IMG/VR virus record: IMGVR_UViG_3300036884_000126
Span: 1-55,580 of that record
Direction: 5' to 3' (one strand)
DNA from: a virus
DNA: 55,580 nucleotides
The notes under the pieces were generated by a model. It made no database searches. It had not been told where the DNA came from and saw nothing but the letters and a program-made list of their open reading frames with translations. Below, piece by piece: positions 1 through 55,580 of the stretch. Both the position numbers and the translations under genes were made by a program. The first letter of the stretch is position 1. Each line of letters begins with the position of its first letter.

Positions 1-17
1 ACGCGCTCGGACGGCAA

Positions 18-1100
18 GTGAGCGCATCAGAAGAGATCGCTCCGGAGCGGCTGGCGGAAGAAGCCCGAGCTGATATCCAGAGCGCTATCATCGTGGCGCG
101 GAAGTTCCCGCGCAATGAGCAGGCGGCCTACCAGAAGATCATGCACGCCTGCCAGAGGACGAATTTTGCCGAGGATGCGATGTACTCCTTTCCACGGTTC
201 GATTCTGATGAGGGCAAAAACGTGGACATCACCGGGCCCAGCGTCAAGCTGGCACGGGAGGCCGCCCGAGTTTGGGGCAACATGCGGTGGGGCCTCGTCG
301 TGATCGCGGACGGGGAAGACATCCGCACCATCGAGGGTTGGGGCTATGATCTGGAAACCAACACTCGAGTCTCCGGGCAAGACACCTTCACGAAGGTTGG
401 CTACACCCGGCGCGACGGATACAAGCCTCTCAATGAGCGCGGACTTCGGGAGGCCACGGCACGCCGGGGAGCCTTCCTGGTCCGCAATGCGCTCCTGCAG
501 CTCATTCCAAGCGACTTCATTGATGATGCCATGGCGGAAGTCGAAAAGACGCTCTCGACGGAAGCCCGGAAGGATCCGGACGCAGAGAAGAAGCGGATTA
601 TTGCGGCCTTTGATGCGATTGGGGTTCCGGTAGCTGAATTGGAGGCTTACCTCAAACATGGGCTGGCCTCCGCGTCTCCGGCTGAAATCAAGAAGCTTCG
701 CGGAATCTATAAGAGCATCGAGGATGGTAACTCAACCTGGGCAGAATATATCGGGAAGTCTGAGGCTCCGCCCAAGGATAAACCTCCCGTCAACGCTCCT
801 GCCTCCAGCACGAATCAAGCACCGCTGGCCGCGACGGCGCCCGAAGCTGTGGCCTCGCCGGGCAACGGCAAGACTTCGGGGCTCATTGATGACTCCGAAA
901 AAGGTCTGGTCTGGCAACTTGCACGAAAGAGGAAGTGGGCCGCCTCCGGGAAGTCTGTTCCGGACGACCCCCTTCATCTGTGGCTTCAGAAAGAATATGG
1001 CATTGATTCCGTAACGAAAATCCGCAACGCGGATTTCAAAGGCTTGCTCATCAAGCTCAAGGAAGGCCCGGAAAAGGCAGGCTTTACTCCGGTTGTATAG
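18..1100 (+). CDS. Candidate single-strand annealing / recombination protein
   Basis: This 360-residue protein opens with GTG at 18, overlapping a TGA at 19-21 that probably ends the preceding gene, whose visible tail reads TRSDGK. The conserved-looking core is at about residues 20-180 and includes ITGPSVKLAREAARVWGN and RRGAFLVRNALLQLIP. The region at about 255-290 is low-complexity Ala/Pro-rich, and a small C-terminal domain follows. The core resembles a family of phage proteins usually left hypothetical. The next gene is a PD-(D/E)XK exonuclease. Phages commonly pair such an exonuclease with a ssDNA-annealing protein (as in lambda Exo/Beta or YqaJ/RecT), so annealing is the likely role. 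That function rests on neighbourhood, not on a recognised catalytic motif. Confidence 0.6.
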   Translation: MSASEEIAPERLAEEARADIQSAIIVARKFPRNEQAAYQKIMHACQRTNFAEDAMYSFPRFDSDEGKNVDITGPSVKLAREAARVWGNMRWGLVVIADGEDIRTIEGWGYDLETNTRVSGQDTFTKVGYTRRDGYKPLNERGLREATARRGAFLVRNALLQLIPSDFIDDAMAEVEKTLSTEARKDPDAEKKRIIAAFDAIGVPVAELEAYLKHGLASASPAEIKKLRGIYKSIEDGNSTWAEYIGKSEAPPKDKPPVNAPASSTNQAPLAATAPEAVASPGNGKTSGLIDDSEKGLVWQLARKRKWAASGKSVPDDPLHLWLQKEYGIDSVTKIRNADFKGLLIKLKEGPEKAGFTPVV

Positions 1101-1171
1101 ATTGGGCTGATGAGGCGGTCGGACGGGCCGCCTCACCAGTACACTGAAACAGCAGAACAGAGGGGGAGAAT

Positions 1172-1804
1172 ATGGCAAGGCCAGAGGGGGGATACTATCA
1201 GGACGGCATTCGTGTGGTCAGCCTTACCGAGGCACTTTCCGCAACGCGAGTGCGGCGATGGAGCGGGAACGAGCGCAGTTGGGATAGGAGGCGAAAGATT
1301 GGCTCGGCGGTTCATCAGGCTTGCGCCATCCTCGACTGCAACGGGAAAACCTGGGATACGGCGCCCCGGGAGTGGATTGAACCCTATGATGCCGTCAGCC
1401 ATGAAGTACGCGGTTTCTGTCATGCCTGGGAACGCTGTAAAGAGGAGCAGGAGATCATCATTCACCTGGTTGAGCACAGCTTCTTTGCCAAGCTCGAAAT
1501 CACCCTCTTTGCGACGACAATCGATCGTGAAGGTCTGCGGCGCGGAGAGCCTGCGCTGATTGAACTGAAAACTCCACAATTGAAAGAGGCTTATTGGGGC
1601 GTGCAACTGGCCGGGCAGGAGATGGCGACGGTGGCCAACCTTGGCCCTCCGCGGGTACGACCCTTCAAATACCACCGATGGGTCGCGCAGCTCTTCGTCA
1701 ACGGAACCTACAAACTGATTCCCTACGTTGACCCTATGGACTTCGCTATCTTCCGGCAGAGCCTTAATATCGCGGTCTGGAACCGGAACGCCTACGGAGA
1801 ATGA
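1172..1804 (+). CDS. PD-(D/E)XK (RecB/YqaJ-like) exonuclease
   Basis: The 210-residue protein has the ordered motifs of the RecB-type PD-(D/E)XK nuclease fold. These are IGSAVHQA near residue 46, an Asp in TIDREGL near 112, the core IELKTP with the E-x-K catalytic pair near 128-133, and VQLAGQ (the QxxxY-like helix) near 142. It probably degrades duplex ends to give single strands for annealing, working with the preceding gene. An SD-like GAGGGGGAGA precedes the ATG at 1172. The size fits stand-alone phage exonucleases. The exact family (YqaJ, Cas4-like or DUF3799-like) cannot be fixed by eye. Confidence 0.75.
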   Translation: MARPEGGYYQDGIRVVSLTEALSATRVRRWSGNERSWDRRRKIGSAVHQACAILDCNGKTWDTAPREWIEPYDAVSHEVRGFCHAWERCKEEQEIIIHLVEHSFFAKLEITLFATTIDREGLRRGEPALIELKTPQLKEAYWGVQLAGQEMATVANLGPPRVRPFKYHRWVAQLFVNGTYKLIPYVDPMDFAIFRQSLNIAVWNRNAYGE

Positions 1805-1814
1805 AAGGAGGGGT

Positions 1815-2009
1815 ATGGAAGCTCAAGCACGGCTACGAAAAATCGTCGAGGCACTGCGAACGCGAGCCGGCCCGATGAAAGCTTTTGAGTGGAGGCAGCA
1901 ACATCCAGATCTCATTCGAATGAACGAGGTTGAGCTGCATCACGAGCTACTTTTAAGAATGGCGGAATGTGTACTCGAGACAGAGTCCTTGGTCAAGACT
2001 TTACCTTAG
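1815..2009 (+). CDS. Small helical protein, unknown function
   Basis: This 64-residue charged helical protein starts at ATG 1815, preceded by AAAGGAGGGG, a near-ideal ribosome site. A longer frame upstream overlaps the exonuclease gene and has no such site. I do not recognise a family. Its position between the exonuclease and a coiled-coil gene suggests it is co-transcribed with the recombination genes. Confidence 0.65.
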   Translation: MEAQARLRKIVEALRTRAGPMKAFEWRQQHPDLIRMNEVELHHELLLRMAECVLETESLVKTLP

Positions 2010-2024
2010 AAAGGAGGACTCAGC

Positions 2025-3404
2025 GTGCAGAAAGAAGGTTTGAGCAGGTACTGGGGAAGCGTCCAAATGGCCTTGCTCTCCCGGCTCTCGGATGATGATC
2101 TCAGGGCCTTTGGCTTCATCAATGCGGACGGATTGCCCATGCACATGAACCGATCGATAGCTGACAAAGCTATCAGCTTGGTTCATCAGAAGCTAGAACA
2201 GCGCGAGCGGCAGACGACGCCCGCCGCGACCATACAGGGGGAAACACCAGTGGCAAAAACCGTGAAAGAAAAAAACAGGACAGAGAAGGTTGAAACCTTG
2301 CCGGCCGTGGTCGTTGCTCCGGTTGGGCCTCAGCCCATTGTGATCACCAGTGGTGCGCTGGCCGAGCTCGCCAACGCCATTACTGAATCCGTCGGGACAG
2401 CGCTCCATGAAACGATTGACACGGCCATTGAACAGGCCATTGATTACCAGACCATCACGGACGGGCAAAGCTACACCAAGGCATCCGAACACCGGAAGGC
2501 TCTCCGGGGGCTCATTACGACGAAGGGCGATCCCACTGAGCCGGGCAGGCTGCGGGTGCGGGTGACGATGGGCATCATGGATGAGGCAGGGCAAAGGGTA
2601 GCCGTTGCGGCAGAGACGACGATTGGGACGAAATCGGTAGATGATCTGTACGCGCCGCTCTCTGCCCTGCTCGATAAGCTGCACAAGGCAACGACACAGG
2701 GGCGGTCCGAAGTTTCAGGACGCATTGAAGCAGCGCGAAGCCTACTCGAAAGGGCCATCCTCACCTGGGATGATGAGCAGCGAGCCAGGAAGCAAGAAGC
2801 GGAGCGGCTGGAAACGCTACGGCAGGAGCAGGCAGTACGCACGGAGGCCGCGCGGCACTGGATTAACCAACTCTGTGAACACGGAGAGAAGCTTGAATCC
2901 TGTCAGGCCCTCTTAAGCCATCCACTCGATGAGGTTACGGCACCGGAAGTCCGAGCCCTGGAAATGCGGCTGCGGGAAAAGCTTATGGAAGAAGAGAAGG
3001 AGAAGCAGGAAAGAGAGCTTGCGGAAGCCATTGAAACGGCAAAGACCCTGGATATGCCGTTTGGCTTCATCAATGACGTGGTTAAAGAGTTGGAAGAGCA
3101 GAAAGCGGCGCCAGTTGTTATCGAGGCGCCACCGCCCCCCCCGCCTCTGCCTCCTCGTATGGTCGCGCCTGCCGTGGCACAGGCACAAACGCCCAAGATT
3201 TCAGGACAGGGCCGGACGACGCACTATACGCTTCGGATTGATAACCCCCATGAGATTCCGGCTGCATGGTTGCTGCCGCAGAATGACAAGATGTATGACC
3301 CGGATAGCTACCCCCGGCTTCGGGCTGAAGCGCGGCTTCAGGGAATGCAGCTCAAGGTCCCCGGAGTGACGGTTATTCCAGAGCCGAAGCTCACACAACG
3401 CTAA
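2025..3404 (+). CDS. Coiled-coil protein of the recombination module
   Basis: The 459-residue protein starts with GTG at 2025 behind AAAGGAGG. Residues about 150-230 look like a folded domain. Residues about 240-365 are strongly charged heptad-like helices rich in Glu, Arg and Gln. A Pro run lies near 370-378. The C-terminus has HYTLRIDNPHEIPAAWLLP followed by a short Val-Pro-Gly-Val end. That kind of C-terminal tail recurs on phage coiled-coil proteins beside annealing/exonuclease pairs. The function is unknown; a structural or loading role in recombination is plausible. Confidence 0.7.
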   Translation: MQKEGLSRYWGSVQMALLSRLSDDDLRAFGFINADGLPMHMNRSIADKAISLVHQKLEQRERQTTPAATIQGETPVAKTVKEKNRTEKVETLPAVVVAPVGPQPIVITSGALAELANAITESVGTALHETIDTAIEQAIDYQTITDGQSYTKASEHRKALRGLITTKGDPTEPGRLRVRVTMGIMDEAGQRVAVAAETTIGTKSVDDLYAPLSALLDKLHKATTQGRSEVSGRIEAARSLLERAILTWDDEQRARKQEAERLETLRQEQAVRTEAARHWINQLCEHGEKLESCQALLSHPLDEVTAPEVRALEMRLREKLMEEEKEKQERELAEAIETAKTLDMPFGFINDVVKELEEQKAAPVVIEAPPPPPPLPPRMVAPAVAQAQTPKISGQGRTTHYTLRIDNPHEIPAAWLLPQNDKMYDPDSYPRLRAEARLQGMQLKVPGVTVIPEPKLTQR

Positions 3405-3415
3405 GAGAGGTATTT

Positions 3416-3430
3416 ATGGCGATTATCTGA
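3416..3430 (+). other. Five-codon mini-ORF (MAII-stop) before a TTG-started gene
   Basis: AGAGAGG at 3404-3410 is well placed for the ATG at 3416, but that frame ends at TGA 3428-3430 after MAII. The codon right after this stop is in the same frame and opens the next ORF. This is either a leader peptide coupled to the TTG start or a nonsense mutation in codon 5 of an originally longer gene. Confidence 0.35.
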
Positions 3431-3637
3431 TTGCAACAATGGGAAGTGAAATTCAGAGGGGGCGCGCGGCGCCTCCTCTATGCGGGCGAAGGGGAGGATC
3501 TGGGCTTGCTCGACATCGAGTTGCGCAAGACGGTATCCATTCACCGCACGAAAGTCATGGGCCTGGGCAGTAAGGGGGAATGTCTCTATGATGGAAAGTC
3601 CTTCTTGTTTTGTAAAGGCCCTGTCATCACCCGGTAA
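3431..3637 (+). CDS. Small protein, unknown; TTG start or N-terminally broken
   Basis: The 68-residue product begins MQQWEVKFRGG if TTG 3431 is used. No ribosome site lies at normal distance from this codon. The only good one serves the ATG at 3416, whose frame is the same but is cut by a TGA just before 3431. The body looks like a compact beta-rich domain with one central Cys. I do not recognise a family. It may be translated by reinitiation after the mini-ORF, or be a recent pseudogene. Confidence 0.5.
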   Translation: MQQWEVKFRGGARRLLYAGEGEDLGLLDIELRKTVSIHRTKVMGLGSKGECLYDGKSFLFCKGPVITR

Positions 3638-3672
3638 CTCGTGCCGGTGCGACGAGGATGAAGGGGGTGATG

Positions 3673-3936
3673 ATGGGCGGCAACGGCAACCTGCGTAAGC
3701 TTAGCGGAACATTTACGTTCATGGGGGAGGTGATGACCTGCCTTATGTGCGGGAAGATTCAGAAGAGCGTCGCCGGAGTCAAGAGCGACTGGCGCGCCGT
3801 GGTGACAGAGACGGGCAGAACCTTCTATGCCTGCCCTGCGGAGTTCCCCGTGGAAGCTGGGTCGTCGGACGAATTCAGGGCCGCCTACGGGAAGTTCCTG
3901 GCGAAAGTGATCATGATGCTGAGAGAGGAGCTCTGA
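3673..3936 (+). CDS. Small zinc-binding-like protein
   Basis: An 87-residue reading from ATG 3673 uses AGGGGG about six bases upstream. ATG 3658 and ATG 3733 are alternatives. The core is TCLMCGKIQ near the N-terminal third and YACPAEFP near the middle, a C-x2-C plus a later Cys as in short zinc-ribbon phage proteins. The C-terminus is helical. No specific role can be assigned. Because the Cys pair lies just after 3733, the true protein may be only 67 residues. Confidence 0.55.
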   Translation: MGGNGNLRKLSGTFTFMGEVMTCLMCGKIQKSVAGVKSDWRAVVTETGRTFYACPAEFPVEAGSSDEFRAAYGKFLAKVIMMLREEL

Positions 3937-3937
3937 A

Positions 3938-4153
3938 ATGGCAAACCTACAACAGTATCCGCAGATGCACTATTACGTCGTCGAGAAGCTGGCCGAGAAC
4001 CCCGGCGCATTTCTCCGGTCGTTTCTTGACTGCTGCGGGTTCGCCGATACGGAGAATTTCGAGATCGTGAAGCCGGCGCTCCTGACGTTGATGGCGAAGT
4101 ATCCGTTACGAGAGAAGGGAGGGGACGCGGATGAAAGCCTACCTGGGGGATAG
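3938..4153 (+). CDS. Small protein, unknown function
   Basis: This 71-residue protein lies two bases after the preceding stop and overlaps the next gene by 23 bases. It has a central CCGF motif and several Leu-rich helices. No family is recognised. Tight packing with both neighbours supports its being translated. Confidence 0.6.
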   Translation: MANLQQYPQMHYYVVEKLAENPGAFLRSFLDCCGFADTENFEIVKPALLTLMAKYPLREKGGDADESLPGG

Positions 4154-4352
4154 CGTGTACGTGGATGTGGATGCGCCAGGGCTCAGGCTCACCACGGAGA
4201 ACGGCGAAGAGGATGATCCAAGCAACACGATCTTCCTCGAGGCCGAAGTCTTCACGGCCCTGGTGCGCTACGTCATGGAGCAGCCTGAGTTGAAGGAATG
4301 GAGAAGTCAAGCCGTACGGGATGTCCTGCGAGACCATAAATGCCAAAAGTGA
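4131..4352 (+). CDS. Small conserved phage protein (MKxYLGDSVYV type)
   Basis: This 73-residue protein begins MKAYLGDSVYVDVD and contains NTIFLEAEVFTALVRYV. The pattern recurs in many phage early regions as an uncharacterised family. The start is ATG 4131, behind GAGAGAAGGGAGGGG. The family's function is unknown. Confidence 0.75.
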   Translation: MKAYLGDSVYVDVDAPGLRLTTENGEEDDPSNTIFLEAEVFTALVRYVMEQPELKEWRSQAVRDVLRDHKCQK

Positions 4353-4516
4353 GCGCGCGAAAAAAGAATTCTTTTATTGCTGAAAGTGCTTGCGGCGACT
4401 TTCGACTTTTAGTAAAGTTCGGTTGCGTCAAAGGTCGCCCGACCGGAGACGTGGCCAGAGGGGAGCCGGGGGCCAATCACCCCGGCTACCCTGCCCTGAT
4501 TGGAGGGACGGAACAG

Positions 4517-5260
4517 ATGAGCGTTCAGGCTCTAAGTTGGGTCATCGAAAAATCCCGGCAAAGAGGTAGTAACTTCGTGGTTCTTCTCATGATTGCCAAT
4601 CATGCCCACTCCGATGGCACCAATAGTTTCCCAAGTTATGAACGCCTTGCCTTTGAATCCCGGCTGAAGCCAAGGAGGGTTATGGATATCGTGGATTCCC
4701 TCCGTCTGACGGGGGAGCTCAAAATTGAGAAGGGAGCTGGACCCCACGGAACAAACATCTACTCCTTACCCTTAATGCTTATGGAATCAACAGATATAGG
4801 GGGGGTGCAGGTTCCTGCATATGCAATTCCTGGCACAGATTTGCGCCAGAAATTGCACCCGAACCGTAATGAACCAAATGAACCGTCAAGTACTTCTCTT
4901 AGTAAGCCCTTACTGAAGAACTTTGCACCCCCCACAGAAGAGGAAGTGAGCACCTACATGGTAGAGCAAGGGGTGGAAAATCCGGAGGCGGAAGCCAAGG
5001 CATTTATCGATCACCATGAAACGAGGGGTTGGATTCCAAGCGGGCAGCGCACGCAAATGAAAAGCTGGAAGGCGGCAGTCCGAACCTGGAAACACTTTCA
5101 GAAGCAGAGGAAGGGCGGATATGGATTCAAAAACAAAGCTCAGCAGGCCAGTGAGCATAACACCAAAGTCTTTGAAGCTGCACTTGCGCGTCATCAACCG
5201 GTGGCAGGCGATCTTTTCCCAAAACTTCCACAATCAGACGATCGGGGAGATGCTTCCTGA
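4517..5260 (+). CDS. Winged-helix replication initiator-like protein
   Basis: The 247-residue protein starts at ATG 4517 behind TGGAGGGA. The frame is open further upstream, but that part lacks a ribosome site and reads as low-quality sequence. Residues about 1-90 form a helix-turn-helix/winged-helix domain of the phage replication type (SYERLAFESRLKPRRVMDIV). The C-terminal part, from FAPPTEEEVSTYMVEQG to MKSWKAAVRTWKHF, matches the layout of phage O-like proteins that recruit the helicase. It lies immediately before a helicase-loader-like gene and DnaB, so origin recognition and helicase recruitment are the likely role. Confidence 0.72.
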   Translation: MSVQALSWVIEKSRQRGSNFVVLLMIANHAHSDGTNSFPSYERLAFESRLKPRRVMDIVDSLRLTGELKIEKGAGPHGTNIYSLPLMLMESTDIGGVQVPAYAIPGTDLRQKLHPNRNEPNEPSSTSLSKPLLKNFAPPTEEEVSTYMVEQGVENPEAEAKAFIDHHETRGWIPSGQRTQMKSWKAAVRTWKHFQKQRKGGYGFKNKAQQASEHNTKVFEAALARHQPVAGDLFPKLPQSDDRGDAS

Positions 5261-5534
5261 TATCTGGCTGAAGGCGCTGGGGGATCTTAGTGTGGCAGCC
5301 TTTGAAAGTGCTTGTGAGGAGTATTTACAGCGGGGGAAATTCTTTCCAACGGTGGCGGACATTCGGCAGACCGTAGAAGATGAAAGCCGGATTACTTCAC
5401 TTCCTCTGATGATGTCACGGACACCAACCGCGAAGAAGATTTTCGCGCAGTATGAGAGGGAGAACGCCGCAGCAGAAGCGCGACGTGCCGGGATGGACGG
5501 CCCGGCCAGCGATGGCAAGCCCAAAACCCCATAA
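5121..5534 (+). CDS. Helicase loader / G39P-like protein
   Basis: The 137-residue protein starts at ATG 5121 behind GAGGAAGGGCGG, inside the replication gene in another frame, so the two overlap by 140 bases. The core from IWLKALGDLSVAAFESA to RGKFFPTVADIRQ resembles the N-terminal fold of SPP1 G39P-like helicase loaders, with the typical FFPTVADIR segment. The C-terminal third is disordered and charged, also as in G39P. DnaB follows directly. If the start is further downstream the overlap shrinks, but no better start is visible. Confidence 0.6.
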   Translation: MDSKTKLSRPVSITPKSLKLHLRVINRWQAIFSQNFHNQTIGEMLPDIWLKALGDLSVAAFESACEEYLQRGKFFPTVADIRQTVEDESRITSLPLMMSRTPTAKKIFAQYERENAAAEARRAGMDGPASDGKPKTP

Positions 5535-6945
5535 ACAAGCGCCGGCACCGGATGAGCAACGCACGATGCCGAACAATGCTGAAGCAGAAAGGGCGCTCCT
5601 TGGGTCCGTTATATTGGACTTAGGGGCGCTCGATATCGCTTTGGAGTTGGGCGTGGCTCCCGAAGACTTCTACCGGGAGGCGCATGGGCTGCTCTTTCAG
5701 CGCATGATTGACCTCGGGGAGCTGGGCCAGGCAATTGACTTCGTAACCCTGGGGGAAGTTCTGTCGCGGGATGGCTGTCTGGAGAAGGCCGGGGGAGCCG
5801 GGTACATTGCCAGCCTGACGGACGGGGTGCCCATTGGGACGACGGCGGCGGTGGGGGAGTACAGCCGGATCGTGAAAGAGAAGTCCACGCTACGGCGTGC
5901 CATCCATGTTGCAAGCAACCTGATGGCCCGAGCCCTGGAAGGGGCTGATGACTCCAAGACGCTTATCGAAATGGGGCAGCAGCAATTCTTCGAGCTGGCC
6001 GAGGAGCGAGTCAGCACCGGCTTCGTTACCCTGCGCCAGGCCATGCAGCAAAGCTTCGGGACGATTGATCGGATATTTGAGCGGGGCGGGACGGGGGACG
6101 GGGTTGAAACGGGCTTTATCGACCTGGACGGGATGCTCGGCTGCCTGCGCAATCAGGAGTTCATCGTAGTGGCGGCCCGGCCCTCAGTGGGCAAGACGGC
6201 CTGGGCGCTGAATGTCGCTGCGCACGTCGCGATGAAACAGCAAAAGGGCGTCGGGATTTTCTCCCTGGAGATGGCGCGTTCGGAGTTGGTCCTGCGCATG
6301 CTTTGCTCGGAGGCACAGGTAGATAGTCATAAGCTGCGGACAGGCTTTGCATCAAAAGATGACTGGGGCAGGATGACGGCAGCGCTCGGGCGGCTGGCGG
6401 AGGCCCGGATTTATATCGACGATACGCCCGGCATATCGATCATGGAGATGCGGGCGAAGGCGCGCCGGCTGGTGGCGGAGCATGACGTGGCGCTGATCAT
6501 TGCGGACTATCTGCAACTGATTAGGGGGACAGGCGAGAACCGGACGCAGGAAGTTTCCAACGTCTCGCATGGCCTTCTCAATATGGCGCGAGAGCTGAAG
6601 CGTCCCGTCGTGGCGATCTCTCAACTCTCCCGCCCTCCCGAGCAGCGGCGCGGGCCGAAGCCCATGCTCTCTGATCTGCGCGAGTCGGGAGCGATTGAGC
6701 AGGACGCGCATACGGTGATCTTTCTTTTCCGTTTCCCACCCAAAGCTTTCCGGGGAGAGCCGGAGGACGAAGAGCTTGGAATAACCGAAGGGGTAGAGAT
6801 TGGGGTCAACATCGCGAAGCAGCGTAATGGGCCAGTGGGCGACGCGACGTTGATGTTCCTGCGGCCCTACGTCAAGTTCGAGAATAGGGCGGTAGCGGGG
6901 TTTGATTACGATGCGAAGGCCGCGGCTGCCGGGCCTGATCGTTAG
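5512..6945 (+). CDS. dnaB: Replicative DNA helicase, DnaB family
   Basis: The 477-residue protein has a DnaB N-terminal domain (NAEAERALLGSVI near residues 20-32) and a RecA-like helicase domain. Walker A is RPSVGKTAWALN near 223-234, Walker B is VALIIADYLQLI near 325-336, and ISQLSRPPEQRR plus LRESGAIEQDA lie toward the C-terminus. All are intact. It would unwind DNA 5' to 3' as a hexamer at the phage fork. ATG 5512 is chosen because it leaves a 23-base overlap with the loader gene. ATG 5452 and ATG 5566 are alternatives and none has a strong ribosome site. Confidence 0.92.
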   Translation: MASPKPHKQAPAPDEQRTMPNNAEAERALLGSVILDLGALDIALELGVAPEDFYREAHGLLFQRMIDLGELGQAIDFVTLGEVLSRDGCLEKAGGAGYIASLTDGVPIGTTAAVGEYSRIVKEKSTLRRAIHVASNLMARALEGADDSKTLIEMGQQQFFELAEERVSTGFVTLRQAMQQSFGTIDRIFERGGTGDGVETGFIDLDGMLGCLRNQEFIVVAARPSVGKTAWALNVAAHVAMKQQKGVGIFSLEMARSELVLRMLCSEAQVDSHKLRTGFASKDDWGRMTAALGRLAEARIYIDDTPGISIMEMRAKARRLVAEHDVALIIADYLQLIRGTGENRTQEVSNVSHGLLNMARELKRPVVAISQLSRPPEQRRGPKPMLSDLRESGAIEQDAHTVIFLFRFPPKAFRGEPEDEELGITEGVEIGVNIAKQRNGPVGDATLMFLRPYVKFENRAVAGFDYDAKAAAAGPDR

Positions 6946-6972
6946 AAGGCGGCCGGACCTGAGGAGGAAATT

Positions 6973-7581
6973 ATGCTCGCGATGAACACGCAACTCAATG
7001 TGAGGTTGGGAAAGGTCCGGCTCAAGACGGATTCCGAGGGGGGCAAGTGGGCCACGCTCGTTCTCACGATGAAGCTGGACGGGAAGGCAAGCCTGAAGCC
7101 TCCGCTGCTCCAGGCATACAAGCTGATGACCGAAGACACGGCGCTGGATGCCATCACCACGGAGCAGAAGCTGGTCAACATCCGCGTGCAGTTTCAGGCG
7201 GGCTCGGGCACGGGGTCGGTTCGGCTGTTCAACCCGAAAGAGCTGACAGGATTCACGCTCAACCGCGAGACGGCAACCCAGGCCGGGACGATCAAGAGAG
7301 ATCGGGGGACGGGCGTCGAGCTGGAATTTACCTTCACCATTCCGCTCGATGATGCGGGCGCCTGGGCGGTCAAGAACTTCGGGGATGATCTGCTCATGCA
7401 GCTCGAACAGTTGCAAGGCGAGCTCCCGCTGGAAGAGGCTGCGCCGGAATCCCAGGATGCGCGCAATCAGCGGATCATCGATGAGGAAGGGAGCGCACCC
7501 GAAGCACCTGAAGAGCCGGCTGCGCAGCCCGGGCTGAAAGGGAAAGAGAAGAAGAAGACGGGACGGAAGACCAAGAAATAA
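6973..7581 (+). CDS. Unknown protein in the replication operon
   Basis: The 202-residue protein starts at ATG 6973 behind GAGGAGGAAATT. The first 150 residues look like a beta-rich domain with regular strand patterns (LNVRLGKVRLKT, ELEFTFTIPLDD). The last 50 are disordered, first acidic then a basic KKKTGRKTKK tail suited to contacting nucleic acid. I do not recognise the family. Position between DnaB and RNase H suggests a replication role such as DNA binding, but that is inference. Confidence 0.65.
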   Translation: MLAMNTQLNVRLGKVRLKTDSEGGKWATLVLTMKLDGKASLKPPLLQAYKLMTEDTALDAITTEQKLVNIRVQFQAGSGTGSVRLFNPKELTGFTLNRETATQAGTIKRDRGTGVELEFTFTIPLDDAGAWAVKNFGDDLLMQLEQLQGELPLEEAAPESQDARNQRIIDEEGSAPEAPEEPAAQPGLKGKEKKKTGRKTKK

Positions 7582-7598
7582 ATCAGCGAGGGGGGGCA

Positions 7599-8093
7599 AT
7601 GGCGCTTGCCGAGGGGTGGTTCGACGCGGCCTGCGAGCCGGTCAATCCGGGCGGGCATATCGGGTGGGGCTGTCTGTTGAAGCTGGACGGGCAGCCAGTG
7701 TGGAGCATGAGCGGCTACGTTCCGGCGTCACCGGAGACTTCAAACAACGTCGGTGAGTACACGGCGGCGCTCAAACTGCTGCGCGAGATCGGACGGCGTC
7801 AGCGGGCGGGCCTGCGGGGGCCGGTCATCATCCGGGGGGATTCAAAGCTGGTCATCATGCAGCTCAAGCGAAAGTGGAAAGTCCACGGAGGGCTGTACGT
7901 GCCGATCCATCAGCAGGCCGTAGCCGCCCTTGCCGTCGTGTGGGAGCTGGCAGGAGGCTGCGTGCAGCTCGAGTGGATAGGGCGTGATTTCAATGGGGAA
8001 TGTGACGTGCTTTCAAAGAGTGAACTTCACCGGCGCGGCATCGTGTTTCGGCTGCAACCAGAGGCTCCGCCAAGAGAGGAGGCGCGAGCATGA
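7599..8093 (+). CDS. Ribonuclease HI-like protein
   Basis: The 164-residue protein carries the RNase H fold signatures: FDAACEPVNPGG near residue 8 with the first catalytic Asp, NNVGEYTAA near 50 with the Glu, IRGDSKLVI near 80 with the second Asp, and GECDVLSK near 130 with the last acidic residue. It would cleave RNA in RNA:DNA hybrids, for example removing primers. The ribosome site is GAGGGGGG before ATG 7599. It overlaps the next gene by ATGA. Confidence 0.82.
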   Translation: MALAEGWFDAACEPVNPGGHIGWGCLLKLDGQPVWSMSGYVPASPETSNNVGEYTAALKLLREIGRRQRAGLRGPVIIRGDSKLVIMQLKRKWKVHGGLYVPIHQQAVAALAVVWELAGGCVQLEWIGRDFNGECDVLSKSELHRRGIVFRLQPEAPPREEARA

Positions 8094-8476
8094 GAACTAT
8101 CACGGAATTTATGGACTGGTGTGATGGCGCGGAGGAACAGTTCGGTGACGTGACCCTCCCAATTGGTCAAATGTTCCTCCGCTACGTGCTGACGCTGGTC
8201 GGCTATGAAGGGGAAGACCTCGCCTGTAGCACGGAGGGCGAGGGATCTCTCATCATTCGCTTTACTCCGGACACGGTGCTCAAGGTACGGGTTTCTGAAA
8301 ACGGGCCGGAGGGCAGCGCCGAAGGGTTGGATGTGTTCGGATTGAGGCGGATAGCATCGGGGCTTTGGCAGTTATTCCCGTCCATGAATCTTCCCGGCCT
8401 GGTTCATGCCTGGGCGCTGATCTACAACGTGCCGGAGCCGGCGCCCTGGGGCAAGAGAATCATTATCGTGGGATGA
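8090..8476 (+). CDS. Unknown protein, co-translated with RNase H
   Basis: The 128-residue protein shares an ATGA overlap with the RNase HI gene, implying translational coupling. No domain is recognised. The middle shows alternating strands and the C-terminus has a Trp/Pro-rich helix and an IIIVG end. No function is proposed. Confidence 0.6.
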   Translation: MRTITEFMDWCDGAEEQFGDVTLPIGQMFLRYVLTLVGYEGEDLACSTEGEGSLIIRFTPDTVLKVRVSENGPEGSAEGLDVFGLRRIASGLWQLFPSMNLPGLVHAWALIYNVPEPAPWGKRIIIVG

Positions 8477-8509
8477 GGGCGGCGGACCGCCGCAGGAAGC
8501 GAGGGGGGA

Positions 8510-8557
8510 ATGAAATTACGGACGACGGGAGCCGAAAGGATAACCTGTGACTGGTAA
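8510..8557 (+). CDS. Possible 15-residue leader peptide
   Basis: A very strong ribosome site, GAGGGGGGA, precedes ATG 8510. The ORF reads MKLRTTGAERITCDW and stops at 8557, overlapping the GTG start of the next gene at 8547. Such an arrangement can couple translation of the following gene. It is too short to prove by sequence alone. Confidence 0.25.
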   Translation: MKLRTTGAERITCDW

Positions 8558-9332
8558 TGAAATTCGTCGGCTTGTCGGTGATTGGACTGCCCATACCTTC
8601 CGGCAGGCTGCGAATGAGGCGGGCTGGCTCATCAAAAAAGTCGGCGTTGAAAATTTATTCAGTGATCGCATAGGCGCTCGCGACATGATTTGTCGCCATG
8701 ATTCCGCCTGCGGCTGGCTGCTACGGGCTTGGCCAGACATGGCGATGCACGCGCGGTTGCATGACGGAATCTTTGAGGCCAATGTCGAGTCGAAGTCGAT
8801 GGAAACTCCCTATGACAACGCTTCGGTAGAATTCGTACAGGTGTGTATCTTACTTCCTGCAGCGCAACTTGGTGTCCCGATCTACTACCTATTTGGAAGA
8901 CCACGCCCGAGCCAGGGACATCTTGAGGCTTGGATCATTTCTTTGGAAAAGCTGCGGCCGTGGAGAATCGATCTGACGCAACGCAGCCAGGGGTTTGGGC
9001 TCAAGCTAGAGGATAAGGCCAAACTATATTATCCAGGTGTGGATATCCTGCTTCCCAAGGAAGTGGAAAAGCATACGCTCGCGGGCCGGGCGGGCGGGCC
9101 GCCGGGTAGCCGCACGCCATACATGCTCATTCCCAAAACACAGATTATGGACAAGGGTCAGCCTTATGATGACTGGCTGAAAGCTAATTCAGACGGAACT
9201 TTCACGCCCGAGCAGCGGATTGCGTGGTATGGCAGGGGCAAGGGGGAAGAAGTGGAAGCCCGTCAGAACTGGGGGCATCGCATGACCTTTAAGGAGTGGC
9301 AAGAGAAGAATCATATTAAGGGAGGATGGTAA
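8547..9332 (+). CDS. Putative PD-(D/E)XK-like nuclease upstream of a methyltransferase
   Basis: The 261-residue protein starts with GTG at 8547 behind GAAAGGA. Residues about 70-85 contain RLHDGIFEANVESKSM, which fits a D-x(n)-E-x-K nuclease core, followed by a conserved-looking segment rich in hydrophobics. The C-terminus is charged (WQEKNHIKGGW). Assignment as a nuclease is tentative because only one motif is visible. The next gene is a DNA methyltransferase, so a restriction-modification-like or DNA-processing pair is possible. Both genes overlap closely. Confidence 0.45.
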   Translation: MTGNEIRRLVGDWTAHTFRQAANEAGWLIKKVGVENLFSDRIGARDMICRHDSACGWLLRAWPDMAMHARLHDGIFEANVESKSMETPYDNASVEFVQVCILLPAAQLGVPIYYLFGRPRPSQGHLEAWIISLEKLRPWRIDLTQRSQGFGLKLEDKAKLYYPGVDILLPKEVEKHTLAGRAGGPPGSRTPYMLIPKTQIMDKGQPYDDWLKANSDGTFTPEQRIAWYGRGKGEEVEARQNWGHRMTFKEWQEKNHIKGGW

Positions 9333-10474
9333 TGGAAAATAACGATAAGCTCATGCTGTTGCCACCCAAGGAACTCGGGCAGCATCCGATTCAGCAATTA
9401 ACGCGCTGGCGGGAAGAAGCATCGAAACTCTCCGACGTTAAAACGGTGTGCCAGCGCATTGATATGGTCTCGCTGGCGAAAGATTGGGCGGGCAAGTTTG
9501 GACCCGTAAAAGATGAAATCATGCGCCCGGCCTTTGCCGCACGCCTGACGCTCGAGCGCCGCCTGGGGGAGCTGCTGGCGCCGACAATACGACATCAAGG
9601 CGGACGACCCGCTGATGAAACGGTCGTCGGGGACGACCGTTTATTACCCGAAGGCGTAACGAAGGATCTTTCCAGCGCCGCCCAGACTCTCGCGAAGACA
9701 CCGAAGCGCTGGTTCAATAAGCTGATCATCGACATCCTAAGCGGTGAGCGGCGGTTGAACGTGAAGGAGATTTATCTTGAAGCGAGGCGCATCGGGGCGG
9801 GAGCGATGACTATTGAAACGGAGAGTGATGGCGTGATCCTGGGTGATTTCCGCGAAGTAGGGAAAGACATCCCTGACGATTCAGTTGCCCTAATTTTCAC
9901 CGATCCGCCCTATGACCGCGCCAGCTTGCCACTCTACGGTGATGTCGCAAGGCTCGCGGCACGAGTGCTGCTGCCTGGGGGAAGCCTGATCGTGTACGGA
10001 CCCAACTACGCCTTGCCTGAAGTCATGAACCTGTGCGGCGAGCATTTGAGCTACTGGTGGACGTTGGCCTTTCTGCTTCCGGGTGACAACGCTTTGATGC
10101 ATGAGTATGGCGTGCGAGTGGGATGGAAACCGCTCATCTGGTTTACCAAGGGGGGTCGCTTCAATAAGCAGCAACTCTTGTTCGATGTTATCCAAGGCGG
10201 AGCCAAGGAAAAAACCGAGCATGAATGGCAGCAGCAAGTTGGGGCGGCAGAATCGCTAATAAAGTCACTGACGGCTGAAAACGACTTAGTGCTTGACCCG
10301 ATGTGCGGATCAGCGACCACGCTTCTCGCAGCGCGGCGCTGCGGTCGGCGTTATTTGGGAATCGAAGTTAAGACAGAGACGGCAAGTTTGGCGCGTGAGA
10401 GGATGGCAAATCATAAATCTGAACTGGTGGCGCCGGTCCCGGTCCCAGCCTCACCAGAAGGGAGCAGTCGATGA
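9332..10474 (+). CDS. DNA methyltransferase (N6-adenine/N4-cytosine, beta class)
   Basis: The 380-residue reading uses ATG 9332, six bases after GGAGG; ATG 9326 is in frame but abuts that site. The N-terminal 150 residues are a helical domain with GGRPADETVVGDDR. The catalytic part has motif IV FTDPPYDRA near residue 190 and motif I LDPMCGSATTLLAA near 318, giving the beta-class order in which the DPPY motif precedes the SAM-binding loop. It would methylate adenine or cytosine in phage DNA, most likely against host restriction. It overlaps the next gene by ATGA. A perfect nine-base-arm hairpin lies inside the gene at 9620-9640. Confidence 0.87.
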   Translation: MENNDKLMLLPPKELGQHPIQQLTRWREEASKLSDVKTVCQRIDMVSLAKDWAGKFGPVKDEIMRPAFAARLTLERRLGELLAPTIRHQGGRPADETVVGDDRLLPEGVTKDLSSAAQTLAKTPKRWFNKLIIDILSGERRLNVKEIYLEARRIGAGAMTIETESDGVILGDFREVGKDIPDDSVALIFTDPPYDRASLPLYGDVARLAARVLLPGGSLIVYGPNYALPEVMNLCGEHLSYWWTLAFLLPGDNALMHEYGVRVGWKPLIWFTKGGRFNKQQLLFDVIQGGAKEKTEHEWQQQVGAAESLIKSLTAENDLVLDPMCGSATTLLAARRCGRRYLGIEVKTETASLARERMANHKSELVAPVPVPASPEGSSR

Positions 10475-11061
10475 CAGAAAGGGAACAGCAAGCCAAGAAG
10501 CTGACCGAGCAGGCGAAGGAATCCTACAAGCGGATCGGCCGGGAGTGGACGATGCTCGCGGGGATCTTCGCCAAGGTGATCGACGGCAAATTGTGGGACA
10601 TCGAATACGGTTCGTTCGAAGACTGGCTTGACGCGGTCGGGGATAAGAAGGAATCACAAGCCCGCGCGATGGCGAACACCTACCGGGAACTATCCCAAAC
10701 CGTGGCGGAAGAGGTACTGAGCCAGATGACGTTCACGAACGCCTGCGACTTTGCGAAAGTCCCCGCCGCACGCCGGACGGTCGAAATGGAGCTGGGGGCT
10801 GCGGAACTGCCGAACAACCAATACCGGAAGCAACTCAACATGGCCGTGCCGGGGCTGGCGCTGGAAGAGCGAACCTACAAAGGCTTTTTCTTGGAGAAAT
10901 CACAGATGGAGGTCGTGAATCAGGCGCTCTCCCTGTGCCGGGAGCGGGAGAGCCTGGCAACGGACACGGCGGCGCTCGAATACATCTGCTCGCAGTATCT
11001 TATCGGAGAGGGAGCGCTCGTGCCGGCGACTGTCCAGGCGGAAAGCGTGAAAGTGCAATGA
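10471..11061 (+). CDS. Unknown helical protein following the methyltransferase
   Basis: This 196-residue, mostly helical protein has an N-terminal segment (MTEREQQAKKLTEQAKESYK) that looks like a coiled coil. It is coupled to the methyltransferase by ATGA and to the next gene by ATGA. The pattern GSFEDWLDAVGDKK resembles small phage proteins of the DUF3102/ParB-neighbour type. No function is assigned. Confidence 0.6.
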   Translation: MTEREQQAKKLTEQAKESYKRIGREWTMLAGIFAKVIDGKLWDIEYGSFEDWLDAVGDKKESQARAMANTYRELSQTVAEEVLSQMTFTNACDFAKVPAARRTVEMELGAAELPNNQYRKQLNMAVPGLALEERTYKGFFLEKSQMEVVNQALSLCRERESLATDTAALEYICSQYLIGEGALVPATVQAESVKVQ

Positions 11062-11288
11062 GCAAAGCAGACGCGGCGATCCGGGCGCTGGACGACGAAA
11101 TCTTCGCGGTCATGATGCGGCATCGCTTTGCCGGAATCAAAGACCAGAGCATGGACCGAGTGTCCTGGTATGCGGAATGTTCCTGCGGGGCTTACATTCT
11201 CTGGCGGTGCATGACGGACACAGGGATTCAAACGCATTTCCGTCACCTTGCGGAGCAGATCGCGATAAGGCTGCGGGAGTTGGGCTGA
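11058..11288 (+). CDS. Small Cys-containing protein, unknown
   Basis: The 76-residue protein starts at ATG 11058 in an ATGA overlap with the preceding stop. The segment WYAECSCGAYILWRC could hold a metal or be a structural Cys cluster. It resembles short phage proteins with a WxCxCG core, whose function is unknown. Confidence 0.6.
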   Translation: MSKADAAIRALDDEIFAVMMRHRFAGIKDQSMDRVSWYAECSCGAYILWRCMTDTGIQTHFRHLAEQIAIRLRELG

Positions 11289-11305
11289 TAGGGAAAGAAA
11301 AAGTC

Positions 11306-11587
11306 ATGATGACCAGTCATACCGACCAAATTCGAGCGTTGCTGGACGAAGCGCCTTCGACGGCGTATGAGCTGGCGCGCTTGGTCAAGGTGGGCGATCG
11401 GGCAATGCTGACGGCGCTCTGGCGCTTGATGCGGCGCGGCGAGGTGCAACTGACCGGGCGAGTCATGCGCAAGGTGGGGCATGCCAAAGGGCACCAAATC
11501 TATGAACTCACATCGGGGGGGCACGCGGCCCTGCAAGGCCGACAAAAGGGGGAATCTGAAAATGAGCACGCCGATGACGGAAGCTGA
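11306..11587 (+). CDS. Winged-helix DNA-binding-like protein
   Basis: The 93-residue protein starts at ATG 11306 behind GGGAAAGAAAAAG. Residues about 15-65 form a winged helix: TAYELARLVKVGDRAML is a typical helix-turn-helix, followed by VQLTGRVMRKVGHAKGHQIYEL as the wing. A small transcriptional regulator or DNA-binding accessory protein is likely. The target is unknown. It overlaps the next gene by 26 bases. Confidence 0.6.
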   Translation: MMTSHTDQIRALLDEAPSTAYELARLVKVGDRAMLTALWRLMRRGEVQLTGRVMRKVGHAKGHQIYELTSGGHAALQGRQKGESENEHADDGS

Positions 11588-11774
11588 GAAGAAGTGGATT
11601 GACAACGCATCATATCGCGACTTGCTTTACAAGATCCGGTTTGCGCCCGTGGGTGAGCCGATGTTCACAGGGGACACCGGAGAGTATTTCGTCAAGGTGC
11701 AGCGCGAGCGGCGCGCCGCTCCGGGCGGAGACGTGGAGCACGTCCGCGCTTCGAAAGAGATGGGTGGGCGATGA
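11562..11774 (+). CDS. Conserved small phage protein (EKKWIDNASYxxLL type)
   Basis: The 70-residue protein from ATG 11562 contains KKWIDNASYRDLLYKIRFAP and GDTGEYFVKVQRERR. This pattern recurs in many unrelated tailed phages as an uncharacterised small protein. AAAGGGGGAA lies upstream of the start. It overlaps the next gene by ATGA. Confidence 0.75.
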   Translation: MSTPMTEAEKKWIDNASYRDLLYKIRFAPVGEPMFTGDTGEYFVKVQRERRAAPGGDVEHVRASKEMGGR

Positions 11775-12301
11775 AGCCGCGCTGTCACAACCGGGCCATG
11801 CGGATGATCCCGGGCTTCGGATTTATCTGTAAAGTCCCAGGATGTACGACGCATATCCGGGCGGACGCTCCCCATCTGATGCGCCAGCCGATGGCACGGC
11901 AGGGGAAGTCAAAGCCCTCACACGTGACGAAAGGGGGGCGAGTGATCCTGTCACGGCATCATTATGTGGGGCTCTGCTATGAGATTTGGATTGATACGGG
12001 GAAGCAATGCTCGAAGTGCGGGCGGTCACTCCCGGTATTTTCAACCGAGCTGTTCGATCACATCATCAAGCGCTCTCAGGGCGGCGGGGACACGCGGGAG
12101 AATCTGCGGCCGCTCTGCGGGCGCTGCCATGACGTGGAAGACAATCAAGGCGGGAAATTATCGAGAAAGCAGCAAATCCAAAAAGAGAGGGAAACACAAC
12201 ATGGACACACCAGCAACAAAAGAGCCGGGGGCGGAGAAGATTCCGGCAGACATGATCGTCCAAAACCTGTTACTGACGAGCCTTCTGTCGTCACCCTTTA
12301 A
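11771..12301 (+). CDS. HNH endonuclease-like protein
   Basis: The 176-residue protein has an HNH nuclease pattern near residues 80-118: CSKCGRSLP, then ELFDHIIKRSQGGGDTRENL, then LCGRCHD. That gives two zinc-binding CxxC pairs around the DH and N residues. The N-terminus adds CTTHIRADAPHLM. The C-terminal 45 residues are disordered and overlap the ParB-like gene by 101 bases. It could be a free-standing homing-type enzyme or a DNA-processing nuclease. Confidence 0.7.
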   Translation: MKPRCHNRAMRMIPGFGFICKVPGCTTHIRADAPHLMRQPMARQGKSKPSHVTKGGRVILSRHHYVGLCYEIWIDTGKQCSKCGRSLPVFSTELFDHIIKRSQGGGDTRENLRPLCGRCHDVEDNQGGKLSRKQQIQKERETQHGHTSNKRAGGGEDSGRHDRPKPVTDEPSVVTL

Positions 12302-14132
12302 CCCTCGGGGGAAGTACAGCCGGGACCCCGAAAAACTGAAAGAGCTGGCCGCCGACATCAAGATGCACGGTGTTCAGCAGGCAATCCTAGTCCGGCCGGA
12401 TGGGGCCGGGAAGTACGAGATCGTCTTTGGAACGCGCCGCGTGGAAGCGAGCAAGATTGCCGGGAAAGAGACGGTCCCGGCCGTCGTACGCGAGCTTTCA
12501 GCCGAAGAAGCGATGACGCTCGCGATGGTTGAAAACTTGCAACGGACGGACATTCATTTCATGGAGGAAGCCGCGGGCTTCAAGAAACTTCTGAGCGGAG
12601 GCGTCACTCCGAAGGTCGTTGGGGAAATGGTCGGCAAGCCGGAAGTGTACGTGCACCTCCGCATGGCACTGAACAACCTGAACCCAAAATGGATGGCAGA
12701 AGCCTACCATGGAGAGCTGCTCCTGGGGCCTGCGCTCCATCTTGCGCGCCTGCCTGTGGGAGCGCAATGGACCGTCTGGAAAGAGTTCGCTCAGTATGGG
12801 AGAACAGAGGAGGGTCATTACAGCGCGGTATCCCTCCAGCGCTTCATCGAGCGGCACGTGATGACCGTGCTTACCGCCACGCCATTTCCGACGGACTCGG
12901 CGGATTTGGTTCCGGCTGCTGGCTCATGCACAGCCTGCCCGAAACGATCCGGGGCCAGCCCGATGCTCTTTGCGGACATCAAAGAGACGGATACCTGCAC
13001 GGATGCGGAGTGCTATGGAAGCAAGTGCCGGGCTTATCTCGTGCTTCGCAAGAAGGAGCTGCCGGACGCTGTTGAGATTGCCTCGACAGAGGGGCTTGAC
13101 TATTCCGACAGGGATCAGCTCTCCAAGAAGAAAGTAACGCTGCCGCGCCGGAAATATGAAAAGGGTGGGTGGACCGAGAGCCTGAAGGATTCCTGCGAGC
13201 ACACGAAACAGGGGCTCATCGTCGCCGGGGTGGGCCTGGGGAAGATTAAGTATGTCTGCGCGGTGGAAGACTGCAAGGTGCATGGCGCCCGGCGCTCCGC
13301 GGGTAGCCATGTCGTGAAGCGGGTTCCTGGCATGATGAATGAAGAGCGGAAGAAGCAGGTTGAGGTGCTCTGGCAGCGGAGGACAGACGGGGCGATCCGT
13401 CTTGCCGTCCATGCGGCCGTACGCGCGGTGCAGGCCAAGGCCACCTTTACAAGCATCCCGCTGGAGGCGTTCCGGTTCATCGTCAAGGAATGCGCCTATG
13501 CGCTGCAGCCGATGCAGGATGGAGTGAAGTACTTCGAAGGCTTATGGCCGCTACCCAAGGGCGCTAAGGCGTCGAACGACTATTGCTCGGATCATCTGGA
13601 TAAACTGATTCATAGCGCGCCGGACCGCGCCACACTGCTGAAAATCCTGGGTGATCTAACCGTGGCTCAAGACGTGGCTGGAAAGTTCTCGGGTGGAGAG
13701 AAGGTTGAAGAGCTGGCGAAGGCTTATCTGGTTCAGATAAAGAAGGTCTCGGCGCCAGTTGAGAAAGAATGGAACGAGAAGAAGCGGGTCAGCTACGAGA
13801 AGCGCGACAAGCGGCTGGCCGGAGAGCGGGCCAGCGCGAAGAAAAAGGCAGGGGCCGGGAAGAAAGAGAAAGTCAAAGTGGACCCGAAGATGTGGGACGC
13901 GACCAAGGCCAAGCTGAAGGAGCAGGCCGAGCATCTGGCCGCAGACCAGGAGAAGACTAAGGCTCGCACCATTGGCAATATGTGCCGCTATTGTGGCTGT
14001 GTGGACGACCGATGCTGTCTGATTGATGGCGTGCCGTGCTCCTGGATCGTGAAGCCGAAGAAGGTTAAGGGCGAGATCATCGCCGGAGTCTGTTCGAACC
14101 CGGAGTGTATCACGAAATACAATGCCGTCTGA
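12201..14132 (+). CDS. ParB/Spo0J-like nuclease-domain protein with zinc-finger C-terminus
   Basis: The 643-residue protein is started at ATG 12201, behind AAAAGAGAGGGAAA; the frame is open further upstream inside the HNH gene. Residues about 25-115 form a ParB N-terminal domain (NPRGKYSRDPEKLKELAADI, FGTRRVEASKIAG, ENLQRTDIHFMEEA). A Cys-rich segment (SCTACPKRSG, DTCTDAECYG) follows near 235-275, as in large plasmid/phage ParB-like proteins. A basic linker near 530-590 precedes a C-terminal zinc-finger-like part (MCRYCGCVDDRCC, VCSNPEC). It may have CTPase or nuclease activity; phage partitioning is not implied since no ParA is seen. Confidence 0.8.
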   Translation: MDTPATKEPGAEKIPADMIVQNLLLTSLLSSPFNPRGKYSRDPEKLKELAADIKMHGVQQAILVRPDGAGKYEIVFGTRRVEASKIAGKETVPAVVRELSAEEAMTLAMVENLQRTDIHFMEEAAGFKKLLSGGVTPKVVGEMVGKPEVYVHLRMALNNLNPKWMAEAYHGELLLGPALHLARLPVGAQWTVWKEFAQYGRTEEGHYSAVSLQRFIERHVMTVLTATPFPTDSADLVPAAGSCTACPKRSGASPMLFADIKETDTCTDAECYGSKCRAYLVLRKKELPDAVEIASTEGLDYSDRDQLSKKKVTLPRRKYEKGGWTESLKDSCEHTKQGLIVAGVGLGKIKYVCAVEDCKVHGARRSAGSHVVKRVPGMMNEERKKQVEVLWQRRTDGAIRLAVHAAVRAVQAKATFTSIPLEAFRFIVKECAYALQPMQDGVKYFEGLWPLPKGAKASNDYCSDHLDKLIHSAPDRATLLKILGDLTVAQDVAGKFSGGEKVEELAKAYLVQIKKVSAPVEKEWNEKKRVSYEKRDKRLAGERASAKKKAGAGKKEKVKVDPKMWDATKAKLKEQAEHLAADQEKTKARTIGNMCRYCGCVDDRCCLIDGVPCSWIVKPKKVKGEIIAGVCSNPECITKYNAV

Positions 14133-14376
14133 AATGGGAATACCGGTTGAAATCCCGAACAGGAACGGGCGCGCCTGCCCTAAGTGTAGCCATGCCGGTG
14201 GCCATCATCTGATGGGCATCGGCTGCACCGTTGTGATTGCGTGGGAGCGTGAAGATCAAACAAACGCCTTTGGCCAGATCATGCTGCCGCTCGATCTGGT
14301 CAAGGCGGAGGAGGACGGGGAGCCGGTCATCCCCGTCCTCTGCCCATGTGAGCGATACGATGAGGGGGCTCGATGA
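14122..14376 (+). CDS. Small zinc-ribbon-like protein
   Basis: The 84-residue protein contains ACPKCSHAGGHH near residue 18 and VLCPCERYDE near the C-terminus, giving a CxxC and CxC pair that could bind one zinc. It overlaps the ParB-like gene by 11 bases and the next gene by ATGA. Function is unknown. Confidence 0.6.
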   Translation: MPSEMGIPVEIPNRNGRACPKCSHAGGHHLMGIGCTVVIAWEREDQTNAFGQIMLPLDLVKAEEDGEPVIPVLCPCERYDEGAR

Positions 14377-14903
14377 CGAAGAGAAAGCCACTGCCGATGA
14401 TGAAACATCTGACCTGGCTTGTTAAGACGCTCCTGCGGGCCTACCCTGACAAGGTGTTCGTCCTGGGAATCATCGGGGAGTTTGCTCGACTGATCCGCAA
14501 GCGGCGCAGCGAGAAGCGCGGGGCATCGAACACAACCTGCATATCCTGCGGAGGATGGATTTCAAAAGAGCGGGAAGTCTTGCGGCAGCATACATGCTCA
14601 GTGCAGTGCCAGGATTGGTACAGGAGATTGACCCGGGCAATTGATGCTGCGAAGTACTGCCGATATTGCGGACATGGATATCCAAAGGAACGTCAGAAAT
14701 CGGTCACGACGCGCCGGCCAGCCCGGGGACGGGGAAGGAGACAGGCAACCGACAGGGACGCAATTAACAGGCGTGGCGCGGCGCGCCAAGGATACCGTAT
14801 TCACCGACCGACCATCACATCAGGCACTTTGTTGCCCCTGATTCCCAACAAGCGCGAGGGCGTGGACCGGGAGGCCGTTGCGGAGGCGATTGAAAAGGCT
14901 TAG
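14373..14903 (+). CDS. Cys-rich basic protein, unknown function
   Basis: The 176-residue protein opens with a hydrophobic/basic stretch. It then has TCISCGGWIS, a later C-x3-C, and KYCRYCGHGYPKE, consistent with two zinc-binding sites. The C-terminal 70 residues are very basic and low-complexity, which suggests nucleic acid binding. It is coupled to the preceding gene by ATGA. No family is recognised. Confidence 0.55.
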   Translation: MTKRKPLPMMKHLTWLVKTLLRAYPDKVFVLGIIGEFARLIRKRRSEKRGASNTTCISCGGWISKEREVLRQHTCSVQCQDWYRRLTRAIDAAKYCRYCGHGYPKERQKSVTTRRPARGRGRRQATDRDAINRRGAARQGYRIHRPTITSGTLLPLIPNKREGVDREAVAEAIEKA

Positions 14904-14904
14904 C

Positions 14905-15000
14905 ATGTTATCTAGTTTAGAAACAGTTTGGTATTGCCGCCGAGCCGCTCAGAGAGCGGGTGCAATTCGGGCCATGAAACGTAATCATGGGTTGCCGTGA
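14905..15000 (+). CDS. Possible 31-residue protein
   Basis: A short ORF begins two bases after the preceding stop and encodes LETVWYCRRAAQRAGAIR in its middle, an amphipathic basic helix. A weak AAAAGG lies upstream. A hairpin with six-base arms (14945-14950 and 14954-14959) lies inside it. This otherwise fills the gap to 15100; the gap may equally be non-coding. Confidence 0.25.
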   Translation: MLSSLETVWYCRRAAQRAGAIRAMKRNHGLP

Positions 15001-15099
15001 TTTATGGAGTCTTCGGCAATAACGCATTCTCCAGGGCAGCGATGCCCACGGCGGCATCAAGACGTCAGGATGTTAAGCTCATCAGAAAGGACAGAAGCG

Positions 15100-15303
15100 A
15101 TGGCAAAGATTACGAACCAAGCTCAAAAACCAGTCCCCCTGCTTGAAGCGATCTGGTTAGAAGTATCTTGCTTGTCAAATATTCCAGCCAATGAGCAGAG
15201 CCTTGGGATTATGCAAGGTGCAATCCAAAGCATTTTAGAAAAGCTGGTCATTGAGCTGGAATACATCGAGCGCCGATTGGAAGGCTTTGAGAAGAGACCT
15301 TGA
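15100..15303 (+). CDS. Small helical protein, unknown
   Basis: The 67-residue product starts at ATG 15100 behind AGAAAGGACAGAAG. The frame is also open from ATG 15004, but that extension looks non-coding. It is helical and amphipathic. No family is recognised. Confidence 0.5.
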   Translation: MAKITNQAQKPVPLLEAIWLEVSCLSNIPANEQSLGIMQGAIQSILEKLVIELEYIERRLEGFEKRP

Positions 15304-15343
15304 GTTACACCGCGAAGGCTGCCGCTGCGAAGGAGCCCAATCC

Positions 15344-15583
15344 ATGAACTCCCCTGAGTGTATAGGATGCGGAGTGGAGCACCGGAAAGATTGCCCCGCG
15401 TCGACCACCAGCTTGGCACAGCAGGGCTTGCGCATACTCATTGCTGCGGGGTGCATGAAAAGTAAGGTTGCTCCGTCCGACTCTAAGAAGGAAACGGGCT
15501 GGTGGTGTTGCTCTGCGGAATTCGGTGAGCATGAACCGACCTGCAAAAACTTCGTGAACCGCCTAAGTGAGGAGAGGAAATGA
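15344..15583 (+). CDS. Small Cys-rich protein, unknown
   Basis: The 79-residue protein from ATG 15344, behind AAGGAG, contains ECIGCGVEHRKDC, then WWCCSAEFGEHEPTC. The Cys/His pattern suggests one or two metal sites. No family is recognised. An earlier start in the same frame overlaps the preceding gene and lacks a ribosome site. Confidence 0.5.
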   Translation: MNSPECIGCGVEHRKDCPASTTSLAQQGLRILIAAGCMKSKVAPSDSKKETGWWCCSAEFGEHEPTCKNFVNRLSEERK

Positions 15584-15608
15584 CAGTGACGCGGAAAAGG
15601 AGCAGAGA

Positions 15609-16118
15609 ATGACGCCGGAAAACGCTTTGAAATGGGCAACGTTATTTCATGAAACTTACGAGGCAAATGCTCCGCGTTTTGGCTATGAAACCTGGCGCAA
15701 CTCGCGCCGCTTTGACCCGGATTCTAATAACGGCAAACTCATGCTACTTGTTTGTTCAAAAGTCGTAGAGGTGGCCCAGGCCGAGAACGCTGCCCTACGC
15801 GAGCGGGCGGAGGAGACCCGGGCGAGGATGACCACTGCTTTTCGTAACGTCTGTCAAGAATACAAAGACCTGATTACATTTCATGGTGGGGATCCAAAGC
15901 AGGATGCCACGCTTATCAGCGCAGGGTTGGTGCTTCAGGATAACCCCAGTCCTCACCTGCTCGTTAATCTGGTGGCGGCAAAGATGCTGAAAGACGCAGC
16001 CCTTGCCTGCATTGATGTAGAAGCAGAAAGCATAAAACTCTCTGGACTCAAGGCGTTATGTGAAGCTCTCGCGTTCTACAAAGCCCTGGGTGAGAAGGAG
16101 AAGAGTTCACGCCCGTGA
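15609..16118 (+). CDS. Unknown helical protein
   Basis: The 169-residue product starts at ATG 15609 (MTPENALKWATLF). The central segment EVAQAENAALRERAEETRAR is a likely coiled coil. The rest is predominantly helical. No domain is recognised. The following 166 bases contain a large inverted repeat rather than a gene. Confidence 0.6.
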   Translation: MTPENALKWATLFHETYEANAPRFGYETWRNSRRFDPDSNNGKLMLLVCSKVVEVAQAENAALRERAEETRARMTTAFRNVCQEYKDLITFHGGDPKQDATLISAGLVLQDNPSPHLLVNLVAAKMLKDAALACIDVEAESIKLSGLKALCEALAFYKALGEKEKSSRP

Positions 16119-16123
16119 AGACT

Positions 16124-16250
16124 TTCACTCTGCCCGTCCGCCCACCAACGCGACAAGAGAGCGTCAGGAGGGTTGGAGTAGTAGTGCAAGTCACATGGGC
16201 AAGTTCGCTCGCCAGGAGTTGAGACTTGGCGGGCGGACGGATGGAGTGAA
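16124..16250 (+). repeat. Imperfect 23-base inverted repeat in a non-coding gap
   Basis: The left arm at 16124-16146 and the right arm at 16228-16250 are reverse complements at 19 of 23 positions, with an 81-base loop. The gap 16119-16284 holds no convincing gene. The loop contains two similar segments (GCGTCAGGAGGGTTGG and CGCCAGGAGTTG). It could be a structured RNA, a protein-binding site or a small non-autonomous mobile element; no flanking target duplication is evident. Confidence 0.4.
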
Positions 16251-16284
16251 TGCAGTCCAATAAACTGGGATGGAGGCTACGCCA

Positions 16285-16413
16285 ATGTGGGCATTCGGAT
16301 TCATCAGCGGCTTCGTTATCTGCGCAGTGCTGGTCGGCGCTGTCGCATGGTACAGGAACAAGTTCCCCGACCAGGCGAAGATCAAGAAGCTCACTGACGA
16401 TTTGAAAAAGTGA
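16285..16413 (+). CDS. 42-residue single-pass membrane protein
   Basis: A TGGAGGC site precedes ATG 16285. The product has one clear transmembrane helix (AFGFISGFVICAVLVGAVAW) followed by a basic tail ending LTDDLKK. Size and layout resemble small phage membrane proteins such as pinholins or accessory lysis proteins, but no lysis gene is seen nearby. Function is unassigned. Confidence 0.55.
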   Translation: MWAFGFISGFVICAVLVGAVAWYRNKFPDQAKIKKLTDDLKK

Positions 16414-16419
16414 GATTGC

Positions 16420-16489
16420 GGGTGCGGCGCGGTTTTCCCGCTTTGAGGGAGTGGACACCTTCATTGCGGACTCCTCCCGCGCTGCGCCC
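16420..16489 (+). repeat. GC-rich imperfect hairpin
   Basis: Bases 16420-16432 and 16477-16489 are reverse complements at 11 of 13 positions around a 44-base loop. They sit in the non-coding gap between the small membrane gene and the gene at 16539. No uridine run follows, so it is not a typical terminator. Confidence 0.3.
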
Positions 16490-16538
16490 ACCAAAATATG
16501 AGAATACTTTTCTGAGAAGCTTTGAAAGGGGGAGTGAA

Positions 16539-16721
16539 ATGAAAATCAGAATCAAGGGCAACATCGACTTTTACACAAAGCCAGGTCCGGTTTTGGAGCA
16601 ATTTGTTGTGGACCTAACGATTGAAGGCCCTGACGGCTTGGGGCGGCTACTGAACGCCTGCGCGAGCTTGGCAGAGCGGGCCAACGCCAGCGAGGAAGCA
16701 GCGGAGAGGAAAAAGGGGTGA
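16539..16721 (+). CDS. Small protein, unknown function
   Basis: The 60-residue product starts at ATG 16539 behind AAAGGGGGAG (MKIRIKGNIDFYTKPG). The N-terminal half looks like two beta strands, and the C-terminal half is a helix ending in KKG. It overlaps the next gene's GTG start by GTGA. Confidence 0.55.
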   Translation: MKIRIKGNIDFYTKPGPVLEQFVVDLTIEGPDGLGRLLNACASLAERANASEEAAERKKG

Positions 16722-17113
16722 ACAAACCATCAAGTAAGTACAAGGAATGGATCTTGCCGACGATTGGCATCCTGTCGTTGGGCTACACGTTCGGGATAGA
16801 CGCCTGCCGCGAGCACAACGTCAGGGTGACGACCACGGCAGCCGACCAAGCAACCATCCTACAGCTTCAGAAAGATTTGGAGACTGTGAAGGCGAAGCAG
16901 GAGAGCAGTTTTGTGCCTCGCGCTGAATTCGACCGGGCGATCAATGATCTGCACGACGAGATGAAGCGCTCCGCGATCATGAACGCGCTCGCCATGAACA
17001 GGCAGACCAAGTCGCGGGGGCTCGCCGAACCGTATCCAGGGGCGCCTGCCTCTTCTTCTGCCGAACCGGGCATGAAGCCGAAGCCTGAAGGTCATTCAGC
17101 ACTGACGAAATAA
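16718..17113 (+). CDS. Membrane-anchored coiled-coil protein
   Basis: The 131-residue protein starts with GTG 16718. A hydrophobic segment at about residues 11-27 (ILPTIGILSLGYTFGI) is followed by a coiled coil near 45-85 (TILQLQKDLETVKAKQESS). A Pro/Ser/Ala-rich tail ends it. This layout resembles inner-membrane spanin-like or anchor proteins. With no endolysin or holin recognised, the lysis role is only a possibility. Confidence 0.55.
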   Translation: MNKPSSKYKEWILPTIGILSLGYTFGIDACREHNVRVTTTAADQATILQLQKDLETVKAKQESSFVPRAEFDRAINDLHDEMKRSAIMNALAMNRQTKSRGLAEPYPGAPASSSAEPGMKPKPEGHSALTK

Positions 17114-17187
17114 AATCAGCCGGGGAACTGTCGGTGGGCCACGCGAAAAGAACAAGTGGGTAATCGTAGGCTCTATAGGGCGATTGA

Positions 17188-17222
17188 GAATTTCAGCGAC
17201 GAGATCTTGCTTTTTGAAATTC
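17188..17222 (+). repeat. Eight-base-arm hairpin upstream of the GT32-like gene
   Basis: GAATTTCA at 17188-17195 and TGAAATTC at 17215-17222 are perfect reverse complements around a 19-base loop. They lie in the 136-base gap 17114-17249. Position suggests an operator or mRNA structure controlling the glycosyltransferase gene that starts at 17250. Nothing else is seen in the gap. Confidence 0.3.
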
Positions 17223-17249
17223 GTCGTGGCGGGCTGTTAGGAGGGATCA

Positions 17250-17969
17250 ATGCTTGAACCAATCCAGAGTTTGTGGTGGGGCAGGTTATCCGTAATGGAG
17301 CGGCTGTGCGCCGCGTCTTACATCGCCAACGGACACAGGTTTCACCTTTACACCTACGGCGCGCGCGAGAATGTGCCGGAGGGAGTCATCTTGAAGGACG
17401 GCAATGAAATCGTGCCGGAAACTGACCAGCCGAAGTTCCGGTACTTGGCGCACTTCGCGGACTGGTTCCGATACAATCTGCTGGTGAAGCGCGGCGGATG
17501 GTGGGTTGACATGGACACGGTGTGTCTGCGCCCATTCGATGCCTGGGGCCCACTCGAACACGTAATTCCGCAACAAGATGATCGAGCTGGCGGCTTCGCC
17601 GTGAACAATGCCTACCTCAAGGCTCCGGCGGCATCCCCTGTGATGGTGTGGCTGGTTCGCCGTGCGCTGGCCGTTGACCGCCATAATATGGCGTGGGAGG
17701 CGACGGCGAACACGATTTGTCTTCAGGCCGTCGCGAAGTTCGGAATCCCGGCTCAGGTATCGGCTTCCTTCAATCCTATTCCGTGGTGGGAATGGAAGTC
17801 GCTAACAGATCATCCCGAGCCGCCATCTCTTCCGGCGGCGTCATACGCTGTGCACTTATGGCATGCCATGTGGCGCCAGTCGGGGAAGGACCCGGATATG
17901 CCGTATGAGCCGGAATGCCTCTATGAGCAACTGAAGCGGCGGTACGCTGCCGTGATGGGTGTGAAATGA
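17250..17969 (+). CDS. Glycosyltransferase, DXD sugar-binding type (GT32-like)
   Basis: The 239-residue protein contains FADWFRYNLLVKRGGWWVDM followed by DTVCLRPF near residues 70-98. This is the hallmark of the 'glycosyltransferase sugar-binding region containing DXD motif' family (Gly_transf_sug, GT32), with D-M-D as the metal/nucleotide-sugar site. The C-terminus has HLWHAMWR, also typical. The ribosome site TTAGGAGGG precedes ATG 17250. It transfers a sugar to an unknown acceptor; the candidate acceptors are phage surface proteins or host glycans. It lies away from the main sugar-gene cluster. Confidence 0.8.
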   Translation: MLEPIQSLWWGRLSVMERLCAASYIANGHRFHLYTYGARENVPEGVILKDGNEIVPETDQPKFRYLAHFADWFRYNLLVKRGGWWVDMDTVCLRPFDAWGPLEHVIPQQDDRAGGFAVNNAYLKAPAASPVMVWLVRRALAVDRHNMAWEATANTICLQAVAKFGIPAQVSASFNPIPWWEWKSLTDHPEPPSLPAASYAVHLWHAMWRQSGKDPDMPYEPECLYEQLKRRYAAVMGVK

Positions 17970-17984
17970 TGCGGAGGCGATGTT

Positions 17985-18200
17985 ATGTTTCCGGTTATAT
18001 CTGAAATTGATGTAAACCAATTTGTTCTCCGACTAACTCGCGCACAGAGAAAGCGGAAACTCCTAGCCTCCCTCTCGCGCGCCTTGATGGGCAGCTTGGT
18101 CATCGCAGGGTTCATCATGGCAGTGCTAGGATTCCTTGTAACAGGGTGGCTGGTGGGCTATTCGATTATATGGTTGTATCGTTGCCTTGGAGGCTCCTGA
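17985..18200 (+). CDS. Small membrane protein, one or two helices
   Basis: The 71-residue protein has a basic N-terminal part (RAQRKRKLLASLSRAL) followed by a long hydrophobic stretch, ALMGSLVIAGFIMAVLGF and LVTGWLVGYSIIWLY, enough for one long or two short membrane helices. No family is recognised. It overlaps the next start by TGATG. Confidence 0.55.
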   Translation: MFPVISEIDVNQFVLRLTRAQRKRKLLASLSRALMGSLVIAGFIMAVLGFLVTGWLVGYSIIWLYRCLGGS

Positions 18201-18685
18201 TGACGGCGCCGCTTCAATTCGATCTCCCCGGATTTACAACGAAGGGCCAGAAGCTCTTCCGCAAGCGCTCGCAGCAATTGATTGGAAGTCTCAATCAGCG
18301 CATGAAGAAGAAGGGCTTCAAAGGCTCTCTACCGCTCGCGGACGGCCGCGCTGCACTGGCAAAGGGAGTGGGGAAACCCTGCCGCTACTGCCGGGAGATC
18401 ATCAAGATTTCCACGATGAGCCCGGACCATCCGACGCCGCTTGTGCGAGGGGGCGAGCCGTGGGACATTGAATGCATCGACATCAGCTGCAACCGGGAGA
18501 AGGGGGAGCTAACGGCGGAGGAATACGTCTGCTTCCGGGCGCACGTTTTGACCTACACTCCTGAGGCCCAGGAGTACATCCACCGGATGATGAAGGCTGG
18601 GGGATCGTTTTTCAGGATGCGAGCCCGGATGGACGGCATGGAAGCGCGAGAGCGCAAGGAGAAAGCGGCCGCTGCGCGGGCATGA
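18200..18685 (+). CDS. HNH endonuclease
   Basis: The 161-residue protein starts at ATG 18200 in a TGATG overlap. The HNH core lies at about residues 65-105: PCRYCREII, then SPDHPTPLVRGG with the catalytic His, then ISCNREKGELTAEEY as the zinc knuckle and N/H part. The N-terminal 60 residues are basic and may bind DNA. It is probably a free-standing homing-type or accessory nuclease; no interrupted gene is adjacent. Confidence 0.78.
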   Translation: MTAPLQFDLPGFTTKGQKLFRKRSQQLIGSLNQRMKKKGFKGSLPLADGRAALAKGVGKPCRYCREIIKISTMSPDHPTPLVRGGEPWDIECIDISCNREKGELTAEEYVCFRAHVLTYTPEAQEYIHRMMKAGGSFFRMRARMDGMEARERKEKAAAARA

Positions 18686-18689
18686 TGAC

Positions 18690-18935
18690 ATGGCGATATT
18701 GATCACGCACGAGGGCGGTCTGCTCGAGTTCGAAGACCGGGAAATGGTCAACCGGGTCTGCGAGCAATACGAGTTTGAAGGAAAGGATTTGGATGAAGTC
18801 GTCGAGAAGGAACTGCATCGCCTGGGCGAGAAGATGATGCCCTGCAAGCGAGGGCCAGGGCTGACGGTCTTCAAGTTCTATCGCTTCGTGCTCTGCGGGC
18901 CTGGGAAATACACGCCGTGTTATTTGGAGATATAG
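18690..18935 (+). CDS. Small protein, unknown function
   Basis: An 81-residue acidic protein beginning MAILITHEGGLLEFED. It has helices in the middle and a short Cys/Pro-containing beta-rich end (CGPGKYTPCYLEI). It follows the HNH gene by four bases. No family is recognised. Confidence 0.55.
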   Translation: MAILITHEGGLLEFEDREMVNRVCEQYEFEGKDLDEVVEKELHRLGEKMMPCKRGPGLTVFKFYRFVLCGPGKYTPCYLEI

Positions 18936-18947
18936 AGGGAGCCTACG

Positions 18948-19151
18948 ATGATCGTTGACTTGAAGAACGAGGATGCGCAAATCGTCGTTCTTGCCCTGGC
19001 GCAACTCGCGCTTGATCGGCCGGGGTGGGATCACATGATCGGGCTTATCGCCAAAGAATTTCACGGTGAACAGACATTTCAAACGTTCAAATGGATAAGC
19101 GCGGACCGCTTCAAGCTCTTGCCTATGCCGGACGGTTCGCCAAGGGAGTGA
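18948..19151 (+). CDS. Small protein, unknown function
   Basis: The 67-residue protein reads IVVLALAQLALDRPGWDHMI in its centre and FQTFKWISADR near the end. Similar short helical proteins with an LALxRPGW segment occur in phages and are uncharacterised. GAGGGAG precedes the ATG. Confidence 0.55.
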   Translation: MIVDLKNEDAQIVVLALAQLALDRPGWDHMIGLIAKEFHGEQTFQTFKWISADRFKLLPMPDGSPRE

Positions 19152-19155
19152 GTTC

Positions 19156-19416
19156 ATGCCCTGCATTCCTGTTGATCTTGGCAACGGAGCATTTGCCATC
19201 GTCTGCTTGCGCGGCGAGCGCACGAAGCCGTGCCACTACTGCGGACGCCCAAGTGAGAAGCTGTGTGATTATCCGCTGCGGGGGCCGAAGGCGGGGAAGA
19301 CGTGTGACATCCTGATGTGCTCCCGTTGCGCAACGCACGATCCGCCGGACAAAGATTATTGCAAGGCACATGCGCCGATAGTCATGAAGGAGCGCGATGA
19401 AAAGCTCCCGTTCTAG
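19156..19416 (+). CDS. Small zinc-binding protein
   Basis: The 86-residue protein contains KPCHYCGRPSEKLCD, then KTCDILMCSRCATH, then DYCKAHAP, a Cys/His-rich layout consistent with two zinc sites. Comparable phage proteins of this size are known but uncharacterised. It overlaps the next gene by 20 bases. Confidence 0.6.
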   Translation: MPCIPVDLGNGAFAIVCLRGERTKPCHYCGRPSEKLCDYPLRGPKAGKTCDILMCSRCATHDPPDKDYCKAHAPIVMKERDEKLPF

Positions 19417-19615
19417 GCCGGCCTTTCCTTACCTTTACGTCTGGAAGAAGAAGTTCATGCGGACGCTCGACCGGAAGGGGCAGCGCTGCCGGATCCTCTC
19501 GCGGGGAAGGATGAACAGCATACAGGTGGAATTTCAGACGGATGGCTTTCGGGCCATCGTGAGCAGCAACGCGCTGCGGAGGGCAAAACCTAATGGGTGC
19601 AAAAACGGGCATTGA
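19397..19615 (+). CDS. Small basic protein, unknown
   Basis: The 72-residue, very basic product (KFMRTLDRKGQRCRILSRG) has an SH3-like strand pattern in the middle (SIQVEFQTDGFRAIVSSNAL), as in small nucleic-acid-binding proteins. It overlaps the zinc-protein gene and the DUF5131 gene at its two ends. Confidence 0.55.
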   Translation: MKSSRSRPAFPYLYVWKKKFMRTLDRKGQRCRILSRGRMNSIQVEFQTDGFRAIVSSNALRRAKPNGCKNGH

Positions 19616-21023
19616 ATGGACGGACGCGACGTGGAATCCGGTGACGGGCTGTACCAAGGTGAGCGCCGGGTGTAAGTTCTGCTATGCAGAGCGCGATTTC
19701 CACCGGCCATATCCTGAGAGGGACTTCTCGGATGTGCGCTGTCATCCCGACCGGCTCTCCTGGCCACTCCGATGGCGCGGCTCGAAACAGGCGAAAGCTG
19801 AAGGCCGGAGATCCCGCATCTTCGTCAACTCGATGAGCGACCTGTTCCATGAAAGCGTCCCATTTGAATTCATTGATAAAGTTTGCGGAATGACCCACGC
19901 CTGCGCTCAACACACGTTTCAGATACTCACCAAGCGCCCTATCAGGATGGTGGAATATGATTACTGGAGAGCCGCAAACAATCCACATGCCCCGGCGTGG
20001 CCGTCCAACGTCTGGCTTGGCGTCTCGGTCGAAGACCAGAAGACTGCCGATGAGCGGATACCGCTACTGATCCAGACGCCAGCGGCGGTGCGATTTGTGA
20101 GCTATGAACCCGCGCTGGGGCCGGTGGATTTCTCCCCGTATTTTAGATATGATCCAGTCCATGGAAACAAAACACAACGAAGAGTTTGTTTATCAGGCAG
20201 TGAAGTCGGGCGACCTCCAAATTATGGACGATGGGACAGTCTGGAGGATTCGGAAGCGCGGGTGGGATCGCTGGAAGAAATGCGTTGTGAGCCGATTATG
20301 CAAGCCGGTGAGAGCCGAACACGACTGCGGGGAATACCTTCAGGTCCGCGTGATGATCGACGGGAAGAGGGTTTATTGCTTGGCGGCACGGCTGATATGG
20401 CTTCATTTCAACGGAGCAATTCCCGGCATTCTCACTGTGAATCACAAGGACGGGAAAAAGAAAAGAAACCGCTTGAACAATCTGGAACTGGCGACCAACT
20501 CCGAGCAACAGAAACATGCCGTGAGAATCTTGAAGGTCGGACATGCCTGCGATCAGAACGGCCCCAAGAATTCAATGGCAAGATTGACCATCAAGCAAGT
20601 ACGCGAGATACGGAGTCGCCGAGAGCAAGGGGAGAAACTGGTGACGATAGCGCAGGATTACGGGATCAGATTTCAAGAGGTATCAAGAATAGCCCGTGGG
20701 GATCGGTGGGGCTCAATCTCATAATCGCCGGCGGAGAGTCCGGGCCGCACGCGAGGCCCGCACACCCCGATTGGTTTCGCGCTATTCGCGACCAGTGCCA
20801 GGCGGCGGGAGTGCCGTTTTTCTTCAAACAGTGGGGTGAGTGGCTTCCAGCCGATAAACACATGCAAGGGATGTGGCCGGAAAAAAAGAACGGCAGGCCA
20901 ATTACAAGAGAGTGGTGGCCGTCGGTCAACTGGGGTTCAGGATTGATTTCGTACCGAGTCAGTAAGCAGCGTGCGGGCCGACTGCTCGATGGCAGGGAGT
21001 GGAACGAGTTTCCGGAGGGGTGA
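19593..21023 (+). CDS. DUF5131 (phage Gp37/Gp68) protein with an out-of-frame HNH insertion
   Basis: The N-terminal part is a clear DUF5131 protein: GIEWTDATWNPVTGCTKVSA then GCKFCYAE, a Cys-x6-Cys-x2-Cys cluster reminiscent of radical-SAM iron-sulfur sites. QILTKRP, NVWLGVSVEDQ and VSYEPALGPVDFSPY follow. The C-terminal part resumes with LIIAGGESGPHARPAHPDWF and FFFKQWGEW. Between about residues 184 and 372 the translated sequence is unrelated low-complexity polar sequence. That stretch is the HNH gene at 20161-20724 read in the wrong frame. Remarkably the DUF5131 frame has no stop through it. The product is therefore either a 476-residue protein with a junk-like insert or an inactivated gene. 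Confidence 0.75.
   Translation: MGAKTGIEWTDATWNPVTGCTKVSAGCKFCYAERDFHRPYPERDFSDVRCHPDRLSWPLRWRGSKQAKAEGRRSRIFVNSMSDLFHESVPFEFIDKVCGMTHACAQHTFQILTKRPIRMVEYDYWRAANNPHAPAWPSNVWLGVSVEDQKTADERIPLLIQTPAAVRFVSYEPALGPVDFSPYFRYDPVHGNKTQRRVCLSGSEVGRPPNYGRWDSLEDSEARVGSLEEMRCEPIMQAGESRTRLRGIPSGPRDDRREEGLLLGGTADMASFQRSNSRHSHCESQGREKEKKPLEQSGTGDQLRATETCRENLEGRTCLRSERPQEFNGKIDHQASTRDTESPRARGETGDDSAGLRDQISRGIKNSPWGSVGLNLIIAGGESGPHARPAHPDWFRAIRDQCQAAGVPFFFKQWGEWLPADKHMQGMWPEKKNGRPITREWWPSVNWGSGLISYRVSKQRAGRLLDGREWNEFPEG
20161..20724 (+). CDS. HNH homing-type endonuclease nested in the DUF5131 gene (+1 frame)
   Basis: The 187-residue reading starts at ATG 20161. The HNH_3-type core is GYLQVRVM-like sequence, then ARLIWLHFNG, then TVNHKDGKKKRNRLNNLEL with the His-Asn pattern, then NSEQQKHAVR with the last His. 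The C-terminal 60 residues form a helix-turn-helix (RLTIKQVREIRSRREQG, ITIAQDYG-like), as in mobile HNH enzymes. No ribosome site precedes the start. The insert is about 560 bases and nearly all ORF, leaving no room for a group I intron core. The gene's last codons overlap the resumed DUF5131 coding sequence. Confidence 0.8.
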   Translation: METKHNEEFVYQAVKSGDLQIMDDGTVWRIRKRGWDRWKKCVVSRLCKPVRAEHDCGEYLQVRVMIDGKRVYCLAARLIWLHFNGAIPGILTVNHKDGKKKRNRLNNLELATNSEQQKHAVRILKVGHACDQNGPKNSMARLTIKQVREIRSRREQGEKLVTIAQDYGIRFQEVSRIARGDRWGSIS

Positions 21024-21214
21024 TGAAAAACCGAGAGACGTACAGTACGGGGGCGGGAATCATTTGCATGATGATCGGGGCCTTGATCATTGCAGCAACC
21101 GGGCATCATATCAGCGGGCCTGGGGATGTTGGCCTGGGGGTCACAATCGGCGGAATGGTAATGAGCCTGGGCGCTGGTATCGTGATTGGGGCCCAGGTAT
21201 CCAGAAGGGAATGA
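21023..21214 (+). CDS. Small membrane protein, two helices
   Basis: The 63-residue protein starts at ATG 21023, overlapping the DUF5131 stop, with GGAGGGG upstream. Two hydrophobic helices are evident (GAGIICMMIGALIIAATG and GVTIGGMVMSLGAGIVIGA), giving a hairpin layout like a class II holin. No endolysin is adjacent, so holin remains a guess. Confidence 0.55.
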   Translation: MKNRETYSTGAGIICMMIGALIIAATGHHISGPGDVGLGVTIGGMVMSLGAGIVIGAQVSRRE

Positions 21215-21220
21215 TGAAAC

Positions 21221-21568
21221 ATGGTCAATGATTTTCGAACCTTCACAGCCTGGGCCTTGGGCGTGCTTTCGGCGCTTCTGGTCATGACGTTGCTTGATGC
21301 GAACACGCTGCGCGGATGGGCGCTCGGCGTATATCTTGGTCTTCTGTTCGTCGGTCTGTTCGCCTCATTTTGGCGAATCTGCGGAAAAGCCTGCGTCGAG
21401 ATCATACAGTTCATCGAAGGCGGCATCGACGCTGGGCGGATCCGCAACACAATCAATAACGCCATGCCGATGAACAGGCTTATAATCCAGCCCGGAGAGC
21501 TGGAGGTCATGGGGGGCTTGAATGGGCGCAGGGAATTGCGTGAGGACCGCGATGGAGGAGTCCGTTAA
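21221..21568 (+). CDS. Membrane protein, unknown
   Basis: The 115-residue product has two N-terminal membrane helices (TAWALGVLSALLVMTLL and WALGVYLGLLFVGLFAS) followed by a soluble, partly charged tail. It lies six bases after another small membrane gene, and the pair may work together. No family is recognised. Confidence 0.55.
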   Translation: MVNDFRTFTAWALGVLSALLVMTLLDANTLRGWALGVYLGLLFVGLFASFWRICGKACVEIIQFIEGGIDAGRIRNTINNAMPMNRLIIQPGELEVMGGLNGRRELREDRDGGVR

Positions 21569-21621
21569 AGCGGACAAACCACAGGAAAAGATCTTGAGCA
21601 GCATAAAAAGGAGATCCGGTC

Positions 21622-22470
21622 ATGAAAGCGAAGAAGAGTCCCGACAAGAAGATGACGAAAGCCGCCGCGATGAAAGCGGCCGCCGAAGAAGTGAACGCAC
21701 GCGTCGCGAAGAAGGCCGCACGCAAACCGAATGCGCCCAAAGCCAAGAAACGCGAAGAAGTGGTGGCCATGGCCAGTACGGAAGTGGTCGCCTCTGTAGC
21801 TGCCGTAGCGAACCCACAGACAGCGCTCGCGAAGAAGGAACCAACCGGCCTATTCCACTACGATGCGGCCTGTCGCGAAATTGAACTGGCAAAGACGATG
21901 GATGAGGCGAAAGGCTTTTCAAATAAAGCCGAAGCCATCCGAGTGTATGCGCGGCTGATGGACGATCGGAAGCTGGAAATCGATGCCATAGAAGTTCGCG
22001 GACGCGCAGAGCGGAAGTGGGCCGAGCTGCATGAGGAAGTGAAGGCGAAGGGCGGAGAGCAATATCACGAAGAGGGCACTGGTGCAAAAAAGGAACCAGT
22101 GCTCACCCTAGAAGAGCTGGGCGTGGACAAGAAAGAGAGCGCCGAAGCTCATAAACTCGCCGCGTTGCCGAAAGAAGAGTTCGAGCAGAAGGTTGCAGTC
22201 TGGCGCGAGATCGAAGAGAAGGGCGACGGACACGTCGGCAGACACATCTTAAACGCCGGAAAGAAGAAGCAGGGGCGGCAGCAACGAGAGCGGGCACCAG
22301 CGCCATTCGATGAAGAGAGCCAGCTTGGGCAACTTGCCCATGCATTCCGAAAGGCGGTTGAAAATCTGTGGCCAAAAGAGAGGGATTTAACGCCAGTCAT
22401 CGGTCAGCTGCGCCGTTATGCTGATTACCTTGAAAGCGTGCAGTTGAAAGGGGTGCCCAATGGACAATGA
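21622..22470 (+). CDS. Lys/Ala-rich helical protein of the methyltransferase/ParB-neighbour type
   Basis: The 282-residue protein has an N-terminal 50 residues of Lys/Ala-rich sequence resembling histone-like tails (KKMTKAAAMKAAAEE). From about residue 78 it has YDAACREIELAKTMDEAKGF and KAEAIRVYARLMDDRKLEID, a helical pattern often found fused to, or beside, phage DNA methyltransferases. It ends with a charged helical domain. A DNA-binding or DNA-modification accessory role is plausible. It overlaps the next gene by 11 bases. Confidence 0.6.
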   Translation: MKAKKSPDKKMTKAAAMKAAAEEVNARVAKKAARKPNAPKAKKREEVVAMASTEVVASVAAVANPQTALAKKEPTGLFHYDAACREIELAKTMDEAKGFSNKAEAIRVYARLMDDRKLEIDAIEVRGRAERKWAELHEEVKAKGGEQYHEEGTGAKKEPVLTLEELGVDKKESAEAHKLAALPKEEFEQKVAVWREIEEKGDGHVGRHILNAGKKKQGRQQRERAPAPFDEESQLGQLAHAFRKAVENLWPKERDLTPVIGQLRRYADYLESVQLKGVPNGQ

Positions 22471-23875
22471 AACGGACATGATTTGTCTTGCTCCCAAGGC
22501 GCACATCCTGTACAGCATCGCAGCGCAGAGACTTTCATGGTGGCAAATCTTGTGCGAAGGTATCGACAATTCCTTGGATGCGGGAGCGACGTGGGTTCGG
22601 GTCACTGTACGGGGCAAACGAAGTCTTTCAATTGCTGACGATGGAAGCGGCTGCCAAAACCTCCATGACATGGTGCAGCTCGGGGCAACCACGCGCCACA
22701 AAACGACAAAGCTCGGCCGATACGGCATAGGTCTCAAAGATTTGGCGCTCGTTGCCGGCGGGGCAGATTCGACCTTTCAAGCGAAGACGACTGTTGGTTC
22801 ACTCTTCAGTCAGCTTGAAATAAAGTGGAGTGAATTCGCAAGCAGAGGGTGGATTTTGCCTCGCATAGATCCAGTTAAGACGGAGTCGGTTATGAGCGGC
22901 ACAACGGTGACGATCATTCCACTCCTGAGAAAGTTTCCGGAAGGCAAAGACCTCACAGACTTGATGGATCAAATCGGTTATCTTTTCTCGGCGGCGATTA
23001 AGGCTGGAAAGCAAATCACAGTACAGATAGACAGGGATCCGCCGATCATCGTGCAGCGATGGAAGATGCCGCCGTTGAAACAGTCAGAGCCGATGGTCGA
23101 TCAAGAGATAGAGGTGGGTGGGCAAAAAGCGAGGGTCTATTGTGGAATCGTCGAAGACGGCGCTCCCAATCGCCGCTGTGGACTGACTTATCTCTATGGG
23201 TTCAGGGTCATAATTCCGGCAGGGTCTAGCGGTTGCGGCAACTATAGTCCGGCGCGTATCTGCGGCTTCGTTGAGCTTGATGATTCATGGCCGCTCACAA
23301 AAAATAAGGACTCGATCATCGCGGCGGAGGCACTCTTTGCTGCGGTCGAGCAGGTCTGTCTTCCGGTTTTGAAGCGAGCCGAGGAAATAGGAGAGTTGAT
23401 CTGTTCGGCGGCGTTCGACCATGATGTTACCTGCTTGCTGCGGGGCAGTATGGACGTTAAGGATAATCAGAAAGCTCATCGGCCCGGCTCGGGCGACATA
23501 CGTGGGACAGCGGTTCCAACCGGTAAGGGAGAAGAGCACAAGCGAGCGCGTAAAACTCAGCCTGGGGGGAAGCTGCCACGGCATGACGCGAGCAGCTTCA
23601 GCGTGACACATGGTCATTTGGGAAACGGAACGATTGGACAAGTTAAGTATCCATACATTATTCTCAATTTAGACAACCCGTTTATTGCTCAGGCTCGCAA
23701 GGAAGACAACAAGACGGCAGCGGTACTTGCAGCCGCAACGCTGATCGGTGTCCAATGCTGCCTCGTTCCTAATAGCCAGATGAAGTTGAAATTCTCGGTT
23801 GGAGAACAACCAGAAGACATTTCACGCGCTGTAGGGGAAATTCTGAGCGGAACGATTATAGCCGAGACGGAATGA
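22460..23875 (+). CDS. GHKL-type ATPase (Hsp90/MutL/MORC-like)
   Basis: The 471-residue protein carries the Bergerat fold motifs in order: EGIDNSLDAGATWVRVTV near residues 34-50 (N box), IADDGSGC near 58 (G1, DxGxG), and GATTRHKTTKLGRYGIGLKD near 75-95 (G2 lid). This predicts ATP binding and hydrolysis with ATP-driven dimerisation. The C-terminal half has no recognised domain. Such ATPases act in DNA repair, gyrase-like machines, MORC systems and some defence systems. Its phage role is unknown. It lies just upstream of the packaging genes. Confidence 0.75.
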   Translation: MDNETDMICLAPKAHILYSIAAQRLSWWQILCEGIDNSLDAGATWVRVTVRGKRSLSIADDGSGCQNLHDMVQLGATTRHKTTKLGRYGIGLKDLALVAGGADSTFQAKTTVGSLFSQLEIKWSEFASRGWILPRIDPVKTESVMSGTTVTIIPLLRKFPEGKDLTDLMDQIGYLFSAAIKAGKQITVQIDRDPPIIVQRWKMPPLKQSEPMVDQEIEVGGQKARVYCGIVEDGAPNRRCGLTYLYGFRVIIPAGSSGCGNYSPARICGFVELDDSWPLTKNKDSIIAAEALFAAVEQVCLPVLKRAEEIGELICSAAFDHDVTCLLRGSMDVKDNQKAHRPGSGDIRGTAVPTGKGEEHKRARKTQPGGKLPRHDASSFSVTHGHLGNGTIGQVKYPYIILNLDNPFIAQARKEDNKTAAVLAAATLIGVQCCLVPNSQMKLKFSVGEQPEDISRAVGEILSGTIIAETE

Positions 23876-23876
23876 G

Positions 23877-24101
23877 ATGCCGATGAGCCGTCACTACCGT
23901 GGCTATGACGCTCGGGATCACGGCAAAAGCCTGGAATCATCCGCAAGGCAGCGGGAAGTAAGGGAGCATCGGGATAGCCGGCAGCGCAACTTTGTGTGTC
24001 CCGGATGTTCTCAGGTTTTTAAGAACGATTTGGATTTCAAGGTGCATTGGAAAGAGGCGCATATCCGGAAAAGCCCGGACAGTAGCCAAAACCCCCTATG
24101 A
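23877..24101 (+). CDS. Small C2H2 zinc-finger protein
   Basis: The 74-residue protein has a basic N-terminal half and then a classical C2H2 finger: CPGCSQVFKNDLDFKVHWKE ending AH, with spacing C-x2-C-x12-H-x4-H. It probably binds nucleic acid. It overlaps the next gene by ATGA and sits directly before the HGGMTP-type protein and TerL, so a packaging-associated role is possible. ATG 23883 is an alternative start. Confidence 0.6.
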   Translation: MPMSRHYRGYDARDHGKSLESSARQREVREHRDSRQRNFVCPGCSQVFKNDLDFKVHWKEAHIRKSPDSSQNPL

Positions 24102-24820
24102 ATAAACCCATTGAAGGACGATGCGGCGCCCAGCTTCGCAGGAAGCCCGGGATATTCTGCGCCAAGTGGCCGATTCAAGGGCGCACGCGCTGCCGACTTC
24201 ACGGTGGCATGACGCCACGGGGAATCGCGAGCAGCAGCTTCAAAGAGGGCTACTTCTCGCAGGCTATGCCGGGCGCGTTGCGCGGCAAGTTTTTGAGGGC
24301 GCAGGCAGACCCAGACCTGCTCTCGCTGGCGCGGCGCGTGGCGCTATTGGATGCGCGGCTGGCCGAAGTGTTACCGCAGACGGCGGAGCCGGGGGGAGAC
24401 TGGGTAGCGGCGGTGCAGGCGTTCGACAAGATGGACGCGGCGCAGGCGTCTAAAAACGTGGAAGGCGCACGGCAGGCATGGGGTGAATTGCGGGTGGCGA
24501 TCAAGGGGGGCGGGGCAGCCGAGGAAGCGGCACGGGAGCGGTGGCGCGAAATTGACCGGCTGGTCGAGGGCGCGCGCCGGCTGATTGACTCGATCCAGAA
24601 GCACCAGGTGCAGCAAGCCCAAGTCGTCACATTGATGCAGATGAACACGCTCTTCACGGGACTGGCGAATCTGGTACGCAAGGAATTCGTGCGGCTGACG
24701 GCGCAGACGAAAGATGAGCGGGAGAAGAAGGCGATCCAGGAGGCGCTGCGGAACGTGTCGGTGGGATTCCAGAAGCTAGGGAACGTCACGACGCCACTGC
24801 TGGCTGAAACTGTCCAATAA
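24098..24820 (+). CDS. HGGMTPRG-motif protein, putative small terminase or packaging partner
   Basis: The 240-residue protein opens with CGAQLRRKPGIFCAKWPIQG and RCRLHGGMTPRG. This Cys/His-containing motif is characteristic of phage proteins encoded just before the large terminase. The remainder is helical with a coiled-coil-like middle (IDRLVEGARRLIDSIQKHQV). It occupies the small-terminase slot, but no classical TerS helix-turn-helix is recognised. Confidence 0.55.
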   Translation: MNKPIEGRCGAQLRRKPGIFCAKWPIQGRTRCRLHGGMTPRGIASSSFKEGYFSQAMPGALRGKFLRAQADPDLLSLARRVALLDARLAEVLPQTAEPGGDWVAAVQAFDKMDAAQASKNVEGARQAWGELRVAIKGGGAAEEAARERWREIDRLVEGARRLIDSIQKHQVQQAQVVTLMQMNTLFTGLANLVRKEFVRLTAQTKDEREKKAIQEALRNVSVGFQKLGNVTTPLLAETVQ

Positions 24821-24941
24821 GCTGAAGAAGGCAAAACAACCCGCAAGGAAACCGGCGCGCATCAAGCGCCTTGCCGATCCGTCGGCGTCCGACGCGCGGG
24901 ATGTAGGGCCGCTGGGAGGCAGCCTACATAGGGCGCAACTC

Positions 24942-27281
24942 ATGCGCTCGCCTGTGGCCGAGGTTTGCGAGAACGTCGCCCGCATCCTCCAGCCCGGCAA
25001 GCTGGGCGGTGGCATCAACCTGAAGGAGCCGGCGTTCGAAAAGCAGCGGCAGTTCATCGAAGCTACAAACAAGCGTGTCATCGTACGGGCCGGTCGGCGG
25101 GGGGGGAAGACGATCGCGGCTTCAATTCGCGCGGTGCGTGCCTTCCTGTCGGGTCATCGCGTGTTGTATGCGGCGCCAGTCATCGAGCAGATCAACCGCT
25201 TCTGGACGGAAGTCTGCCGGGCGCTTCAGGAGCCGATTGACGCCGGCATCTACTACAAGAACGAAACCCGGCACATGATTGAGTTGAAGGGCACGGAGCA
25301 GGCGATTACCGGCAAGACCGCATGGGATGCTGATTCACTTCGCGGCGACTTCGGGGATCTATTGATCTTGGATGAGTGGCAGTTGATGAACGAAGATGCG
25401 TGGGGCCGGGTTGGGGCGCCGATGCTGCTAGACAACAATGGCGACGCGATGTTCATCTACACGCCGCCGTCGATTCATTCGCGATCGGTGACGAAGGCCG
25501 AAGACCCGCGCCACGCTTCGAAGATGTTCAAGCGGGCTGAGGAGCAAATGGCGGCCGCCGCAGCCGCGGGGAAGGAGAGCCGCTGGCTGGCCATCAGTTG
25601 GCCATCGGATGACAACCCCACGATCTCGGAAACTGCGCTCGCCGAGATCACGCAGGACATGACGGCCCTGTCGTACCGGCAGGAAATCATGGCCGAGGAC
25701 ACCACGGAAGTTCCGGGAGCGCTTTGGAGCCAAGCGTTGATCGACGGCACCCGGGTAGACAAGGCTCCCGCTCTCGTCCGCATCGTCGTGGGGATTGACC
25801 CGAGCGGCAGCTCGACGACCGAGGCGGGAATTGTTGCGGCCGGCATCGACGCCCAGGGGCACGGCTATGTGCTGCGTGACGCTTCACTGCTCGCACCTTC
25901 TCCCGAGCGGTGGGCGGCGGCCGGCATTGAGGCGTATGCAGCGCTGCGGGCGGACCGGATCGTGGCTGAGCGCAATTATGGCGGCGATATGGTCAAATCG
26001 ACGATTCACGCCGTCGATGAGAAAGTCTCTTACCATGATGTGGTCTCGACCCGGGGGAAGATGGTGCGTGCGGAGCCGATCTGCGCCTTCTATGAAAAGG
26101 GAATGATTCATCACGTCGGCGAATTCCCGGAGCTGGAAGACGAGATGTGTTTGTCTGCGGGGACATTGGTCGCGACACTCCGAGGAGATGTTCCAATAGA
26201 ACAAATCAAGACTGGAGATTTTGCTCTTACTCGTCGCGGATTTAGGCCGGTTCTTTGGACTGGATGCACTGGAAGCAAAAATACGCTGACGGTTCAGACA
26301 GTCATCGGGGATATAAGCTGTACCGGTTCTCATCCTCTTGCTATAATCCAGGAGAATTTGAGCTGGAAAAAAGCTCGAGATGCCCGGCCAGGAGATCGGA
26401 TCTTATGCCGCGGAAAGCTATCAGGGAGTGCGTCGAGTTTCGGGGAGAGAAATACTATCGGGCAAGCGATGGCTATTTCAAAACGTCCCATTCTCGCGGC
26501 TGTCGGCTCCTTCATCGCGATGTCTATGAGGCTCATTACGGAGCGATTCCGGCCGCCCATCACATCCATCATGGCGATTGGGATCGATCAAATAATGATC
26601 CCGCAAACCTATTCGCCAAGTCTACAAGGGAGCATAAGCGGATTCACGGACCAAGCGGTGCTTGGGTGGAGCCTCCTGCCGAAAAAAGCCCAAAGAGAAA
26701 AGAAGAATGGAGCCGGAGAGCGCCGCATACGGAAGTTTGCCCTGAATGCAGACGACCATTCGAGACGCGGGGCAACAGGACCATCTTTTGTTCCAGAAAA
26801 TGTCGGGACATCCGTTATCACCGCGATCACCCCGAATGGTATCGCTGAACCTGTGTACAATCTACATGTTGCTGACTCTCCCGAGTTCTTCGCAAACGGA
26901 CTTCTAGTTCACAATTGCTCCTATGTGCCAGGTGCGAAGAGTCCCAATCGAATGGATGCGCTGGTCTTTGCGATGACGGACTTGATGCTTGAGAGCCAGG
27001 CGCTCGGCCTGATAGATTTCCTGAAGGATGGCGGAGCGCAAAAAGTGTTGGACACCATGAACAAGACGGCGCGGGCTACAACGCTTGTGAAGCCGATGAT
27101 CCCGGAGCAAGCACCGACCTGCCCGGAGTGCGGGGCCGTGACCGTGATTCGGGCGGCGGGCGGGAGTTTACACTGCAATCAATGCGGCATCACATGGGCA
27201 GACAAGCAGACGAAGCCCACGGACGGGCACGGCATGACGCGGGGGGAATACCTGATGAAGGCGGATGAGAGGCGCCGATGA
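24942..27281 (+). CDS. terL: Terminase large subunit with in-frame intein
   Basis: The 779-residue precursor encodes the packaging motor. Walker A GRRGGKT is near residues 51-57, Walker B LLILDEWQ near 137-144, and the RNase H-like nuclease starts with VGIDPSG near 284. The intein spans codons 403-658 and interrupts the nuclease between FPELEDEM and CSYVPGAKSPNRMDALVFAM, just before the third catalytic Asp, a highly conserved site. Splicing would give a 523-residue enzyme. The C-terminus adds a zinc ribbon (CPECGAVTVI, LHCNQCG). The frame is open upstream of ATG 24942 to about 24810 without a better start. Confidence 0.9.
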   Translation: MRSPVAEVCENVARILQPGKLGGGINLKEPAFEKQRQFIEATNKRVIVRAGRRGGKTIAASIRAVRAFLSGHRVLYAAPVIEQINRFWTEVCRALQEPIDAGIYYKNETRHMIELKGTEQAITGKTAWDADSLRGDFGDLLILDEWQLMNEDAWGRVGAPMLLDNNGDAMFIYTPPSIHSRSVTKAEDPRHASKMFKRAEEQMAAAAAAGKESRWLAISWPSDDNPTISETALAEITQDMTALSYRQEIMAEDTTEVPGALWSQALIDGTRVDKAPALVRIVVGIDPSGSSTTEAGIVAAGIDAQGHGYVLRDASLLAPSPERWAAAGIEAYAALRADRIVAERNYGGDMVKSTIHAVDEKVSYHDVVSTRGKMVRAEPICAFYEKGMIHHVGEFPELEDEMCLSAGTLVATLRGDVPIEQIKTGDFALTRRGFRPVLWTGCTGSKNTLTVQTVIGDISCTGSHPLAIIQENLSWKKARDARPGDRILCRGKLSGSASSFGERNTIGQAMAISKRPILAAVGSFIAMSMRLITERFRPPITSIMAIGIDQIMIPQTYSPSLQGSISGFTDQAVLGWSLLPKKAQREKKNGAGERRIRKFALNADDHSRRGATGPSFVPENVGTSVITAITPNGIAEPVYNLHVADSPEFFANGLLVHNCSYVPGAKSPNRMDALVFAMTDLMLESQALGLIDFLKDGGAQKVLDTMNKTARATTLVKPMIPEQAPTCPECGAVTVIRAAGGSLHCNQCGITWADKQTKPTDGHGMTRGEYLMKADERRR
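26148..26915 (+). mobile_element. Intein in TerL with nested out-of-frame HNH gene
   Basis: The 256-residue intein starts with Cys (CLSAGTLVATLRGDVPIEQI, block A). Block B is DISCTGSHPLAII with the TxxH pattern. It ends with block F VYNLHVADSPEFFANGLL and block G VHN, followed by Cys as +1 residue. All splicing residues (Cys1, His, penultimate His, terminal Asn, Cys+1) are present. There is no LAGLIDADG domain. The middle about 150 residues in this frame have no recognisable fold; they are the antiphase reading of the HNH gene at 26405-26848. The real protein-splicing parts are the first about 85 and last about 35 residues. Confidence 0.88.
26405..26848 (+). CDS. HNH endonuclease nested in the TerL intein in the -1 frame
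   Basis: The 147-residue product starts at ATG 26405, 12 bases after an AGGAG at 26388-26392. The HNH_3 core is RLLHRDVYEAHYGAIPAAHH, then IHHGDWDRSNNDPANLF with the His-Asn pair, then STREHKRIH with the last His. A C-terminal zinc ribbon follows (VCPECRRPFETRG, TIFCSRKCRDIRYHR). It lies entirely inside the intein but in the -1 frame relative to TerL, and the TerL frame is open throughout. It is the likely homing enzyme for this intein. Expression may come from its own start or from a frameshift near the A6 run at 26367-26372. Confidence 0.85.
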   Translation: MPRKAIRECVEFRGEKYYRASDGYFKTSHSRGCRLLHRDVYEAHYGAIPAAHHIHHGDWDRSNNDPANLFAKSTREHKRIHGPSGAWVEPPAEKSPKRKEEWSRRAPHTEVCPECRRPFETRGNRTIFCSRKCRDIRYHRDHPEWYR

Positions 27282-27433
27282 GCGAGCCGACGCAATGGGT
27301 CTGGGTTGTCAGGTATGAAAACTACGATCCGGCTGAAGTCGATTCGATTTGGACGACTGAAGCTGGCGCGAAGACACGGCAAGCTGAATTGGATGGAGAC
27401 TGGCGAGTTGAACAATGGGAGCTAAAGGTATGA
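27278..27433 (+). CDS. 51-residue protein, unknown
   Basis: The ORF shares ATGA with the TerL stop and again with the next gene, giving strong evidence of translation. It reads EPTQWVWVVRYENYDPAEVD, then a helix, then DWRVEQWELKV, an alpha/beta layout seen in short uncharacterised phage proteins. No function is proposed. Confidence 0.6.
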   Translation: MSEPTQWVWVVRYENYDPAEVDSIWTTEAGAKTRQAELDGDWRVEQWELKV

Positions 27434-27561
27434 ATCGGCGATCCTTTCTGGAAGCCTTTATGATGGGCGTGGCGGGGCTTCTGCGCAAATCGGGGTATTT
27501 CACCGTACGCCGGAGCTCGTTTGCGGTTCTTAGTACTATCCGGGCAAGGAGGAAGCGATGA
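27430..27561 (+). CDS. 43-residue peptide with Tat-signal-like N-terminus
   Basis: This ORF is linked by ATGA overlaps to both neighbours. It begins MNRRSFLEAFMMGVAGLL, which resembles a twin-arginine signal (N-R-R-S-F-L-E then a short hydrophobic stretch). The rest is basic (RRSSFAVLSTIRARRKR). With only 43 residues there is no passenger domain, so export by Tat is doubtful; the resemblance may be accidental. Confidence 0.5.
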   Translation: MNRRSFLEAFMMGVAGLLRKSGYFTVRRSSFAVLSTIRARRKR

Positions 27562-27899
27562 TCTTCTATTGGCTGAAGCAATTACTGCGCGCGTTGGCGC
27601 GGCTCATCATACCGCCGACGCCGCTGGCGCTGGCGAGAATTGAAGTGAACGCGCGCTGCCCCGTCTGCGCGTATCGGCGCGGGCGGCTGCGTACGGTCGA
27701 GGTTGACGCCTCGAAGACCGACAAGCCGCTGAACGCCACCCTTTGCCAACACACCTGCCTAGTATGCGGCGCCCGGTGGTTCGAGCCGCCCATCGTGAAG
27801 GTTGACCCAGGCTTCGTTGCCCCTGCGATTGCCCGGAACGCGTTGGAAGAGAAAGAAGATCTGGCTCGGCGGTTAGCTTCAGTGCCACGGGCGACGTGA
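27558..27899 (+). CDS. Zinc-ribbon protein with amphipathic N-terminus
   Basis: The 113-residue protein has a hydrophobic/basic N-terminal helix (MIFYWLKQLLRALARLIIP) and a zinc ribbon with ARCPVCAYRRGR and TCLVCGARWFEPP. It shares ATGA with the peptide gene upstream. No family is recognised. Confidence 0.6.
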   Translation: MIFYWLKQLLRALARLIIPPTPLALARIEVNARCPVCAYRRGRLRTVEVDASKTDKPLNATLCQHTCLVCGARWFEPPIVKVDPGFVAPAIARNALEEKEDLARRLASVPRAT

Positions 27900-27911
27900 G
27901 GATTTTGGATC

Positions 27912-28100
27912 ATGCTAAATGCCTGGGCGCACAAGATGCTCGATGAGCTCGGCCCGACCTTCTATGGTGAGATCACCTTCACGGTGCGCGCCGGGGAGGT
28001 TCGGAAGGTGGCCAAAGTTGAAACGCATGTTGCGCCTGACATCAAGGGTCAGCGCATGGATAATCTGGTGAACGTGAAACCGAAGGGAGACAAACAGTGA
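27912..28100 (+). CDS. Small protein, unknown
   Basis: A 62-residue protein beginning MLNAWAHKMLDELGPTFYGE. The middle is beta-rich (EITFTVRAGEVRKVAKVE). It overlaps the next gene's GTG start by GTGA. No family is recognised. Confidence 0.55.
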   Translation: MLNAWAHKMLDELGPTFYGEITFTVRAGEVRKVAKVETHVAPDIKGQRMDNLVNVKPKGDKQ

Positions 28101-28375
28101 AAGAACAATTGAAGCTGCTCGGTCTTCAGGTACGCGACATGACGACGGGCTTCGTCGGCATCGTGACCTGCGTTGCTTTCGATTTGTATGGCTGCATTCA
28201 GGCAGTCGTGCAGCCTGCCGTCAGCAAGGAAGGGAAAATCGAGGCCGGGAGATATTTCGATACCAAGAGGCTCCTGGTTCTCTGCGAAAAGCCCGTGATG
28301 CCGGTGCCAAACTTCGACATCGTTCCGGGAGGCGAACAACATCACTTGCCGCCATCACGGCCCGAATTGCGCTGA
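28097..28375 (+). CDS. Conserved small phage protein (TGFVGIVTxVAFDLYGCIQ type)
   Basis: The 92-residue protein starts with GTG 28097 in a GTGA overlap. The sequence MTTGFVGIVTCVAFDLYGCI then QAVVQP and a RYFDTKRL segment match a common uncharacterised phage family with a small SH3-like beta barrel. Its function is unknown. Confidence 0.7.
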   Translation: MKEQLKLLGLQVRDMTTGFVGIVTCVAFDLYGCIQAVVQPAVSKEGKIEAGRYFDTKRLLVLCEKPVMPVPNFDIVPGGEQHHLPPSRPELR

Positions 28376-28390
28376 GTCTCAAATAAACCC

Positions 28391-28420
28391 TTGACAGTGG
28401 GACAGATACAAGCGCATGTT
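28391..28420 (+). promoter_or_regulatory. Possible sigma70-type promoter upstream of head genes
   Basis: A perfect -35 box TTGACA at 28391-28396 is followed, 18 bases on, by CATGTT, a poor -10 match. It lies in the 159-base gap that separates the small genes from the portal gene. No other good promoter is seen in the gap. Confidence 0.3.
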
Positions 28421-28492
28421 GAAGGCTGACTGATTCCGTTCTCGGCCCTTTCCCAGGGACAGAACGCTGGAGTGCTGAAGCGCAGGACCAAT

Positions 28493-28533
28493 AGGCCCGC
28501 TCGGCTGCAAGGCTGGGCGGGCCTTTTGGTTTT
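28493..28533 (+). terminator. Rho-independent terminator-like hairpin before the portal start
   Basis: AGGCCCGC at 28493-28500 pairs perfectly with GCGGGCCT at 28517-28524 around a 16-base loop, followed by TTTTGGTTTT. The hairpin ends only ten bases before ATG 28535, covering its ribosome-binding region. It could terminate the upstream transcript or act as an attenuator of portal translation. Confidence 0.55.
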
Positions 28534-28534
28534 G

Positions 28535-31500
28535 ATGGCCAACAGTACCTCGCTCGCAATTCGACCGCTCGGCCAGCTCGTAGCATCACTATCCCGCTAC
28601 GGCCAACAACTCTATCAACCTCCGAAAGATACGATCCGCGGCGTCGAGCCCGATACGTGGTATTCCCCCCTGCAACCCGTCAAGCCGATTGGGCCGCCTG
28701 GTATCGAGCCGCGCGGCTTTCAGTATTATGCAGGGCAAAACCTGTTCTGGACTCCTCGCGCGGACGCGGAGTATTGCCTGTCACCAGAGACGCGTGTATT
28801 AAAGGCTGACCTGTCTTGGATCGCCGTTTCCGAGTTACGCGTTGGAGACGCGCTAGTTGGATTTGAAGAAGAGAGTACTGGTGGTCATCCCAGGAGTTAT
28901 AAAAAATCCATCGTTACATCCATAGGTATCGCTAATCTTCCATGTCACGATTTGATATTCGAGGATGGCTCAAGGGTGCGCGCATCGGATAAGCACTTGT
29001 GGCTGGCTAAAAGACAACAGGCTTCCAAGTTGGAGTGGATCGCCACAAAGGATCTTAGTCCGGTCAAGAAAAATGACAGTTTTATACGCGTGCTTAAGCC
29101 CTTGGAACCTTGGCGATTTGATGACAGTAGGGATGCCGGATACTTGGCTGCCGCTTTTGACGGAGAAGGGCATCTGCGAAAAAACATTCGCATGGGATTC
29201 GCTCAGAAATCGAATGCCATGCTGAACGCCGTGATTGGATTTCTAGGAGATAGGAATTTCAATTCCACTGTCAAGCGGCGATCCCTGTGGGACGTGACCG
29301 AACTCGAAATCCTTGGAAGAGAAGAAGTTCTTCGGTTTTTGGGTTCCATTCGGCCCTTGCGCCTTTTGAGCAAATTCGATCCCGACAACCTCGGCGAATT
29401 GCGTTCAAGAAACAGCGTAGCGATACGGTTGAAGACTCCTGTTGGCAATCAACGGGTAATTACGATTGGAACAAGCACCAAAACATTAATTGCGGAAGGG
29501 TTCGCTTCACACAATTCAGCCGCGGACCTCAAGCAACTGGCGACATATCCCCTCGCCCGCATCGCCATCGAGAACGTCAAGGATTCGATGTGCATGGCGA
29601 ACTGGAAAATTCAACCCAAGCCGGCGCCCGGAGAGAGCCCTAAGGCGGCGATGAAGCGAGGGATTGGCGACAAGAACCTGGTGAAGCTCAACCGATTGTT
29701 CGAGATGCCCGACCGCGAGCATACCTGGCCGGAATGGTTGCGTCCGCTTTTGGAAGATATGCTGGTGATCGACGCCTGGACGATTCTCATCCGCAAGACG
29801 TTCTCGGGAGAGGTTGTGGAGTTGCCGGTCCTCCGGGGTGATAGCATCGTCCGTTACATCGACGAGAACGGGTGGACGCCGATGGCGCCCGAGCCGGCCT
29901 ACGCGCAACTCTGGTGGGGTCTCCCTCTCGTCAACCTTTCCACCGATCAGCTTATTTACAAGCCCCGCAACATCGTCCCGCGCAACACGATCTCCTCCCA
30001 ACTCTACGGCATGAGCCCGACCGAAGAGCTTGCTCGAGAGATCCAGATTGGCATGAAGCGGCTGGAGTTCACGCTGGCCTATTATACGGAAGGTTCAATC
30101 CCCGGCGTCGTGCAAGTCGTGCCGAAAGGCATCCCCGTGGAGAAGATCGCCGAGGCCATGCAGTGGATGAACTCTGAGCTTGCCGGGAATCTGGCGAAGC
30201 GGCGCCAGTGGCAACTTATCCAGGGATGGAAGGATGATGGCAAGGATGAGCAGATCATCTTCTCGAAGGAGCAATTACTGGCCGACCCCTTCGATGAACT
30301 GCATATCCGCAAGGTCGCCTACGGCTACGGGATCTCTCCGCAGCGCCTGGCTCGCCAGATGAATCGAGCTTCAGCCGAAGCATCCCAGGAAGCCTCTGAG
30401 GTTGAGGGGTTGATGCCCTACTTCTCCTCGCTCAAAAGCCTCATCGACTTCATCGTCCAGCGCAAGATGGGCTATGCCGACTACGAGATGATGTTGGAGC
30501 CGCTGGTTGAGCCAGATCAAGTTAAGCAATCCCAGGTGCTTACGGCCTACGTCAAGGAGGCCATCATCACCCGGGAAGAGGCGCGCGAGAAGCTTGGTGA
30601 GGAGCCATCGGGAGTGCCTGAAGCTGGCCAGCTAATGGTGACAACCGGGCAGGGCGCGGTGCCCCTGGGCGCGACCACGCAGCCGGCCGCCAAGCCGGGA
30701 GAGGAAGGAGCAGCCGATGGAATTCCTGATAAAGGAAAGGGTGGAGCGGGAGCATCGGGAAGCGATGAAGAGCTTGACGCCGATGGAAACCTCGTCGTTG
30801 CTGACGGTCGCGGCAAGCCCCGCAAGCCTGCCAGCACCAACAAGCCCAACGGGGGCGCGGCGGCGAAAGCGAAAACGCAGAACCGGCCTATTGGGTTCGC
30901 GGCTGGAACCGTGATCGTCGAGCTGGAACCTCCGCAGTATGGAGTTCTTGAAATTCACGAGGAGGCCCTGGTTAAGGCAAAGCCACGGGCGAAGGATCCG
31001 CCCGTCATCCATCCGGGCCGGATGGCGCCGGCGTCGATCCTTGGAAAACACAAGCTGGAGCGAGACCTCACGAAAATCTTCCGCACCATGCACCGGAAGA
31101 CGACAAAAGTCATGGCTGCGGCCCTGGGCCTTGCGCACGGGCATTTGGCAAAGGCCGAGCCGGACGCCGATATGACCCTGCGGCAGGCCATGGACAGTCT
31201 TGCCGCCGAGTGGGAAACGATTGCCCGGTTGGCAAGGAAGCCCCTCACGGATGCAGCCCTGGCAGGTGCTTCCAAGGGCAGTCTCGAACTGGAGATTTCA
31301 GCCGAGGACATGCTGACCGGCATCAATGAGACGGCGCGTGACTGGGCTTCAAACCGGGCGGCCGAGTTGGTGGGGATGCTGCGCACGCCCGAGGGCGAGC
31401 TCATCGCGAACCCGAACGCGAAATGGGCCATCAGCGACACGACGCGCGAAAAGCTGCGCTCCGTTATTGCGGACGTGTTCGGGCAAGAGGGCAAGATCAC

Positions 31501-31795
31501 GCTACGCGACGTGGAGAACCGGATCGAGCAATCGGGAGTTTTCTCAGACGTGAGGGCTTCGACGATCGCACGAAACGAGATTGCCCGGGCGCAGACTCAG
31601 GGGAACTTGATGTCCTGGCAGGAATCAGGGCTGGTGCAGAAGGTCGCATGGAAAACATCGGACGATCACGACCAAAGCGATATTTGCGATGAGCTGGAGA
31701 AAGACGGTCCGTACGACGTCGACGACGTGCCGGACCTGCCGGCCCACCCGAACTGCTTGTGCGCCCTGATTTTAACGGAGGCTGAGGAGCAATAA
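28535..31795 (+). CDS. Portal protein fused to a MuF-type head protein, with intein
   Basis: The 1086-residue precursor has four parts: a portal N-terminus (residues 1-80), an intein (81-327), the rest of the portal domain (to about 690), and a Pro/Gly/Ala linker followed by a MuF-type head-morphogenesis domain from about 835. Portal hallmarks include NIVPRNTISSQLYGMSPTEE and KVAYGYGISPQRLARQMNRA. The MuF end has TIARNEIARAQTQGN, then VAWKTSDDHDQSDICDELE and LPAHPNCLCALI. Portal and MuF are usually separate genes. ATG 28535 lacks a ribosome site because a hairpin sits there; GTG 28472 in frame is an alternative. Confidence 0.88.
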   Translation: MANSTSLAIRPLGQLVASLSRYGQQLYQPPKDTIRGVEPDTWYSPLQPVKPIGPPGIEPRGFQYYAGQNLFWTPRADAEYCLSPETRVLKADLSWIAVSELRVGDALVGFEEESTGGHPRSYKKSIVTSIGIANLPCHDLIFEDGSRVRASDKHLWLAKRQQASKLEWIATKDLSPVKKNDSFIRVLKPLEPWRFDDSRDAGYLAAAFDGEGHLRKNIRMGFAQKSNAMLNAVIGFLGDRNFNSTVKRRSLWDVTELEILGREEVLRFLGSIRPLRLLSKFDPDNLGELRSRNSVAIRLKTPVGNQRVITIGTSTKTLIAEGFASHNSAADLKQLATYPLARIAIENVKDSMCMANWKIQPKPAPGESPKAAMKRGIGDKNLVKLNRLFEMPDREHTWPEWLRPLLEDMLVIDAWTILIRKTFSGEVVELPVLRGDSIVRYIDENGWTPMAPEPAYAQLWWGLPLVNLSTDQLIYKPRNIVPRNTISSQLYGMSPTEELAREIQIGMKRLEFTLAYYTEGSIPGVVQVVPKGIPVEKIAEAMQWMNSELAGNLAKRRQWQLIQGWKDDGKDEQIIFSKEQLLADPFDELHIRKVAYGYGISPQRLARQMNRASAEASQEASEVEGLMPYFSSLKSLIDFIVQRKMGYADYEMMLEPLVEPDQVKQSQVLTAYVKEAIITREEAREKLGEEPSGVPEAGQLMVTTGQGAVPLGATTQPAAKPGEEGAADGIPDKGKGGAGASGSDEELDADGNLVVADGRGKPRKPASTNKPNGGAAAKAKTQNRPIGFAAGTVIVELEPPQYGVLEIHEEALVKAKPRAKDPPVIHPGRMAPASILGKHKLERDLTKIFRTMHRKTTKVMAAALGLAHGHLAKAEPDADMTLRQAMDSLAAEWETIARLARKPLTDAALAGASKGSLELEISAEDMLTGINETARDWASNRAAELVGMLRTPEGELIANPNAKWAISDTTREKLRSVIADVFGQEGKITLRDVENRIEQSGVFSDVRASTIARNEIARAQTQGNLMSWQESGLVQKVAWKTSDDHDQSDICDELEKDGPYDVDDVPDLPAHPNCLCALILTEAEEQ
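28775..29515 (+). mobile_element. Intein in the portal gene with LAGLIDADG-like motif
   Basis: The 247-residue intein begins CLSPETRVLKADLSWIAVSE (block A, Cys1). Block B is GSRVRASDKHLWL with an SxxH variant of TxxH. A LAGLIDADG-like motif, DAGYLAAAFDGEGHL, lies near intein residue 115, followed by a helical segment ending VLRFLGSIRPLR. It ends VITIGTSTKTLIAEGFASHN, with Ser as +1 residue. The endonuclease seems to have one clear motif and may be a minimal or dimeric type. All residues for splicing appear present. Confidence 0.87.
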
Positions 31796-33207
31796 TGCCT
31801 TACGGGTCAGTCAAGGAAGTTCCGGATTACGTGCCGAAGGCCAAGCGCAAGCAATGGCTCGAAGTTTTCAACAGCGCCTATGCAGCGGCGCTTAAGGACG
31901 GCAAAGGAGCGAAGGAGGCGGAAGGGTCGGCCTTTGCTCAAGCGAATGCCGTCGCGGGCCCGAACGCAAAGACAGACAAGGAGACGACCATGAAATCCTT
32001 TTCTAAGTTCATCCCGTTCGCCAAGGTGGACGCGGCGCGCCGCGAGGTATGGGGGATCGTGACGGCCGAAGTGCCGGACAAGGACGATGAGGTCTGTGAT
32101 TATCTCCTCTCGAAACCCTACTACCAGGCCGTCATCGATGAGATGGGCAAGGCGACGGCCGGGGAGAACTATTTTCCCCTGCGCTACATGCACCAGCTTG
32201 AGGCGGTGGGGAAGTGCATCGGCTTCGAGTTCCGCGATGCCGACAAGGAAATCTTCATGGGTTTCAAGGTCGTGGACGACCAGGCATGGCAGAAGGTCGA
32301 GGAGCGGGTGCTCACGGGATTCTCGCACGGCGGCAAGATCGTTGGGATGCACCCCGACCCGAAGTTCGAAGGCTGCAAGCGGTACATTGCAGATCCGTCG
32401 GAAATCTCTCTGGTCGACAACCCCTGTTTGGCGAATGCCCACTTCACGCACATCAAGGCGGACGGCACGGTCGAGCTGTGCAAGTTCCTGCGCGTCGAGT
32501 CCCCTGTGCCAGAAATCACCTTCGCGGCCCTGAGCGAGCAAGTGGAATTGCTGAAGACCCAGATCATCAGCTTGACATCCACCGCGTCGACGGCGTTGGC
32601 CAAGGCCAGGACGAAGCGTGTGGCGGGGGAAGACCTGCCAGCCTCGGCCTTTCTCATCGTGCTCGATCCAGATAAGACCGAGACCTGGAACCTGCCGGTG
32701 AAATTCTCGACCGAGGCCAAATCCAAGAGCCACATCCGAAATGCGCTGGCCCGACTCAATCAGCTTAAGGGCGTGCCCCAGGCGGCGAAGGATGCGGCCT
32801 GGAAAAAGCTGGTGGCCCTGGCCGGCAAGTACGGCATCGACGTGGCCGCGGAGAAGACGAAGCTCGCGGCGATCCAGGCATGGATGCGCAAAGCCGTTCG
32901 GATCCACGTCAACCGGATCGAGCGCACCGTCAAAGGCGGCAACGTCGGTTATGCGCTCGCAACGCTCGACAACGATCTTGGGCGGCTCGCGAAGGGCTTC
33001 ATGCAAGTTTCGCAACTATCACAGATCGTTGAGGAGCTCGCCTATCTGGTTTACAGCACGGCGGGAGAATCCGAGATGGAGGGCGACGACTCGCCGCTGC
33101 CCGGCCTGCTCGCCGACAATGTGGACGCGATCCTCGACACGCTCTTGAGGATGGTCGAGGAAGAGTCCGAAGAGGTGCGGGCCGATCTCAGTGCTCGCGT
33201 GTCCTAA
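31795..33207 (+). CDS. Prohead maturation protease (XkdF-like) with ChaB-like N-terminus
   Basis: The 470-residue protein overlaps the portal stop (TAATG). Residues 1-60 resemble ChaB/putative-regulator domains (DYVPKAKRKQWLEVFNSAYA). The protease domain includes FPLRYMHQLEAVGKCIGFEF, RVLTGFSHGGKIVG and ADPSEISLVDNPCL, the His and Ser surroundings typical of the XkdF/S78 prohead protease families. The C-terminal region has LPASAFLIVLDPDKTETWNL and a helical part. It would cleave scaffold and capsid proteins during head maturation. ATG 31990, behind ACAAGGAGACG, is a strong internal start just before the protease domain. Confidence 0.78.
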   Translation: MPYGSVKEVPDYVPKAKRKQWLEVFNSAYAAALKDGKGAKEAEGSAFAQANAVAGPNAKTDKETTMKSFSKFIPFAKVDAARREVWGIVTAEVPDKDDEVCDYLLSKPYYQAVIDEMGKATAGENYFPLRYMHQLEAVGKCIGFEFRDADKEIFMGFKVVDDQAWQKVEERVLTGFSHGGKIVGMHPDPKFEGCKRYIADPSEISLVDNPCLANAHFTHIKADGTVELCKFLRVESPVPEITFAALSEQVELLKTQIISLTSTASTALAKARTKRVAGEDLPASAFLIVLDPDKTETWNLPVKFSTEAKSKSHIRNALARLNQLKGVPQAAKDAAWKKLVALAGKYGIDVAAEKTKLAAIQAWMRKAVRIHVNRIERTVKGGNVGYALATLDNDLGRLAKGFMQVSQLSQIVEELAYLVYSTAGESEMEGDDSPLPGLLADNVDAILDTLLRMVEEESEEVRADLSARVS

Positions 33208-33268
33208 CCAAGAGCTTTCCCGGTCGCTCATTTCACTGGCCGCCGAACGCGGCAGGAGGCATAGCACA

Positions 33269-33916
33269 ATGTTTAAAACGATCGATGAACTGGCGAAGGC
33301 GTTCAGTGGCCTCGCCTCTCACTTCAAGAAGGCAGCCGCGCACCACAGAGGACTCTCGGTGGCGCACAGTAGTCTGGCGGAGCTTCACAAGGCACACCAT
33401 GAGTTCGCGAAAGCGAAGCATGAGGCCATGGATGACGGCGACGTCAACAAAGCCTACTTCGGCAAGGTCGCAGAGCTTCACAAGGGCAAAGCGGCTCATC
33501 ATGCCGGAGTGGCGGACATGCACAAGGCGCACGCGGAGCATCTCGACACGCTCGGAGACAGCGTGGGCGAGGAGAAGGTCGCGGCCGCGAAGGCGGCGGC
33601 AACTGATCCGGTTGTGAAGGCGGCGGACCCCGTTGCTGGCGCTCCCGGCAGCGTCGAGGACATGGTGAAATCGACGACCACGGGGCTCGTTCACTCGGCG
33701 CTCGAAATGCTCAAGACCGACCCGGCCGTTCAGGACGAGATTCGCAAGATGGTCCTGTCTGGCGTGCGCTCGGCGCTGGGCGACAAGATCGTGCCCGACG
33801 CGGTGCGCGGCATCCTGCCGACGCCGCCCGGCTTGCAACTTATTCCGCGCCCGGGCGGGGCTGAGATCCCTACCACGGGAGTCGACCCCAAGCTGCAGAA
33901 GTTCGTCCAGGTGTAG
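33269..33916 (+). CDS. Putative scaffolding protein
   Basis: The 215-residue protein from ATG 33269, behind GGCAGGAGG, is mostly helical. It has His/Ala-rich amphipathic helices (AHHRGLSVAHSSLAELHKAH), a linker rich in Ala/Val/Pro, and a C-terminal part with a helix and Pro-rich end. It lies between the protease and the capsid gene, the usual slot for the scaffold. No sequence motif defines it; the role is inferred from position and helical composition. Confidence 0.55.
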   Translation: MFKTIDELAKAFSGLASHFKKAAAHHRGLSVAHSSLAELHKAHHEFAKAKHEAMDDGDVNKAYFGKVAELHKGKAAHHAGVADMHKAHAEHLDTLGDSVGEEKVAAAKAAATDPVVKAADPVAGAPGSVEDMVKSTTTGLVHSALEMLKTDPAVQDEIRKMVLSGVRSALGDKIVPDAVRGILPTPPGLQLIPRPGGAEIPTTGVDPKLQKFVQV

Positions 33917-34013
33917 CAGCCCTGGAATCGAGATTGCGCGAGTCGTCTCCGGTCAGCGGCTCGGAACATAAACACCCGGTTGCTCGTCAAATTCAGATCG
34001 GAGAGAGGCGCAC

Positions 34014-35693
34014 ATGAAACTGCAACAAGAGCTATACGCTGCCGCGGCTTATGCGAGCCGCGAGCGGATGGCGAAAGCGCTCGGTACGGACGCGACGCTC
34101 GCCAAGTTGTGCCTTGAAGCCCAAGCCCTGCCGCCCAGAGAGTGGTCGCTCGAAAACGACCTGGTGAAGCGCGCAGGACGCGAGTACATCAAGGCCCTCA
34201 TGAAGGCTGGCGTGACCACCAGCCTGGGATTCAATTTCTATGACCTGCGGGGCCCGGCCTACCTCATCTTCCCCTTGAACACCCCGTTCATCCAGATGAT
34301 CCCGAAGACCGGGAAGGTCAACGCCGGAGTCGGCACGGTCGCCCACTGGAAGGCAACACTCAACCCCAACTCGACGTTCGTCTATGCGGGCGTCAAGGAA
34401 GGGCAGCGCAACGCCACGGCGACTCCCGATGAAGCCGACTACTTCGCCACCTACAAAGAGCTTGGCGAAGAAGGCGGGGAAACCTTCACGGCGCAATGGG
34501 CCGGCGAGGGTTACACCGACAACCTAGCGGATGAGCATTTCCGCAACCTGGCTCGCCTGCGCTTACAGGAAGAGATGATCACGCTGTGGGGCAACGCCGG
34601 ACCGTCCACTATCCTCGGACAAACCACCGGCAACCTGGGCTTCGCGCTCGGGCAGCCCACCACTCCGACCGTGGACACGGGCTCAGCCGCTGGTGGCCTC
34701 GCGACGGGGAGCAACGTCTCCGTGGCCGTGGTCGCTTTGACTGCCATGGGCGTCAACCCGGGCGGGCAGGCTGGCTACAACATCCCGCCGACCGTGGCGC
34801 GCGGCCTTACCGCCTACACCGAGCGGACCAACGCTGACGGAACGAAGATCAACGTTGCCGGCGGAATCTCGGCGATTTCGAACGTCGCCATGGGCACCAC
34901 GAACAGCAGTGGCAGCGTCCTTGCTTCCTTGCCCGCGCAGAAAGGCGCCGTCGCCTATGCGTGGTATTGGGGCGTCAACGCGAACACCACGGTGGACGTC
35001 CTGACGCTGGGCGCCATCACCGCGTGGCCGAACTACACGATCACCGCCAAGGCCACGGGCATTCAGACCGGCAACGCGACCGGCTTCACGGTTGACAACA
35101 GCTACCAGGCGACCGACCTGGACGGCCTGGGTACCTACACGTTCAACAACGGGCTCTGCACCGACATGGGCGGTGGGACGTTCACTCCGGCCGGAAACGG
35201 CCAGGTGCAAGAGGTGGAAGACGATCTGCGCACTCTCTGGGAACTCTACCAGGCGCAACCCGACGCCATCTGGTGCTCGGCTGACGTGCGCGCCGCGCTG
35301 GAATCGGCTGTCATCTACAGCTCGACTGGGACGAACAGCTATATCTTCCAGTACACCAAGGACGCCCAGGGCTCCTTGATGGGCGGCTTCCTCGTGACCA
35401 GCTACAAGTCGAAGTACTCCATCAATCCCGAGGGCGGGGCAGCCATCCCGATCAGGATTCACCCGATGTTTCCTCCGGGAACGATGCTGTACGACATCAA
35501 CACGAACCCGTATCCGCATTCGCGGGTTCCGTCCGTTCGTCAATTCCTGCTGCAGCGCGACTACTACGCCATCGAATGGCCGATCGTCACGCGGCAATGG
35601 ACCTTCGGCACCTACATCCATGAGGTGCTGGCGCATTACATGCCGTGGATCTCGGCTCTGCGCACCGGCATCGGCCCGTTTGTGAAGCCCTAA
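34014..35693 (+). CDS. Major capsid protein with inserted beta domain
   Basis: The 559-residue protein is read as an HK97-fold capsid subunit. The N-terminal part has SLGFNFYDLRGPAYLIFPLN and VAHWKATLNPNSTFVYAGVK. The C-terminal half has QPDAIWCSADVRAALESAV and YYAIEWPIVTRQWTFGTYIH. Residues about 205-385 are Thr/Ala/Gly-rich, with Ig-like strand patterns (AYAWYWGVNANTTVDVLTLG), and form an added surface domain. Position directly after protease and scaffold genes supports the call. The ribosome site GGAGAGAGG precedes ATG 34014. A terminator-like hairpin follows the gene. Confidence 0.8.
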   Translation: MKLQQELYAAAAYASRERMAKALGTDATLAKLCLEAQALPPREWSLENDLVKRAGREYIKALMKAGVTTSLGFNFYDLRGPAYLIFPLNTPFIQMIPKTGKVNAGVGTVAHWKATLNPNSTFVYAGVKEGQRNATATPDEADYFATYKELGEEGGETFTAQWAGEGYTDNLADEHFRNLARLRLQEEMITLWGNAGPSTILGQTTGNLGFALGQPTTPTVDTGSAAGGLATGSNVSVAVVALTAMGVNPGGQAGYNIPPTVARGLTAYTERTNADGTKINVAGGISAISNVAMGTTNSSGSVLASLPAQKGAVAYAWYWGVNANTTVDVLTLGAITAWPNYTITAKATGIQTGNATGFTVDNSYQATDLDGLGTYTFNNGLCTDMGGGTFTPAGNGQVQEVEDDLRTLWELYQAQPDAIWCSADVRAALESAVIYSSTGTNSYIFQYTKDAQGSLMGGFLVTSYKSKYSINPEGGAAIPIRIHPMFPPGTMLYDINTNPYPHSRVPSVRQFLLQRDYYAIEWPIVTRQWTFGTYIHEVLAHYMPWISALRTGIGPFVKP

Positions 35694-35730
35694 TTGACCG
35701 GGCTTCGAAGCGGCGTTTGGTTTGACGGAG

Positions 35731-35756
35731 GGGCGCTCACGGAGAGCGCCCTTCCA
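35731..35756 (+). terminator. Hairpin after the capsid gene
   Basis: GGGCGCTC at 35731-35738 pairs with GAGCGCCC at 35744-35751 around a five-base loop, followed by TTCCA. The uridine run is weak, so it may act as a partial terminator or as an mRNA-stabilising stem that sets capsid expression above that of downstream genes. Confidence 0.45.
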
Positions 35757-35786
35757 AGTCCTTGATATCCTGGCAGGAGGAGTAAG

Positions 35787-39119
<3,333 letters not shown>

Positions 39120-39152
39120 ACGCAAGGAGAAAGGGCAAGCCGGTCATTGCAC

Positions 39153-40133
39153 ATGAAACTCGCTATCTTCTTTCCTCGCAACACCTTTGCAGGCTGGGCC
39201 TCACTCGGAGGCTACACCCAAACACTTCGCCGCATGGGGCATGACGTCACCGAATGTGTCCTGTCCGGCAACCAACCCCACGACATCGTTCCGATGCGCG
39301 CCAAGCTGCCCACCATCGCGCAGCTAGCCGCCTGCGATGCCGTGATTAGCTTTTATCACGAATATACCCAGCCCTGGCTCGCGGCACTTTACGGGTTGGA
39401 AGCCTGGGCGCCGCTGGTCGAGAAGACGATAGCCCGATTTGATGAGTCGATGGACCGAGCCGATCTGAATCTTCCCGGCCGACTCCCGGAGCTACTTGCC
39501 TGGGTGAAGCACTGGTCATTCCCCGCCGCGCAGGACGCCAAGAAGTATGGCGGGCAATGGCAGCCCTTCGGGGCCGACACGACGATGTTTAAACCGCTGG
39601 GCTCTGTCGGGCTAACTGAACAGAAGAAGTACGGCGCCGCCTTCGTCGGGCAGCTTTATGGCCCACGTCTCGAGTACGCGCAGCGGATGGCACAACAGCC
39701 GGACCAAATCACACTCCAATGTGGGCAGGTCGGCGTGCAGGAGCTGGACGGGATGCGCGAGCCGCAATCGACGCATCTGCTCGCCAAGACCTACCGGCAG
39801 ATCAAGGTGTTCTTCTGCCTGCCGCCGCTCTCTCGGCTGGTCGTCGGCAAGGTCTGCGAGGTGATGGCCTGCGGAACGTTCGTCATGTATCCGCGCCTGC
39901 CGGGCGAGGCTGCGGAGAACCTTTCAGTGTTCGAAGATGGCACGCACATCATCTATTACGAGCATGGGTACATCCGGGAGAACGTCAAGCAGATCAAGCG
40001 CTGGCTCGAACATGATGAAGAGCGCGAGTCCATCGCGCAGGCCGGGTGCCGAAAGGTGCGCGAAGAGTTGAGCCTGGAACGCATGCTCGACCAGCTCCTA
40101 ACGCCGGTGGCGCGGCAGATGGTGACGGTATGA
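39153..40133 (+). CDS. Glycosyltransferase, CgeB-like (GT-B type)
   Basis: The 326-residue protein from ATG 39153 begins MKLAIFFPRNTFAGWASLGG, a Rossmann-type GT-B start. The C-terminal half has YRQIKVFFCLPPLSRLVVGK, RLPGEAAENLSVF and EHGYIRENVKQIKRWLEHDE. That layout matches the 'glycosyl transferases group 1, CgeB-like' family known from spore-crust glycosylation. The acceptor is unknown. It is the first gene after the collagen-like protein and is coupled to an FkbM methyltransferase by ATGA. Confidence 0.75.
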   Translation: MKLAIFFPRNTFAGWASLGGYTQTLRRMGHDVTECVLSGNQPHDIVPMRAKLPTIAQLAACDAVISFYHEYTQPWLAALYGLEAWAPLVEKTIARFDESMDRADLNLPGRLPELLAWVKHWSFPAAQDAKKYGGQWQPFGADTTMFKPLGSVGLTEQKKYGAAFVGQLYGPRLEYAQRMAQQPDQITLQCGQVGVQELDGMREPQSTHLLAKTYRQIKVFFCLPPLSRLVVGKVCEVMACGTFVMYPRLPGEAAENLSVFEDGTHIIYYEHGYIRENVKQIKRWLEHDEERESIAQAGCRKVREELSLERMLDQLLTPVARQMVTV

Positions 40134-40849
40134 TCGTCGAGACCAAATACGGGTTCAGCCTGCGCGTGGGTGACGGAAGTTACATCGGCGCGCAGATCAA
40201 GCAGTATGGCGTTTGGGAGCAAGCGGAGACTGAGCGCGTGCGCCAGCTCATCCGCCCAGGAGATCTCACCGTCGATGCCGGGGCGCACGTCGGTTATTAC
40301 TCCTGTCTCATGGCGAAGTGCGGCGCGCGCGTGCTGGCGTTCGAGCCCAACCCGAAACTGCATACCCTGCTGGTCCAGAACTGTCAGGAGTGGCACTGGC
40401 CAAGCGTGGCCGCTCACCAACTTGCGCTTTCAGACGTTGACGGGGAAGCTGATTTCTATTTGCCATCTGGCTACGATGACGGCTTTGGTAGTCTGGGAGC
40501 GGCCGACCGAGACGACCGCAGTCATTCCATCCGGGTGCAGACGCGGCGCTTGGACGGCTTTCTTCCGCTCGGGCGCATCCGCCTGGTCAAGATCGACGTG
40601 GAAGGCGCGGAGGCTTTGGTGATCCGCGGCCTGGGCGCCAGCTTCACCGATGTGGACTATTTCCTCATCGAATGCATCGACCGCGCCCGGCGTCTCGAGC
40701 TGTTGGGCAGTTCGGTGGCGGTCATCAACGCCCTGCTCGCAGGGTTTCGCATTTACGAGTTCGCCGCAAGCGGAGGTTGGAAGCAGGTTTCGGAAGCGCA
40801 CAGCTCAGCCGGCCCGAGCGTACTGTTCGAGAATCCTGTCGTGAAGTGA
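40130..40849 (+). CDS. FkbM-family SAM methyltransferase
   Basis: The 239-residue protein from ATG 40130 contains TVDAGAHVGYYSCLMAKCGA (SAM-binding loop), VLAFEPNPKLHTLL, then RLVKIDVEGAEALVIRGLG, the diagnostic FkbM segment with the conserved D-V-E-G-A-E. FkbM-type enzymes O-methylate hydroxyls, often on sugars or polyketides. Placed among glycosyltransferases, sugar O-methylation is likely. ATGA overlap links it to the CgeB-like gene. Confidence 0.85.
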   Translation: MIVETKYGFSLRVGDGSYIGAQIKQYGVWEQAETERVRQLIRPGDLTVDAGAHVGYYSCLMAKCGARVLAFEPNPKLHTLLVQNCQEWHWPSVAAHQLALSDVDGEADFYLPSGYDDGFGSLGAADRDDRSHSIRVQTRRLDGFLPLGRIRLVKIDVEGAEALVIRGLGASFTDVDYFLIECIDRARRLELLGSSVAVINALLAGFRIYEFAASGGWKQVSEAHSSAGPSVLFENPVVK

Positions 40850-40866
40850 TGAAGGGAGCATAGTTC

Positions 40867-42282
40867 GTGATCTCGATTTTGGCACCAAGCCGCGACCGCC
40901 CCTTGGGACTCTTTCGGATGATCGAGTCTTCCCGCGCCACCGCGCGCAGTCCGATTGAGATTGTTTGCCGCATTGATGATGATGATCCGCAGGCCGGAGC
41001 CTATCACGCCATGCACGTTTCAGGGACGATCGACAAGCTCTTGGTGGGACCGCGCATCGTGATGTCCGATATGTGGAACGTCTGCATGCGGGCGGCTTCC
41101 GGAGACATCCTCATGCTGGCGAGCGACGACGTGGTCATGCGCACGCCCGGCTGGACTCAAGCTGTTGAGGATGCCTTCGCGGCGTCTGCCGACAAGCTCC
41201 TGCTCGTTCACGGAGATGATCTGGCGAAAGACGGCAAATGGTTCCCGACCTTCCCGATCATTCATCGCCGCTGGGTTGAAGCTGTTGGACGCTTCACGGC
41301 GCCCTACTTCTCCTCGGATTATGCGGACACCTGGCTGTATGAGGTCGCAAAGAGCATCGGCCGGCTTCGCTTCCTGCCCTACGTGACCGAACACATGCAT
41401 TGGGCATTTCAGAAGGCGGCCGTGGACCGGACCATGAGCGAGAACATCGCGCGCCGCAGTCGCGACAATCCCGGCCAGACGTTCAAGAAACTGGCGGCCG
41501 AACGAGACCGGGAAGCCGCAGTCCTGCGCGCCTTGATGGTCCAGCCGCGATGGTCGATCCTCGTGTTGACGCAACCGTCCCGGGCGGAGTTCTTGCAGCG
41601 GCTCATGGCCTGTCTGAAGCCACAGATCGAGGCGCATCCAGAGGTCGAGCTTTTCATCCGGTACTTCGATAACGCTCTGTCTCTTGGCGACAACCGGCAA
41701 CGGATGGCGGAAGCGGTCGAGGGGGAATATCAATGTATCGTCGATGATGATGACCTGGTTGCGCCCGATTATGTTGCGCGCATCCTTCCGCTCCTGGATG
41801 GCGTCGATCAAATCAGCTTCCGCCTGCAGCAGTTCACGAACGGGGCGCGGCACATCCCGACGTACATTTCGCTGTGCCACGGAAGATGGTATAACACGGA
41901 CACCGCGGAGTTCCGCGACATCATGCAGGTCTGCCCTCTGCGCCGGGAACTCTCGCTTGCGGTGCCGCGTGAGGGTGGGCCTGGCGAAGATGCTCGCTGG
42001 GCGGCTCACCTCAGAGATATGGGGATCGTCAAGACCGAGCACGTCATCGACGAGGTGATGTACTTCTACTATCTGCGCACGGGCAAAACAGATTCTCCGG
42101 GGACCATCGGGGCTCCCCCCTGGGTGCCCTACAAGCAACGCCGGCCTGAGCCAGCGATGCGGCAGCCGGGGGTACCTATCAGAGCATCCCACTGCTGCCC
42201 GCGCTGCGGCAGCTCATGCGTGGTGCCTTCCAACGCGCAGTTGATTTGCAACCAATGCCTTTATCAAGGAGCGCCTGCCTGA
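40867..42282 (+). CDS. Tandem GT-A glycosyltransferase with C-terminal zinc ribbon
   Basis: The 471-residue protein (GTG 40867) contains two GT2-like halves. The first (about 1-220) begins ISILAPSRDRPLGLFRMIES and has an IDDDDP and LASDDVVM acidic pair. The second (about 227-440) begins RWSILVLTQPSRAEFLQRL with CIVDDDDLVAPDYV as the DXD-type nucleotide-sugar site. A zinc ribbon closes the protein (CCPRCGSS then LICNQC). The second half plus ribbon is closely related to the next gene. It likely acts in the same glycan pathway. Confidence 0.72.
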   Translation: MISILAPSRDRPLGLFRMIESSRATARSPIEIVCRIDDDDPQAGAYHAMHVSGTIDKLLVGPRIVMSDMWNVCMRAASGDILMLASDDVVMRTPGWTQAVEDAFAASADKLLLVHGDDLAKDGKWFPTFPIIHRRWVEAVGRFTAPYFSSDYADTWLYEVAKSIGRLRFLPYVTEHMHWAFQKAAVDRTMSENIARRSRDNPGQTFKKLAAERDREAAVLRALMVQPRWSILVLTQPSRAEFLQRLMACLKPQIEAHPEVELFIRYFDNALSLGDNRQRMAEAVEGEYQCIVDDDDLVAPDYVARILPLLDGVDQISFRLQQFTNGARHIPTYISLCHGRWYNTDTAEFRDIMQVCPLRRELSLAVPREGGPGEDARWAAHLRDMGIVKTEHVIDEVMYFYYLRTGKTDSPGTIGAPPWVPYKQRRPEPAMRQPGVPIRASHCCPRCGSSCVVPSNAQLICNQCLYQGAPA

Positions 42283-43043
42283 TGAGCCCATCTGCCGACC
42301 CTCGTTGGAGCATCCTGATAGCCACTCAGCCGTCGCGCTCGGAATATCTGAAGCGGCTGCTTGGCGTGCTGACGCCGCAAGCCGCCGGCCGCAGCGACGT
42401 GGAAGTCATGGTGCGAACGTCAGACCCGGAGCTTGGCCTGGGCGATAACCGGCAGATCATGAGGGAAGGGGCCCGGGGACTGTACAGCAACTTCGTGGAC
42501 GATGACGATCTGGTTGCCAGCGACTACGTGGGGCGGGTTCTCCCTCTGCTGGACGGCGTGGATTATGTCAGCTATGAGTTTCAAGAGTATTCGGACGGGA
42601 TGCCCCGGCCACCCACCCACGTCTCGCTGCATCATGGGCCATGGCATCAGGACTCCACGGGGCTCTGGCGCGACATCGTTCACTTTTGCCCGGTCAAAAC
42701 CGCCCTGGCGCTGGCGGTTCCGATGTCAGGGGGCTGGGGTGAAGACACGCGCTGGACGAATCAGATGCGGGATCTCGGCATCATCAAGACCGAGCATCAC
42801 ATCGACGCCGCGATTCATTTCCTTTACTACCGGAGCTCGAAGAAGGACGGGGCAAAGGCCAGCGCACCTTATCACCAGAAGAGCGCAGCGCAGGTCTTGG
42901 TGGCTTCTCAAGAGGGCCAGGGTTATGCGACTTCCGGGGTTCTTGTCGGCACGGGAGAAGCGTGCCTGAGCTGCGGGAGTCGGGGAATGCTTGTTCCATC
43001 GAATGGCCGCCTGCATTGCAATCAATGCGGCGCAAATTTCTAG
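42282..43043 (+). CDS. GT-A glycosyltransferase with C-terminal zinc ribbon, paralog of preceding gene
   Basis: The 253-residue protein from ATG 42282 (TGATG overlap) begins PRWSILIATQPSRSEYLKRL and has NFVDDDDLVASDYVGRVLPL with the DDDD acidic site. IIKTEHHIDAAIHFLYY matches the corresponding part of the preceding gene's second half. It ends in CLSCGSRGMLVPSNGRLHCN then QCG, a zinc ribbon. It clearly arose by duplication of, or gave rise to, the second half of the previous gene. Confidence 0.72.
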   Translation: MSPSADPRWSILIATQPSRSEYLKRLLGVLTPQAAGRSDVEVMVRTSDPELGLGDNRQIMREGARGLYSNFVDDDDLVASDYVGRVLPLLDGVDYVSYEFQEYSDGMPRPPTHVSLHHGPWHQDSTGLWRDIVHFCPVKTALALAVPMSGGWGEDTRWTNQMRDLGIIKTEHHIDAAIHFLYYRSSKKDGAKASAPYHQKSAAQVLVASQEGQGYATSGVLVGTGEACLSCGSRGMLVPSNGRLHCNQCGANF

Positions 43044-43053
43044 GGAGGTCGTC

Positions 43054-43272
43054 ATGGCTATAAAGGTTCGCATTAAAGCTGAGAAGGCGGCACCGGTGGT
43101 GGAGCGGCCCGAGTTTGTTCTGGCGAGGTTCCTTAACCGGAACAATGAAGTGCCGAAACCCCCAAATCCGGCCTGGTGCATTCTGGTCAACGGGGCCGTG
43201 GAGTCCGTCTATACGCTCGGCCAGGAGCGGGCGCTGATCGAGCATTACTTTCAGAAAGGGGCCGGGGAATGA
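43054..43272 (+). CDS. Small protein, unknown
   Basis: The 72-residue protein from ATG 43054, behind AGGGAGG, is basic at the N-terminus (MAIKVRIKAEKAAPVV). It ends with a helical segment (TLGQERALIEHYFQKGAGE). It overlaps the next gene by ATGA and sits in the sugar cluster. No family is recognised. Confidence 0.55.
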   Translation: MAIKVRIKAEKAAPVVERPEFVLARFLNRNNEVPKPPNPAWCILVNGAVESVYTLGQERALIEHYFQKGAGE

Positions 43273-44045
43273 GCCTGAAAGACAAATCCTTGAACATCCT
43301 CGTGCCCATGTACGGCGGCATGGGCACGGTGAACTTCTTCGAGTCCTTCACCCGGCTCATCATGATGATGATGCACCACGGGGTGAGGTTCAACTACACG
43401 TTCACTTACAACGAGTCGCTGATCACGCGCGGCCGTAACCGGCTGGTGGATGAGTATCTGAAGAACCACGATGAAACGCATGCGCTGTTCGTGGACGCGG
43501 ACATTGGATTCCAGGCTGAAGATGTTCTGGCGATGCTGGAGATGGACCGCGACATCGTGGCGGCGCCGTGCGCGAAGAAGTCGATCAACTGGGGGCGGAT
43601 CGAGCGGGCGCTGCGTAAGAACGGCCGGCACTTCACGCCGGATGAGATGGCCCGAATCTCCGCGGACTTCGTGTTCAACTACGAGCCGTTTATCGGCCGC
43701 CGCGAGATCAAGCTCGACGAGCTGCAGGAGATGGCGAGCATGGGCACGGGGCTCATGATGATCCGCCGCAACGTGTTCGCGAAGTTTCGCGAGGCTTACC
43801 CCGACCAATGGTACGAGTCGCGCTCCGACCCCAACTCCTTGCCCGGCCCGACGCATGATTTCTTTCAGGTTGGCGTCAACCCGGACACGCATGAATATGA
43901 CAGCGAGGATTATCGCTTTTGCCTTCAGTGCAAGCGAATCGGTTTCAAGGTGTGGATGATCCCCTGGATGCGGACCTCGCACATGGGAACGAACAAGTTC
44001 ATCGCCGACATGCCGGCCGTCGCGGCACTGGCGGGAGATTTGTAG
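43269..44045 (+). CDS. GT-A family glycosyltransferase-like protein
   Basis: The 258-residue protein from ATG 43269 begins LNILVPMYGGMGTVNFFESF and contains ESLITRGRNRLVDEYL, then ALFVDADIGFQAEDVLAML, where DADIGF is the D-x-D nucleotide-sugar site. The rest has VAAPCAKKSINW and a helical C-terminus with RFCLQCKRIGFKVWMIPW. Phage-encoded members of this type are common. It is the last gene of the sugar cluster. Confidence 0.72.
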   Translation: MSLKDKSLNILVPMYGGMGTVNFFESFTRLIMMMMHHGVRFNYTFTYNESLITRGRNRLVDEYLKNHDETHALFVDADIGFQAEDVLAMLEMDRDIVAAPCAKKSINWGRIERALRKNGRHFTPDEMARISADFVFNYEPFIGRREIKLDELQEMASMGTGLMMIRRNVFAKFREAYPDQWYESRSDPNSLPGPTHDFFQVGVNPDTHEYDSEDYRFCLQCKRIGFKVWMIPWMRTSHMGTNKFIADMPAVAALAGDL

Positions 44046-44154
44046 AGGCTTCGGGACACGTCCCTTGACCGGGGGGGGTGATCCAGGAGGGAGGGCGGGG
44101 CGGCCGGCGGCGAGACGACGGTCGTCCCGTAACCCCGAGAGAGGCAGAGATATC

Positions 44155-45024
44155 ATGGGCCCCAACACGATTGATCTCACGACCCTGAACGCGGTCAAGA
44201 GCCGGGCCGAGGTGCTGTCCAGCACCGCTGACGCGGAGATCCAGTCGGCCATCACGGCGTTTTCCCAATGGCTGTTAGACTTCACCGGGCAGGGCTCGCT
44301 CAACTCCGTCGCGGCCCATGACGATGTTTACGACGGCAACGGCAACGCTCGGCTCATGCTGAACAACTATCCGGTGCTGAACGTCCAGAGCGTGACGATG
44401 GGCGGGGCAAGCGTTCCAGCGTCATCGGCCGCGAATGTTTGGGGATATTACATCGAGCAGTCCAAGAAGTCGCTCGGGCTGCGCGGAGGCGTGGGCAGCT
44501 ACACGACGTTCCCTTACCCAACCCCTCTGACCTATCGCGAGCGCGGGCCCGTATTCCTGCGCGGGCAGGGCAACATCGAGGTTGTTTACAGCGCGGGCTA
44601 CCTTCCGATCTTGGTGCAGAACGATGTTGAGAACGTGACGGCGGGAACGATCACCTTGGAGGCTGCGCCCTGGGTTGCGGATGCGGGCGTGACTTACTAT
44701 CCATCCTTGAACGTGATGGCCAAGGTGTCGAGCGGGCCCACGGTGGGCGAGTATGCCGTGTTGAACGGCCTCTACGTTTTCAGCGCGGCCGATGAAGGGC
44801 AACTTGTCGCGGCAAGTTACCAGATCAATCAGGCGCCCTTCGACCTGGAATATGCGGTGCGCTGCGTTGTGGCGCTTAATTACAAGCGCAAGGGATGGCA
44901 AGATCAGAAATCACGCTCCGTGACCACCCAAGGCGGTTCGGCAACCACGACGTACAGGGATTGGGATGCCCCGCCTGAATACATGAAGGTTTTCGAGTAC
45001 TACCAAAGGAAGGCGATCCGGTGA
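44155..45024 (+). CDS. Head-tail connector protein (gp6-like)
   Basis: The 289-residue protein from ATG 44155, behind AGAGAGGCAGAG, has an N-terminal helical part (LTTLNAVKSRAEVLSSTADA) and IQSAITAFSQWLLDFTGQ. This matches the HK97 gp6/adaptor-type connectors, followed by a beta-rich insert and a C-terminal helix (LEYAVRCVVALNYKRKGWQD). It would bind the portal ring. The preceding 109-base gap contains only GC-rich sequence with a small hairpin at 44114-44126. Confidence 0.65.
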   Translation: MGPNTIDLTTLNAVKSRAEVLSSTADAEIQSAITAFSQWLLDFTGQGSLNSVAAHDDVYDGNGNARLMLNNYPVLNVQSVTMGGASVPASSAANVWGYYIEQSKKSLGLRGGVGSYTTFPYPTPLTYRERGPVFLRGQGNIEVVYSAGYLPILVQNDVENVTAGTITLEAAPWVADAGVTYYPSLNVMAKVSSGPTVGEYAVLNGLYVFSAADEGQLVAASYQINQAPFDLEYAVRCVVALNYKRKGWQDQKSRSVTTQGGSATTTYRDWDAPPEYMKVFEYYQRKAIR

Positions 45025-45632
45025 TCAGGCTTTCGTTCGACAATTCGGATCAGCGCGTCATGCTGGCTCTCCGGGCGCGAGGGCCGAAGATCCTCGCGGC
45101 CGAGAAAAGGACGATCGAAGAGCTGATGCTGGAACTGCAGGCGCGCATTCAGCGGAAGCTCTCGGGAGAAGTCCTACAATCACACGCCGGGGGCGGAGGG
45201 CTCCTGGGCACAGTTCGCAAGCAGCCGACCACGCTATCTGGGGCCATGCTTCACGGAGGCGTGCAGGCAGGTGGCGGGCTGTTCTGGTGGGCTGCGGTGC
45301 ATGAGCGGGGGGGCGAGAAGGAATATGAAATCCTACCAGGCGCGCTGACGGGCAAATCCGACAAGCAAGCCCTGGCTTTCTTCCCGGCCGGATCAGCCGG
45401 GGCAAGCTTCGGGCGCACCGCCACGACCAAGTTGCGTTTCAGGTTAGGCAAACGGGCTGGATCGTTGCGCCCTGGGCAAGTCAAGGCTTTCGGTGCAGCG
45501 GGCGGCATCGTGGTGAGGAAGGTGATTCATCCGCCGCTGAAACGCAGATCGTTCATGGAGAGTTCGCTGGAAGAGTTGCGCGGGCGGATCATCGCGCGAG
45601 TTTTCGAGACGGCCGCCCAGGTGATGCGATGA
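45021..45632 (+). CDS. HK97 gp10-like neck/tail completion protein
   Basis: The 203-residue protein starts with GTG 45021 in a GTGA overlap. The N-terminal helix (EKRTIEELMLELQARIQRKL), the central WWAAVHERGG, and the C-terminal HPPLKRRSFMESSLEEL match the HK97 gp10 family layout (helix, beta core, then a Pro-Lys/Arg-Phe segment). It probably closes the neck. Confidence 0.7.
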   Translation: MIRLSFDNSDQRVMLALRARGPKILAAEKRTIEELMLELQARIQRKLSGEVLQSHAGGGGLLGTVRKQPTTLSGAMLHGGVQAGGGLFWWAAVHERGGEKEYEILPGALTGKSDKQALAFFPAGSAGASFGRTATTKLRFRLGKRAGSLRPGQVKAFGAAGGIVVRKVIHPPLKRRSFMESSLEELRGRIIARVFETAAQVMR

Positions 45633-46111
45633 GCACGGCATTCACAGATCCAACCTATCTCGAGGAAGTCTATGCGGCCCTGGCCACGCTGCTCGCGGGC
45701 GCCACGTTTGCCGCGGGCGTGACCTTGAAGAGCGTCCGGAGGGCCTTCATGGTTCCAGATTCGGTTCCGCCTGCCGATCAGCCCGCCTTGATCCTCGTGC
45801 AGGGATCGCTTCCCGTGGAACAGAAGGACCTTTTCAGCGTGGCCAAGTGGACGTTCACGGCGGTTGCGGTGATCTACGTGCGTGCCGAAGGAACGGCCCC
45901 GCCCGATCAGGATCCCCTGTCGGTGACGCAGGCGAATTACTTGATATGGGGCATCAAGAACGTTTTCGAGACGAAACCACCGTACCAGAAACAAACGCTG
46001 GGCGGCCTCGTCTATCATGCATGGATCGAGGGAGAGGTTTTCCCCAACGTCACAAGTGAACAGATTTTGATCACGGTGCCCATCTACATGCTCGCAGGCC
46101 CCGTGAATTGA
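45629..46111 (+). CDS. Tail terminator-like protein
   Basis: The 160-residue protein has ATGA overlap with the gp10-like gene. It has an alternating beta pattern (QPALILVQGSLPVEQKDLFS, WTFTAVAVIYVRA), a helix, and a C-terminal ILITVPIYMLAG. It lies between the gp10-like gene and the tail tube gene, the slot of the tail terminator. No diagnostic motif; assignment is by order and fold pattern. Confidence 0.6.
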   Translation: MSTAFTDPTYLEEVYAALATLLAGATFAAGVTLKSVRRAFMVPDSVPPADQPALILVQGSLPVEQKDLFSVAKWTFTAVAVIYVRAEGTAPPDQDPLSVTQANYLIWGIKNVFETKPPYQKQTLGGLVYHAWIEGEVFPNVTSEQILITVPIYMLAGPVN

Positions 46112-46156
46112 GATCAAGGACCGGACCCGGCCCCGGTACAAGGAGAGAGGTAAAAT

Positions 46157-46912
46157 ATGGTCATCGAATTCGGAAGCGGTGTGTTATTCGCAAAGCCCGT
46201 GGCCGGCAATCAGCCGACAGACCCCACCCCGTTCAAGTTCGGCGTGCTGCAAGAGGTCACGGTGGACTTCAAGGCCGATCTGAAGAAACTCTACGGCCAA
46301 TATCAACTTGCCGTCGCCACGGCGCGCGGCAAGCTGGACGTCACGCTCAAGGGCAAGCTGGCCGTCTTCGATCCGGCCATGCTCAACCAACTCTATTTCG
46401 CGCAGGCCAGCACGGCCGGGTATTCGCTGATCGTGGATGGCGAGTCCCACACGGTGAGCAACACGAATTCGGCAACCGTAACGAACGCGGGCGCCATCGC
46501 GGATTGGGGCGTCATCGACGCCACAACGGGACAGCCGTTCACTTGCATGCCGAACGCGGCGGCGGTGACGGTGGCCGGGGAGTACTATCCCAACGTCACG
46601 AGCGGCGTTTACAGCTTCTCGGGCGCTGACGGAACGGCGACTCGGGCCGTGAAGATCAGCTACACCTATGCCGTCAACTCGGGCACCACGATCACCATCG
46701 CAAACCAACTGATGGGCTATGCGCCGGAAATCGAGATGCTGCTCTACAACCGTTTCCGGAGCAAGTACATGGCCTTGCAGTTGAATGATGTCACGCTGGG
46801 CTCGATCAACATCCCAACGAAGCTGGAAGATTTCTGGATCGCGGATTTCGACGGCAGCGCCAATGCCGATTCCACGAACACGCTCGGCCTACTCATGATG
46901 GACTCGTACTAG
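46157..46912 (+). CDS. Major tail protein (tube subunit)
   Basis: The 251-residue protein from ATG 46157, behind GGAGAGAGG, is beta-rich (FKFGVLQEVTVDFKADLKKL, GKLDVTLKGKLAVFDPAML). It has an Ala/Gly/Thr-rich middle and ends with LQLNDVTLGSINIPTKLEDF. Position directly before the tail assembly chaperone genes supports its role as tube subunit. Confidence 0.75.
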   Translation: MVIEFGSGVLFAKPVAGNQPTDPTPFKFGVLQEVTVDFKADLKKLYGQYQLAVATARGKLDVTLKGKLAVFDPAMLNQLYFAQASTAGYSLIVDGESHTVSNTNSATVTNAGAIADWGVIDATTGQPFTCMPNAAAVTVAGEYYPNVTSGVYSFSGADGTATRAVKISYTYAVNSGTTITIANQLMGYAPEIEMLLYNRFRSKYMALQLNDVTLGSINIPTKLEDFWIADFDGSANADSTNTLGLLMMDSY

Positions 46913-46985
46913 ATCACCCATCGACGCACGGAACGGGGGACGGCGGCGGGTGCACCTACCGCCGTCCTGCGGGGAAGAAGGGAAT

Positions 46986-47399
46986 GTGACCGAGACGATC
47001 ACTCTGAAGTTTGACGGTGAGAAAGTTCGCCTGGGCGGCCGGGAGTATGTACTGCCGTCGCTCTCGGTGAAACAGACTCGCCAGCTATGGGAGAAGATCC
47101 GGGGGCTGAACAAAGGCATCACGGAAGACAGCCTGCCGGACAAACAGCATGATGCCGTGGAAGTGATCCATGCGGCGCTCTCGCGCAACTATCCGTCCAT
47201 GACATTTGAGGAAGCGGAAGACCTGGTCGACATGAACAACATGCGCAGGCTGCTGCTGGTCGTGTCCGGCCTATCGGGGCTCACGGTCCCGGGGTCCGGG
47301 CCGGTCGGGGAAACGGCTCAGCCGTCGTCAACTGGGCCGATTTCTACGGAACCATCATCACCCGCACCGGCTGGAGCTACGAATACCTTGACGACCTGA
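46986..47399 (+). CDS. Tail assembly chaperone, unshifted product (G-like)
   Basis: The 137-residue protein (GTG 46986, behind GAAGAAGGGAA) begins TETITLKFDGEKVRLGGREY. Its middle is helical (LSVKQTRQLWEKIRG) and resembles the small chaperone that coats the tape measure protein. The last about 35 residues are Ser/Pro/Thr-rich. The following frame is used after a -1 shift at 47288-47294. Confidence 0.7.
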   Translation: MTETITLKFDGEKVRLGGREYVLPSLSVKQTRQLWEKIRGLNKGITEDSLPDKQHDAVEVIHAALSRNYPSMTFEEAEDLVDMNNMRRLLLVVSGLSGLTVPGSGPVGETAQPSSTGPISTEPSSPAPAGATNTLTT

Positions 47400-47632
47400 G
47401 CCTGTGTCGCGCGCTCGAGTTGATGGACTTCCTGGGACGCACGCCGGCGCTGCGCATGGCGCTGGGAAAGGAAAGGAATCTGAACGCCTGGGAACCGGTG
47501 AACGAACAAGAGGCGGTGCAGAAGTTCTCGGCCCTGCAAGTTGTGATGCCAGGTGTCTCAGGAATACCGCCGCAGCTTCGTGAGGCCATCGCCTGGGCAG
47601 AGGCAGAGAAGAGCAAGCGGGGCATGAATTAA
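46986..47632 (+). CDS. Tail assembly chaperone, -1 frameshift product (GT-like)
   Basis: A -1 shift at C CCG GGG (47288-47294) carries ribosomes into a frame reading VVNWADFYGTIITRTGWSYE, then YLDDLSLCRALELMDFLG, and on to 47632. This downstream frame is clearly coding well before its first ATG (47423), and no start with a ribosome site is present before it. The fused product of about 215 residues corresponds to lambda gpGT. Both products are expected. Confidence 0.75.
47288..47294 (+). promoter_or_regulatory. Programmed -1 frameshift site C CCG GGG
   Basis: The heptamer CCCGGGG lies in the zero frame exactly as X XXY YYZ (codons CCG and GGG, slipping to CCC and GGG). A short hairpin with five-base arms, ACGGC and GCCGT, lies about 18 bases downstream (47313-47325). 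The site fuses the two tail assembly chaperone frames. Confidence 0.65.
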
Positions 47633-47660
47633 CCTGGCTATCCTGTTGCCGCCACCTAGA

Positions 47661-47690
47661 TGGGAGAGTTAGGGAGAGTTAGGGAGAGTT
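47661..47690 (+). repeat. Three tandem GGGAGAGTT repeats before the tape measure start
   Basis: The ten-base unit GGGAGAGTTA occurs three times in a row (last copy ends TTG). Each copy contains an SD-like GGGAGAG. They lie 14-44 bases upstream of the tape measure ATG at 47704. Confidence 0.6.
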
Positions 47691-47703
47691 GGGGATTCTC
47701 TGT

Positions 47704-50064
47704 ATGGCAACAGATGTTCTTGAAGTCGGGGCAGTCATCAACCTGGCGCAAATCCTGCCCGGCTTGGACACTCTTGCTGCGAAGACGGAAGGCACCTGCG
47801 CGCAGATGACCATGTCGTTTGCCGGACCAGCACAGGCATCCCTGGCGTTTGGCAGGGGCTTCGCGCTTTCCGTTCCGGAAATCGTTAAGATCCCGCCCGC
47901 CGTCGACACCATCCCTCCAGCTATGGCCCGTGCGGGCTCCTCTGCCATGCAGGCGCGCATGGCCATGATGGGGATGGGGCAGGAGATGGGCGTGGCGCTG
48001 CCGCGCTTCGTGCGCTCTTTCCTGACGAGCGTCGGACCCGTGGCCGGGATCATGGCGGCTGCGTTCCTCCCCGTCGCCATCATTGGAGTGGTCGAGTGGC
48101 TTGCCAAAATTCCCGCCGCGATCGGCAAGGCATCCGACGCGATCATGGGCTTTGGCAAGGCACAGAAGGAAGCCTTCGCGGAAGCGGTCAAAGGGTCAGC
48201 CGAGGCATTCGAGCACGCGAAGACCTTGGAGCAGGCCACCTTTGCCCTCGCGCAGTCCGTGGCCACCCTGGGCATCCTGGCGCGCCAGACCTTTTCAGAG
48301 CGGCTCGTCCAGGGATTCAAAGACTCGGCTGAGGCAACATCAGACTGGTGGGGTCCGCTCAAGGGAGTGTTGGAGACGGTCAGCGCACTGAGAGCAGCTT
48401 TCGGCCTGTCTTCCGATGCGGCCACGAAGGCGAGCACGGCGCAGATCGCCCAGCTCACCACGCAAGCGGAGCTGCAACGGAAGGCTCATGAAGGCGCCTA
48501 CAAGCAGCAGGAAGCGGAAATCCAACTTCAGATGATCGGCGCCAAGGGCGCGGAATTAACGCGGCTTCAAACCCAGCTGCTGCGGATCAAGCAAAACGCC
48601 GACGAATACGCCCTGAGCAGCGAGGGCAAGCTCACGGAGCGGCAGATTGCTCTGCTCAATGAAAAGTACCGCGTCGAGCGGGAAGGGGTGGGAAAGAAGG
48701 CGGAGCTGAAAGGAGAAGGGGAAGCGGGAGCGCTGGCCAAGGCCGAGGTTGACGCTCACAAGAGCGTGGCCGATGCCATCATCGCGCAGCAGCTTGCCCT
48801 GGCCCGGGAAGCCGTCGAGATTGACAAGGGCAAGTGGCCGCAGATGATCGCCGCCGAGCGCGCGGCCGAGGATGAGATGTATGTGGTTGCCGTCAATGCA
48901 CTTAACCGCAAGAAGGAAATCGCGGCGCAAGAGGCGGCGCTGCATGGCAAGAGCGGGGCAGCGGAAGCGGCGACGATCAACGGTGAGATCGAAGCGCTGG
49001 CCATAAAGCATCAAACCAAGCTGGACTCGATCAGCGCGGAAGGAACCAAGCACCTGATTGCGGATGGCAATGCGGTGGAGGCCGCGTTCCGTGCGCAGTT
49101 CGAAGCCCAAGGCAAGGCACGCGAGATGGCAGCGGCAGATGCGAAGCGCGGCGACGAAGAGAGCATGCGGGCGGACGAGGAGCGAGTTTCTTTCGCCGAG
49201 ATGATCGCCAGCCGCACGCTGCGGGTGGAAGAAGGGGCAAACAGCGAGCGCCTGCGCGCGCATCAGGAGAACTTGAAGACGTGGGCCGCAGATGAAACCG
49301 CCTCGATCAACAAGTGGTACGCCGAGCAGCACAGGTTGCTGGAACTGGAATTGGCGGACGCAGAGCGGATCTATGGGGTGGGAACCACGGATTACATGCG
49401 CGTGGTGGCGCGCATGGAAGCGCTCGACCAGGACCGCGCCGCGAAGTCTCAAAAGGTGAACGCCCAGGTTGAGCAAAACTTCGTCAAAACGTACAGCATG
49501 ATCACGGGCATCGTGAATCACAATATTGCGTCCTGGATCACCGGGCATGAGACTTTCGGCAGGATGGTGATCAGCATCGCGGATGAGATGGCGACCGCCC
49601 TGATCAACTACTTCTTGAAAGAGGCGGAGCAATACCTCTTGGGCTTCATCACAAAGAAGTTCTTCGCTGAGGCTAACGTGAGCATCGATGCGGGCAGGGC
49701 AGGGGCGGGGGCTTTTGCTTCGGTCATGGAATCCGTTCCATTTCCGTTGAACATGGCTCTTGCGCCAGCGATGGCCACTGTGGCCATGACGCAGACGATG
49801 GCATACGGGAGCTTCGACACCGGAGGGTTGGCGCAGAAGACCGGGCTCGCCATGATCCACCAGGGCGAGATTGCCATGCCTGCGGAAGTCTCCTCGGCCT
49901 TCCGGTCGATGGCGGCGGGCGGTCCTGTCGGCGGGGGGCGCACCGTTCACCATCACACGACGTTCAACCTCCACCACAACGGGCCGGACGCGAAGGAAGT
50001 CCTCGAAACGCAACTGGTTCCGATGATCCGGCAGGCGCAGCGGCGCGGGGAGCTGGGCGCATGA
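47704..50064 (+). CDS. Tape measure protein
   Basis: The 786-residue protein from ATG 47704 has hydrophobic segments (VGPVAGIMAAAFLPVAIIGV), then long Ala/Glu/Lys-rich helices typical of tape measure proteins (EGEAGALAKAEVDAHKSVAD). It ends with Gly/Ala/Met-rich hydrophobic sequence and a His-rich tail (RTVHHHTTFNLHHNG). It sets tail length. Its place after the frameshifting chaperone gene fits. At about 790 residues it predicts a tail of roughly 110-120 nm, using the usual 1.5 angstrom rise per residue; this is only an estimate. Confidence 0.87.
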   Translation: MATDVLEVGAVINLAQILPGLDTLAAKTEGTCAQMTMSFAGPAQASLAFGRGFALSVPEIVKIPPAVDTIPPAMARAGSSAMQARMAMMGMGQEMGVALPRFVRSFLTSVGPVAGIMAAAFLPVAIIGVVEWLAKIPAAIGKASDAIMGFGKAQKEAFAEAVKGSAEAFEHAKTLEQATFALAQSVATLGILARQTFSERLVQGFKDSAEATSDWWGPLKGVLETVSALRAAFGLSSDAATKASTAQIAQLTTQAELQRKAHEGAYKQQEAEIQLQMIGAKGAELTRLQTQLLRIKQNADEYALSSEGKLTERQIALLNEKYRVEREGVGKKAELKGEGEAGALAKAEVDAHKSVADAIIAQQLALAREAVEIDKGKWPQMIAAERAAEDEMYVVAVNALNRKKEIAAQEAALHGKSGAAEAATINGEIEALAIKHQTKLDSISAEGTKHLIADGNAVEAAFRAQFEAQGKAREMAAADAKRGDEESMRADEERVSFAEMIASRTLRVEEGANSERLRAHQENLKTWAADETASINKWYAEQHRLLELELADAERIYGVGTTDYMRVVARMEALDQDRAAKSQKVNAQVEQNFVKTYSMITGIVNHNIASWITGHETFGRMVISIADEMATALINYFLKEAEQYLLGFITKKFFAEANVSIDAGRAGAGAFASVMESVPFPLNMALAPAMATVAMTQTMAYGSFDTGGLAQKTGLAMIHQGEIAMPAEVSSAFRSMAAGGPVGGGRTVHHHTTFNLHHNGPDAKEVLETQLVPMIRQAQRRGELGA

Positions 50065-51002
50065 GTCTACAAGTCTATCCGGGGAGTTCGGCCTCAAGCG
50101 CGATCCGCGGCTTGGCTTTCACGGTGATCAAGCGGCCGCTATTCAACACCATCGTGCAGGACGCGCCGAACTTCTACTGTACCCGCATCGCGCAGACCCG
50201 CAACCCATTCTGGCGGTGGACGCTGAACTACGAGGTACTATATAACGACCCTGGCAACATCGCGAACGGCAACGCGCCCTGGACGGACTTGCAAGCTCTC
50301 ATGGGCTTTTTCATGGACAAGTACGGCCAGCAGGCGCCCTTCCTGTTTGATGACCCGGATGACGACTCGGTTGGGCCTGGCATCACGACGGCGGGCTGGA
50401 AAGCAAGCACCTATTATCCGGTGGACGCGAGCCTGCTCGTCGCGACGCACTGGCAGAAGGCGACCGTAGCCGGAATCTCCGGCAGCAGCGCTCCCGCATT
50501 CTCGACCTCCGGGGGGCATGTGTCAGAAGGCCCCAGCTCTCCGCAATTGCGCTGGGACGACCAGGGCTCGGGCTTCTCGGCGGTGCCGAACCTGTTCGCG
50601 GAGCTTCCGCTGGTCATGGACACGTCAACGGGCCTGTACTATTCACCCCTGCAAAGAAACCTGGGCGGCTTCGCGGAGGACGTTACCGACCTGAACGGCG
50701 CGGTCACACTTTACGGCAACGGCGCCGTGCTCACGGGGTACTATGCCGGAACGCTATCGACGGTCCCGGGCCTCGCCATCCCGGGAGCCTCCTACATGGG
50801 GCAGTACATCGCATGGACTGCAAGCTATGTGCCGACCGCGCCCGTCACCGCCTCATTCAAATTCTATTTCCGTGTGCGCTTCGAGACTGACGCCATCGAC
50901 TTTGAGAAGTTCGTGAGCGACATGTGGACCGTGGGCGGGTCGGAAGGGAAGGGTGGCGCCGGAGCCATCACGCTCGTCTCCGACCGTCCTCCAACCGTCT
51001 GA
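50061..51002 (+). CDS. DUF2460-like distal tail protein (GTA gp12-like)
   Basis: The 313-residue protein starts at ATG 50061 in an ATGA overlap with the tape measure gene. The N-terminal half has NPFWRWTLNYEVLYNDPGN and LQALMGFFMDKYGQQAPFLF. The C-terminus has KFYFRVRFETDAIDFEKFVS, as in the DUF2460 family encoded by gene transfer agents and related phages. The middle has an insert of about 100 residues rich in Ser/Gly. It likely forms the ring at the tail tip. Confidence 0.75.
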   Translation: MSLQVYPGSSASSAIRGLAFTVIKRPLFNTIVQDAPNFYCTRIAQTRNPFWRWTLNYEVLYNDPGNIANGNAPWTDLQALMGFFMDKYGQQAPFLFDDPDDDSVGPGITTAGWKASTYYPVDASLLVATHWQKATVAGISGSSAPAFSTSGGHVSEGPSSPQLRWDDQGSGFSAVPNLFAELPLVMDTSTGLYYSPLQRNLGGFAEDVTDLNGAVTLYGNGAVLTGYYAGTLSTVPGLAIPGASYMGQYIAWTASYVPTAPVTASFKFYFRVRFETDAIDFEKFVSDMWTVGGSEGKGGAGAITLVSDRPPTV

Positions 51003-51988
51003 TGCGCAAAGTTCTCTCTGGCAATGGAACGGACACGACCGCCACGGTTCTTGCGGCGCTCAAGGCCAGCAACCAGCTCTGGCAGGCCGATCTCTACCTC
51101 ATCGGCGAGGCAGATGATCCACAAGCGCTCTGGCTCTCGAACTGGGAATCGCCGCTCCTCTGGTCCTTGTGGGGAACGTTCCTGCCGGCTGTCGTCAAGC
51201 GCGGCTCGGTCGCGAGCGACGTTGGCCTGGATTCGAAACAACTTGATGTTTCCTGGGCGCCCGCAAACCAAACCTTCACGTCCTCGATTCCCACCACCAG
51301 CCCTTACGAACTGGCCCGCCTGGGATTCTATGACAACCGGCGCTTCCGCCTGTGGCGCTGCCTCATGCCCATACCTGGGGATGCGAACACCTGGGGAGCC
51401 TATGAGCTGTTCGGCGGCGTGATCGGCACGACGCAGCCCACGCGCGGCGAGATCAAGTTCAGCGTCCAGAGCTATCTCTATGTGCTCGATCAGAAAGTGC
51501 CGCAGGGCGTGATCGAGGTGACGAATTCGATGGCCGGCTACATCGGGGGGACGCCGCCCGCGGGCTTCTCGTCGATCCCGGAGTTCATCGTCGCCGATGC
51601 CAGCACGGCCACCGTCGTCAACGCCGACTGCACGAGCACGCCGACACACATCTTCACAGACGATGTTTTTGACGGTGGTTACATCGTCTTCGCCGGCGAC
51701 TCTACCCTGGCCGGGCTCTTCAGCGTCGTCGCCAAGAACTCAAGCTACACGAGCGGTGGACATCAATACAACAGCTTCCAAATCTATTCTCCGCTCCCCT
51801 GGGTTCCGACGATCGGAGACACGTTCTATGTGAGCGCACAGAGCCCGATTGACCAGGTGGACGGGGACTTCTACGGATTCCCAAGCGTACCTGCACCAGA
51901 ATCGGCCCTCGCTTGGATCGTTGGCCTCGGGCTGAGTGAAATACTCTTACACGCACTGCTTGGATTCGGGCGGATAATGGGCACATGA
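51002..51988 (+). CDS. DUF2163-like baseplate protein (GTA gp13-like)
   Basis: The 328-residue protein from ATG 51002 overlaps the preceding stop by one base. It has LYLIGEADDPQALWLSNWES, FTSSIPTTSPYELARLGF and RGEIKFSVQSYLYVLDQKVP, then a Cys-containing beta region and FYGFPSVPAPE near the end. The layout matches DUF2163 proteins that sit between DUF2460 and NlpC/P60 genes in GTA-like tails. The last about 28 residues (SALAWIVGLGLSEILLHALL onward) look unrelated to the family and abut an inserted GIY-YIG gene. Confidence 0.72.
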   Translation: MRKVLSGNGTDTTATVLAALKASNQLWQADLYLIGEADDPQALWLSNWESPLLWSLWGTFLPAVVKRGSVASDVGLDSKQLDVSWAPANQTFTSSIPTTSPYELARLGFYDNRRFRLWRCLMPIPGDANTWGAYELFGGVIGTTQPTRGEIKFSVQSYLYVLDQKVPQGVIEVTNSMAGYIGGTPPAGFSSIPEFIVADASTATVVNADCTSTPTHIFTDDVFDGGYIVFAGDSTLAGLFSVVAKNSSYTSGGHQYNSFQIYSPLPWVPTIGDTFYVSAQSPIDQVDGDFYGFPSVPAPESALAWIVGLGLSEILLHALLGFGRIMGT

Positions 51989-52620
51989 AAAACAAACCCT
52001 GGTTCATCTACGTGCTCAAAGAACCGGAGAATGGAGAAGTTCGCTATGTTGGCTATACGATCAATCTCCATCAACGATTTCTTGACCACTTCAAGCCCTC
52101 GCGTTTTCTTCACGGAACGCGCCGCGATAGGTGGCTCAAGCGGCTGATGATTCTCGGTCGAAAGCCCATCCTCGAAATCTTAGAGATCGGTGAGGGTCTG
52201 GATTGGGCAAATGCTGAGCGAAAGTGGATAAAACATTTTAGAATGGTCGGAGCCAGATTGACAAACCATACAAACGGGGGGGAAGGCATTCCTGGCAGGC
52301 GGCATTCCAAGGAGACCCGCAGAAAGCAACGGGAATCTATAACTGAAGTATGGTCCTGCCGTTCCGCTGACGAGCGAAAGAAAATCGGATTGAAGATTTC
52401 ACGTGCCTTGCTCGCTCAGCATGAAATGCTCTCACGCCGGGCAAATGGAAACTGTCAGAAAGCTAGAAAACGTGACCCTGGATATCCAAGGCGTGCCGTC
52501 ATGCAGTTCTGGGTAAAATTATCTTCAGATCCAGAAGCGCGCAAGGAATTCATCGAAAGGCGCCGCCAAGCAATCATAGTCAGTTGGGCCAAAAGGAAAG
52601 AAGCTCGAAGGATTTCATGA
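51985..52620 (+). CDS. GIY-YIG homing endonuclease
   Basis: The 211-residue protein from ATG 51985 (ATGA overlap) has the GIY-YIG core: WFIYVLKEPENGEVRYVGYT with the IYV and YVG strands, LHQRFLDHF with the catalytic Arg, and ANAERKWIKHF with the Glu. THTNGGEG-like sequence then GRRHSKETRRKQRESI marks NUMOD-type DNA-binding repeats, followed by a basic helical tail. It splits the DUF2163 and NlpC/P60 genes. No intron is visible, since both flanking genes abut it directly. Confidence 0.83.
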   Translation: MKNKPWFIYVLKEPENGEVRYVGYTINLHQRFLDHFKPSRFLHGTRRDRWLKRLMILGRKPILEILEIGEGLDWANAERKWIKHFRMVGARLTNHTNGGEGIPGRRHSKETRRKQRESITEVWSCRSADERKKIGLKISRALLAQHEMLSRRANGNCQKARKRDPGYPRRAVMQFWVKLSSDPEARKEFIERRRQAIIVSWAKRKEARRIS

Positions 52621-52622
52621 TA

Positions 52623-53072
52623 ATGAAAACGCGCGAAGAGGCTGTTGAAATCGCCAGAGGTTTTATTGGGACGCCGTATGTCCTCTCGGGCATGCTTCCA
52701 GGTGTGGGGTTGGATTGTGCGACGCTGTTGTACACTTATCTTATTAAAATCGGAGCCGCGCAACCTGAACCTCTCGGCATTTGGTCCCACGATTGGTTTC
52801 ATCATGCGACGGAGGAGCGTTACAAGTATGCTCTTCTGAAGCACGCCCGGCAGGTAGTCGAGACGATCTGCCGGGGGACGCCGGAAGCCCGGCCGGGTGA
52901 CCTGATTCTGTTCAAGGTGGCGCGCAGCCGGATTTACAATCACGGCGCTATCGTGACGGCTTGGCCACACGGAGTTCACGCCTTTGACCGCAACGTGGCC
53001 GAGGTCAACCTGGTGCTGCATGCGGCACTGGCACACACGGAAATGGCAATCTTTACGCCTTGGAGCGACTGA
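52623..53072 (+). CDS. NlpC/P60-family peptidase, tail-associated
   Basis: The 149-residue protein from ATG 52623 has EIARGFIGTPYVLSGMLPGV, then GLDCATLLYTYL with the catalytic Cys, and RPGDLILFKVARSRIYNHGA with the catalytic His, ending AIFTPWSD. Such tail-tip NlpC/P60 enzymes cut peptidoglycan during DNA entry. The gene order DUF2460, DUF2163, NlpC/P60 matches GTA-like tail modules. Confidence 0.8.
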   Translation: MKTREEAVEIARGFIGTPYVLSGMLPGVGLDCATLLYTYLIKIGAAQPEPLGIWSHDWFHHATEERYKYALLKHARQVVETICRGTPEARPGDLILFKVARSRIYNHGAIVTAWPHGVHAFDRNVAEVNLVLHAALAHTEMAIFTPWSD

Positions 53073-53073
53073 G

Positions 53074-55580
53074 ATGTTCGGAGGCAAGAACCAGGCAAGC
53101 ACGCGGCCCACAGCCCTCGGAACGATGCTTCAGGCATCGACCTATGGGCTCACGATCCCGCAGATTTACGGGATGACGCGCTCGCCGTTCCTGGCCATCT
53201 GGGCGAACAACCTGCGGCAGGGGGGGAGCGGAAAGAAGGGCAAGGCGTCGAAAAAGGGCGGGCCGCCTGACTACGTCGAAGCGATTGATTTCTTGCTGGG
53301 CCATAACCCGATCATGGACATGCTTCAGATATGGGCGAACTCGACGAAGTACGGGTTGGATTTCGTCGAGGTGGGCTATGGTGGTTTTGCTCCTGCGTCC
53401 TACACGATTGCGGATGCCAATTTCGTAGCGTTGATCGCCGTGACCGCCAGGATCAGTGGTTACATCGCGTTCGACGACTACGGGGGAAGTCCCCATGTTT
53501 CTCCCGACGCTGATCTCTGGGTGCCCATGTGGAACGAGTTGCAGGCTGGCCCGGACCCGATGGATGGCATGGGGTACCGATGCTGGCCTTTCGTCTATCG
53601 CTGGCAGCCCAGCTACGGCAACACGTTCTACGTCGATCCGGCACTCTACGGAACCGCCATCGGTACGGGCCAGCTTAAGATTTATTACGCCCGCACGAAT
53701 GCGGCGACCAGCTACCAGTTGCCCGCCGCAAAGCTGCGCCTTTCGTTTGAAAACATCCTGGGCTCGGGAGATGAATACGCGGGCTATTCCAGCGAGCAGA
53801 TTCAATATCCCTGGTACGCGGGAGCAGGTTCCCCGAACATCGACCTTGGGTCATCTGGCGCCATACCGTCAATCAAGGCAGAGATTCTTGGCAAGTGGGC
53901 AGTCTATCCCTCTGGTGACGGCGACTTCGTGGACATGATCGCGGACATCATAAAGTCTGGACAAAGTCAGGCGGCCATCGGCGGAGCGACCGGAGTCTCG
54001 CCGGTGCAGCGCGGCACCAACTGTTACAACTTCCCGGGAGCCATCCAGAAAAAGTTGGTGTTGGACGGCCGTAATCTGGCCTCAAAGACCTATGCCTTCG
54101 ACCAGCCCAACACTGCCGGAAACCTACTCCTGCTCGTGGCCAACTGCTATGGGGGAGACGTGACAAGCGTCACGGACTCGCTTGGCAACACGGGGTGGAC
54201 CCTGGCGGCAAACGTTGCTCCCGCTGGAACGGACCTCGGGTCGATGTCCGTATGGTACTGCGAAAACTGCCTGCCGGGAGCGAACAGCGTGACCATAGAC
54301 CCCTTGATCGGTGGGGGGAAGGGCGTTTCATGGACTGCGCTGATGGAGATAGCCGGAGCAGACACATTCGATGCCGTGGCATCAGCCTCCGGGGTGCAGC
54401 CCAGCGTTTCACTCACGACAACGAATGACCCGGGGAAAATCTCGCTCATGTTTTCCGTCTCTCTTCAGGGGAACCCCTACGCCTATTCGCTCGCTGCCCT
54501 GGAGACCTGGCCCTTGATCGTGAGCATTTTCGACCAGCAATATACCGCAGGGTGGCCCTGCCCTCTGGTGCAGCAGCGAACCGTAACGACGCCAGGAACC
54601 TATGCCATGCAGTGGCCAAGCGCGATGGTTAATGCACATTCGATGCTCATCTTGATCGCGTTCAAGGCCACGGTTCCGCCGACCTACGCGAAGGCCCTGC
54701 CGGACATCATTGACCGCACGATGCTTGATCTGACTCGCCAACAATGCCGGGCCGGGGGCCTATGGGGATCGCTCACCATGGACTCACAGCAGGAGGCCCG
54801 CAACTGGGTTGACACGCTTTGCCAGGCCGCGAACTGTGCACCCGTCTGGTCGGGATTTAAGTTGAAACTCATTCCCCGCAGTGAAGTCTCGGCGGCAGCC
54901 AATGGAGGAATTTATTACTCGCCAACCGCATCCGGCCCCGTGGCAAACCTGAGCACGGAAAACGGGGACTTCGTTGCCGCAAGCGGTGAGAGCCCCATTA
55001 GCGTGGTGCGAGCGGCACGCACCGACGTCAAGACGGTCCTGCAAATGCAGCACATCAACCGCAGCTCGGACTATGCCCAGATGACGGTGGCAGAGCCGGA
55101 CGCCGCGGGCATCGCGCTTTACGGCGTGCGCAAGGGCGATCCGATAGTGAACAACGCCGTGCAGGAGGTCTCGGTGGCGCGCGCGCTGCTGCGCATCGCT
55201 GTGCGGAGGCAGGGCTACGTTGAGAACATGCTTTACAAGTTCACCCTGAACGCCCGCTGGCAACTGCTCGAAGCGATGGACCTGGTCACGATCAGCGACC
55301 CGCTCATGAGCATCAATCTGCTGCCGGTACGGCTGACGAAGGCCGAGCAGAACGATCAGACGGCAATCGATTGCGAGGCCGAGCCTTTCGTCTATGGCAT
55401 CAACGCGCCGCAGGCGATCACCGTGACGGCGCCCAACCCCTACTCGCCTTCCACGGACGCCAGCGCCGGCAACGTCAACACGCCGGTCATCTTCGAGCCG
55501 GTCGCCCGCCTGTCGAGCAACCTCAACCAGATTTGGTTCGTCGTCTCTTCACCAAGCGCCGGGTACGGCGGCTGCCAAGT
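53074..55580 (+). CDS. Large tail-tip / host-recognition protein (partial)
   Basis: An open frame from ATG 53074 runs without a stop past the end of the window (835 codons visible). It begins FGGKNQASTRPTALGTMLQA. It continues with a beta-rich part containing GYGGFAPASY-like and RCWPFVYRWQPS segments, a discrete Gly/Thr-rich insert near residues 330-520, and a later part with SVVRAARTDVKTVLQM and WQLLEAMDLVTISDP. That last part resembles the hub domains of phage J-like/GTA gp15-like tail proteins. As the last and largest tail gene after NlpC/P60, it probably forms the central tip that contacts the host. Confidence 0.75.
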   Translation, partial: MFGGKNQASTRPTALGTMLQASTYGLTIPQIYGMTRSPFLAIWANNLRQGGSGKKGKASKKGGPPDYVEAIDFLLGHNPIMDMLQIWANSTKYGLDFVEVGYGGFAPASYTIADANFVALIAVTARISGYIAFDDYGGSPHVSPDADLWVPMWNELQAGPDPMDGMGYRCWPFVYRWQPSYGNTFYVDPALYGTAIGTGQLKIYYARTNAATSYQLPAAKLRLSFENILGSGDEYAGYSSEQIQYPWYAGAGSPNIDLGSSGAIPSIKAEILGKWAVYPSGDGDFVDMIADIIKSGQSQAAIGGATGVSPVQRGTNCYNFPGAIQKKLVLDGRNLASKTYAFDQPNTAGNLLLLVANCYGGDVTSVTDSLGNTGWTLAANVAPAGTDLGSMSVWYCENCLPGANSVTIDPLIGGGKGVSWTALMEIAGADTFDAVASASGVQPSVSLTTTNDPGKISLMFSVSLQGNPYAYSLAALETWPLIVSIFDQQYTAGWPCPLVQQRTVTTPGTYAMQWPSAMVNAHSMLILIAFKATVPPTYAKALPDIIDRTMLDLTRQQCRAGGLWGSLTMDSQQEARNWVDTLCQAANCAPVWSGFKLKLIPRSEVSAAANGGIYYSPTASGPVANLSTENGDFVAASGESPISVVRAARTDVKTVLQMQHINRSSDYAQMTVAEPDAAGIALYGVRKGDPIVNNAVQEVSVARALLRIAVRRQGYVENMLYKFTLNARWQLLEAMDLVTISDPLMSINLLPVRLTKAEQNDQTAIDCEAEPFVYGINAPQAITVTAPNPYSPSTDASAGNVNTPVIFEPVARLSSNLNQIWFVVSSPSAGYGGCQ

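Follow-up and report, generated by a model that had tools for sequence, protein, structure and literature searches.

Inteins normally combine a splicing domain with a homing endonuclease fused in the same reading frame. The terL gene of the virus record IMGVR_UViG_3300036884_000126 raises the question of how an intein can carry its nuclease when the host frame holds splicing blocks only and the same bases encode an HNH enzyme in another frame. The window analyzed here is the whole 55,580-nucleotide stretch of that record, in which the following features are relevant:

24942 to 27281, plus strand: terL (large terminase), intein-containing, one open frame (ORF; intein-free relatives L011-L015)
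26148 to 26915, plus strand: intein of 256 aa, from C1 to a final H-N, then Cys +1 at 26916
26148 to 26417, plus strand: N-terminal splicing half, residues 1-90, Hint fold (pLDDT 93-98)
26390 to 26394, plus strand: Shine-Dalgarno-like AGGAG, 10 nt 5' of the HNH ATG
26405 to 26848, plus strand: putative HNH_3 homing-endonuclease gene in the -1 frame, 147 aa plus stop (Pfam HNH_3, four-Cys ribbon)
26418 to 26801, plus strand: antiphase linker in the TerL frame, residues 91-218, stop-free, unconserved and mostly disordered by prediction
26567 to 26635, plus strand: HNH catalytic motif, H55-H56 ... N64, N68 ... H77 in HNH numbering (columns near-invariant, 116-117 of 118)
26738 to 26803, plus strand: zinc ribbon of the HNH protein, C112, C115, C129 and C133 (four Cys in near-invariant columns)
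26802 to 26915, plus strand: C-terminal splicing half, residues 219-256, blocks F and G (pLDDT 95-97; TIGR01443)

Comparison of both frames with Pfam, a check proposed in the original prediction, placed Hint/intein families in the TerL frame and HNH_3 in the -1 frame. In line with the predicted intein with splicing blocks at 26148-26915, the TerL ORF (24942-27281) matched Terminase_6C, Hint_2, Intein_splicing and intein_Cterm (TIGR01443), with the Intein_splicing score of the window intein (35.2) falling marginally under the curated cut-off of 35.8. The insert extends from C1 at 26148 to N256, which ends at 26915 (768 nt), with splicing halves of 90 and 38 aa, and contains the residues of a class 1 intein, i.e., Cys1, the TxxH of block B, a terminal Asn and a +1 Cys. 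Judged by these residues, it is a complete class-1-like intein, presumably active in splicing. The TerL frame runs unbroken from 24942 to 27281 and, as had been stated, has no stop over the HNH region; this is not the layout of a fractured gene.

The flanks of the intein match intact TerL as found in five relatives with an empty site (L011-L015; 80-92% identity, best segment), and dozens of other TerL relatives likewise lack the insert. The suggested alignment to TerL genes with and without an intein also yielded two divergent inteins (L016 and L019; approximately 30% identity, one of them AT-rich) at the same TerL site as in the window. In both, the TerL frame is open and an HNH lies in the -1 frame, with its own start and a GGAG 5' of it.

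HNH_3 was matched by the -1 frame only, and not by the host frame where a canonical intein has its nuclease, in agreement with the claim that the TerL frame carries no homing domain. The nested ORF, in frame +2 (equivalent to -1) relative to TerL, has its ATG at 26405 and a stop that ends at 26848. Its match to HNH_3 (E 5e-13; 48.8 bits compared to a cut-off of 24.8), HNH motif and four zinc-binding Cys are those of an HNH homing endonuclease, as foreseen for 26405-26848. The closest solved relative is I-HmuI, the best PDB match both by sequence and by fold, and the protein was modeled by AlphaFold with a mean pLDDT of 90.9. For the intein, residues 1-90 and 219-256 were predicted with pLDDT values of about 93-98, while the overlap was mostly at 40-53. 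Foldseek matched the model to inteins including gp41-1, Ssp DnaB and Mtu RecA (TMt mostly 0.7-0.85), which together with the AlphaFold model identifies a Hint fold.

The distribution of this layout was analyzed in several sets of loci. An extein-based search for TerL relatives recovered it in three divergent lineages. Since no named phage was matched by the intein in blastn, protein searches were needed to find it in Tetrasphaera phage TJE1, Acinetobacter phage Highwayman and Rhodobacteraceae phage LS06-2018-MD07, in all three of which the HNH had been left unannotated. A search with the intein alignment provided 80 viral loci (the best 80 of 577 confirmed viral relatives) and 26 genome loci; nearly all of these were overprinted and the remainder were mini-inteins, with the HNH in the -1 frame at every HNH-bearing locus. 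The main searches were ranked by intein similarity, and ranking favours good matches; the controls seeded with mini-inteins and with the HNH reduce this bias but were ranked as well. The mini-intein-seeded search returned 68 HNH-bearing loci, all with the HNH in -1 and an open host frame, and 12 mini-inteins among 80 ranked loci. The intein- and mini-intein-seeded searches together gave 186 HNH-bearing intein loci, 142 of them distinct, all in the -1 frame; related loci are not statistically independent. Among the 80 ranked loci of the HNH-seeded search, 65 were overprinted, 62 by an automatic rule and three by reading (L341, L345 and L348), and the others comprised ten fractured TerL genes and five loci with no intein detected. 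A homologous HNH in frame was found in no contiguous intein of the intein-, mini-intein- and HNH-seeded sets. Redundancy was removed at 80-90% nucleotide identity, and three loci with other inteins (L046, L092 and L280) were left out.

Almost all of the exteins are those of terminase large subunits, which are interrupted at at least ten distinct positions that lie mostly near the nuclease active-site motif (with a slash at the insertion point, NH/CxDAxRY, HA/CDAxRY, LEDxM/C, RLDA/CVWA and W/CDE). The layout also occurred on the haloarchaeal plasmid pGSL19_54.9 and in a human-gut phage clone. Based on these sequences, the overprinted TerL intein is a widespread, frame-locked class.

Next, the constraint on each frame was determined. 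Inside the HNH region of 91 non-redundant HNH-bearing loci (14,363 codons), no TerL-frame stop was present, compared to 200 expected from synonymous reshuffling of the HNH codons, an expectation that retains the HNH's own codon usage and is hence conservative. The unused third frame contained 1313 stops over the same regions, and the relative frame was identical in 91/91 loci. The mini-intein-seeded set behaved likewise (0 stops vs. 76 expected). A TerL frame left open by chance is ruled out by the stop counts at the 91 loci together with the constant relative frame.

Substitutions followed the same division. When 29 independent pairs were compared, the N half showed differences of.18/.15/.34 at the three TerL codon positions, the overlap.16/.37/.19 and the C half.12/.09/.37, i.e., the wobble position shifts to the HNH frame exactly over the HNH gene. 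Over the overlap, amino acid identity was 0.736 for the HNH frame, compared with 0.536 for the TerL frame and 0.528 for the unused one; the N half reached 0.724 in the TerL frame. Since the TerL-frame identity in the overlap equals that of the unused frame, the linker is constrained only to stay stop-free. C1, TxxH and the terminal Asn were present in 118/118 non-redundant relatives, with C or S at +1, and the HNH catalytic residues were kept in approximately 116 of the 118. These patterns indicate two intact, separately conserved coding frames, a frame lock and a stop-free linker.

The original prediction had taken the antiphase reading of the HNH to be the central linker of the intein, with splicing and homing functions overprinted. 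The first part is borne out by the absence of stops and the unconserved TerL-frame peptide, and the second, as far as sequence can tell, by Hint and HNH families that appear intact in two frames. Conservation of a TerL-frame fold across the overlap, which would have contradicted it, is ruled out by the low pLDDT and by an identity close to that of the unused frame. Given the stop-free lock, a TerL frame that evolves like the unused one and the disordered middle, the insert is a mini-intein with a shadow loop: the linker is a mere stop-free shadow of the nested HNH gene in a permissive loop.

We therefore consider it very probable that terL harbours a mobile intein whose homing endonuclease is encoded by a nested gene in the -1 frame and not by an in-frame domain. 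In this model, ribosomes on terL would produce a TerL precursor, from which the insert would excise itself, its residues 1-90 and 219-256 forming a Hint mini-intein; the middle would be an unstructured loop with the sole requirement of being stop-free. A separate HNH endonuclease, able to cut intein-free terL at the insertion site, would come from ribosomes that initiate at the internal ATG, and repair of the cut gene would copy the whole intein in.

How the HNH is expressed was addressed through its start region. A start codon in the HNH frame was found within a narrow zone at 88/91 loci, and the density of HNH-frame ATGs in this zone was 5 times that in the gene body (p 6e-32). The ATG lies exactly 218 nt from Cys1 in 44/118 loci. 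At this offset it overlaps a Trp codon, and the residue before it varies while the third base of that residue's codon stays A; an A before TGG was observed in 55/70 HNH-bearing inteins vs. 4/14 mini-inteins, which suggests that the ATG at offset 218 may be under selection. In the window, the AGGAG upstream of the start falls within the codons of a Pro-Gly-Asp turn of the intein. Shine-Dalgarno-like motifs were approximately 2-fold enriched (18% vs. 9%) and missing from many loci, so initiation may use coupling or other signals.

We also weighed programmed -1 ribosomal frameshifting within the intein, which would generate an N-extein-IntN-HNH fusion and no separate HNH protein. Canonical slippery heptamers do occur in the TerL phase at 33/138 loci, compared to 16 in other phases, but they are missing from the other 105, their position is not fixed, and none lies directly 5' of the HNH in the window. 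Further, many loci have an HNH-frame stop just 2-20 codons upstream, where start codons cluster, and the constant -1 frame, which such a mechanism would also entail, is accounted for by common descent. We consider frameshifting improbable. Clustered start codons and unconserved heptamers make internal initiation the best reading, and the HNH is most likely made in this way.

With regard to mobility, distances between HNHs and between inteins were correlated (Mantel r 0.64; permutation maximum 0.11), and the nearest HNH relative resided at the same TerL insertion site in 67/88 cases vs. 29 expected. Intein and HNH co-evolve and are co-inherited, with a disjunct distribution, and the agreement between HNH relatedness and insertion site is an indirect hint that the HNH may cut the empty site. 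The TerL exteins of the window (24942-26147 and 26916-27281) are mosaic, the 5' part being nearest L011 and the 3' part nearest L013, with the changeover near the intein. Identity to L011 was mostly 78-95% in the first 1000 nt and about 73% thereafter, and identity to L013 was 98-99% from approximately 100 nt beyond the insertion site. Such a mosaic would be expected from recombination near a cut site.

Mini-inteins of 124-171 aa without an HNH (L091, L193, L198 and others) were found mostly in TerL and at similar sites. They are scattered among the HNH-bearing inteins (16 changes for 19 mini-inteins) and look like repeated HNH losses. One overprinted intein (L192:923-1564) has an internal deletion of the HNH core with the host frame still open, and is probably a decay intermediate towards a mini-intein. 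The scattered mini-inteins and this deletion imply that HNH loss happens, and both would suit the alternative that the HNH is a decaying passenger and the mini-intein alone is functional today. However, the HNH retains its wobble pattern and 74% amino acid identity in its own frame, its catalytic residues are near-invariant and the window ORF is intact; this alternative is thus, if anything, slightly less probable than frameshifting.

A self-splicing RNA intron with an endonuclease gene, in place of an intein, is highly improbable: phage group I introns commonly harbour HNH endonuclease genes, but no group I/II intron RNA was matched by Rfam in the window at gathering thresholds, the host frame is open in all contiguous loci and every intein splicing residue is conserved. 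Least credible of all is a sequencing or assembly frameshift in a normal intein, for which only the rule of in-frame endonucleases speaks, since three further contigs of IMG/VR, which come from different datasets and were independently assembled, are identical across the 768 nt of the intein, two frameshifts would be required, and finished phage genomes as well as approximately 140 distinct sequences share the layout; the frameshift that could have restored the HNH to the TerL frame is thus discarded.

Compared to known systems, the nested-gene intein resembles canonical LAGLIDADG or HNH inteins in its Hint domain, its splicing residues and a nuclease between blocks B and F; in these, however, the nuclease is in frame, whereas here it is a separate -1 gene and the in-frame peptide is unconserved. 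The window provides its own contrast, as the portal gene (28472-31795) holds a second, canonical intein at 28775-29515, with an in-frame LAGLIDADG_3, running from Cys1 to Asn and followed by Ser+1. Mini-inteins lack the overprinted insert that the window intein has. I-HmuI-type phage HNHs (PHROG 15471) share the HNH fold and motif but are intron-encoded or free-standing, not overprinted on an intein. Dassa et al. reportedly described, in 2009, fractured genes with split inteins and a homing-endonuclease ORF between IntN and IntC. Two inteins of such genes, gp41-1 and NrdJ-1, are among the closest solved inteins to the window intein by sequence, and their halves are similar in size to its 90 + 38 aa; their host frames are broken, in contrast to the continuous one of the window, where splicing would take place in cis.

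The nearest published precedent is the ShiLan domain, an out-of-frame HNH in a mycobacteriophage DNA methylase (Arsenault, Gosselin, Gogarten 2025, PMC11855218), for which neither intein, intron nor RBS was found and whose host gene is non-essential (PMC11855218). Both elements are out-of-frame HNHs that leave a phage host gene open, but the ShiLan domain lies in a methylase without a splicing domain, whereas the window HNH is enclosed by a full Hint intein in terL. Phage Applejack also has an out-of-frame HNH in a methylase (PMC12613952), and a 2016 survey located mycobacteriophage TerL inteins in the ATPase domain (PMC5050341). In the literature searched, no intein was described in which a nuclease gene read in a different frame makes up the loop. 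The belief that the layout was undescribed holds to that extent, but not for out-of-frame HNHs without an intein, which PMC11855218 had already reported. Moreover, the preprint 10.1101/2025.01.02.630785 ('Non-Canonical Architecture'), cited in that literature and concerned with non-canonical actinophage inteins, could pre-empt part of the finding, so that priority for the overprinted layout is unsettled.

Fractured TerL genes with an HNH of the window's family (L308, L309, L320, L321, L332, L334, L335, L336, L351 and L354), located mostly at the NH/C site, consist of an IntN that ends in a stop, an HNH ORF and a separate ORF with IntC and the C-extein. Here the HNH takes any frame relative to IntN (0, +1 or +2), which indicates that the frame is locked only when translation of the host gene has to continue across the insert. 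In the midpoint-rooted HNH tree, the fractured forms fall into one main clade, with a few singletons interspersed among the overprinted ones; the two kinds appear to be related, with a direction that this tree does not prove. Fracture could have occurred through one stop in the unconstrained antiphase linker, where the nuclease gene already lay, giving IntN, a free-standing HNH and IntC, whereupon the frame lock would be released. That frame-locked overprinted inteins are both a major, general class of phage inteins and the ancestral state of split inteins and fractured genes is possible, although we rate it a little short of an even chance. Split inteins are widely used protein tools whose origin is debated, and the overprinted forms would, if this holds, offer a possible path to them.

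In many TerL inteins, splicing and endonuclease functions thus appear to be assigned to separate genes that overlap on the same DNA. The intein loop would tolerate nearly arbitrary sequence, and the overprinted loci represent a large natural data set on the evolution of overlapping genes.

Several further observations were made at these loci. At L172, on a Methanimicrococcus contig, a TAG at position 3269 is the sole TerL-frame stop among the contiguous overprinted inteins of the first set, and its HNH likewise ends in TAG, at 3262; Methanimicrococcus belongs to a methanogen lineage known for pyrrolysine, and the TAG at 3269 is possibly read as Pyl. Four loci (L082, L084, L085 and L086) have a different insertion elsewhere in TerL, apparently a canonical intein with an in-frame LAGLIDADG-like domain. 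In Campylobacter phage IBB_35 (L092), three inteins are annotated in the gene for ribonucleotide reductase, and the middle one is fractured by stops that surround a separate ORF. In the window, the TerL C-extein closes with a zinc ribbon like that of ribosomal L37ae (27117-27209), an unusual C-terminus for a terminase, and an ORF at 22460-23875 resembles a GHKL-type ATPase by its motifs, as judged by eye.
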